Positions 1 to 64,000 of a stretch of DNA of 64,000 bases are shown here, one piece after another; position 1 is the first letter of the stretch; the number at the start of each line of letters is the position of its first letter. Source of the stretch: Glutinoglossum americanum. Lineage: Eukaryota > Ascomycota > Geoglossomycetes > Geoglossales > Geoglossaceae. Both the position numbers and the translations under genes were made by a program. Under the pieces are notes generated by a model. The model searched no databases. It was not told the origin of the DNA and saw nothing but the letters and a program-made list of their open reading frames with translations. The stretch lies in NCBI GenBank assembly GCA_020080175.1, contig JAGHQL010000149.1:1-64000 (forward strand), written 5' to 3'.

Positions 1-1
1 G

Positions 2-283
2 CGACAACGCCACATTAATGCCGTTCCAGCGGCCGCGCAGCATATCCACAACACTGCAAGCAATGGAAATGCCATGTCATCTCCAAGGGGTGGCAGCAAC
101 GGGAATCCTGCGCCGTCTTCGAAGAGTGGCGGCAACGAAAATAGCAACAACAATAATAATTCAAACAACAACAACATCAATGTCAGCGGCAGTCAATCAA
201 CAGGTGGAATTAGTATGCAGGGTGGCCTCGTTGCACTCGGCGGGATATATTTAATCTGGTGGTTTCTTCATTGGCGATGGTGA
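2..283 (+). CDS. 3' end of a gene: Asn-rich low-complexity tail with C-terminal membrane segment (partial)
   Basis: The frame beginning at base 2 is open to the left edge and ends in TAG/TGA-type termination at 281-283, so this is read as the last exon of a gene that starts outside the window. The 93 visible residues are Ser/Gly/Asn-rich with a long Asn run (about residues 50-65), followed by a hydrophobic tail (QGGLVALGGIYLIWWFLHW) that could be a C-terminal membrane segment. No family is recognised. Membrane-tail function is inference from hydrophobicity alone. Alternatively the low-complexity stretch could be non-coding. Confidence 0.4.
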   Translation, partial: RQRHINAVPAAAQHIHNTASNGNAMSSPRGGSNGNPAPSSKSGGNENSNNNNNSNNNNINVSGSQSTGGISMQGGLVALGGIYLIWWFLHWRW

Positions 284-1980
284 ATATGTTGTATATGGCA
301 AGGTCTCGGCTCGACTGTGCTTCAGGAGAGCACGACGCTGAAGGGGACTTGAAGTATTCAGTGGCCGCATCGCCGCTACTTTTGACGCTAATAAATCACC
401 TTTCTCAATATTGTAAACCTAGCATGCGTTGTTATAGCGACGCTTGTCCTCGATAAAGTGAGCAGGAATTGCTTCCTTCTCAAAACGCTTGTGAATTTAC
501 ACTCTGTGGGGGTTGACACACCCTACTTACTCCATATCGGCGCCATGCAGCGTGCGTCGTAAACTCCTGCTCCGGGCGAACCTCGAAGTGGCTGCCGGAG
601 TTGAGCGATACTATCTATCCCCGCTCGCAAAAAGGACTGAGCTGAAAATCGAACCGCGAATTGGCTACTGACGGGCGCACAAAGAATTGCCAAGTGGAGG
701 TTACCCGCGCTTGCGACACAACCTCCGCATCGCCCTCAGAGGCGGAGCACGCTTCCAGTGTATACAATTGGGTGGATATGCTGCTTGAACGACAGTTGGG
801 CGGCTCTATTCCACAGATCTTTCAACAAACAAGTTTCAAGAGGAAGTTCTACCGTTTGCGCAATCCATACCGATCCGATCGGCTCGGTTCTTATTATACG
901 GACAACGCTAGTTACAGCCCGTCGATCCCCGGTAAAGTTTTGCCCCCTTTTTTAAACTAAATTCCAACCATCTTTCTAGTGAATTACAGGAAAATCCGGG
1001 GACATATGCATTCAGCCCAATCGTATTGGGCTATGGAGTCCCTATCTGCATCTTCTGGAAGTGGCGCATTTAGAAACATGAGCACTTCCTCCGTTACGCA
1101 CAACCCTTCAACTCCGCCGATACGCCACGTCAGAGGTTAAAATAATTGCTGCCCGAGTTTCAGCGATATCCAACCAAAGGTGTTCAACCTACAGAACATG
1201 ACGCACATCAAGAGCCCTGCTCTTCCACCAAAAGATTGTTCCCCTAGTTCAACCACTACATCTATACTGTCTCAGTTCGAAATACCCTCCTGACCGGTTT
1301 CCTGGTGTGTAAACCATGGGTCACTAGAGTAATACCATGGGTAGGTCATACGTTCCGTAGGTGGTTCTTAAGGTGCAGCTAGTAGCACGGTCCAAAGTGT
1401 TCCAGCCTAAGGGAGTAGGAACATAGCAGCCTTAGTGAGTTTCGTCTGTGTCTGCCTTGTCTTGCAGGAATCGAGGGTTCGTGCGTCATTCTGACCCAAC
1501 CAGGTGAAAGGCTGAGACATCGGGTCTTGAGCTCCCTTGCAATCAGTCTCGGCATCACTGGATCGAAGGAGGGCTTAGGGGTGAGTGTTCGTGGTGAGCT
1601 GAAAGTCGACATGCATGCCCTTTCCGTCCTTCCTCCTCTAGGCTTGGCCAGTCGCAAACTCCACGCTTCGTCACAAGCCTTACACTACTAGCGCACCAAG
1701 AGTTGTTGCTGAAAGGACGCCATTCACAAGCCATCCGCCACTCATCAGCAGGGCCGTACGATTTCATGATTGTCAACAATGCTGAGGTGAGTTAGGGGGT
1801 ATTCAGCCGCAGTAGATGTGTCAGATGAGTGACGATCCTGGGGATTCAATGGCTCGTCGGAAGTCATGATTCGATAGAGTTCTATGCCCTGTCCGCTAGC
1901 CCAAGACATGGGAAATGAAAATGGGCAGGTGAGGAGGGAGAAGGGGGAGCACATGCATGAATGCGGCCAATTTAGAAATT
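284..1980. other. Mostly unassigned interval
   Basis: Apart from the weak candidate at 778-1140, only short overlapping frames are present (several on the minus strand between 1379 and 1954). None carries a recognisable motif or joins convincingly by splicing. I see no clear repeat or RNA gene here. Confidence 0.4.
778..1140 (+). CDS. Weak two-exon candidate, unknown
   Basis: From ATG 778 the frame runs to 931 (CCC-G|GTAAAG), and a 48-nt intron ending in tttctag at 979 joins in phase to 980-1140, giving about 104 residues. The frame is also open upstream of 778 back to about 646, without an ATG. No domain is recognised, composition is ordinary, and there is no neighbour relationship to support it. 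It may be a chance frame or a gene relic. Confidence 0.18.
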
Positions 1981-2168
1981 CCTCGTCGGAGAGCGAAGTT
2001 AGGGGTAAGGCTCAAGGTGGAAAATGGGCGAGGATGTAAGTTGAGAGAGGATGAGACGATGAATTTATGTTGTCTCTAGGAGGCCGACAAAGCGGCAAGC
2101 GATCAAGCGGCGCGCACTTTACCCCATCGGGGCACGCTCCATCAACGTGAGTCCAATAAGATAAAATA
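1981..2168 (+). repeat. Left copy of a diverged ~190 bp direct repeat flanking the phosphorylase-NLR
   Basis: This stretch aligns with 8107-8309. Shared blocks include gttaggggc/t, gatgaatttatgt, an identical 20-base block (gacaaagcggcaagcgatca, starting near 2084) and gataaaata at the right end. By eye similarity is about 70 percent. The copies lie 6.1 kb apart in the same orientation, bracketing the NLR gene and the unassigned minus-strand frames behind it. The right end of this copy is interrupted by the MITE at 2169-2354. Confidence 0.65.
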
Positions 2169-2354
2169 TACGTAGGTCGATACCAAAAGTCTTCACACTC
2201 TTACCTGAGCCTCGGTAGAACTTTACCCCATCAGAAACCTCCCGCCCAAGGCTTTAGGTACATCTTTAGGCGCTGCTTTAACTAGGTTTTAGTGAGGCAA
2301 AGCCAAAGCGAAGCCTAAAAAGTGGTATTAAGACTTTTGGTGTCGGCCTACGTA
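2169..2354. mobile_element. 186-bp MITE with TA duplication (Tc1/mariner-like)
   Basis: Terminal inverted repeats of about 25 bp: the left end starts tacgtaggtcgataccaaaa and the right end, read on the other strand, starts tacgtaggccgacaccaaaa, with two differences over those 20 bases. Both continue into agtctt. TA dinucleotides flank the element (2167-2168 and 2355-2356), as expected for Tc1/mariner-type insertion. There is no coding capacity. The paralogous repeat copy at 8301-8316 reads straight through (gataaaatatatatatattc), so it shows the unoccupied site. Family assignment is from the TA target and TIR layout only. Confidence 0.75.
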
Positions 2355-2940
2355 TATATATTTCTTTACCGAGGTGGTGGATAATCATTTATTCAGGACG
2401 GGACATGATATTGCGACAATCCATTCCTCCCATCCTTCAATGAAATATAGAGAGAAAGATGAGACTGATTAGAAAGCCATAGAAACGAGCCTTTTACCCC
2501 CCACCTTCCAACCGTGCCATTCAAGCAAATGCCCCTTTATAAAAATCACCTTTAACAAGTATTTGAGCAGTTACATACAACCCGTACTAGGCACATCCCA
2601 GCCCGCGCGCCTAGCCGCTTTAACCTTTTATAGCTTCTCGCTGTGGAGCCGCTTTTAGCCAAGCCCAGCAGCCCCTCAATTCTCAATATGGCAAAGCGCC
2701 TTCTTCCAGCATACCCGCCTCGACCATCTTTCCCGCTGTCACAAGCACGAATTCAAGTTGCTTGCAATCCTGCTCGGGTACCACCGCGCAACCATCTGCG
2801 CAAAGACAGACAGAACTACTTATTAGCGACCTCCTTCCTGTCTACTTGCGCCCTTCTCTTAAGCTCGCCGCGTGCCCATATCATCTTGGTCCTCTATACT
2901 CAATCCGAATCCCAGTATTTTCCGTTCCTTCATTTTTCAT
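2355..2940. promoter_or_regulatory. Upstream region of the phosphorylase-NACHT-ankyrin gene
   Basis: No reliable coding signal. The pyrimidine-rich stretch at 2870-2940 just before the chosen ATG is typical of fungal leaders. The frame of the next gene is open back to an ATG at 2872, which is a possible alternative start. Confidence 0.35.
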
Positions 2941-5900
2941 ATGGCGCATCTCCCTCGTCCCGTTCACTGTGAGGACTTCGAGATTGCTATCATCTGCGCT
3001 TTGCAAGTGGAGCGCGATGCCGTCGAGGCGCTCTTAGACGAGGTATATGAGACAGACGGATTCTCATACCGGAAATCCTCTGAGGACCCTAACACCTATA
3101 CCACAGGGAGAGTGGGCGAACACCACGTTGTGCTGGCATACATTCCGGGTATGGGTAAGGCTAGTTCAGCAGCTGTAGCATCCAGTATTCGCATCAGCTT
3201 CAAAGGGATTAAAGTCGGCATAGTTGTAGGGATCTGCGGAGGTGCACCAAGAGCCACTGATGGAACTGAAATTTTCCTAGGCGACGTTATCATCAGTGAA
3301 GCAGCGATACAAGTTGACTTCGGCTGCCAGTACCCAAACAAATTTATAAGGAAAACCACTCTAGAAGATAATCTCGGCCAGGCAAATCCGCAGATCCGTT
3401 CATTCCTGGGAAAGGTGTCAGGCTGGTCGGCTCACAAAAGGTTGACGGATAAGACTCTTATTTACTCTACAGCGCTCTACAAAAGGGATGGGTTTCACAA
3501 CTCTAGATATCCCGGCATAGAGAATGACAAACTCTACCCAGCCTACTATCAGCACAAACATCAAAACTCAGATTCCTGCGTCATCTGCGGCCAATTTCAG
3601 GGCTATGGCGATGAAGTCTGCGAAACCGCGCTTAATTCTTCTTGCGCAGAACTGGGCTGCGATGACACGATACTGATACCCCGTAACCGGACCAAGGACG
3701 CATGGAAACCCTCAATTCACTTCGGTCGTATTGCGTCCGGGGATGGGGTTATGAAGAGCGGGCAACACCGTGATGAAATTGTGGCTAGCGAGAAAGTGAT
3801 TGCATTTGAGATGGAGGGCGCTGGTGCATGGGACTACCTCCCTACAGTGGTAATTAAGGGCGTTTGCAATTACGCCGACAGCCATAAAAGCGAAGAATGG
3901 CAAAGATATGCGGTGACCACTGCAGCGGCTTGTACGAAGGCATTTTTAGAGGAGTGGAGGAGTGAAGACAGGCCGTCGAAGAGGTCGACTTCACCAGGTA
4001 TGGCCTGTGTCTCCTGGTGTCTTCACGTCATCTAACCTCATGACAGAAATATCTTCCAGCTTAAGCGAGGAGCGTCGCTTGTCGACATCGGCAGGCGAAC
4101 AGAGCTATTCGGAAGACATTAAAGCAATGTGCTTGCAGTCTCTCAGCTTTCTAAATATCGATTCTCACCGGCGTAATATAGCCCCTGCTCACCAAAACAC
4201 GTGTGACTGGCTGTTTGCAACGGCACAATTCCAGCAGTGGCAGAATCGGGATGACTTTAAAAGCCACAACGGAGTTCTCTGGATCAAGGGCAAATCAGGA
4301 GCCGGGAAGTCCACGTTGATGAAACATGCCCTGGTTCACTGCCAAAAGTCATTCCCAAACCACGCTATTGCGGCCTATTTCTTCAACGCCCGGGGCGACC
4401 ACCTGGAGAAATCTCCTCTTGGTATGCTCCGATCGCTACTGTATCAGCTGATAGAACAAAATCCGCAATTCTGCAGCCGCTTTATTCCACTCTTTCTCGA
4501 CGAGCAAAAAAACAATGGGATTCATTGGCAGTGGCATTCGAACCTGCTTGAACACTTCCTGCTGGAGATGATGGGGCGTCATCAATCCCAGCCGATGCTT
4601 CTATTTGTGGACGCTCTAGATGAATGTGATGAATCCCAGGTGCGAGATGTTGTGTCATTCCTCGAAAAACTAAGTTCGGCTACCATCAGATCTGGAACCA
4701 TACTCAACATCTGTCTATCGAGTCGCCATTATCCGACTATTTGTATGGAAAAAAAGCTCGAGCTAGTTGTGGAGAAGCGAGTTGAGCACGGTCAAGATAT
4801 TGCTATCTATGTCCAAGACAAACTAAAGAAAATAGATGAAGGCATTGAGAGGGAGCTCCTTGAAAAGGCAGCAGGCGTGTTTATGTGGATTATTCTCGCC
4901 ATCGAAATGCTCAACCAGAAATTCGATGAAGGTGGAATCGCAGCTATGCGGAAAACGCTTAGCGAGATGCCAGGCGACCTCGATGAAGTATTTCGAACAC
5001 TTCTAGAGAAGGACAACACACGCAAGTACGAGACTATACTCATGCTTCAGTGGGTCCTGTTCAGCGAACACCTGCTTAAGCCGGAAGAGCTATATTTCGC
5101 CGTTTTGGCTGGAACGGATGGAACGGAATCAGAGGACCTAGGGCCTTGGGACCAGTCAAAGGTCACAAATCAAATCATTGAGCGGTTTATCACCACTACC
5201 TCGAGAGGTCTTATCGAAGTACGTAAAGGAGATACAGAAACAGTGCAATTCATCCACCAGTCGGTCAACGATTTCTTACTCCGAAATAAGAGGCTCCAAA
5301 CGCTAGATTTAGCACTTGTACCGCATGTTATCGGCGCCAGCCACGATCGGCTTGCTAGTTCCTGTTTGTGTTATGTCGAGATGGTAAAGGATTCAACGCC
5401 CGAAAAGGAGCTAGTCCAGAGCTACCCGTTCCTAGAGTACGCATCTAGTTATGTCCTTTATCATGCTGAACAAGCACATGTGGGGCACATCGATCAACGC
5501 ACGCGTCTCCAACAGCTGCAACGCGAGTCAAAAGTTTATGAAAGATTGAAGAGCTTTCATAATATTTTTTGGCGTTGGCCTCTGAAATATGGCACGGAAA
5601 CGGAATTGCTCTATGTCGTGTCTCTCCGCCACTACCAAGGACTCGCCCGGGCTGTCCTGCTTGAACCTAGTGTTGACGTCAATGCGCAGAGCGGGCTCCT
5701 TGGCAGTGCGCTGCAGGCTGCTGCAGCTAACGTTAATGTCCACAACTCTGCCGCCGCTAAAGAGGTCATCCAGGTGCTGCTGGATGCTGGTGCTGACGTC
5801 AATGTCCAGGGTGGGCACTTTGGTAGCGCGCTACAGGTTGCTAGTAGGGGCATAGCTACTTATGATCATCACGGATACCTATTCTACAACCCCCCAAGTA

Positions 5901-7024
5901 CAGAGGTCGTCAGGATGCTGCTGGACGCTGGTGCCGACGTCAATGCCGTATGTGAGCACCATGGCAACGCGCTGCAGGCTGCTGTTGGTGGACTTCGCGG
6001 CTATGGAGACGTCATTAAAGAGGTCATTCAGATGCTGCTGAACGCTGGCGCCGATGTCAATATCCAGTGTGGGTTCTATGGTAACGTGCTGCAGGCTGCT
6101 ACTGCTGCCGCTTCTGATCGTCTTGGTTACACCAGAGCCATTGTCCCTCTAGAGGTCATCCAGATGCTCCTAGATGCCGGTGCCAACGTCAGTGCCCAGG
6201 GTGGGTACTACGGCAACGCCCTGCAGGCGGCGGCAGCAGTAGCAGCTACTGTTTGTAGGTACACAGGCGCCGATACTACTACAAAGGTTGTCGAGATGTT
6301 ACTAGACGCCGGCGCTGATGTCAATGCCCAGGGCGGGCGGTACGGCAACGCGCTACAGGCCGCTGCCGCTCGCAAGAGCACCGCTGTGGCTAAAAAGGCC
6401 GTTCAGATGCTGTTGGACGCCGGCGCCAACGTCAACGCCCTTGGCGGGTACTATGGCAGCGCACTAAAGGCTGCTGTTGCTTGTGCTGATGGCTTCTATG
6501 TGGATGGTGATGACTATCGCCCTGATGATGAGACCTCCGTCGTTGAGGTCATCCAGATACTGCTAGACGCTGGTGCTGACGTCAATGCCCAGGGTGGGTG
6601 CTATGGCAGCGTGCTGCAGGCTGCTGCAGCTGATACTAGCACTAATTATAATACCGCTGCCATTGAAAAAATCATTCAGATACTGCTAGATGCTGGTGCT
6701 GACGTCAATGCCCAGAGTGGGCGTTATGGCTGCGCGCTGCAGGCTGCGGCTGTAGGAGCTGTAAATTGTTATTTCCACGACACCGACGACAGCGTTACTG
6801 CCCCCCCAAAAGAGATCATCCAGATGCTGCTAGACGCCGGTGCCGATGTCAATGCCCGGGGCGGGCACTATGGCAGCGTGTTGCAGGCTGCTGATAGGCA
6901 TCACACCGACGACCCCGCCATTGAAGAGATCATCCAGATGCTGCTGGACGCTGGAGCCGAGAACACACTGTCCCGAAGCTCGAGTGAATTGTCAGATGAG
7001 GATACAGAGGACATAAATAGTTAG
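2941..7024 (+). CDS. NLR-type protein: nucleoside phosphorylase-like domain, NACHT, ankyrin repeats
   Basis: Two exons, 2941-3997 and 4047-7024; the 49-nt intron (gtatgg...ctaac...acag) restores phase and gives 1344 residues. Residues 1-350 form a PNP_UDP (nucleoside phosphorylase superfamily) domain: start EDFEIAIICALQVERDAVEA, glycine-rich GMGKASSAAV and VGICGGAPR, nucleoside-site FEMEGAGAW, and CNYADSH near the end. Residues 434-442 are the Walker A (GKSGAGKST) of a NACHT ATPase, with Walker B LLFVDALDECDE. From about residue 890 there are roughly ten ankyrin-like units with core IQMLLDAGADVNAQGG. In fungi this architecture is a STAND/NLR receptor proposed to act in non-self recognition; the phosphorylase part would be the effector. 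ATG 2941 is preferred because it directly precedes the conserved domain; 2872 is possible. The repeat units are near-identical in core but differ in inserted loop length (see findings). Confidence 0.93.
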
Positions 7025-9113
7025 AAGGCGTACCCGGGATGCGAGCGATTCCCACACTTCGAACCAATGTGGCCCACTAACAACAACGCACGAGCTAAAG
7101 TCGATGCCTGACAAGTTTGAAAGGCTGGACCTAGCCTCCGAGCAATTGTCGGGGGATGGCAATGGTATCTAGACTCGTTTCCGTATTCAGGCGGCTCATG
7201 AAGCCTAGATAATTTGAGCTGGCGTCTGCAGCTCTATCCCTCGACAAACCCATTCTATTGTCGCAACTCTACATCCAGCCATTCTATCCATACTGCCACA
7301 TCCGTCCTACGCACCTTGTGGCGGCGGCTCCTTACACAGTTATCCGTATTCTCGATAGGCACAAGCAATTGGTAAATTTTCGTTAATACTATCAATCATT
7401 GGCGCTACTAATAATGTCATTCGATATCGAGATTTTGTATGACAACCGTCCAAGGCAGTTGGAGGATGGCAAAGCTTCGAATACAGCTTGTATTGCGGCA
7501 GGGGCAATAAAGCAACGTTTGAAATGTTCATCCATTGTAGATACAGCAGCATAGTTCTCAGTATCTCCAGCTCTCCGTAAGTCTATCAAAGCTAAAATAG
7601 TTTAAGCTTTCCTTTTCATTACCCTCCAATTCTTCTCGCAAAGCTTCTCGAGTTCGTTAAGCCCGTTGGTAGCTAACTCCAGCATTTCCGTACTGAATTC
7701 GTTCTGCGTGGTAGGATTTCACAATTGTCTGCTACAGCTATTCGGTTTCGCTCTGCTAAGACAGCATGACTCGAAACTTCTGGTATGTGGTGAATATCGA
7801 GTAGCTCGATAATCAGGTCTTTTAAGGATAGCAGACCGAATCCGAAATTTGCAAGCTGTATCACGGCAGGCAAGGACGTGGTGATGGGTATTAGAATGTG
7901 TAACCTGATAAGACTCTCATCGCTCAACGATGAACCAACGGGCAGCACGAGCAGCTTCCAATGAATCAAAACCAATATTTAGCTGTTCTGGAAATGAAGT
8001 TCAAGACATTGGGGTTAGATAAGTGTAAAAGATAAAAAACTTTTTCAAAAAGATGTACTTTCACAGCATCACTTTCCACCCCTCACACCTCCCAATCTAG
8101 AAAATACCTCACCAAAGAGTGACGTTAGGGGCAGGATTGGAGTTGGGAAATGGTCGCGGATGTTAATCGAGAGAAGGATGGGAATGGCGATGAATTTATG
8201 TCGAGGCCCCGGCGGGGCCCGACAAAGCGGCAAGCGATCAGGTGATGTACGCTTTACCCGATCAGGGTACCTCCGTGCATTGAGGCGAAATCACTGAGAT
8301 AAAATATATATATATTCCCGTAATGCGCTGTAGCTCTGCATGTGCGTATCCAGGCGGGCAGGCGGACAGGTATGCGCACGGCGGAAAGAGAGAGACGTCC
8401 AGGCGCGGGAAGCAAGCAAGCGCTAGAGGTGTGTGTCGATTGGCTTGCGCGAGCTTCGAGTTGAGCTTTGCGAGACTTTTCGTGCTACGACCACGAAGTT
8501 ATTAACACAAAGTATTTTCTTGCATAGAGTTCACGCTGACCAAAAGTGCAGGGATAAGGTCCCCCCAAAATAATCCACTTGGGCTTATAGAGTCAGAGTA
8601 CTTCTTGATATTATTAGAGCAATTGATAGAAACTAATGTGTTTTATAGTACTGACTAAACACTGCGCTATAAAATTAACACTGCCATAAACCCAAAACTT
8701 GTAGCCCCATCATCCACTCTCCTTTTCACGCGGACGTATTGGCGAGAGTGCTATGTTGGGTGGTGCTCCAAGGAACATTATTGAAGCTCTGGAGAAAGCA
8801 TTTATTTCCGGCCCTGACTTCATTCAAGTTTGCAGGGTCGTACAGGAGGAAGCTTGAGTGTGATGGTTAAAATTTCGGAGAGGCCCGCTTTGTGGGCTGG
8901 TTCGGTTGCATGGGGATGAGGGGCCTATCCAATAGATTGTTTTCACGATTAAGTAAATAGGGTTTGGCTTAACCGCCATATCCGAGCCTAGAGGGACCAA
9001 ACTCCCAATCCACACTTTTACCGCCTAGGCCCTTATCGCTTTGGTATCATCGCAAGTGTCCTTCCAACCCATACTTTTACAGAACCAAGCTCCATCTGTA
9101 GTATAATTAGTCA
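7025..9113. other. 2.1-kb interval with minus-strand coding-like relics and the right repeat copy
   Basis: Minus-strand frames at 7673-7975 and 7392-7589 look coding-like but do not form a whole gene. The first contains LPAVIQLANFGFGLLSLKDL, which weakly recalls the N-terminal helical domain found on fungal NACHT proteins. A possible intron (gtaatg...ttttag, about 7587-7618) would join LEKLCEKNWR to LIDLRRAGDTENYAA. I could not assemble a complete gene. The remainder (8310-9113) holds nothing I can assign. Confidence 0.35.
8107..8309 (+). repeat. Right copy of the direct repeat, MITE-free
   Basis: Aligns with 1981-2168, including the identical 20-base block gacaaagcggcaagcgatca at 8221-8240 and the terminal gataaaata. 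A GC-rich palindromic stretch (ggccccggcggggcc) lies just before the identical block in this copy only. It continues into tatatatatattc without the MITE, so it records the pre-insertion sequence. Confidence 0.65.
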
Positions 9114-12100
9114 TCAGTCCACTATGTGCTCACGCGGAAATCTAGTTTCTCTTTTCCGCCGGAACCACTTACGAAGCACGAACTGTGCCCAATGATATGG
9201 GCTAGACCCATCCCAATCATCCCTTAGCAGTAGGACCGTCTCTCTGAGTGCTCGAGCCAAGTTCGCAGTCGATTTCGTCCCCCCCTTAAATGCTTGCTGG
9301 TAGAAAATGTCACAAAACTGCCTTGCATCACGGCTTTCCGTTGGCCAGAGAGTCCCGATGACTGAGGTTGCTCCAGCACAGAGGAAAGCAGTGAGTATCC
9401 CAAGGGGATCATCGTTGGGAGTGACGTCTTGGTCACTGGAAGCACATGCCAGCAAGGTTACATGTGCAGCGTTGAGCCGGAGTTTGAATATGTCGTCAAG
9501 GGTGAATCTCCCATCGTCATTATTCTCGGGATTTGGCTCTAGGATTAGGCTTCTCTTGGTCTTGTCGTCTAGCTCTACGCTCGAATGGCCATGGTAATGT
9601 ACTAGGTCTGCATCTTTGATGAAGCTCAAGAAGGTGCTTCTATTCAAGCTTCTGCTAACGGCGAGCTTGGCGTTGAAAGCTTTTGCTAAATCTGTCACCA
9701 TGGTTTGGATATTAATGTCTTCCACCACGTCGAGATCTCCGTATCGACCAAAGGCCGCAATGTTATTTGTGATAGACTTTTCATTCACCTTCCGACATGC
9801 CGAATCTACGCAAGATTTGAGAATAGCGTTGCTGGAAGAGTAGATTATTGGGTTGTCCATGAGAAGAGGGTCTTCTGTCCCAGCAAATGGAATTGCATGC
9901 AAGGGGATTTCGTTTAGAATTCCTGTAGGGCACAGAACGAGCATCTCGTCACGCTGGATGAAAGTTCGAAGAGGTTCTATCAAGGGGCTCAACGCCTTCA
10001 GAGGTTCTACCGACTCTAGTCGCTGTCGGAATAGCACACCGTTTTCCCGACGACGGACTCCTAAGTTCTGTTGGACCCACTTTTCCACGGATCCATACCG
10101 CAAACTCACAGGCTCGGAGATGATGGTTAATTTCTCTTTAAAACGGATAGCAAAGAGGAAGATTACCTCGTGGTAACGAGCCCAGTCCACAAAGACAAGA
10201 GACTCATCAACTTCTTCAACTTGTTTTGACTGTCTTTGGATGTGAATAAGATGTTTGAGAGTCGCACCGTGACCTAATCTCACATCCAACATGTCTTGGA
10301 GCTCGGGGTGCGAGTTCATTTTGATCCAGTGACGACGTAACTCCATTCGCCTATGAGGACGCTCGAAGGGCTCTGCCATCGAGACCCTTTCTGCAAGCTC
10401 ATGTTCCTCCCGGAGTAAATTCCTTGCTTCCTCGTCGAGGTTCCCAGCATCTTCTCTCAAAACTGTCGAGGCTGCCCCTAAGGTTTCTGATAAAGATATG
10501 GCCTTCCATTCCTGTACTGTTCTCCACACATCCTCGATTCCACCTTCCTTGTGTTGAGCTGTAGCTATCGAGAGTTCAAGGTGAGTCAAGAGAAGCATTT
10601 CCCCCAGCCTTCCGGAAAGGTGCAGTCTCTTACGCCTTAACGTGTCGGACAACGAAAGGGCGAAAATTTCCTGTCGCAGTCCCTGCCTAGGGGATTGTTA
10701 TAACTTCAGCTACCTTATCTCCAAGTATAGCTAGCCCGAAATCACCGTAGATATCGAAGTCACTTACCACCCAGAGACCGCTCGCCTTATCGCATAACTA
10801 CATGCCTCTAACAACCTCTCAGCATGAACTTTGGCCTTTTGGTCCTTAGTTGGGTCCGGAGATGTTGCTGGCAGATCAATATGCAGCCTCAGAAGGAGTA
10901 ATGAGCCCAACGAAACACTTGCCCACACTGCGTCTTTGAAGGAGTCTTCCGTTGTAGTATTGTTCCAGAAGAAGGCTTCTGCCTGAGACAATAACTTTGT
11001 CGCAAGCGGAGATACATGGCAATAATGGCTCGGAGTCTCTTTTAACATCTGTGAAAGTAAGGTTCCCATTGTTACTCGGAGTTTATTTGCGATGATCAGG
11101 TTTCCTGGATGGTTTGCAACAAGGCTCTTCCCATAGGTGCACACCGCTAGTTTGGAATTGCCACAACTCTGTAGAACGGCTCCTAGCGTCAGCCCAAACT
11201 GATCCAGGAGTATGGGCCAGAAGAATTTTGGGAGAACTTCTAAAAGCCCCATCCCAAGCTCGAGCAATGGAATAACCACGTGCAGGGCAGGCGGAAATCC
11301 TATGTCTTGCAGCCGCAAACTAGAGACCTGGTTTGAGCCTAGCTTGGGGAGCCACAGAACCATTTCCAATATAGACATAACGTCAGCTGTACGGGCTCTC
11401 CAGCCCATTCCAGTCCTCTCAACGCCTTGAGCAGCGATGTTCACTAGCCACTGGATCCAGCGTTGTGCCCAGTTTACGAAAGTTGCTGGACGCTTGTCTA
11501 AAGGGAGTTCGACAATCAGTTCATCCCTCATCCGGAACCAGTTCAATAATGAGCTGTAGATGTGGTTTTGGTCACTACGACGGGATACTAATAGTATGTG
11601 GTAATATGCCGTGACTTCTGCTGACTTGAAGTCTCCAATAGTTTGATATGCTCGGCTTAAATTCCACGAAGTTATTATACCTAACGTGTCGCTGAGAAAG
11701 CCGTTTGAAGGTTGAAAGATGGATTCGCATGCGTCAACCAATGCTGAAGATATAAACCACCACTCAACCATTTTGACTCTGCATATATGCCATTGGTACA
11801 AATTACCAGTCTGATGCGCTGCTTTCGCGAGATCCGAGTATGGCTTTGTTACCGGCTCTGGAAAGTACTTATGCAAAAACTTGGCCTTCGATAGTAATGT
11901 GTCGTATACGCCTATCAGAGAGCCTTGCTCCCTAAAGAGGGAGGATATTCGGTCGTATTCTGTTTGTGCTTCTTCTTTCTTATTATAAAGTCCTCCTTGG
12001 TTGGCATTAAAAAGGAGTATTTCCACTAGCCCAAGATTGCTTCCGCATGCGGAGAAGATATTCTTAGCCTCATCCCGCTCAGTAAAAGATTGGTGCAAGT

Positions 12101-14272
12101 AAATTCCCTCAGCGTGAGGGTCTTTCTCAATGGCAGCAGCCCGGCGATAGGCCTCTGCCAAGCGAAGTCGGCAATAAGCTTCCTCAACCATCCGTGAAGA
12201 ACCCGCAGTCCCTAGCGGAGAGATTTTTTCTAAAAAGGAAAGAATTCGGGGGCATACTGTCTCTGGAATATCGTCCCAGTGGGTAATGTCAATTTCCGTC
12301 CAGTGGGGACGGACGATAGGATGTCTGTGAGGCCATCTGAGTAGGTCAAGCTCAACTGCAAGGGTGTCGTATGCCTCTGGAAATCTTTGGGCATCTTCCA
12401 GTACCTTCCTTAGAGAGCCCAATCTTTTCGATGATTCGTCGTATAGCGTGAACTCACCAAGGTCCCGACTGACAGCTAACCAAATACGCTGATAGTAAAG
12501 CTCAATTTGAACCTACATAGTATCAGTTTTGCTCGATTTCACCAACAGCTCCAGAGTAACAGCATTCTATGAGCACGTACCAACGTCCAAGAGTATGAGC
12601 TAGCCTTCATCAGGTATTTCTCATAGGCCATCAAAGCCAGATCCATGGCCTTCTTCCACCCTCCTTTGATAAAGCAATCTGTATATGCGCCGGCAAGGTG
12701 AAGCAAAAACAACTCAGGGGATCCTCCATTCGAGCCTAAGGATGGTGAATTTCTGAAAGCTTCAAGCTCCTCTGCGCATTTCCGAAAGTCCCCCATAGAC
12801 TCAAATATACGAAATCTCTCAAATATGACTTGGGGGTCACACGGTTCAGCTCGAGGCAGCTGATCGAGTGCTTTCTCCCAATGACCTAGCCGCCGACATA
12901 GTTGTGCCTGTTGGATAATGTTTCCGAGCGATTCATCACTGGCTAACCTCTGTGAGTTGGCCAGAGGTGACGTCTTCTGAAAGATACCTTGTCAGGCTAC
13001 GATTAGCCACCGAGAGAAGAGTAGATGCTCACAAAGTCCTGAAGCTGGGGTCGTTTGTCAAAATAAGCAGCTATGTCCAAGATTTGTCCCTGAAACGCTC
13101 GCATGTTGCTACCCAAATCAAGCTGCAGTAGGTTTCTCATTAGTTGGGACCAGAAGACAAAGGCAACAACCACCAGGAAACAACCCACTATATTATCCTT
13201 CTCATTACGAAGGGATTCCCATTGGTCCAGTTTAACGTTATTCACCGACAGTGAGCTTCCGCTCAGGCTTCCGTCGTCCTCATCCTATTATTTTATCTAA
13301 GTGACCATTTACAACATAAAATCCATGAGAGCGGACAAACCTTTGTATAGTCTGGGGTTGTTGGCAGGTCACGGTCGGCTGGGAGTCCGCAGAGGATAGG
13401 ATCATTTGAATCTTTTGATTTCGTATCGATTGCCAGAGACTCTTCTACAAACGTTTGTAGAACATTACCCAGTGCCATTTTGTTAATGGACTGGGAATAA
13501 TCTCTTCTTATCAGACCGTCCCTATGTAAATAAAATGCTGCTTCTTTTGCATTTCCCACACTCCAATTTTGTCTGAGCATTGCTTGGTGGGAAACCTGGT
13601 CCGGTGGTACTGGGATACCGTGACTTCGCATCTCATCTGCCAAAGTACCAACGCAAGATTCGAAACGACGATATAGAGCATGCAGCCGTCTCCAATTCCC
13701 TGCACGCGCTACCTCGCTGCGAACGAATTTATCTTGTGCACTGGAGTTAAACGATTTGAGTTGTTGTTCAAGAGCACCGCTGCCTGGGGTTGCTCCTAGC
13801 GAGATGCATTCAAGATCTCCCAAGTCACTTCCGTCTACAGGGAGACTGACGCCGGGCGGATACTTAATCTGGAACCCGTGATCCTTGGTGTGATATGTGT
13901 CGGCAGTGGAAGAACACTCAGCGCACAGATCAAAATCTGGGCATTCTAGACAATGGAAATACAATTCACGCAGCTCCTAGTTAGTTCGTTGTTTGCTTCA
14001 GCTCTCAGAACCCAGGGCCAACTAGGCTAGGACGGGGAACAGAGCACCAACAAAGAGAGAAAAGACGTAGCACTTACCGTTGAACATCGATCGCAAATCC
14101 CCAATGCAGTCTCTCCTTGACTTAGCCTAGGCTCTACTGCCTCTAATATTTCCCTCGGAGATAATGCGCCATCGTTAAAGCCTGATTCTGCAGAATCACT
14201 TTCCGAAGTCCACAGACCCCTCCATATTGTACTGGAACCTAAATCCAGAAGCGATTCTAGATCGGCTTCCAT
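9114..14272 (-). CDS. ZZ zinc finger - TPR-like - CHAT protease protein
   Basis: Six exons on the minus strand (14272-14078, 13976-13341, 13284-13033, 12976-12581, 12512-10768, 10686-9114), all GT-AG and phase-consistent, giving 1598 residues. Residues 60-98 are a ZZ-type zinc finger: Cys 60, 63, 74, 77, 83, 86 and His 94, 98, with the signature FHCLECPDFDLCAEC. The middle (about 110-1250) is helical and TPR-like, with many A-Y/W-E spacings such as RLRLAEAYRRAAAIEKD. The last ~270 residues are a CHAT domain (caspase/separase-clan peptidase): catalytic His in LVHYHGHSS (about 1440) and Cys in VTLLACASS (about 1489), followed by DPLGILTAFLCAGATSVIGTLWP. Known: CHAT domains are Cys proteases, often controlled by TPR partners. 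Inferred: ZZ-mediated recruitment and a role in regulated cell death. Divergent from the hydrolase gene at 14796. ATG 14272 is the first in-frame ATG before the ZZ. Confidence 0.9.
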
Positions 14273-14795
14273 CTTGGAGGGTATGTGCAAGACTTAATTG
14301 CAGGATAGATTTCGAGTTTCCGTGATCCCAGGCATGAATAACAGAAGATCGAGCCATGGCAACCAGCAGTTTTTAACAAAATTTGTTGGCGCCGATACTA
14401 GACTGTCCGGTTTCCTCGCTTAACTCTACCCCATCATAACTCTTAATAACTTCTACAGCTAATAACTTTATGAAAAGTCATCCGATTTTAATGACTTTTA
14501 CATTGTTTTAATAGCCTCATCTAACTCTTTAAAACGTGCCTGGTGCGTGCAGAACCCGACCACGGGAATGTGTTCGTTCTTCGTGTTTTTGATTTTGGAC
14601 ACGTCCCAAGCCCACATCAGTTAGTTACATTTGCTTATTTCGCCAAGCTTGACAACCCAGTGAGCAGTCCAGGCCAACACGAATAACCTCACCACACCAA
14701 TGCAATATATCAGACTTGTCGTCTGCCCAGAGTTGGTAATCTGAGCGTTTGTACGCTGCATTGCCAAATTTCTCGTTGATAACCCTGATGTTGAA
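14273..14795. promoter_or_regulatory. 523-bp bidirectional promoter between the CHAT gene and the hydrolase gene
   Basis: The two genes start on opposite strands from this gap, which has no convincing coding frame of its own. A short tract at 14400-14530 is AT-rich. Shared regulation of the two genes is inferred from the head-to-head layout only. Confidence 0.5.
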
Positions 14796-16985
14796 ATGTC
14801 TGACGTCGTCCACCCCGAAACGTTCTGCCTTAGCGTAGAGCCTGGCTCTATGCTCGCGGACGAAGATCCCCTTCATATCCAAACCCATGAGGTTCGCTCC
14901 TGCCTGATTACAACCTCCCTCGAACATGCACACTGGGGAAATTTTCAAGGCCAAGAGTCGCTTTTCATCAAGTACTGCTTCGATTTTGTGCCGTACCCTG
15001 GGGTTCGATTCAAGTCTATCTCAGTTCGAATCAAGTTCGAGAAGCATACACCTGGACCAAAATACCGAAGCAGATTGACATCTACTACCACAAGCAAAAC
15101 AATTCCGGCATTGCTTACCTATGGGCCAAAGTCATGGACTGGCGAGGCCGTATCACGCAACACTAAACACGAGATTGGGGTTGATATAGGTGGCAAGGAG
15201 ATAGGCGACCAAAGGGATGCACAAGTCAAGCTCTACTCAACCAGGATGTCCCCGATGACTGTAGCGTGGAATCTTGAAGAGAATGACATTACTCATGCTG
15301 GTACACCTAACCATTTTGAGGTGGCAATGATAGTTAGGTCTGGTGGAGAAGAAGTCGAGGCACTTGTTCGATTTGAGATGCGCCTGTCGAGAAATCTTCA
15401 CCCGCTAAGCTGGGTTGATGGGCATGCGGCCAAGAATGACAGCCTGGTATTTAGAAAAGGTTGGGAGGTCGGAAAGCACGTTTCGGGGCTGGACGCGATG
15501 GAGCTAGATAACTTCCAGCTGGCGGCCTTTATTAAGCAGGAATGGGATCCCTTGCGACCTGTTGTTGATGGAAAGAAAGAGGAGAGCGGGTAAGTTTGGA
15601 ATTTACTCTGACAGGATAGAATAATCAACCTTACCCATTAGTCGCGATATCACGCAGAAAAACACTGGAACTGGCAGGGTCTTTCGCGTCACCAAGGTCC
15701 CCTCAACCTTCAAAGAGTCCGATGTACAAAAAATTCTCTGTCCTCAAAGCCCGGCTACGGCCCTCGTTGGCTCCCTGGCGCCTGATGCGGACTCGTTCGA
15801 CTCTGGTTCATATCAGGTGGCAACCGTAACATTTGAACCTCTTAATCCACCATTCATTGATCTTCAGCCAGACCGCCCAATGCAATGCAATCACGAGAAT
15901 ACTACAGGACAGTCGGGTGCCATTACGGTAGACTGCTCGTTTCTTGGGTTGACTACCCTTGCAAGTCCAAGTTCGAAATCTGAAATTATAATGGAGTATG
16001 TGTGCTCACTCCATCACACGGCAACCGGGAGCTAACGCCCCTTTCTCCTAGTGTAATTGCTGTTACAGGGCTCAATGGGCATCCTTTCGCGTCCTGGAAA
16101 GAACGTGATGGGAGATTTATGTGGCTTCGAGATGGATTGCCACAAGCCCTTCTGGGTACACGCATCATGACATACGGTTACAATTCAAGGCTCTATGGAA
16201 GTGCATCATTTGCGAGTATTAGCAGCTACGGAAAGTCTCTTTTCGCAGACGTGGTCTCAGCAAGAGCTACTCCTAAGGAACGCTGTGGTCCAAAATAAAC
16301 GGAGGTGTCTGCTAACATTGTCCTAACAGGACGAAAGAAGACCGCTAGTATTCATTGGCCACAGCCTTGGTGGCCTCTTAATCAAAGAGGTTTGAAGATG
16401 CTGAAGATTCCTTAAGAAGATGAAATGCTTATAGAATTAGGCACTTGTCTGTGCCTCACGTGCCAATTCAAGCGTTTTCGATTCGACCCATGGTCTCATC
16501 TTTCTAGGAGTACCCCATCGGGGTCTTCAAGTGGAACACCTACTGGCAATGGTCAAAGGACAACCTAACGAAGAATTTATTGAGAGTTTGAAACCAGAAT
16601 CTCCTTACCTAGATGCACTTCACGAGAATTTCGTGCAAGCTGTCAAGGGGAAGAAGGATTTGACCACCCACTCTTACTTCGAGACTGTAGAGTCGAAGAC
16701 TGTCAAGGTGAATCTCCCTCCCATCTCACCAAGCTTGCATTTTTAACGAATTCCGATAAGAGAGTGGGGGATACCTGGAAACTAGAGGGATCGTCTACAC
16801 GGCCAACGGCCAAAAGCTCAGCAACCGGAGCCACACCTTGGGAACAATCATCGGATCAGCATCCAATGAATCTCTCTCATTCAGATATGGTCAAATTTAA
16901 AGAGGGTGACTCGTATTACAAAAATATCCGACGCCAGCTATGCGATTTAGAATCAATCGCTTCAAACTTTACTCTTAATGGTTGA
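14796..16985 (+). CDS. Unknown beta-rich domain fused to an alpha/beta-hydrolase (NLR-associated lipase-like)
   Basis: Exons 14796-15589, 15642-15995, 16052-~16265, 16330-16389, 16441-16707 and 16761-16985 give about 637 residues. Residues 1-380 (HPETFCLSVEPGSMLADEDP onward) match no family I recognise and look beta-rich. From about 383 there is an alpha/beta-hydrolase of the PGAP1/DUF676-like type that usually heads fungal NLRs: DVIAVTGLNGHPFASW, RIMTYGYNS, nucleophile elbow FIGHSLGGLLIKEAL (Ser about 466), LIFLGVPHRGLQ, and a C-terminal HSDMVKFKEGD with the expected His. There is no NACHT or repeat domain, so it is a solo effector-like protein. Four of five introns are canonical. The third has no GT donor in phase: a weak GC site at 16266 fits best, so this spot may be non-canonical or damaged. 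It starts 523 bp from the CHAT gene and runs toward the NACHT gene. Confidence 0.8.
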
Positions 16986-17385
16986 TCACGCGGGAAGAGT
17001 CTATTCTATTATTCAGGTCATTCAGATGTGATATCTTTTCAAGAAACCTCTCAAGAGACACTCCTGGGAAGGAAATAGGGTCTGGGAGAGCTGGGAGGAT
17101 ATGCACCGTTTGAAATCCCACTGAGACTCGGCACAGATGATTTATTCCTTTACTTAGTTATTGGGAATAAAAGCTATTCCAATTGCACTCCTCTGAAAGG
17201 CTTCCAAGATTACTTGTAATTGGTCACGATGTTTAGCAATTAGAGAGTTTAAGCGGCAGTTCTTACAAATAAGTTACACAAGGAATCCCTATCGAATCGC
17301 GACCTAGCTTAGCACAGCTTTCGGATATCCCCCTCTTCCCCCTCTTCCTATGCATAACGCATTACATAGAATCAATACAAGGATT
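16986..17385. other. 400-bp convergent gap
   Basis: Lies between the stops of the hydrolase gene and the NACHT-TPR gene, which face each other. No coding signal. It probably holds both 3' untranslated regions. Confidence 0.5.
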
Positions 17386-20300
17386 TTATACTACTGAGTT
17401 GTCACTCAATGTGAGGTCCAGCACGCTTGCTCTGGCGTTCAATTCATTGAGAATGCCTTTAGTCCACAAAGTATGCTTGTGTCCCAGCCCTAGAACTTCG
17501 GTCTGACCACTTAACGTCATCTCCTGCAGACTCTTGGCAGCTCCTATTTGTCCCAGTTCCGCAAGAACAAGGGCTAGGTCATTCATGGCCCATAATGTAT
17601 CCGGGTGTTTCAGCCCCAATACCTTCTGCCGCCAATCAAGCGCATTCTGATACAAGACTGCTGATTCTTTGAGGCGTCCTTGTCCACGATAACAGCCGGC
17701 CTTATCCATAGTCGCCCAGAGAGTATGTGGGTGCGATTCGCCAAGGATAGCGCGTTGAATAGCAAGTGCCTGGTCGTGAAGAGCGATAGCTTCCGCGAAG
17801 CGGGCTTGTTTCCGGTAGGTGCGGGCGAGAGTATTTAGCGTCCAAGCGATCTGCAAATCTTGGGGATGGAGCACTTTACGAAGAGCAATCAGGGCTCGCT
17901 TATGCATAGACTCGGCCCTATCGAAGTCGCCCAGGTGTCTGTATATGCGGCCTAGTTCGTTTACCGTCCAAACGGTTTCTAGGTGGCTGGGACCGAGGAC
18001 AGAGGTCTGGATCGCGAGCGCGGACTCTTGGGTGTGGGCTGAGAGTACCACTCGCTGCTGCTGATCGTATATGATACCTAGGCTGTTCATCAGCCAGACT
18101 GTTGAGATGTGCGAGGTCCCATGACGGGCGCGCTGGAAGTTCAGGGCAGTCGTGAGCCATTCTTCACCAGATGCGAGAGTGCCGGTCATGGTATATTCAC
18201 GGGAGAGATCACGGATGATCATTAGCTTCTCGAAGTAAGGTATTTCCGGCATGGAGTTGCTGAGGTGGAGACCGTTGATGACGTTTGGGGTTTGTTCTTC
18301 GACGGGGGCAGGGGTACTGTGGCCGCAGAGGATAAATGGTACGTCTTGGATCCAGTTGGTTACGGTATTGCGGAGGTGGTGATTAGTGCCTTGAGAAATC
18401 CAGTCTCGTAGGAATTTTTGGGACTTCATGAGATATTGGAGCGGGAAGGTAGATGATTGCCAATAGATGAATCTCAAGACCCAAATCCGACGTCGGGACT
18501 GAGGAGTGAGGAATTCCAAGGCCAGGCGCTCGAGTTCTTGGCTGCAGAACGCATTGCAGATATGGTGACACCAGAATAGGGTCGAGTACTCCAGTAAGGG
18601 AAGGGGCGCGGTGTGGACCTGGCGTTGTTCGTGACTACCGTGCCGGATTTGGTATGCCAGACAAACCTCTGCAAGCTCGCAGTTTCCCAGCTCTTCTAGG
18701 ATAAAGAACTTCCGTGCGTCCTCGTGGACCAGGTGGTCGTCAGGTGAGCTAAGCAGAAACTCGCGGACTGAGTGATGAGTTAGACGAAACAGGTCACTAC
18801 TAGGTATGTATTCAACCAAAGGGCTACCAAGCTCCAAGACCACGGATTTGAATGGTTTCTTGGACTCCACAAAATTTCCATGTGACCGTTCAAATGATAA
18901 TGCGCATTCCAATTCATTCCAATGCAAGGGCCGTACTGAACAACAGATCCACTGGAGGACCTTTTTGGCAAGAGCTTGCCTGTTCGGTGGTTCTCTGGCA
19001 ATTTTATTAAGAATAGCGTTGTAAGTGGTGTCGAGGTCAACCGGAAGGTCTGAGAGAGCTTCCATGATCTCATGCGGGGAAACGGACGACTTTAGGGTCT
19101 TTATCATGAGGTGTGCCCATAAGAACATACCATTCGCGCCCTGCGAGAGTCTTTCGAATATTTGGTCCTTTAGCTCTGTGTTCCTTAAGGATAATCCAGC
19201 CAGTTCATGAGATATATAGTTATTAATATCCGAGCTCACTACAGCGGAAGTCAGATTAATTTTAGGAATGCCGTTTAGTCCATTGCTGAGTTGTGGAGAG
19301 TCTCGACTGAGGAAGATAACTTGGATCATTGTTGTGCTATCGGCAAGCGCCTTCATGGTTCCCAGTACATCAGATGCGCTACTGAGCTCATCTATTCCAT
19401 CGACAAGAATGTAGAGTTTATTGAGGGACAATGCCAGATCTTTCATGATGATAGCGGGCTGGTCCGCAGCCGATACCTTTGATCGTCCGTATCGAGAGGC
19501 GATGTTGTAGGAGGCGCAGATACTATCTGGTATGCTGCATAATTGGCCGAGAACTTGTGCAATCATGCTTGCGAGGATTTTTAGAGTAGATGCATTCTCT
19601 TCGTTCCCTCTATCGCAAAAGAAGAATGCAAGAGCCTGTTTCGCTTCGCTTTCAATGCGATCTCTAATGGTATCAACGATAAAAGCGCTCAAAACAGTCT
19701 TTCCAGATCCCGGAGGTCCAGAGATCCAGAGGGCTCGATGCTTTGATTGTAGCCAATCTTGGAAGAATTCATCTTGCAGTAGCCATTGGCCGCTACTTTC
19801 AGTACGCCGACGTGATTCTCGGTTTCGAATCCCCTCCATGTCGATCGGAGATAGCCACTTCATTACTTTCCATCTCTCGTGAAGTGAACACTATAGGACA
19901 ATGACACATAATGAGACCATTGTAGAGCTTCGATAACAGGAAAGCAAGTCTTCAGAGTCGAAAAGGTTAGGAATCTCACCTCAATCCGAGAGAGTGACCC
20001 GTGTATAGCGTCATGTTCCTTCGAGTGTTTTTCAAGTCTCCTGCGCACGTCAATTCGATAGGCTAAATCAATTTCTGTTTCGAGGGACCTCGTATGCCGA
20101 GTTATCGCCTCCAGTGTATCTTGGAAATCGGACTCAAAAGTACGCCAGAGGCTCCTGCAGAGGATTTGGAATCCTATATTAGTCAGTCTCACGTCGCGAC
20201 ATCACAAGAAAAAAAAAAGGCTTCTTAAAACCTCTAGTCTTGAATATGATGGTGGCTTTTTTGAGAAATACTAGGACGTCAAAATAGACAGTGGCTAGGG

Positions 20301-20802
20301 CCTCTTGGAAACGCCGGTCGCCGTTCAATATCCCTTCATACTCCTGGTACAGGGTTAAAGAGTCGCTCAGTCTCTCAGTCATCGCTACCAATTTCTTGAA
20401 GTACTGGGAGTACGCCAAGGCAGTCTTTATTGTTCAGCAGATGAGCTTCATTGGACCAGAAAACCAGGGAGAGTTTACCTCCAACAAGACTCTAACAAGG
20501 CCCCAGATCAGCGCTGACGGGTTTGGGTGAACCTGCGCAATTGAATCGAGGGCTTTCGCATGACGGTCAAGAAAACCGAGGAACGGTTCGAGGCGACGGA
20601 TCAAATTGCGCGACTTGCTCGACATGGCATGCTGTCGGTCCAGATCTTGGACGTTGGCAAGGACATCTTTCAGTGTGACATCTGCCAACGCAATCTTCTC
20701 CATTCCATTGAGCGTTCTCTTAAATTGTTCGAATGCTGTCCCGAGAGGGGTCCTATTGTCTTCATCACACTGAGAGAGCAGTGGGGCAGAGTTCTGAGCC
20801 AT
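17386..20802 (-). CDS. NLR-type protein: DUF7708-like N-terminus, NACHT, TPR repeats
   Basis: Four exons (20802-20479, 20424-20232, 20173-19980, 19890-17386), all phase-consistent, give 1071 residues. Residues 1-235 resemble the DUF7708 domain at the head of many fungal STAND proteins (key stretch HPNPSALIWGLVRVLLEV). NACHT follows: Walker A GPPGSGKT at 295-302, Walker B LYILVDGIDEL, and a sensor-like IQVIFLSRDSPQL. The winged-helix-like region (LSFERSHGNFVESKKPFKSV; LTHHSVREFLLS) leads to a C-terminal array of kinesin-light-chain-type TPRs (units such as HPQDLQIAWTLNTLARTYRK). Fungal NACHT-TPR proteins are candidate receptors whose repeats sense ligands. It lies tail-to-tail with the hydrolase gene and may complete a receptor/effector set with its two neighbours; that link is inference. 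ATG 20802 is the first ATG in the exon-1 frame. Confidence 0.92.
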
Positions 20803-22672
20803 GGTCGCGAATTGCGGTAGCAAGCCTGCTGTTGTCTATCGAGCAGACAAGCCTATATATTGCGGAGGATCGTTCGTACAACTGCGTGCAACCGTTAAGT
20901 TCAGTGTTGTGACAAGAGGGTCTGAAGCCATCCTGCATCAGGCACTCCAGCTTTATAGCAAGAAAGCCTTAGGCCGCCCCGCACCATGCGGGCAACGACA
21001 AAACACAGCCTGCAGAACGCTCCGCCTGTCACCGCAAGACTCTGAAGCTAGCCAGACATAAAATACGAGTGAAGGCCTTGATGGTGGTCGGTACTCGGAT
21101 CAGAGAACAGATGCCTGTTCTCGGGGTATTCCCGACAGTCTTGTCAAAAGGAATTTTGGCCTCTAGCAAAGCTAATGCTTGTATGGCGCGCAGTGTTGGT
21201 GTGGGGAAGAAAATTTTCAATTTACGAAAAATAACCGAATACCACCACGTTTGTACAGTAGCACTCCTCTATACTGTAAATGCAGGTTATTTTCGCGCAC
21301 ATGTATGTACATAGATACGTGCACAAGGCGATGGATATGTTAGAGAAAACAGCCTGCCCATCCGCCTACCCATCCATTCCTTCATCGCGTCAAGCCTGCT
21401 CTGCATGTGGAACCAATTTCCTAAGCAACAGATCACCCCGCTCCACCATTTGGTCTCGAACTGTTGTAAAATCGGGCGGCGCAGCAGAATCAGAACTTCA
21501 ATTGATTGCAAAAACGCTGCGAACAGCAGCTAGCTATATAGGCTTCGCCCGCTAGGGGCCTCCAAGCCATGTGCTCAGTAGCGGCCTCCTCAGGGGCAGT
21601 GACACTGAATTCTCCTCGCGGTGGTGGCTGAGTCGCTACCTGCAACATGAACCTCCGTGTGTGGAATATGTTGTCAGAGTGGCAAGCGAGTGCCAAACCC
21701 AAAGCGGCAAGTCCAACTGGAAGCAGTAATTCATGGGGAGATTTATATATATATATTAATTATTTCAAACACCGACCGGTCAAATTAGGCCATGGAGAGG
21801 GGAAAAAATACCGGGGAAAATAAAAAGACCCCCTCGTTTGTGGTTCCGGGAGCCAGTAGGGGTGGTGCCGCGTACACACAGCATCTGCACCCACCCCATA
21901 CGTCCACGCTCGCTAGAGATACCGCTGGGTGATTCCCGCAGAGAGATCCGGGTTGGTGGTCTCTCTCGAGTCTCAAGGTGGGAGGGATGTGGCGGTATAT
22001 CAACTCCCCAAAATCTAAACACAGATCCAGGGCTGACACCTCTTCCCCCTCTTGATAATATAATCGCGCACCGTCCAGTCCCAGAGTCACATGAACCACA
22101 TGAACCGCGACCCTCCATCAGGATGCGGATGCAAAAGCGGTAATGCTCAGGTTTTTTTTTTTTCGTCTCAGAGGGTTCTGGGAGGAGAGAGAGGCGGGAC
22201 TGCATATATCTATCTCCCGGGACTGCGCGCCGGCCAGACCCCGGAAATTAACGGGAAAAAAAACCCTATGGTGCACTGACCATTACCTAGCCAAGCGATC
22301 AACACATCATAAACGAATAAGCGGCTCTGACCAGGACCCCAGGGCAAGAGAAATCCCCAAGGGGAAGAAGATAACTAGTTCTGGACGTCATGAGGTAGCC
22401 TCCCGATATCGGGGGGGGATCCTTTCCCGTTCACTGCGTTTCTCCCGAATACATGAAAAAAAAAAGGCATATAGGATGAACCGGTACGGTCCCCCTCTTG
22501 GTATATGTCGGTTTACGGTACATGCAGTTCCTGCGGCACCGCCAAAAAAATAAAAAAAATAAAAAAAAAAATATTAGGACTAGGACTAGACAGATGACGC
22601 AACGCCCCGTACTCCATAAACGATATGCATGCTCTTCAGCCTAAAAAGCAGGCCGCGAGACATTTCCGTCTC
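20803..22672. other. 1.9-kb interval, low-complexity rich, no assigned gene
   Basis: Contains a short segment near 21150-21182 that resembles 60425-60457, an alternating TA tract at 21744-21758, homopolymer runs (T at 22151-22163, G at 22408-22416) and A-rich tracts at 22540-22575 just beyond the bZIP stop. Frames on both strands (for example 21780-22205) lack motifs and splice logic. Confidence 0.45.
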
Positions 22673-24695
22673 TCACGGTTTCAGCTGCATGCCCTCGGCG
22701 GGCTTGATCCGCACCCCGGAGCACAGCGCGGGGAACGCCTTGCGGAACTCCGGGCCCAGCGACCAGTTGTTCAGGTCGCGCAGGTGGCGCTCGTAGACGG
22801 GGTTGATGCAGAGCTCCTCGGAGCCCGGGGTGGGGAGGAGCACGTCGGTGGGCTCGTAGGGCCAGTTGAGGGAGAGGCCGTTGGTGTAGTGGAAGGAGAA
22901 GTCTTGGAATTGGTAGCTTACGTAGTCGCGGACGAGCACGTCGCGCATTTTTGGCCTAAGAGGGGTTCGTTGTGGGTGAGCGGAAATAAATGAATAAATA
23001 GGTTGGCGTGTTTTTGGGGGCTTGTGGTGCTGTTGTTTTTTGTGGGGAGGTCGGGGAAAGAGAAAAGAGAGGTTAGCGTACCACGGTAAATAATCTACCC
23101 ATATCGGGTGCATGGTGAGGAGTTGGGATGGCCTTGGGGTGATCCAGTCCGGTACTCTATCGTAGTTTTCTTGTGTCGGAGAGATTTGCCACTGGAATAT
23201 TCGATGCGTTTAGCTGATCTTCTTCTTGTCATTTAATTATATAACGCAGTTAGGAGGGGCAACGAACCCGCATAACCAAGAACATAACGTAAAGGACAGC
23301 AACCTGCTCCGGCAGCTTCGACAGCATCTCGAAGCTCCCCAGGATATCCGCAAAGACCCTCGTGAGCGGGTGGGCTTTGGACTTCTTGTCGGGATTCAGG
23401 AGCGAGGAGACGCTCGGGTAAGAAGGGCCGACTACGACCGAATTAGGTACGCCCTGGGCGGCCAATTGCTGTCTTGAGGAGAGAAATTCTAGGAGGATGC
23501 TGTCGAGAGGACATGATGGGGGGATGTTTCGTGTTGGGCACATGTGCGCGATGGCCCCTGGAGAGTTCAAGTAATGGCCCGATCCGGAGGGATACGTTTC
23601 TATCCGCATGGCTGAAACGGAGCTGCTGCTACGGGGTATGGAGCATCCATGCATATCCGGTGAATCTGGTTTTTAGGCGATTTAAGAAACGTTAGATCGG
23701 CCGGCACCGCCTGATCGTCGGGAATGTGTTGGGCTGCGGCTTACCTATATCTCCTTGAGATGATGGTTTCGAGTGTCCACTCGGTACACTTGTGATATCC
23801 TGCGGGCCATCGAGCAGAAAGTTGAGCCCGAGTTTCTCGCCAGAAGTGCCTAGATCTAGGCCGTGGCGCATATTCTCCCTCGATTGGTCGACGAGGCTCA
23901 TGGGAGAGTATCGTCCGTGGTGCGGGATAGGAGCTTCTAAGCTTGAACACAGACGGGAGGAGTTACTTGCTGGCGATAGCAAAGCGTCTGTAGAGTGAGC
24001 TATCCTATCTGGGATGTTTGAGGCGGAGCCCTCCCTATCAAATGGCGTCTTCGAAGTAGGATATGCTAAGGATGGATGTAGGAGGTGTCTGGCTTGGGTT
24101 GGGTCATCGTATTGTGGACTATTGGAGACGGTGGGGGTACTAGATGATAGCGCGGGATTTCCAATGATCGACTCTGGAGAGTAAAGGCAGTGTTAGTATC
24201 AAATCGATATACAAAAACGGCAAATTGCTCAATTCTTACCATCGATTTTTGTAGATTGAACCATAGGTTGCAAGATGGCCACAACAGAATGCACTCGCTT
24301 TCGAATCTCATCGTACTCGGCCTGTACCATCTCCTTCTCCCTCAACGCGGCCTGTAGTTCTTGGTAGGATTTGCGGGACGTCAGTTCCTGCACCTGACGC
24401 TCCAAATCCTCAATCTGGTTCTTGGTCCGCTCCCGGATCGCACGCTGGGCATCTCGATCATTTGCACGTTTTCGCTGTTGATTTTCGCTTGTGGATAAGC
24501 TTCTAAACCCATTCTCTTTCCAACAGAAAACTTTTGGTATCTGCGACCATAGCTACGCACCTCAAGTTGCTCTGGGGTAAGATTTGCTACCCCTCGCGAA
24601 CTGGCTCCGGTCTCTCGTTTCCGTTTTGCGCCCTGGGTGGTATTGGTAGCGTCCCTAGCGGCAGGAGCCCCTGGAGTGTTCGAGCCGGTCGACAT
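22673..24695 (-). CDS. bZIP transcription factor with C-terminal DUF3425
   Basis: Six exons (24695-24561, 24474-24240, 24173-23745, 23665-23268, 23191-23082, 22958-22673), all canonical, give 530 residues. The basic region begins at residue 46 directly after the first intron (GVANLTPEQLE|RKRANDRDAQ, then AIRERTKNQIEDLE) and is followed by a leucine-zipper-like heptad stretch to about residue 110. The centre is Ser/Pro-rich. The C-terminus is the DUF3425 region typical of Aspergillus/Penicillium bZIPs: VFADILGSFEMLSKLPEQVA, MHPIWVDYLPWP, then MRDVLVRD and NWPYEPTD. It is a nuclear DNA-binding regulator; targets are unknown. ATG 24695 is used, and an in-frame ATG at 24713 would add six residues. 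The esterase next door lies downstream on the same strand, but no functional link is shown. Confidence 0.93.
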
Positions 24696-25441
24696 CTGCG
24701 CTAGACATCGCACTCAGAACTGCCTGGAAAGAGGTGCTCCGTTTCCAACAGCGGATTTCCAATGCGATGTGAAGCCTTCAGATGCAGAATGCCCGATGGG
24801 TTTGGCTGGAGAGACTTATATGCACAAGAGTCACGATGTTGGAAGCGAGCGGCCCAAGCAACTCATCCCTGGACGCGACCCTGCACAGACGGGATAAAGA
24901 CCACGGAATTGATCCAACAGATCGCGGAACACCCCGGATTTACGGACGATCTATGAACACTGTCCCCGATTGGTCGCTAACTAATTCGTCCCGATCGAGG
25001 CAAAAATCCTCCTCGATTCAAAGCGACAGATTTGCCTGCAGAAAGAGCCCCATCCTGTCTGTTCTCTTCTCTGGGTCCGAGCGGATGGGGATCTCGATGT
25101 GTGAACTCGCCTGTCGATCGTCTCCCGAACAGGTCGAAACATCATGTCGGGCGAAGCAGGGACTGGCAAGGATTAGTTATCAGGGTGGGAAACTCCGTCC
25201 CAACCCTGTAAGTTTTAGTCGTTGGCTTACGTGGGAGAATTTCTATCACCAGTACAGAGTCTTCATCTGCTAAACGGTACGGACAATGAGTCTAGACAAT
25301 CCCCGTTTTTCAATCGATACGAATGCATACATGCGTTTACGTGCATAAACATCTGCCAGATCCCCCATGCAGGTGTTCTCGCCATGGACTCAAGCATTTT
25401 ATCTCGGTCCGGACCGTGCTCCGCTCCGGAGACAGCGCCCA
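24696..25441. promoter_or_regulatory. Intergenic region upstream of the bZIP gene
   Basis: Contains the bZIP 5' region and the 3' flank of the hydrolase gene. The overlapping plus-strand frames (such as 24782-25273) have no motif and no splice support, so I treat the interval as non-coding. Confidence 0.5.
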
Positions 25442-26902
25442 TCAGAGGCGAGATGACAACCACATCTTAGCAGTCCTTGCTTGCTCTCCGTCCGTCGTGT
25501 AGAGGAATAATTTGTCTAAGAGAGGCTGAGCATGCGCCTCATTTGCTGTGATCACTAGGGTCGTTGCTTTATGGGATGCCTAGGACACGTTAAAGTCTGC
25601 GTCTGCGCGCGGGTGTGCCTTCCACGGAGTATCAGTTGCGACCTTACCTCGAGCTTTTTTGCAAACTCCCGGATATCATCTATCAACAGCTCGTCTCTGC
25701 CCGCCACGATCAGAATCTCGTCAACGGTCAGAGCAGACCACCAGTCGGATGAAGCGGTCAGAGGTTGGTTGTATGGATCCGCTTTTGCTTCTCCCATGAA
25801 CTGGTCTCCCCAGTATTGCAGAACGGTGTCCTTGAGGCAATCTTTGTTCTGGTTCAGTTTCATAGATGGTGCGCTGATGTCGAATGTCACCCAGGGAGAG
25901 AGAAGTGCTGCGCCTCTGAAGTTTTCGGTCGCCTCGATTTTAGGAACGCCGGGGTGCGGATGTGTCATATGGGAGAGGAGAGCAATGGACAAGTGTGCTC
26001 CGGCCGAGTCACCGGCGAAGACAATCTGCCATTCAATTGTCAAAACCAAATGTATAGTTGAGGAGACGTATTGCACATACATTCGAGGGCTTCTTGCTCA
26101 AGTTCGTAATCAGATGATTGACCAGACATGCTGCTTGTCGTAACTGATGCGGATATTGTCTTCCAGGGGCCAGATCTTCCATCCAGATCTTCCTTAGAAC
26201 GCTGCGAGAAGCACACCGGGGGTATAGCGGAACTCACCATATGAAAGTACTATGACTGCGGCATCACTGCCGAGCTTATTGAGAAGTTCTTTGATCTCCC
26301 AGACGAACTGATAATGAGAGAACTGAATGCACGGCAAAGAGTAACCGCCACCTAAAATCGTCAGACTGGTTCGTTGTTGGATCACTAGTCGTTGAAAGTC
26401 CCACCATGGAAATACACTAGGACCTTCTCAGCATCTTGGGACCCAACCCAATGCCCTTTCGTCCCGTCCGCAAGAACAACGCTCTGCGGGGTGAATTTCT
26501 TCCCCTCCGCGAAACTCATGTATGCTTTGTCAGTGCTGGGAAACAGGTATCTGGTTTTTGGGTCAGTGCTCAACAATAGTAGCAAATGCCTATAGTAGCG
26601 TAGAAGGATGTTCCGTGAGGGAACTCACTGGGACTGTTCTGACGAAAACGCCTCTGCGAGCGACCTCACCAAGTGGTAGGCCACATGCTTCCTATATTGG
26701 GGTGCTCCAAGACTCCCCCTGAACGGAGCAATAACGAGAACCAAAAAGGTGCTGGATACTAATGCGAGGTCAGCGAAGGTTAACGGTCAACCCGAGAATG
26801 GGGCCAGCAGAGCTCACGGGACATCAAAATCTTCGGAATCAGGACCATCTTCTGGATGAGACTTAATCGAAGCTTTCGAGGATCCTCAGGTGTTGAAGCC
26901 AT
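25442..26902 (-). CDS. Membrane-anchored alpha/beta-hydrolase (esterase/lipase, abhydrolase-3 type)
   Basis: Seven exons (26902-26818, 26758-26629, 26550-26405, 26351-26238, 26175-26081, 26025-25648, 25579-25442) assemble in phase to 361 residues. The N-terminus has a hydrophobic segment (SLSSTFLVLVIAPF, about 28-41) that may anchor the protein. Oxyanion-hole HGGG lies at 120-123 (split by an intron), the nucleophile in GDSAGA (Ser 197), an acid in AGRDELLID, and the catalytic His in TANEAH (His 332) in the last exon. The set is complete and the length is normal for this hormone-sensitive-lipase-like family, which hydrolyses small esters, acetylated sterols or mycotoxin acetyl groups. The actual substrate is unknown. 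It is divergent from the caspase-like gene at 27808. Confidence 0.92.
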
Positions 26903-27807
26903 GACTCGCTGTGGTTGTAAGATTGGGTTCGGAGATGGGGTAGAATGTAGAATGTAGAATTGACGGCTCGGAGCAAGAAGGTGATCTATATGAAGTCGGC
27001 GAATACTTTACGGATTTGCCATCCCCTGTACGACTCTTCCTCCCCGAGCAGGGTTAACCTGGATTTTCTGGCAATACGCTACCTCCTCTCTCACAAGTAC
27101 AACGTAAGGGCATCTTGGACGGCGACCCATGGGCGATTGCCAAAAGCTCGCTAGTACTTGTACGATGTTGCTCCTCCGGATAGCAGAGTTACAACGTAGA
27201 GTTGTTGGCCAGGAAGCTTGGGGTTTAACAGGAGCGTTCGTGCTGACGATTCGATAAGAGCTGAGAAATTAAGGTATGGTGCTGTGCTCTGGCTCACGAC
27301 CGGTCACCATAGCCAAGAAAACATATCTGTAGTGAAATCGAAATGTGCGGCTTCTGTCCACTGATACCGGCAGGCGCCATATCTCGGATCTCCGACCGAT
27401 CCAACACGATGTACGACATACCAACAACGAACCGGGGGTCGCTTTATATATTCGCAACGGCTTTGAAGACGCCTCAACCACATGGTTTACAACGAATAGG
27501 AATATGTAAGCTTAACTCCTATTGGCTCAATGCCGTTGTTTTTTCGGAATTTTGTTTTTCTTACTCGGCATGGTGCTCTGGTGACTTCGGCAGCCTAATT
27601 TAGAAACGTTTCCCGATATCGTAAGCCGCCCCCCCTTTAAGGTCGGGGCGCAGCGGAAGAGCCGGTGGGAGACAGAACATCTTCACGAGCATCACGGTGG
27701 GATTGAGGAACCGCTGTTATAAGAAGTGCGCCCTTGTGCTTGAACTCCAGCGGTTGCCTCTACAGCAATGAGCTGTCGCACCGATATCTGACCTGACGAC
27801 TCCCGCT
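26903..27807. promoter_or_regulatory. 905-bp divergent intergenic region
   Basis: Lies between the starts of the esterase (minus) and caspase-like (plus) genes. No coding segment recognised. A C-rich run sits at 27630-27637. Confidence 0.45.
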
Positions 27808-29462
27808 ATGGTTCCTCCTCCACGTTGCCGTAGACACCGGACGTCGATCCCTCAGAAGCAAGCCAAGTTCATTTTCAACAAGACTCTTTCAAGTTATGGC
27901 CAGCAGGGCGCTGGCGAGTATAAGAACGTCAACGCGCTTTTCCTCACATGGAAAGAAGATGACTTAAAATGTCTCGAGAAAGAGGTATAAGCCGCCTACA
28001 CTGTGCATGACTTGCGTCCAATCGCTGACGAGCCTATGGGCGCGATAGGTTATCAAGCTTCAATGCCTCTTTCGCGAAAAGTTCAACTATACTACACGAA
28101 ACTACCAAATACCCTCTCAAAAAAGCGGAACAAGCCTGCAGCTGGAGCTCGCAAGGTTTGTCAACGACAATGACAGCCCAGAAAATCTGATCATCGTATA
28201 TTATGGTGGCCACGGCGTCGTCGATGAAGGGCCATGGGGGTTGGAACTTGCAGCGTAAATACCCTTTAAAGGAATTACCGCAGGCTCGCATACTAACATG
28301 CTAAAGTAAAAGCAGAGGCGACGGCAACGGCGATCCGAGGGTATACTTCAACGACATGCTTGCGACCCTGCGGCTCATCGATTGTGACGTTCTTATTATC
28401 CTTGACTGTTGCCACGCTGGCAAGGCCTTTTATCCCGTAATGCCGGGGAAGAGGAAGTTTGAGCTCTTGACGGCCTCTTCTGAGGATGACTGGACTCCTG
28501 GGCCAGAGAAACCAGGCTCGTTCACAACAGTCATGGTCAACGAAATCGAAGAGCTCCTTAAGAACCAATCTTCGGGTTTCACAATCTCGACCCTCTACCA
28601 CAAGCTATACCATAGCCAAAAACTCGAGACCACACCATTCCTCTTTGACATGTCCCAACGGGATTACGGGAAATTATGGCTTCGTCCCAGCCCGAAGTCT
28701 GACCCGCGCCCGAAAGATGGCCCACACCGCCAACCCCAAGAGGCGCTTACCACCCTCAGCCTTACACTACATATTTCAGATCAGATAAACGATCTCGTAA
28801 TCCACGAGATCGCCAGAGGGCTGCAGTACCTAAAAAATGTGCAGAAGATTACCTTCGATGAACTAGATGCACCGGACAGCGTTGTTCTTGAATTGGTCAG
28901 ATCGGTTCGGATGGCAACCATTATCCGAAATTGGAGGAAAGCGTTCTTAAAACGAAAGAGGCAGGCAGAGGCCGCGAAAACTTCAACTGTTCCTGAAGAG
29001 AAGGAGGCGACTCAGATGAAAATTAAGGTGGTGGAACGCCGCAATTCATCATACTACGACTGGACATTTTCAGACTACATCATCAATGGGGAACGGAAAC
29101 CGATGAAGAGATGGTCGCTCAAGCAAGAACCAAACACAACGAAAAATCAAGGAGAATCTCAAGGAGAATCTCAAGGAGACAACGTTCCCTTTCCCCACCA
29201 CGTTCTCTTGTGCATATCATATTTATCCCTCGTCTTGCTCATGAATGCCCTCGCTCTAAGCTACCAATCAGTCGGGCGCCTGGCACGAAATTTCCTCCCT
29301 CCGCGTCCTCAAAGCGACCACCTAGATATCGCCTCGGAGAGAGGTGGCGTCTCTGATGATAGCAAAACTATCAACGGGAATTCTAGAATAACCTACCCAA
29401 CATACCAAAATAATGTTACGAATGGCGATGCGATTGACGGAGTAATAACGAACGGAGGCTAG
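27808..29462 (+). CDS. Caspase-like (peptidase C14) protein with C-terminal membrane segment
   Basis: Three exons (27808-27984, 28049-28254, 28307-29462) with canonical sites and a tactaac branch site give 512 residues. The caspase fold is clear: beta-strand plus His in IIVYYGGHGVV (His 114) and Cys in LIILDCCHAG (Cys 162/163, the second being the expected nucleophile), then FELLTASSEDD and SFTTVMVNEIEELL. This is the small fungal C14 family, distinct from canonical metacaspases because no Pro/Gln-rich prodomain is seen. The C-terminal third is new to me: a basic coiled stretch (IIRNWRKAFLKRKRQAEAAK), a short GESQGESQGD repeat, and a hydrophobic segment near 425-445 (LLCISYLSLVLLMNALALSY) that could be membrane-spanning. 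A role in regulated cell death is inference. Confidence 0.9.
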
Positions 29463-30084
29463 GGGTTTCGTAATACCAAGATATAGTATCTGTTTTCGCG
29501 GGACTGGAATTTTATGGAATTGGTCATGGCGTACAGAAGGAGAGGGTCTTGCGCTTCGGGTTCACATTGAATAAGTCGCGTTTTGGAGTATCATTATTGT
29601 GGATGGCGACATAATATAAATCGGTAATGGCGTATTTGGGATGCTTGGCTCCCTTTTAATCAAATCTGTTTGGAATTAACCACTGGCCCTTGTCATGGAG
29701 GATAGAGAGTATCGTGCCGCCAGGTATTGTTGGATCAAGTGTCGCCACGTTTCGGCGAATTCAGCCCTGCCCGCAGCCTCTATGCAGCCTTGGAGGCCTG
29801 ACGGGGGAGTCCGACGGCTTATTGGAGCGGGGAGAAGCCGAAAACGACATTGCTGGCGCGAAATGCTTTAGGCGGCTGCTCTGCCCTGTGGGGTCCAAAA
29901 CAGCTTGCGGCTCCTCATGCATTCGACAGGGTTAAGGGCCGCAAAAGATATATAGGGCGTTGAATCCAGCCAGATGGCTAAGAACTATTCGATTGATTTT
30001 ATTGCCCCGCTCGTCGTATCTCCGCAAACAGCGAAAAATACAAGGCTATCCTCCAAAAAGTAGCCTTCCGCAAAGGCTTTCCCC
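29463..30084. other. 622-bp gap
   Basis: 3' flank of the caspase-like gene and 5' flank of the small gene at 30085. No coding or repeat signal is seen beyond short unsupported frames. Confidence 0.45.
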
Positions 30085-30587
30085 ATGGCTGACGAGGTAA
30101 GATGAAGCATTCTTGCGCGCCCTTATTTTTCCGGTGTCTTGTCGGGGCGAGTCTGACAAGATTTGGTTGGCTGACAATCTACATTACCAGCAACGCATAG
30201 AGGATGTACCCGACGAGGAAGTCGACTCTCCGTCGAAAAGGTCTGCCGTTGTAGGGAAACCGGATTTAGAGAAAAAGACGGTAAGTATAACTCCTCTTGA
30301 CTTGGATTTGGGGGTTGGGGTCCCGTCTTTTTATTTCCGGTTGGACGTTTGAGGATGGCTCTGGCTAAGCCGTTGCCTGGTTGGACCAACAGCAAAACTC
30401 GAAATTCCAAGTAAACCAGAGGGTATACGAGAGGATCGAAAGAAATCAATTGGATGGGCCGTTCATCATTGTAAAAGTCTTTGGACAGGATGGGGTGTTT
30501 TGGTACAAGGTCAAGAGGGAGGATGGACTGGATGGACTGGTCTACCGTGAGATCTACGAGAAGGACTTGCAGAAGAAAAAGAAGTAA
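30085..30587 (+). CDS. Small 98-residue protein, SH3/Tudor-like barrel suggested
   Basis: Three exons: a 12-nt first exon (ATGGCTGACGAG, 30085-30096), 30191-30280 and 30393-30587, all with good GT/AG sites and phase-consistent. The N-terminal half is acidic (EDVPDEEVDSPSKRS). The C-terminal half (FQVNQRVYERIERNQLDGPF, then IIVKVF and VFWYKVKRED) has strand spacing like SH3/Tudor-type barrels and ends in a Lys-rich tail. No named family is certain. The tiny first exon would be missed by simple gene callers. Confidence 0.7.
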
Positions 30588-31213
30588 ATCGGGGATTCCT
30601 AACCGGGCATTCGCCGGAGAGGCGCGAGGGGAGAGACGATCCTATTCTTTCATCATGTTTGCGCTGGAGTTTTTTGGGATTTATTTTTCGGACTTTGCCT
30701 CACAGCGTATGCCTAAGTCTTGATTGATGCTGATGGCAATTTTGGGGCCACGAAAAGCTGAAGATCGAATATATTACTGGGACTTAAGACCTTTGTGACG
30801 CACTTAGACAGGGAATCGCCGCGTGGGCGAAACGCTTTCGAGCGGAACGCGGCGCATGAACATTAACGTTGCGCACCTGTAGCACGAGGCTTGCCCATTT
30901 CGTTGGGGAGGCCTCCAGCACAGCCTCCAACCTCTCAGATTCTCGCGCGCGACGGGATAGCCGTGTCAGCCCACCCACGAGGCGTACTTGCGCGGCTTGC
31001 ACAGCCTCGCCAAGCACGGACAACCAAACTTCCCGGAAGCGGTGAGCCCCAGGGGGTTTTAGGATTAAGTACGAGGGGATTCCGCTGATGATCGATCAAT
31101 TGCGGTGACTCTTAACGAACTTTTTCTGGCTGCCTAGCACGCACACACTGGGTCGAGGACGTTGTATGTGGTGAGACAATTTGCCTTCCGCCCCAACCAG
31201 CCAATCAGACGCG
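30588..31213. promoter_or_regulatory. 626-bp gap upstream of the DUF6594 gene
   Basis: GC-rich in 30890-31030 with short frames on both strands that lack motifs. Treated as 3'/5' flanks. Confidence 0.4.
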
Positions 31214-32643
31214 ATGTTCTTCTCGGAGAAAGAGACTTTGGGACCGACTACTCCCGGAGATCTCGAAGCCCAGAATGAGAAGGTAGTGCCGCAATCGCCG
31301 TCTGCCAGCACGGAGACTACGGTTGTGGGTGGCGATGGACTCAATTGTGAGCTTCTCCCAGCGCCCGATTTTGGCTTTCCTTCGGTTTTGGCTGCGGAAT
31401 CGTTGAGCTGATGACAATGATGGTGAAGCTCCGCAACCATCGAAACAGGGACGGTTTTCGACGTTCCTCAGGACAGGCACGTTCACTGAAGACAGGGGCG
31501 CAGCATGGAGAAAAGGGATTAAAATGCCATTGCCGGAGCAATATACCAGGAAGAGTAAGCCGTGAACCCGAACAAAAAGAAGAGATTTCCGTCAAATTGA
31601 ACACGTTATTCCTAACACCAACCCGCCGCACCAGTCGATAATGAACCCGCCGGCTATCCCCAACTCGCCGCTTTCCTCGACAGCGACCCAAACTTCACGA
31701 TGTGCCGCCGCTTCGGCGTCCTCCACACGCGTCTCCTCCTCTACCGACAAGACGAGCTCCGCGACCTCGAACGACGCCTCGCGCAGGTCGACCGCGAAGA
31801 CTCCCTCACCGAAGAGGGCCAACAATTCCTCGCATCCCGCGAGATGGACGAGGAGCACCGCCAAGACCTGATCGACGAGATCGACCAGAAACTCAAAGCC
31901 TACGACGAACTGGTCCTGCGCTGCCAGAGCCTGATCGCCATGCGCCAGCCCGCGAAGCGGAACTTCAGGAGTCTGACCACCTGGGTGGATAACGAGAAGC
32001 CCCTCTGCGTCGAGGAGATGGATTTCATCCACCAGAGACAAGATTTCGTAACGCTCGCCGCCGAGCGCGAGGACGGCTGGTTCGATGGCCTGGTCGAGGA
32101 CGCCCTGATGTCCATTCCGTGTCGCTTTACGAAGATCCTGTTTAGCTCCAAGTCTCAGCGCGAGAAGACGGATGATAGATACGTGCACTACGTGTCCAAG
32201 AAGCGGCTGGATATGTTGATCAGGGTTTTGCTCATGTTCTTTGCTGTTGCCCTGCTGGTGGTGCCAGTCTTTATATTGCTGGTCGCGAAGAGGGAGGGGT
32301 ACCTCAGGGTTGTGATTGTGTTGCTGTTTACGGGGGCTTTTTCGATGGCGTTGAGTGTCTTCACGAAGGCGAGGAGGCATGAGGTTTTTGCGGCGACGGC
32401 AGCGTGAGTTTTCCCCTCTCCTCCTAATCATGCATTACCTTTTTTCTCAGCTTCTCCCCCTCATCTTATCTCTCACAACCTGCTGTCCCCCCAAATAAGA
32501 AAAAAAAAACATCCCCTTACGTTTCTCTCTTCGCTTTTTAGTTTCCTCTTTCTCCTCCTAATCGGCGACCTCTTTCTAAACACAACCTTCGCACCCACAG
32601 TTACGCCGCAGTTCTGGTCGTCTTTCTCGGCAACCTGATCTGA
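31214..32643 (+). CDS. DUF6594 membrane protein
   Basis: Four exons (31214-31346, 31408-31554, 31635-32403, 32601-32643) give 363 residues. The conserved core is GYPQLAAFLDSDPNF, MCRRFGVLHTRLLLYRQDEL and a coiled Glu/Arg-rich segment, followed by three hydrophobic segments: MLIRVLLMFFAVALLVVPVF, RVVIVLLFTGAFSMAL, and YAAVLVVFLGNLI supplied by the last exon. The last 15 residues come from a 43-nt exon after a 197-nt intron. Stopping at TGA 32405-32407 would lose the final membrane strand, and homologues normally end this way. Function is unknown; the family is widespread in Pezizomycotina and probably multi-pass. Confidence 0.88.
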
Positions 32644-32715
32644 ACCTCCGGCCACCAAACTCTGCACATCGGTTTCAGGAAACCACCCTCCCACAACCCC
32701 CAATCCAATTCAGCG

Positions 32716-32742
32716 GGGTCGGGGTCGGGGTCGGGGTCGGGA
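32716..32742. repeat. (GGGGTC)n microsatellite
   Basis: About four tandem copies of the hexamer. It is not the fungal telomere repeat TTAGGG. Confidence 0.85.
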
Positions 32743-33833
32743 CGACAACCTACCTTCCCTCCAGAAGGCAAGAGTCCCACCGGTTATCTAATAAACCACA
32801 AACCGCTCGAGGCGCACCCTCACGCACCTTCTCCATTCTATCCATCTACTTCTCCCAAGGCGAACGAGAGGAGTTTTTTTTTAATGGCGTATCGGCTTTA
32901 TTTTCATAATTCTACAGGAGTCAGGGCTGGATGGGGCAGGGCGCTTATCCTCTTCCAAAGGACAATTGGGAAACTTGTCATGAATTGTATATGTATGGAA
33001 TGTGTGCATGTATGTATGTATCTAAGAAATATAATTCCGGCTGGCGTTTCGTGGCTTTTTTCGCTTTTATCGCTTTTCTTTCTTCAAGCTTCACGAAAGA
33101 GTATACCGTGATTGATTGGCTAGATTCTCTAGGCGGGGGGTTTCTCTCCCTGCTCGATCGGGGAGCGGTTACTCCCTCCCCCGAGCACGCGCCACTATAA
33201 CCCAGAGAACAACATTTAATACAAATTCGCCAGATTAGGCTCATCGGTCCGCGTCCTTCCGAGACGTGAGGTTACCTTGCCAGGAAGGCTTTTTTGCCCC
33301 AGTGGGGTATTATAGTTTTGTGGCGGAGCTAGGAAGGCACGCCACCGCAACGTAGGAATTACATGGCCAAGAGAGACATGAGAGGAAGCTCGAAATCCTG
33401 CTGCGGTATTCTGTTTACCCGATACCCAGTCCGGAGCTAGTGCTGACGGCGGAGTATACTACTGCATGGATTGGGGACTAACGATGGTGAGTTGTGCGGG
33501 GGCTTGGCGTGAGGTATCGTGGCAAGGGAGCAAGTGGGGCTCAGGAGGACAGGCAATAGATGGGAAAGGAAGCAACAAGGTCGATCCCGGAAGCAAGTGT
33601 GAGGCGGCCGCTTCGGCCGAAGATTCTCTATTGCCACATTTCTAACACCCATCACTTAAGTCCAGTCGAATAGCAGGGATGAGAACGAGAATTAAATTGC
33701 CTCCTGAGAAACTACGTGATTTTGCTTTCCGCATTTAGCTGGTAGGGTACGCGAACATCAATTTGATTCGCAAGTACTCGAGTGGGTCGAGTCTGTTTTG
33801 GGATGGGCCTGGCACCCGCAGACACAGACAGCC

Positions 33834-33864
33834 GAACAGAACAGAACAGAACAGAACAGAACAG
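33834..33864. repeat. (GAACA)n microsatellite
   Basis: Six tandem copies of a pentamer. Confidence 0.9.
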
Positions 33865-33977
33865 TGCGTTGAGCTCAAACAGAAACAGACAGCATTCATA
33901 CTGCATACCCACCACCCTTACACTCCAGCCAAACTCCGACCGCGAAGCACCTACCTACCTCCATTATCCTACCTCCC

Positions 33978-34939
33978 TCAAAGACCCGCCATCCTCCTCA
34001 TCGCCGGATTCCCCACAATCCTCCCCTCACCCTCAATATCGTCCCCTTCAACCGGCTCCCCATTCCCCATAGCCAGCTCACACAAAACCCTCCCCAGCTC
34101 CGGCGTTGGCGCCGTCCTCGCAGGATATAGAGTGCGGAAAATCGGTCCCAGGACGGGAATGAGCTTCTTGATAAACGGTTCGGGGCGCTGGGCGACGAAA
34201 GAAGAGAGGGTGGGTTGCGGGGACGCGTCGACGTAGCCGGGACGGAGGACGAAGGGGCGGAGGGAGGGGTAGGTGGAGGGGAGGGCGAGGAGGGACGATT
34301 CGGCTTGGGCTTTCATGGGGACGAACGAGGGGCTGAAGACTCCGGGCTTGTCGGTGACCTGTGTTTCGGGGGGAGTTGGGCGTTAAATTGGGTCCGTTGG
34401 AGGGGGAAAGGGGTTGCTTACGCTATCGCCTAGGGGGTTCATCAGCGATTGATTGCAGGACCCTAAGGCTGATCGCCGACATCAACAGCAGGGGGAATCT
34501 TGACTTACTCGACACATAGACGAACTTAAACGAGTCGGAAAGCGTCGAGAAAGCCTTCGCGGCCGCAACCGGGTAATCGACCGTGATATTAATGTATTCC
34601 CTATGTCCAGACCCGTCTGTAGGCCCCCTTTCCGCTCAAGTAGAGAGAGAGAGAACAAAATGAGCCCGTCAAAACTTACTCCCTGCTGACCATGCTCACC
34701 GACACGCCCACCGCCCACACGCAGCCCTCGGCCCCCTTCAACTGCTCCAGCAGCTCCGGCGGGTAGCTGTTGAAATCGCCGTGCGTGATCACGTTGACGT
34801 GCGGGTGGCCGTCCGCCATGGGCACGGGTCTTCGCGTGAGGATGGAGATCCGGTCGATCTGGCCGGCGGGGAGGGAGAGCATGTGGGAGAGGACCGCGGA
34901 CCCGACGAGGCCCGTGGCGCCGGTGAGGATGAGATGCAT
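33978..34939 (-). CDS. NAD(P)-binding Rossmann protein (atypical SDR/NmrA-like), with 8-nt microexon
   Basis: Four exons (34939-34680, 34600-34509, 34429-34422, 34358-33978) give 246 residues. The N-terminal MHLILTGATGLVGSAVL carries the GxxGxxG dinucleotide-binding loop; ISILTRRPVPM, GCVWAVGVS and FKFVYVS are the following strands, and RPFVLRPGYVDAS lies in the substrate side. The third exon is only 8 nt (GCGATAGC) between canonical sites, yet it is required to keep phase (FVYVSSDSVTDKPG). This resembles fungal relatives of the HTATIP2/epimerase-type atypical SDRs. The substrate is unknown, and cytosolic or mitochondrial location cannot be told. Confidence 0.85.
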
Positions 34940-35861
34940 TGTGCGTGATGCTCGCCGGGGGTTTGCTCTTCTGTTGGTATGGCGGAACCTCGATGGGTTG
35001 CGTTTTGGAGCGCTGGATGATGGGGTGCGGGGTGAGTCTCGGCGCCAGCTTTAGCCCCTATCCGGTTTGTTATTGTCACGTGCATCTCTCCTGTCTGATT
35101 CGATACGTTCTAACCCCCCGCTCCGTTGGGCAACACCGCAGGAAGTTCTCGTCAATAAAAATTCTCGAACTCGTATTTCGAGCGTAATTACCTGATATTT
35201 ATTTTTACACGGTAATTGAAGAAATACGATTGGAGAATGTCATTATACTTTGCCCTGACTGCATTCTTGCGGCTGTCGATCTACAGATCTAATGCTCGGC
35301 AGATCAAATAGAGATCTAGTCTCTAATATCTCATAATAGCCCAGCATCTACCCCTAGGACGTCTCTGAAGGTGTTTTCCCTTTACACGTTGGGCAGTGCT
35401 CGTGCTAAACTGCATTTTTAGATACTAGCGGCCTCGCCATGTAATCTGACTGAGTCTATTTTTTGCGGCCGTACATTCCTTGGGCCGTGACTGCGCATAC
35501 ACTGGGAATCTTCGCTATGTTAAGCTGTTTTTACGTACTTCTATGCCATGTCTCTAGCTCGCTATTGCGTGGCGACGCTGGGACAATAGCCATTCGGACA
35601 AATATTCCTTGGCGAGAATGCTCCATATGGTCTATGTAGACCATGTCCTCTCGCTCCGTTCATATAGTCTTTGAAGTAGTCTAATTAGTCAAATTCTATT
35701 GCTCATATATGCTCCGTACCTATATACTGCCATAACCTCTCAACAATTGGTCCTCTTGCCAGTTATGTAAAGGACCAACAGCCCCCAATCCGACAGATAT
35801 TCGCCTCACCAGGGAAAATACACTCGCTCAAATCAACAAAACGATGACCAATTGCTGTGCT
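34940..35861. other. 0.9-kb AT-rich gap
   Basis: Promoter side of the NAD(P)-binding gene and 3' flank of the next minus-strand gene. No feature recognised. Confidence 0.45.
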
Positions 35862-38282
35862 CTAAGTTGTAGCCCCGAAAAATGCTCCTGCGGGCGATCA
35901 GCCATATTCTGACAGAGATTGACCAACAGCCGGGGATGCAATAGATAACTATACTCACCGAGAATTGAAAAGAAACTCCAGACGCCTGCCATATTCCAGA
36001 TTTCAGGTGGGCAGTAGCTAAATGAAGATAGATGAGCACAAGTTTTGGAAGTAAATACATAATGCGAATAACTCACAGACTCCCTGCCATTCGCAGGTAC
36101 CCGGTCCAGAACATCCACTGCCCTATGAATGGGATCATCAGGAACATCATTACGAGGAGAATGTCGTCAAGGAAACTCCTTGTCATGTCGGCCTGAGCAC
36201 TCTGTCTTCTCTCGGGTGGAAATCCTGGTCGAGGTTTGAGATCTAGAGGCATTGAGTTTACTTGCTGCCACTTTGGGCGCGGTGGCACTACAGGAAGGCT
36301 CTGCTGGGGGTGGTCGTAGATTTTCCTAAGGAAGTAGAGATGGGCCGTGACAACGCCTATCTTTATCCAGCGCCAGCCCCATAGAATGGATTTCCCCAGT
36401 ACAATCGTACTCTTCTTCGTCCACTTCCAGACAAATTTCGCGAACCCGACAAGCAACCAATATGTCAATTTCCAAGTGTATTCCAATACCCTGGCTGAGA
36501 ACCGGCTCACGGTTCCTAGACCGGCCATCAACAACTGTCCCACGGATGTGTAGGTCAAGAAGGCTTTAATGACAGCTCCCCCAATGGCAACGAGCCACAG
36601 CAAAGCGCCACCGTACATGAGGAGAGCGTCATTACCATGAGGGACATTATCTAGGTGGTGTGCCAAGTAAAAGTGGTATCGTCGTGCCCAATTGCCGGTG
36701 ATTCCAATGTACACGGAGCCAACTGCTTGCAAGATAATTTCAGCTAGGATTGCGGATGCACCCAGGCTCCAGTATATCTCTTTATCGCTTTGCACTCTAA
36801 CCAAAATCCCTGCTGCCCATGCCAGACGTGGCCGAGACGCCCAAAAGAGAACCAGACTGCCGATGTTGACATTCTGAAATCCGGGGTTCCGGCGAATGAT
36901 AGCGGCATTAATTAAGTTGGCGGATAAGTTGAGAGCGACACTCAGAATAGCTGTGAATAGGAACGTTGTATGGTGACCCAGCTTACCACAACGTTTATTT
37001 GTAATCCATTCAATTACGTCGCGACGGCCAACGACGGCTGCGACAACAAAGACGAGGACATTGACGAATGCGAAGGACCCTAGTTTGGCCTGGATGGAAG
37101 GACAAACATACGAGGTTGCATTCGCTCCCGCTGCAGCATTTTGTTGATACTTTACCTGCCATTGCCAAGGGAAGAGGGCTCCATATGCGTCGTCCTGAAG
37201 CGTAGGGAAGTCTACCCACTGTTGTCTGAATTGGCTTGATCGTGCGGTTGCATTGTAATTGCTCGTGTCGTTCTTGTCGCACATTTTTAGGACCCAGTTG
37301 ATGTAAGCGGCCGGCGCGTCTCCGGTTGCACAAATTCCGGGACAGCGGATGGACTTGATGCTCGGGCAGAAACACTTCTCGGGGGTTGTCGCATTCCAGC
37401 AGCCCTTCGCGGCAGTGTACAGCGATGGACAGACAGCTGTCATGTTGTTGACGCATGATGGAGCGTTGCCGCCTATCTGGCTGAAGAATCCCACAACGTT
37501 CGTGGGAACAACGACGGTGGAAGTACTTGAGGCGCGGACAGTGCCCTGAAAGGTGAGGGAACCTGATGCACCCGCCGAATACACAAGAGTATAGCCTGTA
37601 AAGTGAGATAGGACATCCGCGGCTGGCACGATATCGAGAGTAGCGGACTTGGTAGAACAGCCATGGGCGTAGTAACCTCCAGGATACGACAAACTGTAAC
37701 AGATCGGACTGGCGCTTCCGCTATGGACCCCGTCAGAAAACAGCAAGGCGGGTCGGATGGAACGTGGGGTAAGCTGACCATGTCAATTTACCATCAATAG
37801 TGCTCGCATAATAGTCTCCGCCGTTGTTGTAACATGTGCTGATGAGATAGGTACACCCGCCGCCGTCAGCGCAGCAGAGATTTGAGCTGACGGCGGCGCA
37901 AGACTGGCCAACGCTACAGGCGTAGACACTCGCTATGTCAACAACAACGGCCTCATTAGCCAATTTCCGGACGATATAAACTAGTCGACGTACCTGGATT
38001 TCCAGATAAAAGGCCACACACGTTCGTGGGATAATTAGAGAGGATTAGCGTTGATTTATACCCATTGAGGATGAGTATTTGTCCCGGCGATTGTGCCTGG
38101 CGCCTCAAATGGCTGCCGATGGTGGAGACAGAAATTCCATCGGTAACCCTGGGTAGAGGGGAGGCAGCAATGTGGGCGACTTGGGTAGTTCGCGTCGGAA
38201 TAAATACAACATGGCTATCGGCCTCTTGGCAGAGTAGAATGTAGAGAGCTACTAGGACAGCGACATTGGGGAACCAATTCAT
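35862..38282 (-). CDS. Cys-rich secreted/multi-pass membrane protein, function unknown
   Basis: Five exons (38282-37994, 37932-37779, 37720-36077, 36017-35959, 35887-35862) give about 723 residues. There is a signal peptide at 1-20 (VAVLVALYILLCQEADS), then a Cys-rich ectodomain (NLCCADGGGCTYLISTCYNN; AAKGCWNATTPEKCFCPS) and about seven hydrophobic segments in the C-terminal half (for example VNVLVFVVAAVVG, FLFTAILSVALNL, GSLVLFWAS). The layout suggests a surface or vacuolar multi-pass protein. The second junction is uncertain: the strong GTAAAT site at 37791 is out of phase, so a weaker GTCAGC at 37778 is used. The 26-nt final exon ends at 35862. No family name is certain. Confidence 0.78.
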
Positions 38283-38989
38283 ATTCCGCACACCCCACGC
38301 CGTGCGGTAGCTATCGAAGTCTTGTCACCCGTCATGGGCGGCGGGTTTCCCTTCGGGCATTTATGGGAATCTAGTACCCGGTAAGTATCCTGTCTAGGCT
38401 GCACGAGGCTGTAGCCCCATTGAAAATTGTGCATACGGTCTAGAGCCTTTCCTAGGCTGTGGAATTAGTATCAGGAGTTGTGCAACGAGGCTATAGGCCT
38501 TTTCTTAGCGAGATGGCGAACATCAATCGATCCCATTGGATCAAATAAATTGAAAAGGGGATGACTTACCGCAAAAGGAATCAATAGATGAAAAATTGAG
38601 GCGAGACCAATGAGTGACTGGATTCGTGGTAAAAGTATATTTATGCGCGGGACCTGCAACCGCTCGGATTTCATGGACCGCCCAGCAGCAGACTCTACGG
38701 TTTAGAGCACTTGGGGGTCAAGAGTAAGTCTCCGCTCCTGGGCGCCACCAAACTTTCCCGAGAAAGGTGTAGGTGGAAACCAAAGCCCCCCAATTACTTG
38801 TAAGACTGAAAATTGGGCAATTATGCTCAAAAGATAAGCTTGGGAATTTTTTTTTATGAGAACTTGTGGTATTGCTCTAATAGAGGGGGTAGAGACTTAT
38901 TTTTACCTGCCAATTAATCCCTGCATTGTCCGTGCTCACCCCCGAAAATTGGGGCAATAGAGTAATTTGGGGAATCCCGCCGCCTCGCT
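38283..38989. other. 0.7-kb gap
   Basis: Contains one short minus-strand frame (38471-38674, 67 residues with a hydrophobic segment) that I cannot support as a gene, and an A/T run at 38848-38856. Confidence 0.4.
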
Positions 38990-39631
38990 CTAGAACCAGC
39001 TACACAGCACGCAAACCCCAAGAGCGATGAAAGTGCTAAATTTCGGAAGCGTCAATGCCGGTGTTGCTTTAGAGTACTTGGGGACAGCGCCAGTATATTG
39101 AGCCCCAGTGTAAGCTGCGGTCGGCAAGCTACCTGCCTGATATGTCGTCCTGGGGACAGCGTATGGATCTAGCAATTAGTGGGCTGTCAACCAGCTGTCA
39201 TGCGCAAGATGGGACGAAGATTGGAATGCGGTCAACTTACTATAACTGGTGGAAGGCGGTTTTGGAATAACGGTTCCCTCTATACCGCAGTAACTGCTAT
39301 AAAGAGAGAATGCGCTGGTTACGTCGGGGTCGTTGCTACAGGAGGTCGGGGCGGCGGAGCTGATGTATGAGTAGGCCAGAGGTAAGAGATCGGATCGACA
39401 CCAGCAACTCTGGAGATATCCATAGTTGTTCGGACAGCCCAGTACGCTTCCGATATTATTTATGATGTTCTGAACACACACTCTTTGCTGCTGGAAGGCA
39501 ATGCCAGAGGCGATGGTGACGACCGGGAGTTGGGTTGACTGTGCATCGGCGCGCCATAAGAGCAACAAAGCAGCAAGAGCAAGGCTAGAGATCCGCGGGA
39601 TCGAAGAGGGATGTTCGGGTAAGAGATGCAT
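38990..39631 (-). CDS. Small secreted Cys-containing protein, probable GPI anchor
   Basis: Two exons (39631-39241, 39168-38990) give 189 residues. There is an N-terminal signal-like segment (ISSLALAALLLLWRADAQST, cleavage probably after ADA), then a domain with seven cysteines (RVCVQNIINNIGSVLGC, LQSCWCRSD, PTSCSND, SSYCG). A Pro/Thr/Tyr-rich linker follows, with a hydrophobic C-terminus (FSTFIALGVCVLCSWF) compatible with a GPI signal. It resembles CFEM-like wall proteins in size and layout, but the eight-Cys CFEM pattern is not fully matched. Probably at the cell wall or plasma membrane. Divergent from the RecQ gene. Confidence 0.75.
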
Positions 39632-40188
39632 GATTATGAAGAGTTGGCTTGAAGTTGAATCTCGAGAATTCTTACAAGATGGATGATAGGAGCAGGAATG
39701 ACAGTGTCTGGCCCGAGGCTGAGCAGATGAAAGATAGTTCTATGCAGACATAATTGTGCACGAGGTATGCAATAAGCATAGTTGGGTACTTGTGCGCCGT
39801 GCAAGGCAGAACACACACTCCCGAAACAAAAGCAAAGGCAAAACAAAAGCTTATTCTGAGACCGTCCAATAGAAACAACTCAAGAATGTTTCCTGGTGAT
39901 GAATCTTGACAACTCAGCCGAATCCAGTTGAATAAGAATTATGTTGCTATTCAGCCCCTGAGCCGGACATATCAACTGACGCCAAGGCCTCTCGTTGCTA
40001 GTGCCGCTTCAGGAGGTCCTGTCATGTGTCTTCCACTTGCAAGGCTCGGGGCGCCTCGCTAAGCCCCAGCAAATGACTTAATAAAGGCTGCCTGCCGACA
40101 ACGCAAGGATCACGCGATTTCGCGTCTCCTCATTGTCACCTTTGCGCGCGCAAGCTTTCAACCTCCGAGCGTTTCGCGTCAACCCGCT
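39632..40188. promoter_or_regulatory. 557-bp bidirectional promoter
   Basis: Lies between the starts of the secreted-protein gene (minus) and the RecQ helicase gene (plus). No coding signal. Confidence 0.5.
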
Positions 40189-42911
<2,723 letters not shown>

Positions 42912-43121
42912 ACTGCTTGAAAGATATGAATCTGCATTTTGGCATCGGTGGGTGCTGGCGCCGTATCTGTGGGAATGGAACCAGATGCCATAACGGGGTT
43001 ACTCGTCTCTAGCAGAATTCTGTTGATCTAGTACCTCTTTTATAAGGGCGAGAACATGTTCTTGTTGCTGCATATATACAGCGGGCATGTAGAATAGACT
43101 TGCAACCCCATAATATTCAAG

Positions 43122-43482
43122 GGCCGCCGGTATTGCCACGGGCTCGAATGGTAGTGCTACGGGATGGAAATGGTAGTACCACGAGCCCGTGATAGTAATG
43201 CTATAGCCAGGTCATCATCACCCATCCTCACTAGTTGACAATTGCATGCAAAGTTGGTGATTCGCTCTCGTCTTGAAAATGGTGGCGATGGCAGTAGCTA
43301 TGGCAGTAGAGGCGGCAAAAATGGGGATAGCGATGGTAAGGGTAATGGTAGGGAAAGAAAATCCCCATATCACACCAGACCGCCACTAGTACCACGAGCG
43401 GGCAACAGCAACACCCCAGCCGTAGCATTATTGTCACGGGCCCGTGGCACTGCCATTAGAGCCCGTGGCAATACCGGCAGCC
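43122..43482. mobile_element. 361-bp hAT-like MITE with perfect 8-bp target duplication
   Basis: Flanked by identical 8-mers TATTCAAG (43114-43121 and 43483-43490). The ends are inverted repeats: left ggccgccggtattgccacgg, right (read on the other strand) ggctgccggtattgccacgg. The similarity continues about 15 bases further inward on each side. A second inner inverted pair (tagtaccacgagcccgtg and its partner) is also visible. There is no transposase frame. The 8-bp duplication is the hallmark of hAT-type insertion. The intact duplication and well-matched termini suggest recent movement, mobilised by a transposase encoded elsewhere. Confidence 0.88.
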
Positions 43483-43786
43483 TATTCAAGAAGTAAAATC
43501 GTAAGATATATATTGATATAAAAGAAAGAAGATTAGCCCTCTAAGTGCCCAAACGGGACACCGAAACTAGCCTATAACGGGAGCAGACTTTTACCTGCAG
43601 TCCGGGTATGCAGCATAAAGTGGGTGAAGTTTAACACGTGACAATAAGAAGGTGAACGGGCACGCGACTCTGAGCCTGTCTTGGCGAGCCGTAGGTGCTA
43701 GTTTGCTTAGGGTTATGAGTTCTACGGAAATCCACCCATGCCACTAGTTGCTTTGTCCTGCGCTCCCCATCCGCAGAGGAACACGA

Positions 43787-43960
43787 TGTTCAAGTAGTCT
43801 TCATCGCTCTTTCAGGTGCCCTCCTCGAAGACGCGGAGGTCACTCCACTCTTGTGCATCGTGGCAGCGCTCCTCGCTCTCTTATTCATCCGTCTTATGCG
43901 ACAACATCATCTTGATCACCGAGTATCTCAATGGCACTCGACAAAGTCTTCTGGAGTAAG
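43787..43960 (+). pseudogene. Partial duplicate of the P450 gene's 5' end
   Basis: Aligns with 44660-44860. Both contain ttcatcgctct, gccctcctcg and the membrane-anchor coding block (VAALLALLFIR), followed by ccgagtat at the first donor position, then diverge. It has no match to the later P450 exons and cannot encode a P450. It is read as a relic of a tandem partial duplication. Confidence 0.65.
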
Positions 43961-44715
43961 CATGCGGCTAGGAGGGCCTACGAGAACATCACATAGGGGT
44001 GAACAGTCTTCAGGGCTGGAACCAGACTTGCACGTGATGTGAGAGTTGATACGGAATTTGCTGGTATGGCTACGATTTATTGTTCGAATGGCCCCGCCAT
44101 CGGCAGGCTAACCCCTAATTTGGAGGGGAGCCCGCAGTACTGCCTAGCAAGCATTTCCAGAGCCCTCCGGAAGGCTTCCCATATGCTTCGGATATTCGAA
44201 TTTTTTTTCTCTAATCGCTTCTTTCTGGAGTCCCAGTGTCCCAATGGCAGCAACTCGAACACAAAGCCGCGCCGTCGAAGCCGCGCCTGCTCGGACCCCC
44301 ACCGCAGGATCGTTATTTCACCGTACAAGCCCCATTCCATTCTCTTGTCTTGGGGCTTTCAAACATTCCTATCAAAACTGGGATTCATGTATTCCTTTGT
44401 CAGTAGTTATGCGAATATCTCCTCGCCAGACCCTACTGAGAGTTAGCTCTGAAATTTAGTGGCCAACGCGACAAAGATGACCAGCCTGTTTGCAAGGGGG
44501 TCCTGCTTGGTACCACTTCTTGCCTCGCTGAGGAGAGCATCTGGCTTGTGAAGCCACAAATGTCCTTTTTCAGAGTATCCGGTATGGGTTCTTTGTTGGC
44601 ATTGTTGTCATATGCCAAAGCCGCCTCGCGCACATGCCAACATGTGAAAGGAGCCTATGGCGATGTGATCACAGTTTCATCGCTCTCCCAGGTGCCAGAT
44701 GCCCTCCTCGGAGAG

Positions 44716-46626
44716 ATGGAGATCCCTCTGCTCTCGCGCACTGTGGCAGCGCTTCTCGCTCTTTTATTCATCCGCCGTCTTCTGCGACGGTACCTTGAAT
44801 ACCGAGTATGTGTGCTGAGCCGAATCTAAACGGCACTGACAATCTCTTCTGCAGTCCAACAAAGCCTTTGGCGACCGCCATGGCTGCCTCCCTACCTCGA
44901 TGCTGAAGAATGAGATGCCATTAGGTTTGGATCGCCTAAAGCAGATCTTTGACGCGGATGCGGACTCACGGCTTATGGAACTGTTTCTGATGCATTTCAG
45001 GATGTGGGGGAATACACTGGAACAGGTTTTTCTAGCGGCACAAGCTTTTGGGACTATTGATCCAATAAACCTGGAAGCTATGCTGTCGACGAAGCTCAAA
45101 GGTATGGTCGGACTAGCCTGGCGGTGTGAGGGAAAGCCACCAATTTGATTTGGATTTGGAAACAGATTTTGGGATGGGTCCGCGCCGACAAACAACCTTT
45201 CCCTTCTTCGGGGACGGCATATTCACCCAAGATGGACCCGATTGGAAGCATTCTCGAGAACTCCTACGTCCACAATTTTCGCATAAGCAGTACCAAGACC
45301 TCGAAATCTTCCGTGAACACGTCGATAATCTCATCGACAATATCCCCACCAACGGCGGCATCGTAGACCTCCAACCCCTCTTCTTCCGCCTTACACTCGA
45401 CACTACCACCGCCTTTCTCTTCGGCAAATCGGTCTGCAGCCTCGTCGGTGCTGGTACCTCGGCTGGCAAAACTGATTTCGCTGAAGCCTTCGATACCGCG
45501 CAATCATACGTCGCCAAACGGCTTCGGCTGTTAGATCTCTACTGGTTGATAGGCGGGAAGGAATTCCGTGATTCATGCGCGATAGTATATAAATTCATGG
45601 ATGAAATAATAGATCGAGGACTCGACCTCGGAGAGACGGATGATGGGCAGGAGAGACACAGTCGTTATGTGTTTCTGGATGTTGTTGCGAAGGATTCGAG
45701 GAATCGGACGGCGTTGAGGCAGCAGATGATTGATATTCTCGTTGCAGGGAGGGATACGACGGCCTGTTTGTTGTCGTGGACGTTGTGAGTAGAGACTAGT
45801 CTCGCTATTCATCCAAGTTCCTATTTTACACAGGAACGCCTTGATAGGAATACCTAAGGTTAGATAACTAGATTCATTAACATTTTCTCCAATACCAAAG
45901 CCGCCTTCTAGTACGACATCCTCGAGTTCTGACCAAACTACGAGAAGAGATCTCGTCCGTTGTCGGCGGTACTTCTGAGATGAAACGCGCTGATCTCCAT
46001 AAAATGGCGTATCTGAACAATGTCCTCAAAGAAAGCAAGTCCAATGGAAAGATTCCGAATTGGGAACGACGAACGCATCTACTAATTAAGGGAATAGCAC
46101 TCCGCCTCTACCCCTCCGTTCCGGTGAACGTACGCACTGCTCAGAGAACCACATTCTTGCCCACCGGCGGCGGCGCGGACGGCCTCTCTCCAGTCCTTAT
46201 CCCATCTGGGGCTAATGTAGCGTATAGCGTTTATTCAATGCATCGGCGCCCCGACTTTTATGGCGAGGATGCTGAGGATTTTCGGCCGGAGAGATGGGAG
46301 GAGGATTTGGGGCTTTTCCGGGATGAGACAACATCGAAATGGGGCTATTTGCCTTTTAACGGAGGTCCAAGAATTTGTCTTGGCAGTAAGTTTTCGAGAT
46401 CTAATCTGGCGGCGGTTTGATATTGTTCCGGTGTATTAACGGCAGTCTCGTGTTCGTAGTGGACTTTGCGCTCACAGAGGCTGCATATGCGGTAGTGCGG
46501 ATTTTGCAGAGGTTTCCAATCGTCAAGATGCCTCCAGATGAGGTTCGTGTAAAGACTGGGAAGGAACGACAAACAATGACTCTAGTGCTCTCGGCTACAG
46601 ACGGGTGTAAGGTTCAATTTGGATAG
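44716..46626 (+). CDS. Cytochrome P450, CYP52/CYP539-like fatty-acid/alkane hydroxylase group
   Basis: Six exons (44716-44805, 44855-45101, 45166-45784, 45901-46034, 46098-46385, 46460-46626) give 514 residues. There is an N-terminal membrane anchor (VAALLALLFIRRLLRR), DGPDWKHSRELLRPQFS (helix C) and the I-helix oxygen site AGRDTT followed by SWTFRLLVRHPRVL. The ExxR motif ETLR is created across an intron, then FRPERW and the heme loop FNGGPRICLG (Cys 457). The SWTFRLLVRHP and FNGGPRICLG stretches are typical of CYP52-related enzymes acting on fatty acids or alkanes at the ER; the exact subfamily is not assignable here. The fourth intron (46035-46097) uses a GC donor (A|GCAAGT); only this choice restores ETLR and the phase. 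Ends tail-to-tail with the next gene, 113 bp apart. Confidence 0.93.
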
Positions 46627-46739
46627 CTTAGGCGTTGAAGACAGAAATGACATATTCGCAATGGCGGGAGGGGAAAAAAAAATGGATCTCGTTCTTAGTA
46701 TCTCCTAGGACCAATATTGAAATTCTCTTATTCATGCGT

Positions 46740-47951
46740 TCACCCATGCATCAATTCAGATGCCTCATTATTCCACTGCGTCCTCAACATCTCCCTCGCC
46801 TTATCCCACCTAGGGCCGATGGTTGCCGGAGCCTCCCGAGTATATCTCATCAACGCCGCTACCACGGTCTTATATCCCGCCGAGTTTTTACTTTCAAACT
46901 TGCACATTTGTGAGTGGCTAGCAGGGATCCCAGAGCGTTCGGTATTGTCTAAGATGGGTGCGGCCGACGTTTCATCGACCACCTTATTGCGTTATCAGCG
47001 TATGGATTGGAACTGAATTGGGAGATTTACACAGCCCTTAGTGGTTCCCATATCAGTCTTCTCCTGCTCCCAGAAGAAGTAGATATGAAACTGCTTCATG
47101 AGAGGCGTGAATTGGTCTGTGATGTTTTGAAGTGTTTCCGAGTCTTCTTGTAGGGCATCTAGAAGCTGGCCCTCCGTGTCCAAGACCCTCGGAGGGACAA
47201 GGGCTTTGATCATCCGCTGTCCTATCCTAGCTAAGTTTGCCTTGCTGCTGCCGTTATGTGGGGTACCGAGGAAGATGATGGCGTAGGTCGACACGTATAT
47301 GGAGTGGATATGCGCGATATTTTTCGCTATTCTACTAGCTGAATATGCTAATGCCTGGTAGGGAGCTTGTTAGTATTTTCCTCCAGTAGGGAAGTTTAGG
47401 GCCTTACTCGTTTGACAATTATGCCTCCCAGGGAATGACAAATAAATATTATAGGTCTCTCTGATGCAGACTCAACCTGGAGATATTGTTACATTCTAGT
47501 GCCAAGTGTAAGAGGAATTAGCAGACAAAATACTCACCGCACGATCTGCCTCTAGTTGTGCAACGAGGGTTTGTGCATGCTGCAAAATTCGATTTGATGA
47601 TGTACTTCCTAGCAGGGACGTGACGTTGGCATTATAACCAAAAGTCAGAATTCGCGCATTCTTGATAGCCCCAGGGAGCAGGCTGCCATCTCCAAGCCAA
47701 AAAACTTTGGACTTATCCGTCGTCCAAGTGTTGTAAGCATCACCATTTAGACCATGGACGGCTACTATGCTAGAAGCACCGATGTTAGTTGCCGAACAGG
47801 TATTCAGGCAAGGAACGTTACTCCACTGTAGGGTTCTCCCCAGCAAAAACCTCAAAAATTCCACAGTTTGCCTAGATCGAGGGTGGGTCGTTAGTATTCG
47901 CCGACCTAGAGTAAGTGGTCGGGCTGACTTGCCATACTGTAATCCCGTCAT
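46740..47951 (-). CDS. Solo alpha/beta-hydrolase of the NLR N-terminal type, lacking NB-ARC and repeats
   Basis: Exons 47951-47538, 47476-47408, 47354-47031 and 46982-46740 are phase-consistent (about 349 residues). Hydrolase motifs: IVAVHGLNGDAYNTW, ARILTFGYNA, elbow FICHSLGGIIVKRAL (Ser about 153), AIIFLGTPHNG, ETLQNITDQFTPL, VVDETSAAP and HSQMCKF. The product stops at SELMHG, just where the paralog at 48885 continues into its NB-ARC domain, so it is a stand-alone hydrolase. The 5' end is uncertain: an alternative model places the first junction at a GTAACG site near 47822 with EVFAGENPTVD upstream. It is head-to-head with that paralog and keeps two introns in the elbow region that the paralog lacks. 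The hydrolase is probably an effector activity in NLR signalling (inference). Confidence 0.8.
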
Positions 47952-48884
47952 AGGCGAAATTCCGAATTCAGTAGAGATTAACCTGACGATTCACTTATAA
48001 AACCAAAATAATGATACGAAGTAGACAGAGGGCGGTGTGATAAACGGGTATCAGTGGCCAACTTGGCCTATGCCAAAGTACCAAACCAGGCGTTAATAGA
48101 TCTCCCGCTGACCACCCCGAAATGCTCGCTCCCGTGTTGAATCACCATTTCCGACCCCAAGAGCGAGCCAGGCCATAGAGGTACGCCTTGACGCCTAGCG
48201 CCCGTTAGTATCGTCCCAAGCCATGCACCACGTGGCCTAGGAGGTTCAACCAATCATCCTCGTTCCCTTGGATTCTAGGGCTCCAGTACGACTCATACAT
48301 GTATGTACATACGAGTCGTGAGCAGGGTTCAGCCAACATTTGAGACATCGCTTTCATAACCCCTCCTTCCGAAGAGTCCCATAACCGCTCCCATGCAAGA
48401 TGTCAGGAAAATACGCATCGTGTTGACTGAGACAAACCATGCAGGGACGCGGCGTTGGGCGTCCACGGACTTTCCCATCCAATGCGTTTGCCTTGCTCCC
48501 GTGGTTGCACAGGTTTCTGAGTAGTCCAAGCTCGGCCCTGTCAGTGTTAGATAGAACGCCTGATGCATATAAATGCGACGGGACCTGCGCGCGGCATTAC
48601 AAAACTCAATTAGCCAACACCGAAGATTGATCTAGCTTAAGCGGAATAGGCGAGAATCCTGACGGTTATATTGGTGCTCCAGCTGTCCTTAGCGGCAAGG
48701 CTATTGAGGCCTGCGAAAGCCCCGGTTAGTTTGCGCGCTTATTGTCTGCGAGGTTTGGTCGACTTTGTTGTCCAGGATTCGTGTTGTTAGAATCTGAGAT
48801 TATGACACAAGCCCATTACCAGGCTCTTCGTATCGTCGACCTGAGCACGCTGCGACACGATTATACGTAGCTAAGATCGCTGCT
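47952..48884. promoter_or_regulatory. 0.93-kb region between the two head-to-head hydrolase paralogs
   Basis: Contains a 32-bp imperfect palindrome at 48288-48319 (arms acgactc / gagtcgt) and an orphan, spliceable two-exon coding-like fragment at 48631-48870. The rest is unassigned and presumably carries both promoters. Confidence 0.45.
48631..48870 (+). pseudogene. Orphan two-exon coding-like fragment
   Basis: The frame SSLSGIGENPDGYIGAPAVL (then SGKAIEACESP) is followed by a canonical 51-nt intron (48725-48775) and, in phase, FVLLESEIMTQAHYQALRIV up to TAG at 48870. There is no upstream ATG in frame, since a stop lies just before 48631. The family is not recognised. It could be the 3' remnant of a lost gene; chance is possible. 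Confidence 0.3.
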
Positions 48885-51800
48885 ATGACCCTGGAGTGCG
48901 TAGTGTCTGAGGATGACGGGTCGGTGGACTATACTGTAGAGTGAGTGCGCGACATTGCTTAGCTGTAACATCTCATCCCAAGTATCTATTGCTCACTCTT
49001 CCAGTATCGTTGCGATCCATGGGCTGTATCAGGGCCAAACGGAGACTTGGACCGATCCGGAGACCCGAACCTTCTGGCTTCGAGACCTGCTCCCAAACCT
49101 ACTTCCCAAGGCCCGGATCATGACATATGGATATAAGGCTGATGCTCTGTATTCTGCTGGAGAAGGGTCGTCTGATAGAATTCTCCCACACGCTCTTACC
49201 CTCATTGCTGATCTTTACGCGGATCGCCTTGCTGCTAGTGCTGTCGAAAGGCCAATCATATTCATCTGCCATGGGCTAGGAGGAATATTAGTGAAGAGGG
49301 CATTGGTCTCTTCAAATACCAGCAAATCCAAACAAGTCGAACATCGACGATCGATCTTCACCTCAACTTACGCCATCTTATTTCTGAGTACTCCCCACCA
49401 TGGCCTATCGCCAGAAACCATCCAAGACCCAACCAGTCCCAAGCCTAGCCAGCTTCTAGCCAGCTTAGCCAAGGGTTCGGAGGTACTCCGGGATATCGAT
49501 GACCAATTCGCCCCTCTGACAAAGCGGTTCTCCATATACTGCTTCTGGGAGCAGCTCGAGAGCAATTTCGGAAAGGCAAAGCGCTATATAGTAGATGAGG
49601 GTTCTGCTGCACCAGCCTGGGATAATTTTGAGCGGTCTGGTATCTTTGCCGATCACTCCGGCATGTGCAAGTTCTCGAACACCAGGGATGCTGGGTTCAA
49701 GGTTATCTTTGCTGCTTTGAAGAGATACACTCAAGATGCACCCAAGGTTGTACGAAGGAGATGGCTTGAAGACAGAGCACTCCTTGCAGAGGAGCGAGGA
49801 GTAGAAGCAAGAGAACTACTGCGTCATGACTCAGATTTATCTAACAGCGACAGTCCTATAGCAAAAGCGAATAAGTATTTCACTGTACCACGCAGTGCTA
49901 GCAGCATGTTCACAGGAAGGTCCGACATTGCGAGAGCTCTCAGACAGAAGATCATCTCTACACGAGTCCAAGATGGACATCACCAACACAAGATATTTGT
50001 TCTATACGGCTTGGGAGGATCGGGCAAAACGCAGTTCTGCTTAAAATTCGTTGAGGACAACCGCGAAAGGTACGGCATCATCCAAGACTGCAACATCCGC
50101 CACTTAGTAGTGGAATGTTAGTTCTCACTGTGGTTTGACGCTGAACAGACTGTTAGCTTTTGGGGAATCTTTTGGATCGACGCAAGCAACGATCAAAATG
50201 CGGAAGCAGGCTTTGCATACCTAGGTAGCCTTGCAAAAAAGGACACAACCTTTGAAGCTGGGAAACACTGGTTATCCAACTGCTCGAAATCCTGGCTCCT
50301 TGTAATCGACAACGCCGACGACCCGGAAATGGATGTCTCCAGGTATTTTCCCTCCGGTGGGAGAGGCCACATCTTGATTACAACTCGGAATCCTAATAAC
50401 GTTGTGCATTCGACCATCGGGGATGTGAACTTTCGGGGAATGGAGCAAGAAGATGCCATAACGCTTCTCCTAAAAGCCGCCAATCGACCTGAATGTATGG
50501 ATTTGGGACAACGGGAGATAGCCAGACCAATTGTTACCACCTTGGGACATCTTGCACTGGCACTTACTCATGCTGGGGCAGCAATCAGGAGAAATATATA
50601 CACATTGGAGGGGTATTTACCGGAGTATTGTGAACATAGGAGAGAGATGATGAGGCAAGATAACCTCCGCAGCGCAGACTCATATAAACTCAACATCATT
50701 ACCACATGGGAACTCCCATACGAACAAATTAAGCAGCGAGGAACGACGTCGGCAAAAGATGCAATTGAGATACTTCACATCTTCGCTTTTCTTCACTTTG
50801 AACAGATACCCGTTGTCATGTTCCAGAAAGCTTGGAACAATATGCGGGACTCCAGCGCGTCGGCATCACCATCAATGCCAAGATTCCTTAGAGGCCTTTG
50901 GCCTGCGATCCCAGGAGCCAAGAAGTACCCGCTCCCAGCCATTCTAAGTCAAGTTGGGCCAATTTGGGATTGGCCTCGCTTTAACAGGGCCATTGGCCAA
51001 CTCTCTGACTACTCTCTGATAGATCGCGACGATAAAAATGGGCTATGTTCGATGCACCCCGTTGTGCATGCTTGGGCGCGGGATAGACTTCAACCAGAAG
51101 AGCAAAGGCATTTGCTGGGTGTTGCCGCAACCGTACTCGCAAATTCGATCACATCGGAGCTGGAGTCCTCCGGTAGGAATTATCGACGGGCACTGATTCC
51201 CCATATCGACTCTTGCTTGCAGGGCAAGAATGCTGAGTTATTGGGATATGATAAGGATAGTTTCCACGCTTCTAATGCTATCAAATTCGCATCTGTATAC
51301 GCAGAGGCTGGCCGCTGGATAATAGCTCGTGGAATACAGCGGAAGGTGGTGAACTTTAGGAAGAAGACGCTAGGGTCGGGTCACCCCGAGACCTTGAAGG
51401 CTATGATCTACCTTGGACGGACATGTTGGAACCTGTTCTCTATGAAAGAAACGTTGGAGGTGCAGCTCAGCGTCCACAGCACAATGGAAAAAACACTAGG
51501 AAAAACAAATCCTGAAACACTTAAGGCGATGGACGACCTTGTACAAACATACTGGTTGGTGGGAAACAGGAAAAAGTCCCAGGAACTCGCTTTGAAAGCG
51601 GTACATGGTCTAAAGGAAACACTCGGCCACGTCGACCCGGCGACGCTCACAGCGATGCACAACCTCGGCCGCAGTTACTTACACCTCGCTCAGCCCGAGA
51701 AGGCCCAAGAGCTGCTCTCCCAGGTCCTTGAGTCTCGGCAGCGACTTTTCGGCATTAAGCACCCAGATACACAAATGACCATGACCGATCTCGCCATGAG

Positions 51801-52368
51801 TTACCTTGCCCTCAAGCGTCTCCCCGAAGCCGAGAAACTCACCAGCGACACCCTAAGGGCAAGAAAGCATATCCACGGCGAGGAACACGCATACACACTC
51901 TGGTCTGTCAATGATCTCTCCAAGATCTACTGCGCCCAAGGTCGCACAGACGAAGCTATAAAATCACTCGAAGGCATCTTACCCACTGTCCTCAGAACAC
52001 TTGGAAACACCCACATCGGCGTGTCCATGACCAAATTCAACCTCTCACGCGCTTACATCGGCCAAGAGCGGTGGAAGGACGCTGAAAGGGTGCTCAAAGA
52101 GCAGCAGGAAAACTTGAATCCGAATCACCCAGACTTTATACACTCAGTGGCGGAGTTAGGAAAAGTTTTAAAGGAGCAGGGAGACTTAGCGGAGGCAGAG
52201 AGATGTTTCCTCGATGCCACTGAGGCCATTATAAAAACACAAGCTATTGGATTGGATCATCCAGTGACTCGGAATATAGTACGCCAATTGACAGAGATAT
52301 ATAAGGAACAGGGACGATTGGAGGAGATCAGGGAGTTGGAGGTGAAGATGGCGTTAGGGGTGGGTTAG
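48885..52368 (+). CDS. NLR-type protein: alpha/beta-hydrolase-like domain (Ser lost), NB-ARC, TPR
   Basis: Three exons (48885-48940, 49005-50069, 50157-52368) give 1110 residues. Residues 19-290 are the NLR-associated alpha/beta-hydrolase fold (IVAIHGLYQGQTETW, RIMTYGYKA, YAILFLSTPHHG), but the elbow reads CHGLGG: Gly 109 replaces the nucleophile Ser, so it is probably not a hydrolase. NB-ARC follows with P-loop GLGGSGKT (354-361), SKSWLLVIDNADDPE (Walker B) and GHILITTRNPN. The C-terminal ~450 residues are kinesin-light-chain-type TPRs (for example HPETLKAMIYLGRTCW). The architecture is a fungal NLR, a presumed intracellular receptor. Its first-intron phase and position match those proposed for the inverted paralog at 46740-47951, but the two elbow-region introns are missing here. 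The start is the first in-frame ATG before DIVAIHG. Confidence 0.92.
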
Positions 52369-53355
52369 GCATGAATCCATACCGCGGAGACGCCTTGCAG
52401 AACCGGGAAGTGCGAAGCTCCAATGACTAACGCTTATACGGATACCTCCTACCTCCCGATTTAAGCGACTCATAAGGCACAGCGCTCACCTAACCGAATT
52501 CTAGTTAGCGGAGACTCTTCAACTTGGTTATACCTAGTAGATAGTGTTGGTATATGAGCGATGCGAACGAATTCTTGTATGGTAGAAAGCATACAACTGG
52601 ATTGATTAAATAGTATCACAAGAGCGGGCAAACCCGCGGTTCTTATGCTCGGTGTAATATTCCGCCTGAGCAATGGCCCATTCACCAGCACTGGTCTCTC
52701 TGTCGCGTCCACCAGTATACGCACTGCAAAGCGGGGCCGATAACCACTATATACCATCGCTCGGTCGTCCATAGCCAAGGTTTTTTTTTTCTTCCCAACC
52801 CCACAAAAAAGCTAACCACCCAGGGAATCTTTTTTATTGTTCTCTTTATTTGTTAGTTATACTTTAATTATTGGGTAACCGCTCATATAGCTAGGAATCC
52901 AACTTGACCCCTGCAATACCACCAGATAAACATCTTCCACGCAGCGCCCCCACCAAATACGTCACTTGCTACTAGCGCGATCCGCCTTGCAGGCTGTGCA
53001 GGGAGGGAGATGCAGCTGGCAGGGGTGGGAACCTTCGTCTCTCAACCTTGTCTACGAAGTAACCGCGACAAAAGTTATGGCGGGATGCCGCTTTTATGGT
53101 GCCCAAGGCAGACCCCAGGAATGGAGGTGAAGCCTAAAGTGGGCAATGCCTGTTACAGATTAATTCAGACGTGACACTGCGGTGCATGCCTGCAAATGCG
53201 CTTAAGACTAAAGGAGCGACTGTAGCTTATGTCACAGTCCTCCGTAGAGTTCGCGCTGACTTTTGTCTCGCTCAATAGCTCCCTGCTGGTATTAAACCTA
53301 ATATGATCTCTTCATTCCCAAAGTTCATCACTCTCTGTCGCTTGCACATACAACG
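52369..53355. other. 1-kb gap
   Basis: Includes an unsupported minus-strand frame at 52470-52778 and a T run at 52781-52790. No assignable feature; probably flanking regulatory DNA. Confidence 0.45.
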
Positions 53356-54666
53356 ATGATTGCAGGACTCCGTCGTTGTTGCTCTTACATCCTCCTCGCT
53401 ACTTCGTGTACTGCCATTCTTCTTGTCGGTGCTCAAGCCTCTACAAACGAGACCGTTGTGCTACCACTAGGCGCCTCAAATCATGGAGACCCCCACCTCG
53501 TATGCGTGCCAGCCAAGTGGAATGACATTCTTATCTTTTACCTCGGCAATTATGTCGCTCACGCTGCGACCATCGTATCTTTGCCAGGCAGCTCTCTGCT
53601 TGACAGTACAAGGGATGCCTTTTTTGCATTGTTTTTCCCCGTTAAAGGTGTATCGAGGGGTTTCAACGCGCTTTTCAGCCTTGCTTATTTCGCGCCAACG
53701 GACTTGCACGCCGCGGCTCGGGCGGGTGCATTGTGCAAGGTTGTCCGTAGCGCTGAGTATGCGCAGACGGTCTACGAATATACCCTGACATTGAATTGTG
53801 AGTGCTTTTGTTACCTAGACTGGGGGGGCTGGTTGTAAGACTTGAGCTTACCATCCCCTATAGCAAGATTGCTGGGAGGGAAAGTTCACGGGCGTGTAAA
53901 GCTCCCTTACGGGTACTGCTTGGCCGTTGTGCCCAGAACGGCCGCATTCTCTGAAGATTCTGCTAAAGAGACGACTCTCGGCTCGAATTATAATGCTGTG
54001 AAAATCCTTGTGGCCATTGGCCAATTATGTTTCACCACCATGACGATATATCGCTCCAAAGGCAATCAAATACACATATACGGCTATGCTGCATTCGGCC
54101 TCACGGTCACACAGTATGCCCTAATGTCCCTCGTCAATCTCCTTGGCAATTTGATGTGTCCGCAATACCCGGTCATGTACCTCGTCGAATCGGAAGTCAT
54201 GCAAGAAGCCCGGATGCGTCCTGGCGCCGTCTTCGAAGGGGTCGCAGGAAGGCTAAAAGAGGACCGAGGTGATCTAAACAGAGACAAGCGTCGGCCGATC
54301 ATCGGAGCCGGCCATCCCCCCTTCGCGCTATTACTTCCAGCAGTACTTAGACGGCTTTGGCGACATTCTATATTACTGTTACCGACGGCAATCTCAATTA
54401 TGATTATTGGAGCATTTTCAGGCTTTAGGCCTGGCGGAAGCACACTAACTCAACGCTCTTTCACCATGGCATGGCTAGCTACGGGTTGTTTTTTTGCAGG
54501 CTATGATGTCCCACGGCCTGAAAAAGCTATCAAGAGGCATCTCCGCTGGAGAGGCCGACTTTCCCTTTGGTTCTTTAGACCTATTCTTGCTGCACCAGTA
54601 TTTGCCGGCTTTGTGATTGTTGGGCAGATGTTGAAAGAGTATGGCGTTTGTACTCGGATTTTCTAG
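53356..54666 (+). CDS. Secretory-signal multi-pass membrane protein, unknown
   Basis: Two exons (53356-53797, 53864-54666) give 414 residues. The N-terminal hydrophobic segment CSYILLATSCTAILLVGAQA may be a signal peptide. A conserved-looking ectodomain motif is VCVPAKWNDILIFYLGNYVA. At least five further hydrophobic segments follow (VKILVAIGQLCFTTMTIY; YALMSLVNLLGNLMCPQYPV; HSILLLPTAISIMIIGAFSG; MAWLATGCFFAGYD; FRPILAAPVFAGFVIVGQML). It ends YGVCTRIF, an ending shared by a family of uncharacterised filamentous-fungal membrane proteins. No function is assigned. Confidence 0.8.
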
Positions 54667-56481
54667 ATCACAAGTTAAAGTCGAGGGGTCGTGCCTACCA
54701 GGAGGAGGAAATGCGGGGTAGTTGTTCCGGTTTGACCAATATCATGGTCCACCAAAAAGTCTCGACTGGCCGAAACTTTCCATCTTTCCCAACATCGACG
54801 TGATGAATGCAACATAAGAGTGGTACTTACCTCCATTCTTGAATAGTCCTTCCCTTTCCTTAGATAACTGCCTTGGTGACCTAGTTGGTTCGAAACTTCA
54901 CCATCACAAGGCGATTCTGTTTTTGTCATGCTTCGGCCTGCTAGCTCCAGAGGAGCCTCCAACTAGGTTCCCATTGGGTGAACCCGAGAGCCAGAAGCAT
55001 ACCCGTCCAATTGCACTTGTTATCCGAAAATTGACTCGGGGCAATCGATTAAGCCTCCAACGTCACACAGAACCCGCCCTATCCAGAATCCTTTTTAGTG
55101 CCTCGGGGAGAGCCACCTAGAGAAATTCCCATTACGGGGATGTTCATAGAGAGCGGACCAATGAATCTGGGTGCAGAAATAAATAAAAAAAGGACAATTA
55201 CTTGGATACCATGGTTTTTAAATTACTTGCATACCACACAATCGCTTTTTATTACCCAGTTACCACGATTTCTCTACCCACCAAACTAGCACCTATTGTT
55301 GGAGGTGGCGACTCGGCATTGTTGCCACGGTGTCAAGATCACAGAAAAGGGGGTGGCGATGGCGAAGCCATCGCCCATTTGACATGTATTTAATGCGGGC
55401 TCAACCCGCGCCCAATTCAAGTCAATCGGTTGCTCCAGAATATTGCAACACCTATGCCTAGGCTAAACTGGTGAGCAGTCTAGAGGGCACTGTTAAACTG
55501 TAGAGACTTAGCAGCAGCGACATGTAGCATAGTCACTGATATCCAACATTTTCTAGTTAAGCTGGAACTAGCACACGAAATAACTGTTTCAGTGCCTGAC
55601 TTAATCGCCACTCAGCAAGTGGTTAAAGGCACTTTTCCCAAGTGCCGGGTAGACAACCTGGTCCTGTCGATTAGATATAGTTTCTAGTTAAAGGTTTAGC
55701 TAGGGATAGGTACTGGCGTCACGGGGTAGGGAAATCATGATATCCCAGCAATTGTCCCTTAAATTTTTGATTAACTGGAGTATTACAACAATGAGCGGTC
55801 CCGAGGGTTCTTATGCTCGAATCGGAAGATGAAAACAGCAACAAAGGTAATTGAATTCGGAATGTAATGCCATTCCGGAGAGGCAATGGATCTGCATACT
55901 AGCATGGATGCTTCCGGATATATATGCTTGCAGCCAAGCGGATGCGGTCATTCGAATACGGTCATTCCAATGCGCTCATTCCAACGGTAACATTTTTCGG
56001 CAGGGACTTTCAACCACGAGCGTGTAATGGGTCTTAATAAGGAGGTTGAAGCTCTGCCTACGAACTCTTTAAAATTTCTCGTTAGCGGACGTGTCTTTCA
56101 TTCATCATATATCCGTTGGCTTACGGTGGGTCGCATTGTGCCCAAATTTAACCAAATCGGTCCTGGTCGTATTGACCCCGCTCTCGAGGACTAGCTTTGC
56201 TATAAAAGTCGCATGCCCGACACATTCTACCTTAGCTTGTAGCTCACTCGCGGTACCATTACTGGTATAGAAGCTATTTCATGGAAGTTCCCCTTGCTCT
56301 ATCGTATGTGGCATTTAGAATTTGCCGTTGTCAAGCCTTTTTAGGCAAATCAGACACATTTCGTTAAAGTTGGCTCGAACTCATATTATACCACATGGTG
56401 GGATCTGTCCGACTACTTCATCGCAAAAGCACGCAAACGTTACCTAGCCTTACGGTTGCTGGACCTCACAATGTCCTTCAG
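54667..56481. other. 1.8-kb gap
   Basis: No supported gene. A small perfect hairpin (ggcactt / aagtgcc, 55628-55646) is visible. Minus- and plus-strand frames at 54675-55393 are short and motif-free. Confidence 0.45.
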
Positions 56482-58521
56482 TCATTCTTCCGCATGAAGT
56501 GTGGTAATTCTGGACGCCCCAAAACTCGCTAATTACATCAATGACTAGGGTTGATAAGGCCTCACTTACCATCGGACAGAATGGACAAGAGTCTTATCCG
56601 CTTTTGCCCCAGTGCCTCCGCGCTATGGATGTCACCCCAACTTTTCAGCCAGCTTTCTAGGTCCTCCGCCAGCATGACTGCTCGAGTTTTACACTCTCTA
56701 TCGCCACGCTCCAAGCAAGAGATTGCATCCGCCAGGTAGGCTCGACTCTCATCCCTCTGGTCTTCCCGGAGACAGAGAAGTGCCAAGACCTTAGAAGCAA
56801 AGGCAAAGGATTGAGACTCGAGACCCCATTGGTATTCGCCGTTTACGTGAGGGAGTTCCATCGTTCTTCCGAGTAAATCCTCTGCTAGTTGTCGGCTCAA
56901 CATCTGGTCGTCGAAGTTGTAAAACGCGGCATAGGTGAAGCCATGCAACACTGATATCGCTTTCTCTGACTTTTCCCCGAACTGGGCATCAGCCGCAGCC
57001 AGAAGCCGTGTGAAATTTGCGGCGAAGACCGCTTGGTGCAGACTTTGCCTATCCCAGTACTTGATATAGTTCGACCACATCGATAGGACTGTGGTATGGT
57101 CGGCACCGATGACTGACTCCATGCAGTGGATAGACTTCAGATAGCCGACCCGCAGCGTGCTAATCATCGCATCCCATTCTACATGAGAGAGGGCGTTCAG
57201 AAGTAGAAACACCGGGTGTTTAGTACCAAAATAGTTTTTCGTCAACTCTCGAAAATGGCGGAGAAATGCATACAGAAGCTGGCGATCATCGAGACTGACG
57301 CATATGCCATGAAGCCTATGGCACATTGGCCAGAACTTGACCACTATGCTGGGATCGCTGGCCGCGGCAAGAGGCTTAAGGCTTTGGAAGACACCGTCAA
57401 GAGTCTGGAAAGCGTGTTTTATTGAAGAGCCTTGGATGAGAACAGACACGCCAAAGCACTGATCCTCAACTTGCCGCCACCCCGCACTGTGATCGGCGGT
57501 TCCAGCAGGCGGAGAGATACTAAACATGTCCGCCATCCACCCCTTGCTTTGGAACAGCGCGGAGATGTAGTTCTGGACGCAGTGAACAGTGAGCTCCTTC
57601 CGGCGGTACCTGTCTGGGCTTTCGAGTAGCGACACAGGCGCTGTCGGGCAATGAAGGCGTCTCCGCACAAGGCTTTTGGCGGGGCCTCTTGCGATAAGTG
57701 GTCTCTTCCGTCTTCGCTGGGGAGCGGTAGCATGATGCCGATCGTCCCGCCCGCTTCCCCCCTTTTTGGAATACTTCGCGAATCCCCACTTTGTGAACCG
57801 GGACTTGTACATTTTCTCACTATGCCATCTGAGTTTTGGAGACTTCTGTGTAAGCGTACAAAATCTAACCTACCTCGCATGGAAATGGTATACAAGACTT
57901 AAAGTGCTCATAACGTCATCGAGGGTCTTCCCTTCTTCAAGGTACATTCGATGGATTATGGGCTTCATTTGTTCCCATTCTTGTTCTGGGCATTGGTTCG
58001 TATCTGGCAACGGAGGTCCCCGCGGACGTCGAGTGCGTTGTGTTAGCATCAGCGGAAGGGCTGGCGTTAAGATAGCATCCAGGCCTGGACCCTCATGTGG
58101 AGAGGGTCCAGCGACATCAACATTCCTTGGTATGAAGGCAGCCTGCTGTCCCATGCCGGGTATTTGGCTATCGGGGGTGACATCAACAATTCTAGACAGA
58201 TCTGCCAGTGTATAGTCAGTGCACCCAGATAGAGTATTTACACGTGTGGCTTGGTGACTTACCTTCCTCTCTTATATTATAGTCGGGCATATGTGGAACG
58301 CGGCCACCCGCTCCATAGACCATTACTGAGGGTGAAGTGAGGAATGACCAGAAATTGGCGATCTCGTCGTCTGGCGCGCCTCTCGGAACACTGTCCCCAT
58401 CCCGTTGGGCGGGTGGCAGCGGTGCTGTGTCAGAAATCGTCTCGGTTTGCTCGGGGCCTTGAAGAGGTACTTGGGGTATCCAAGCCCCGATATTTGCGAT
58501 AAGTTGGACTTCACGCGCCAT
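56482..58521 (-). CDS. Clr5-domain protein with helical repeat-like C-terminus
   Basis: Exons 58521-58263, 58201-57874, 57828-56570 and 56528-56482 give 630 residues. The model without the last intron would stop at 56562 (about 617 residues). A low-complexity N-terminus leads to a Clr5 domain split by an intron: EWEQMKPIIHRMYLEEGKTL, VYHFHARWHSEKMYKSRFTK, then WGFAKYSKK. The next ~400 residues are mostly helical with TPR-like spacing (HGFTYAAFYNFDDQMLSRQL; ESRAYLADAISCLERGDREC). Clr5-domain proteins are fungal and mostly uncharacterised; a nuclear or DNA-associated role is often presumed but not shown. The final short exon rests on a strong GTAAGT donor and an attag acceptor. Confidence 0.83.
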
Positions 58522-60702
58522 TGCCTTTTATCATATGGGTGAGCCTGGGTACATGAGCCTGGTATTAGGTGAAAGCGAAGCTGTCAGCGTTGGAATGAAC
58601 CCGTTTGGTGGTCGGGAGTACGAGCCATTTAAGCGGGGCATTTCCAGAATCCCACAACAGCCTGCGCTCTTACATCTCATTCTCTCTCTCTATTGGGTAG
58701 GGTGATTAGGAGGCGTCACCTTTTGCCCGCCCACCCTACTGGCCAGAATTGGTAAAAGTTCCTCGCAGCAGGCTTGCAGCTGAGATGCGTGATGTGGCGT
58801 CGAGCTGCAAACGCTATTGGGTCTGGCAAGCCTCTTTATATATTTCGGCAATGATACAAACCCTCTTTGCACGAGGCACCTAGACAATCCTTGTGCCGCG
58901 GAATTTGAAGCATATCCGGATAATGCCCGCAAGGCCCCATTGGTGTTATTCTAGCTTTTCTACCACCGACGAGATGCCAACTTGAGCAGCCCGGAATCAG
59001 AACTGCATGACCGACATGACGCAGCATATAAAGCGAGCTGCTGCCTCCCATCTGGAGAACATGGACATTTGCTCCTAACTCAACTGATCAGACAACCTGT
59101 GATCGCCAACTACTCGCATATCAAGTCTTCTCAGTCAGATAGCCTCGGGAAACCACAATGAGTCCACCGTACTCAATGAAAAATGATGGCGAAAAGCCAC
59201 ACGCACGGTACGTGGTCATCAAAGATATAGAACCGCGGGACTAAAACCAAGTTAGCAAGGGAGAATATAGCTCAATGTTGAACGCTTACCTCTACGACAC
59301 GAATTCTGTTCAAGACAGACTTTACCGACTCAGTCAGTTAAGCAGCGGCGAAGTAGAGCAGACGATGGATGGCAAAGTTGAACAATCTGATAAGGGCTTG
59401 TCTGGGGGAAGTGATAACAAGGATGCGCATATGGCGAAAAGGCTTGCTTAAAACGACTGATTTGTTGGTATTGGCAAAGCACTACCACCACAGTGCTGTT
59501 AGGGTGCACAGGTGCAAATTTAATGATTGCGTGCTGAAAGGTGCTTAGCTTCTGTCTCAACATTGACGTTCATTCCGCTTTTAACTGGCCTCTATATACT
59601 TCTATCTGTCTTGATGCTCATCAATTGTAGCTAATGCCAGAATCTAAGAAAGTCTGTCAGCTATCTTCTATCTATATAGCCTACCGCGGAGGCACAATTT
59701 GTTTAAGACCGTTGGGTTTGGTGAATTAAGCGAGAGGCCCCACACGAAAAGGCATAGAAGTATGGGCATCCGCTATCCTGGTGCTATAGATCCGAGTTTC
59801 TTCCAGCGATCTTGGACAACCACAATGGTCCCGAAGAACTGCAGCTTTATCGCAAGAATCTGAAATATAAGCGTGAGCGCTGCTACACAGCCGAGGGTTC
59901 CACCCAAGCTGCCCCAATACTGACGAAAGCAAACATACTGTATTTATGAACACCGTCAACAAATTAACGGAAATCCACCCCGCAGTAACCGGATCGCGCA
60001 GGACCACGCTGAACGAGGCAAGCCAATTAACGGATGGTATGAAATCCTTGGGACAAAACCGCCCAATCTCGACGGAGATGGCATGTATGCCATGCACAAG
60101 CCATAAAGGCTGATGGAAAGAGTAACCAGCATCCCCGGCCAACGGCGCTGAAACGCTGCATGCTCAGTGTCGTTCCTACCCGTATCAGCTCGCACGCTTG
60201 TCGAGCCTTTCCGATGCGGTGAGTCGCCGAAGCCGACCGCGCGAGGAAACGGTTCGCAGCTTACTGGTTAGACAGGACAGCAGAAGGTAACGAACCCTGG
60301 CGCCCATCATTGGGTATAATATCATACATAACCGAGCGAGGTTCGGGCCCCCCAATGGTCTAATATTCGCGGCCACGTGGAAAATTTATGCCCTTGAAAT
60401 ACTAGACATTTCTACATGATTGGTGGAAATTTCGGCCTCTAGCAGGCTTAATGCTTGCACACGAGCTCCTGCGCCGTGGGGTGAGGTCTTTTTTTTTTTT
60501 TCATAGCTTGAAGGTTTGTGGGCGATGCGCGAGGGTTCCGCTGTTGAACACCGGTGAAGCAAGCCTCACGACTTGTCTCGCATACCCCTGTCCCCTGTAC
60601 GTAGGTGTGTAAGATACATCAAGCGAACAAACATAGCCCCGACCAGCCTTTCCCCACCACCTAGTCTCCCTCCTTTCCATCGCTTGTCCCCTACATCCCC
60701 AC
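58522..60702. other. 2.2-kb gap
   Basis: Contains a (TC)n tract near 58677-58690, the short segment at 60425-60457 related to 21150-21182, and a T run at 60488-60501. An ATG at 59158 followed by a GTACGT donor could be an isolated first exon, but I could not find a partner. No gene is supported. Confidence 0.4.
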
Positions 60703-60882
60703 TCACCGTCCCCTCCCCGCAGCCCTACACCTCTCGCAAACCGTCTCGACAGCCTGGTGATGACCGTAGTCCGTGAGATATGGGCACCTCTCCGGGGCCG
60801 GCGTGTCGTGGGTGAAATCCAGGACATAAGTCACGTCCTGGGAGCGGCAGTAGTAGCATGTTGTGAGGCAGCGAATGCACAT
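60703..60882 (-). CDS. 59-residue Cys-rich small protein
   Basis: The ATG at 60882 begins MCIRCLTTCYYCRSQDVTYV and the product ends ETVCERCRAAGRGR. Three CxxC pairs plus two His (H in LDFTHDT and YGHHQ) suggest zinc binding. Many fungi carry similar tiny MC-start Cys-rich proteins of unknown function. An in-frame upstream start at 60996 exists, but that extension is low-complexity and is less likely translated. Confidence 0.55.
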   Translation of the reverse strand: MCIRCLTTCYYCRSQDVTYVLDFTHDTPAPERCPYLTDYGHHQAVETVCERCRAAGRGR

Positions 60883-61150
60883 TTTGCTTGATTGGCTTGG
60901 CGGTAGTGCTGGTGTGTGTGTAGTGTTGTTTCTCTTTTTTGTACGGGGAGGGAGGAATGGGGGTTTCTTTAAATAGTATTTAAGGGACTGGGGCATTCAC
61001 TTGCTGGGAGAGAAGGGATTCACTGGATTCGGTGCAGGGTGTTTGGATTTTGGTTTGCGGGTTGCGATGTTGTGTCCAGAAACCTAGGGGAGAGGGGAAG
61101 AGAGGTTGCCTGTTGGGCTGTGTGAAGATGCGGTAGACTTGGGCTATTAA

Positions 61151-64000
61151 TTAACCGCCCGGAGTGAGAGAATTCAACAGCTTCACAATATCCTCGTGAC
61201 CGGCCACGGTCGCCCACATCAGCGGCGTCCAACCGTCCATGTCTGGGGAATCCGCCACAACATCGTCCCGGCTAAGGAGTAGCTTTGCCATCTCCATGTG
61301 GCCTTTTGAGGCCGCCCACATTAGCGGCGTAAGGCCTTGGGAGTCCTGGGAGTCTGCCGCAACGTCGTCTCGACCCAGGAGCAGCCCCACCAATTCCATG
61401 TGGCCATGTAAGATCGCAAACATCAGCGGCGTCTGACCATTCACATCCCTAGAGTCCGCTGCGACGTCGTCTCGGCTCAGAAGCAGCTTTACTATTCCCA
61501 CGAAGCCGCCTTCAGCCGCCCACGACAGCGGCGTCCGACCGCACCTGTCTCTGGAGTCTGCTGCGACGTCGTCCCAGCCAAGGAGCAGCTTTACCATCTC
61601 CATGTGGCCTTTTGAGGCCGCCCATGTTAGCGGCGTAAGGCCTTGGGAGTCCCGGGAGTCTGCCGCAACGTCGTCTCGACCCAGGAGCAGCCCCGCCAAT
61701 TTCATGTGGCCATGTAAGATCGCAAACAACAGCGGCGTCTGACCGTTCACATCCTTGGAGTCCGCCGCGACGTCGTCTCGGCTCAGAAGCAGCTCTACTG
61801 TTCGCACAAAGCCACCTTCAGCCGCCCACGACAGCGGCGTCCGACCGCACCTGTCTCTGGAGTCTGCCGCAACGTCATCTCGACCCAGGAGCAGCGCCAC
61901 CAATTCTACGTGGCCATGTAAGATCGCAAATAACAGCGGTGTCTGGCCATTTACATCCTTGGAGTCCGCCTCGACGTCATCTCGGCTCAGAAGCAGCTCT
62001 ACTATTCCCATGAAGCCGCCTTCGGCCGCCCACGACAGTGGCGTCCGACTGCACTTGTCCTTGGAGTCTGCTGCGACATCGTCCCGATTTACGAGCAGCT
62101 CTACTACTTCCATGTGGCCATTTGAGGCTGCCCACGACAGCGGTGTTCGACCACCTACGTCTTTAGAGTCTACTGTGACACCGTCCCGACCCAGAAGCAG
62201 CTTCACTATTTCCAGGGAGCCGCCTTCAGCCATCCACGATAGTGTCGTCCGATCATTCACGTCTTTGGAGTCCACTGCGACATCGTCCCGGCTTAGGAGC
62301 AACCCTACTACCTCCACATGGCCTTGCAGGGCCGCCCGCATCAACGGCGTCCGACTGCACTCGTCCTTGGAGTCTGCTGCGACATCGTCCCGACTTAGGA
62401 GCAGCCCTACTACTTCCATGTGGCCATTTGAGGCTGCATACGATAGTGGTGCTTGGCCGCGTATGCCCTTGGAGTTCACCGCGACGTCGTCCCGACTTAG
62501 GAGAAGCTCTACTACTTCCGTGTGACCACTTGAGGCTGCATACAGTAGTGGTGCTTGACCGCATATGTCCTTAGAGTTCACCGCGACGTCGTCCCGGCCC
62601 AGGAGCAGCTTTACCGCCTCTATGCGGCCCATAAAGGCCGCCCACATTAGCGGCGTGAAACCTGCAGAGTCCTGGGAGTCTGCCACAACGTCATCCCGAC
62701 TCAGGAGCACCCTCGCAAATTCTACGTTGCCATCCGAAAGGGCAACCGACAGCGGCGTTCGACCGTCCACATCCTTAGAGTCCGCTACGACATCGTCTCG
62801 GCTCAAAAGCAGCTCTGCAATTTCCGTGAAGCCGCCTTTAGCCGCCCACCACAGTGGCGCCCGACCGCACTTATCCTTAGAGTCTGCCACAACGTCGTCC
62901 CGACCCAGGAGTAGTTTCACGATTTCCTCTTGACCGCGTGAGGCCGCCCATGACAGCGGTGTCCGACCTCCATCGTCCTTAGAATCCGCCGCTACCCCGT
63001 CTTTCAGTAGGCCTACTATGAGGCTCTTCAAACCAAAATATGCAGAAAGATGGATCCCGGAAACGTGCTCTGGGACCCCGTCAAATAAGGGAGATGGATA
63101 GTCTGGGTTTAGCATAAGTTGAGCAGAGGATAAAACTTTAGGGGTATTCTTGAGAAAACCCAGAGCTAAATCTTTAACAGTGTGCTCTACCTCGCCACAA
63201 ACATGATAACCCCAATTTTGGGCTGCATAATCGAGGAGAGGGTTCCGCCGTAGTCGATCCTCCGACCACTCACTAAATGAGCAGGGGCCTTCCAAGAAAG
63301 TATTGAACGAAAGGTAGGTGAGACAAGTCGCGGCGATTCTCTGTTGGGCACCTGGGAATCGCTTCGAGCAGTTGCGCTCGAAATACTCCCGGGTAGTGTA
63401 GTGTACTAACCGGACTATGTTGCTTTTCTGGTCGACTGTCACTAGGCCTGCACAGGCGGACACCAGTTCTTCAATATCCGAGAGATTCTCTTCGTCCAGT
63501 TCTAGTTCACCGGGCTCAACTGCAAGAGCGTGTTGAAGCTCTGGGACAGTCAGCGGCCTCCGGGCGTAGGTGACCCAGGATAGGACTTGTCCAGCTAGTT
63601 CTCTAAAACCTGACTGTTGGCCATTAATCCTCTCCAATGCTTCGTCGTACGCGATATCCAGTGCATCAGATCCCTTTGGGAGCCTCTTTAAAGCATTTTT
63701 AATAGCTTTGGGACTTGTCTTATCCGTTAGCGAATCTAGGTGGAGTTGCGCAAGAAGGAACCTGACTAAAGGCGTTAGAGGTGTGCTGCCCAGTTTCACG
63801 CTCGACGAACATACATTCCATCCACGACATCGATTATATTGCTTTTTATAATCTCCTGCAGGTTTATATTCCTCATGACACAACTGGCCATTCGGGGCAT
63901 CTGACCCTCTAGATATCTTTGTACATCGCCATCACTGGCTCGAATCTCTAGCCGTATAGCTTGTTGGAACTCCTGCATTATTTTTGGCACTGGGCGTGAA
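61151..64000 (-). CDS. NACHT-ankyrin NLR, 5' part outside window (partial)
   Basis: The gene continues beyond the right edge. Visible exons are 64000-63815 and 63761-61151, joined by a 53-nt intron that restores the NACHT motif VVDGM|FLLAQLHLDSL. The edge reads TSRP-type sequence (SRPVPKIMQEFQQAI), the sensor region of NACHT, so the P-loop is upstream outside the window. After the winged-helix-like region (VLSWVTYARRPLTVPELQHA; VRLVHYTTREYFERN) about 18 ankyrin repeats of 34 residues follow (consensus DxxGRTPLSWAAxxGHMEVV and ELLLSRDDVAADSKD). The C-terminal six are organised as a 306-bp higher-order unit. Presumed STAND receptor. The antisense frames through this array are a by-product of its periodicity. 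Confidence 0.92.
61320..61940. repeat. 306-bp higher-order tandem repeat (three ankyrin units per period)
   Basis: The landmark ggcgtaaggccttgggagtc recurs exactly 306 bases apart (61326 and 61632). The intervening order of unit types (SQGLTPL, VNGQTPL, RCGRTPLSWAAEGGF on the protein strand) is also repeated. Similarity at DNA level is very high, indicating recent block duplication or conversion. Confidence 0.8.

Follow-up and report, generated by a model that had tools for sequence, protein, structure and literature searches.

A CHAT or S8 protease gene beside a predicted hemolysin-like partner: a candidate two-gene cell-death unit in the earth-tongue fungus Glutinoglossum americanum

Three neighboring genes in the genome of the earth-tongue fungus Glutinoglossum americanum (25.77 Mb in 317 contigs) raise the question of which of them belong to one unit, and what such a unit would do. 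The window, namely the whole stretch of DNA that was analyzed, covers positions 1 to 64,000 of contig C56, and the original prediction was that a CHAT protease gene, a gene carrying an alpha/beta-hydrolase and a NACHT-TPR receptor gene form a three-gene block. The head-to-head gap of 523 bp between the CHAT gene and the middle gene was reproduced on re-measuring, as was the tail-to-tail gap of 400 bp between the middle gene and the NACHT gene when read from the sequence. The block itself is partly right: the CHAT gene and the domain encoded by the first exon of the middle gene (hereafter the partner) recur as a pair, and form the conserved unit, but the hydrolase and the NACHT gene are not supported as constant parts. 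The features are the following:

9114..14272, minus strand: ZZ-CHAT protease gene, re-modelled, 6 exons (14272-14078, 13976-13341, 13284-13033, 12976-12581, 12512-10768, 10686-9114), 1598 aa
9174..9983, minus strand: CHAT (caspase-like) domain, residues 1310-1579, Pfam E 2.8e-34, motifs HYHGHS and LACAS
13866..14098, minus strand: ZZ zinc finger, residues 59-102, split by intron 1 (coordinates from the gene model)
14273..14795, no strand: intergenic region from the CHAT start codon to the partner start codon, 523 bp
14796..15589, plus strand: partner domain, exon 1 of the middle gene, 265 aa, a predicted beta-sandwich, possibly of hemolysin fold, and a member of the protease-linked family
15642..15995, plus strand: exon 2, a domain of ~118 aa that, by reading, recurs ahead of hydrolases in database relatives
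16052..16298, plus strand: exon 3, first part of the hydrolase, its frame ending at the TAA at 16296-16298
16330..16985, plus strand: remaining hydrolase exons, about 16330-16389, 16441-16707 and 16761-16985, placed by eye
17386..20802, minus strand: DUF7708-NACHT-WHD-TPR receptor gene, 4 exons, 1064 aa, a neighbor whose membership in the module is not supported

Re-modelling of the protease gene, which had been described as ZZ-TPR-CHAT, confirmed its coordinates, the ZZ finger and the CHAT domain (119.3 bits to PF12770, above the gathering score of 24) but not the TPRs, as no TPR family appeared in a Pfam scan of the protein up to E 0.1. The ~1200 residues from ZZ to CHAT have no Pfam match.

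The middle gene is more composite than had been thought. Its translation agrees at 100% identity with the deposited protein P0001 (FGG08_005832, Glutinoglossum americanum), and the supposed unknown domain of ~380 residues does begin with a part that lacks a Pfam match (the 265 aa of exon 1), but consists of two units, of 265 aa and ~118 aa. By reading, the exon-2 unit precedes hydrolases without the first unit in P0004, P0005, P0008, P0009 and P0015, and is also found on P0017 and P0018, while P0002 aligns with 91% of the window protein, including exon 2, at 30% identity; since P0002, P0017 and P0018 carry the exon-2 unit together with the first domain, the fusion is not unique to the window gene. 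The predicted fusion to a hydrolase holds insofar as the GHSLGG motif and the hydrolase exons are present, but the frame reaches the TAA at 16296-16298 before the exon at 16330-16389 that encodes GHSLGG (at about 16357-16374), and the annotation of P0001 terminates there too, at 464 aa. Among the four GT donors in phase with the acceptor of the GHSLGG exon (16053, 16062, 16251 and 16254) none offers a good route past the TAA, each excising a segment that the relatives P0002 and P0005 possess. As the downstream hydrolase exons look open, the gene may either use a non-standard splice or have been broken recently. At the other four partner loci of the genome (C152, C253, C263 and C41) the partner is not fused to a hydrolase, which, together with the interrupted frame, speaks against the hydrolase as a constant part of the module. 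Two more NLR-type hydrolase-like stretches lie on opposite strands at 46863-49563 of the window (tblastn).

Searches of the genome with the window protein, the C253 copy, the C152 copy and P0022 detected five copies of the partner, this and all other counts for the genome being lower bounds. Most divergent among the copies is that of the window, matching C152 by tblastn with E 4e-9 among the fetched loci and E 3.3e-5 genome-wide, and the profile of the C263-type branch (A6) weakly in a single-sequence comparison (probability 8%, E 0.0043); C41 was first detected at E 0.0095 and is 37-38% identical to C263 in alignments. Profile comparison shows the two branches of the family to be homologous (E 7.8e-19), with C253 linking them (E 6.9e-12). 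Protein databases yielded a first set of 17 relatives, including P0001 and P0002, and a second of 20, including P0032 (the deposited C253 copy), mostly of ~270-320 aa and from the genera Leptodontidium, Dactylonectria, Nemania, Tuber, Geoglossum and Trichoglossum. These searches took in lengths of 0.55-1.75 times the query, so that longer fusions were missed, and the last one scored the best 7994 candidates by shared words. P0030 carries the partner domain with a C-terminal extension of ~200 aa that has no Pfam match up to E 0.5. In viral and prokaryotic collections there were 43 and 68 pattern matches but no relative by tblastn, and comparison with PADLOC and PHROGs gave nothing useful. In a tree, the window and C152 copies form long branches (2.72 and 1.53), and the tree therefore does not decide whether the fusion to hydrolases arose once or twice.

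A protease gene adjoins the partner in all five copies detected in this one genome, where start codons and splicing of the neighbors were taken from open frames, not transcripts:

Window (C56): CHAT, head-to-head, 523 bp
C253: CHAT-ankyrin, head-to-head, 390 bp
C152: CHAT, convergent, 290 bp
C263: ankyrin-S8, head-to-head, 521 bp
C41: S8, head-to-head, 689 or 803 bp depending on the start codon

The protease at C41 matches S8 with 42.5 bits, over the cut-off, and ankyrin with 23.7 bits, below the cut-off of 27.3. The genome holds at least 13 protease loci, namely five CHAT places and eight S8 loci (10 exon matches), and all five copies lie within 3 kb of one of them, for which the nominal chance under random placement is 2.5e-13; because the copies are paralogues, they stand for fewer than five independent events, with at least one per protease class. 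Neighbors were inspected at two of the eight S8 loci, C263 and C41. All three CHAT genes that resemble that of the window (its own and those at C152 and C253) adjoin the partner domain; they are mutually ~27-30% identical, and their His/Cys dyad motifs read HYHGHS and LACAS in the window, HYHGHA and IACSS at C152, and HYHGHT and MSCES at C253. The main CHAT frames of C152 and C253 have no TPR family up to E 0.5. The CHAT gene and the first-exon domain are a recurrent pair in this genome. Near the pair at C152 there is a HET-domain gene (L019:1-1683, plus strand; PF06985, E 3.2e-24). The remaining two CHAT genes (C302 and C43), 72% identical to each other, encode TPRs, and both stand head-to-head with a different family of ~280 aa: L020:2724-3557 (minus strand), 310 bp from the C302 CHAT gene, and C43:33514-34178 (minus strand), which is 62-65% identical and has stops, possibly introns, in a six-frame reading. 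That family has no relevant match in Pfam, PDB or PADLOC.

What the partner might be is suggested by its predicted fold. Models of the C263 and window copies, both built from the same 18 sequences and of middling confidence, are almost all-beta, and the predicted fold of the C263 paralogue fits the sandwich of the Hemolysin/leukocidin superfamily, with query-normalized Foldseek TM-scores that are low even at E<1e-3 (0.18-0.31 for C263 and 0.17-0.33 for the window model). The family is predicted to have a hemolysin/leukocidin-like beta-sandwich. PF07968 (Leukocidin) matched one of 36 distinct members scanned, with 19.3 bits at best against a gathering score of 22.4 and an E of 0.0011, or about 0.04 over 36 members; with a sequence match in one of 36, below the gathering score, the partner was not filed as a member of PF07968. 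PDB sequence searches with A2, A4, A6, P0050 and P0051 gave no relevant match.

In part of the family, a segment near mid-chain is Gly-rich and poor in charges. In the C263-type branch, the Gly/Ala content along the chain peaks, and the charge is lowest, in windows within residues 126-144, while in the A2 branch the corresponding region is the least charged, yet the Gly/Ala peak lies elsewhere. The longest charge-free run is mid-chain in 20 of 39 members, outdoes shuffles at p<0.05 in 2 of the 39, and lies within the central segment in C152, C253, P0034, P0036-P0044 and P0047. The segments of C263 and C41 have Gly/Ala fractions of 0.48 and 0.50 but 4 and 6 charges, and neither passes the charge-free-run test. 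Nor do the window and hydrolase-fused copies: the segments of the fused P0002, P0017 and P0018 are short and charged, and that of the window falls in between (2 charges in 17 aligned residues, Gly/Ala 0.24), its longest charge-free run, of 10 residues, lying elsewhere. This suggests, rather than shows, that fused copies lost membrane insertion.

The reading that we favor, at a probability of roughly 0.4, is a two-gene cell-death unit of protease and hemolysin-like partner with a pore mechanism driven by proteolysis. The unit would consist of a large protease (CHAT here, an S8 subtilisin at two paralogous loci) and a partner of ~280 residues with a hemolysin/leukocidin-like beta-sandwich, many solo copies of which carry the glycine-rich, charge-poor central segment. 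The protease protein would sense non-self or damage and then cleave the partner, which, once freed, would oligomerize and build a beta-barrel pore by inserting its central segment in the membrane, leading to cell death. The partner of the window, joined to an NLR-type hydrolase and lacking a long stretch free of charges, may instead serve as a protease-docking or trigger domain, with execution handed to the hydrolase, if a full-length hydrolase is produced.

A serious, if less probable, alternative is that the partner regulates or inhibits the protease or acts as its adaptor, i.e. is a C2-, AP2-mu- or adhesin-like beta-sandwich that binds a lipid or ligand, and that the protease is the executioner or has another substrate. 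Against the hemolysin-like reading, 12 of the 29 Foldseek matches at E<1e-3 that the window model obtained are to other beta-sandwiches, as are 17 among its 50 VIA rows. That the partner is a diverged fungal gasdermin of the HET-Q1/RCD-1 family, and the loci ordinary gasdermin-protease clusters, is unlikely: such clusters share the genomic layout and the two protease classes, and gasdermins are presumably of similar length (~280 aa), but the gasdermin N-domain is of mixed alpha/beta structure while the partner models are almost all-beta, and gasdermins are found neither among the fold matches listed nor in the PDB sequence searches. Moreover, the unrelated family beside the C302 and C43 CHAT genes, which we take to be a possible fungal gasdermin, would be a better candidate than the hemolysin-like partner. 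Least probable of all is pure history, in which an original pair of protease and partner was duplicated and its members stayed adjacent without being functionally coupled. The three paired CHAT proteins are related, and CHAT-linked and S8-linked copies fall on opposite sides of a branch, a separation that is not significant, since 98 and 110 of 500 shuffles give an equal split; yet adjacency has been kept despite the low identity of the CHAT proteins, a changed orientation and a changed protease class, and the C253 partner is full length and 85% identical in Geoglossum simile, which suggests constraint on it.

The three-gene module, with CHAT, hydrolase and NACHT-TPR as one receptor-effector set, is improbable too, slightly more so than a gasdermin identity. 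The receptor itself is as predicted: the gene model lies at the same coordinates, and a Pfam scan found DUF7708, NPHP3_N/NACHT (111.4 bits), a winged helix and TPR_12 (136.7 bits). Besides the adjacency in the window, where the NLR is 3.7 kb from the partner, C263 has an NLR at a distance of 1.7-2.0 kb from the partner, and C41 has at 2.5 kb an NLR-like ankyrin gene that scores 33 bits to NPHP3_N, so that three of five partner loci have one within 4 kb (for 5 kb, uniform placement gives a nominal P of 0.0017). The three loci speak for some association, but the NLRs of C263 and C41 are related (27% identity over 1172 aa), and NLR-rich regions probably lie in clusters, raising chance proximity. 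Among the CHAT loci only one of three has an NLR near the partner: at C152 and C253 there is none within 15 kb among the matches listed, the nearest being at 15.6 and 16.4 kb, which argues against the NACHT gene as a constant part. The genome holds at least 156 NPHP3_N matches, so that each locus has a chance of ~6% of one within 5 kb and of ~11% within 10 kb. As for the hydrolase, its reading frame is interrupted in the window, and fusion to one was found in none of the other partner copies of the genome. Both S8 loci have, beyond the partner as seen from the protease, NACHT-ankyrin genes that are related to each other (L033:2816-7372, minus strand, and L043:2788-6435, plus strand), and these loci may include a third component in a three-gene block. 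The window has a further NACHT-ankyrin-like frame of 1024 aa at 3950-7024 (plus strand), with an NPHP3_N match at 4196-4726.

The two-gene unit of protease and hemolysin-like partner can be set beside several known systems. Bacterial TPR-CHAT systems such as Craspase encode a CHAT protease alongside its substrate, and the CHAT gene here is likewise encoded with a candidate substrate, but there is no CRISPR component, the candidate substrate belongs to an unrelated family, and no TPR was detected in the window CHAT. With bacterial alpha-hemolysin/leukocidin (PF07968) the partner shares the predicted sandwich topology (C263) and, in part of the family, the Gly-rich, charge-poor central segment, but it is fungal and stands beside proteases, and its sequence similarity is mostly undetectable and below the Pfam cut-off. 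In fungi, a review puts the share of gasdermin genes that cluster with protease genes at ~80%, namely ~63% with S8 and ~19% with CHAT (PMC10197012), and another source has similar figures (PMC12881547). Like the HET-Q1/HET-Q2 clusters, the present loci have a short gene for a putative executioner next to a protease gene of the S8 or CHAT class, occur as several paralogues per genome and have ankyrin repeats on some proteases; unlike them, the partner is predicted to be all-beta and hemolysin-like, some copies are fused to hydrolases, and the window and C152 CHAT proteins are without a detected TPR (PMC12881547; PMC10197012). Since two protease classes occur here as for gasdermins, but beside a non-gasdermin, hemolysin-like partner, the comparison points to proteolytic release of a different executioner. 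The literature searched, partly by general terms that show little, contained no account linking a hemolysin fold to fungal cell death, and neither "hemolysin" nor "leukocidin" occurs in the available text of PMC12881547.

We tentatively suggest, with somewhat less assurance than for the unit itself, that these loci may represent a second, non-gasdermin pyroptosis-like pathway in fungi, in which intracellular pore-formers of hemolysin fold would be controlled by adjacent CHAT or S8 sensors and, in some lineages, would have been reduced to a trigger domain on fusion to a hydrolase. If true, fungal immunity would gain an executioner class of distinct structure, and some CHAT and S8 proteases would have a defined partner. 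In Aspergillus fumigatus, another CHAT protease gene, hetB, is implicated in heterokaryon incompatibility (allorecognition); its target is not known, and verifying it is named by the authors as an important next step, while its alleles are idiomorphs, CHAT versus a short protein, and the part of the source at hand mentions no hemolysin-like partner (PMC11138114). For the targets of CHAT proteases at fungal incompatibility loci, the head-to-head neighbor would be a directly testable candidate.
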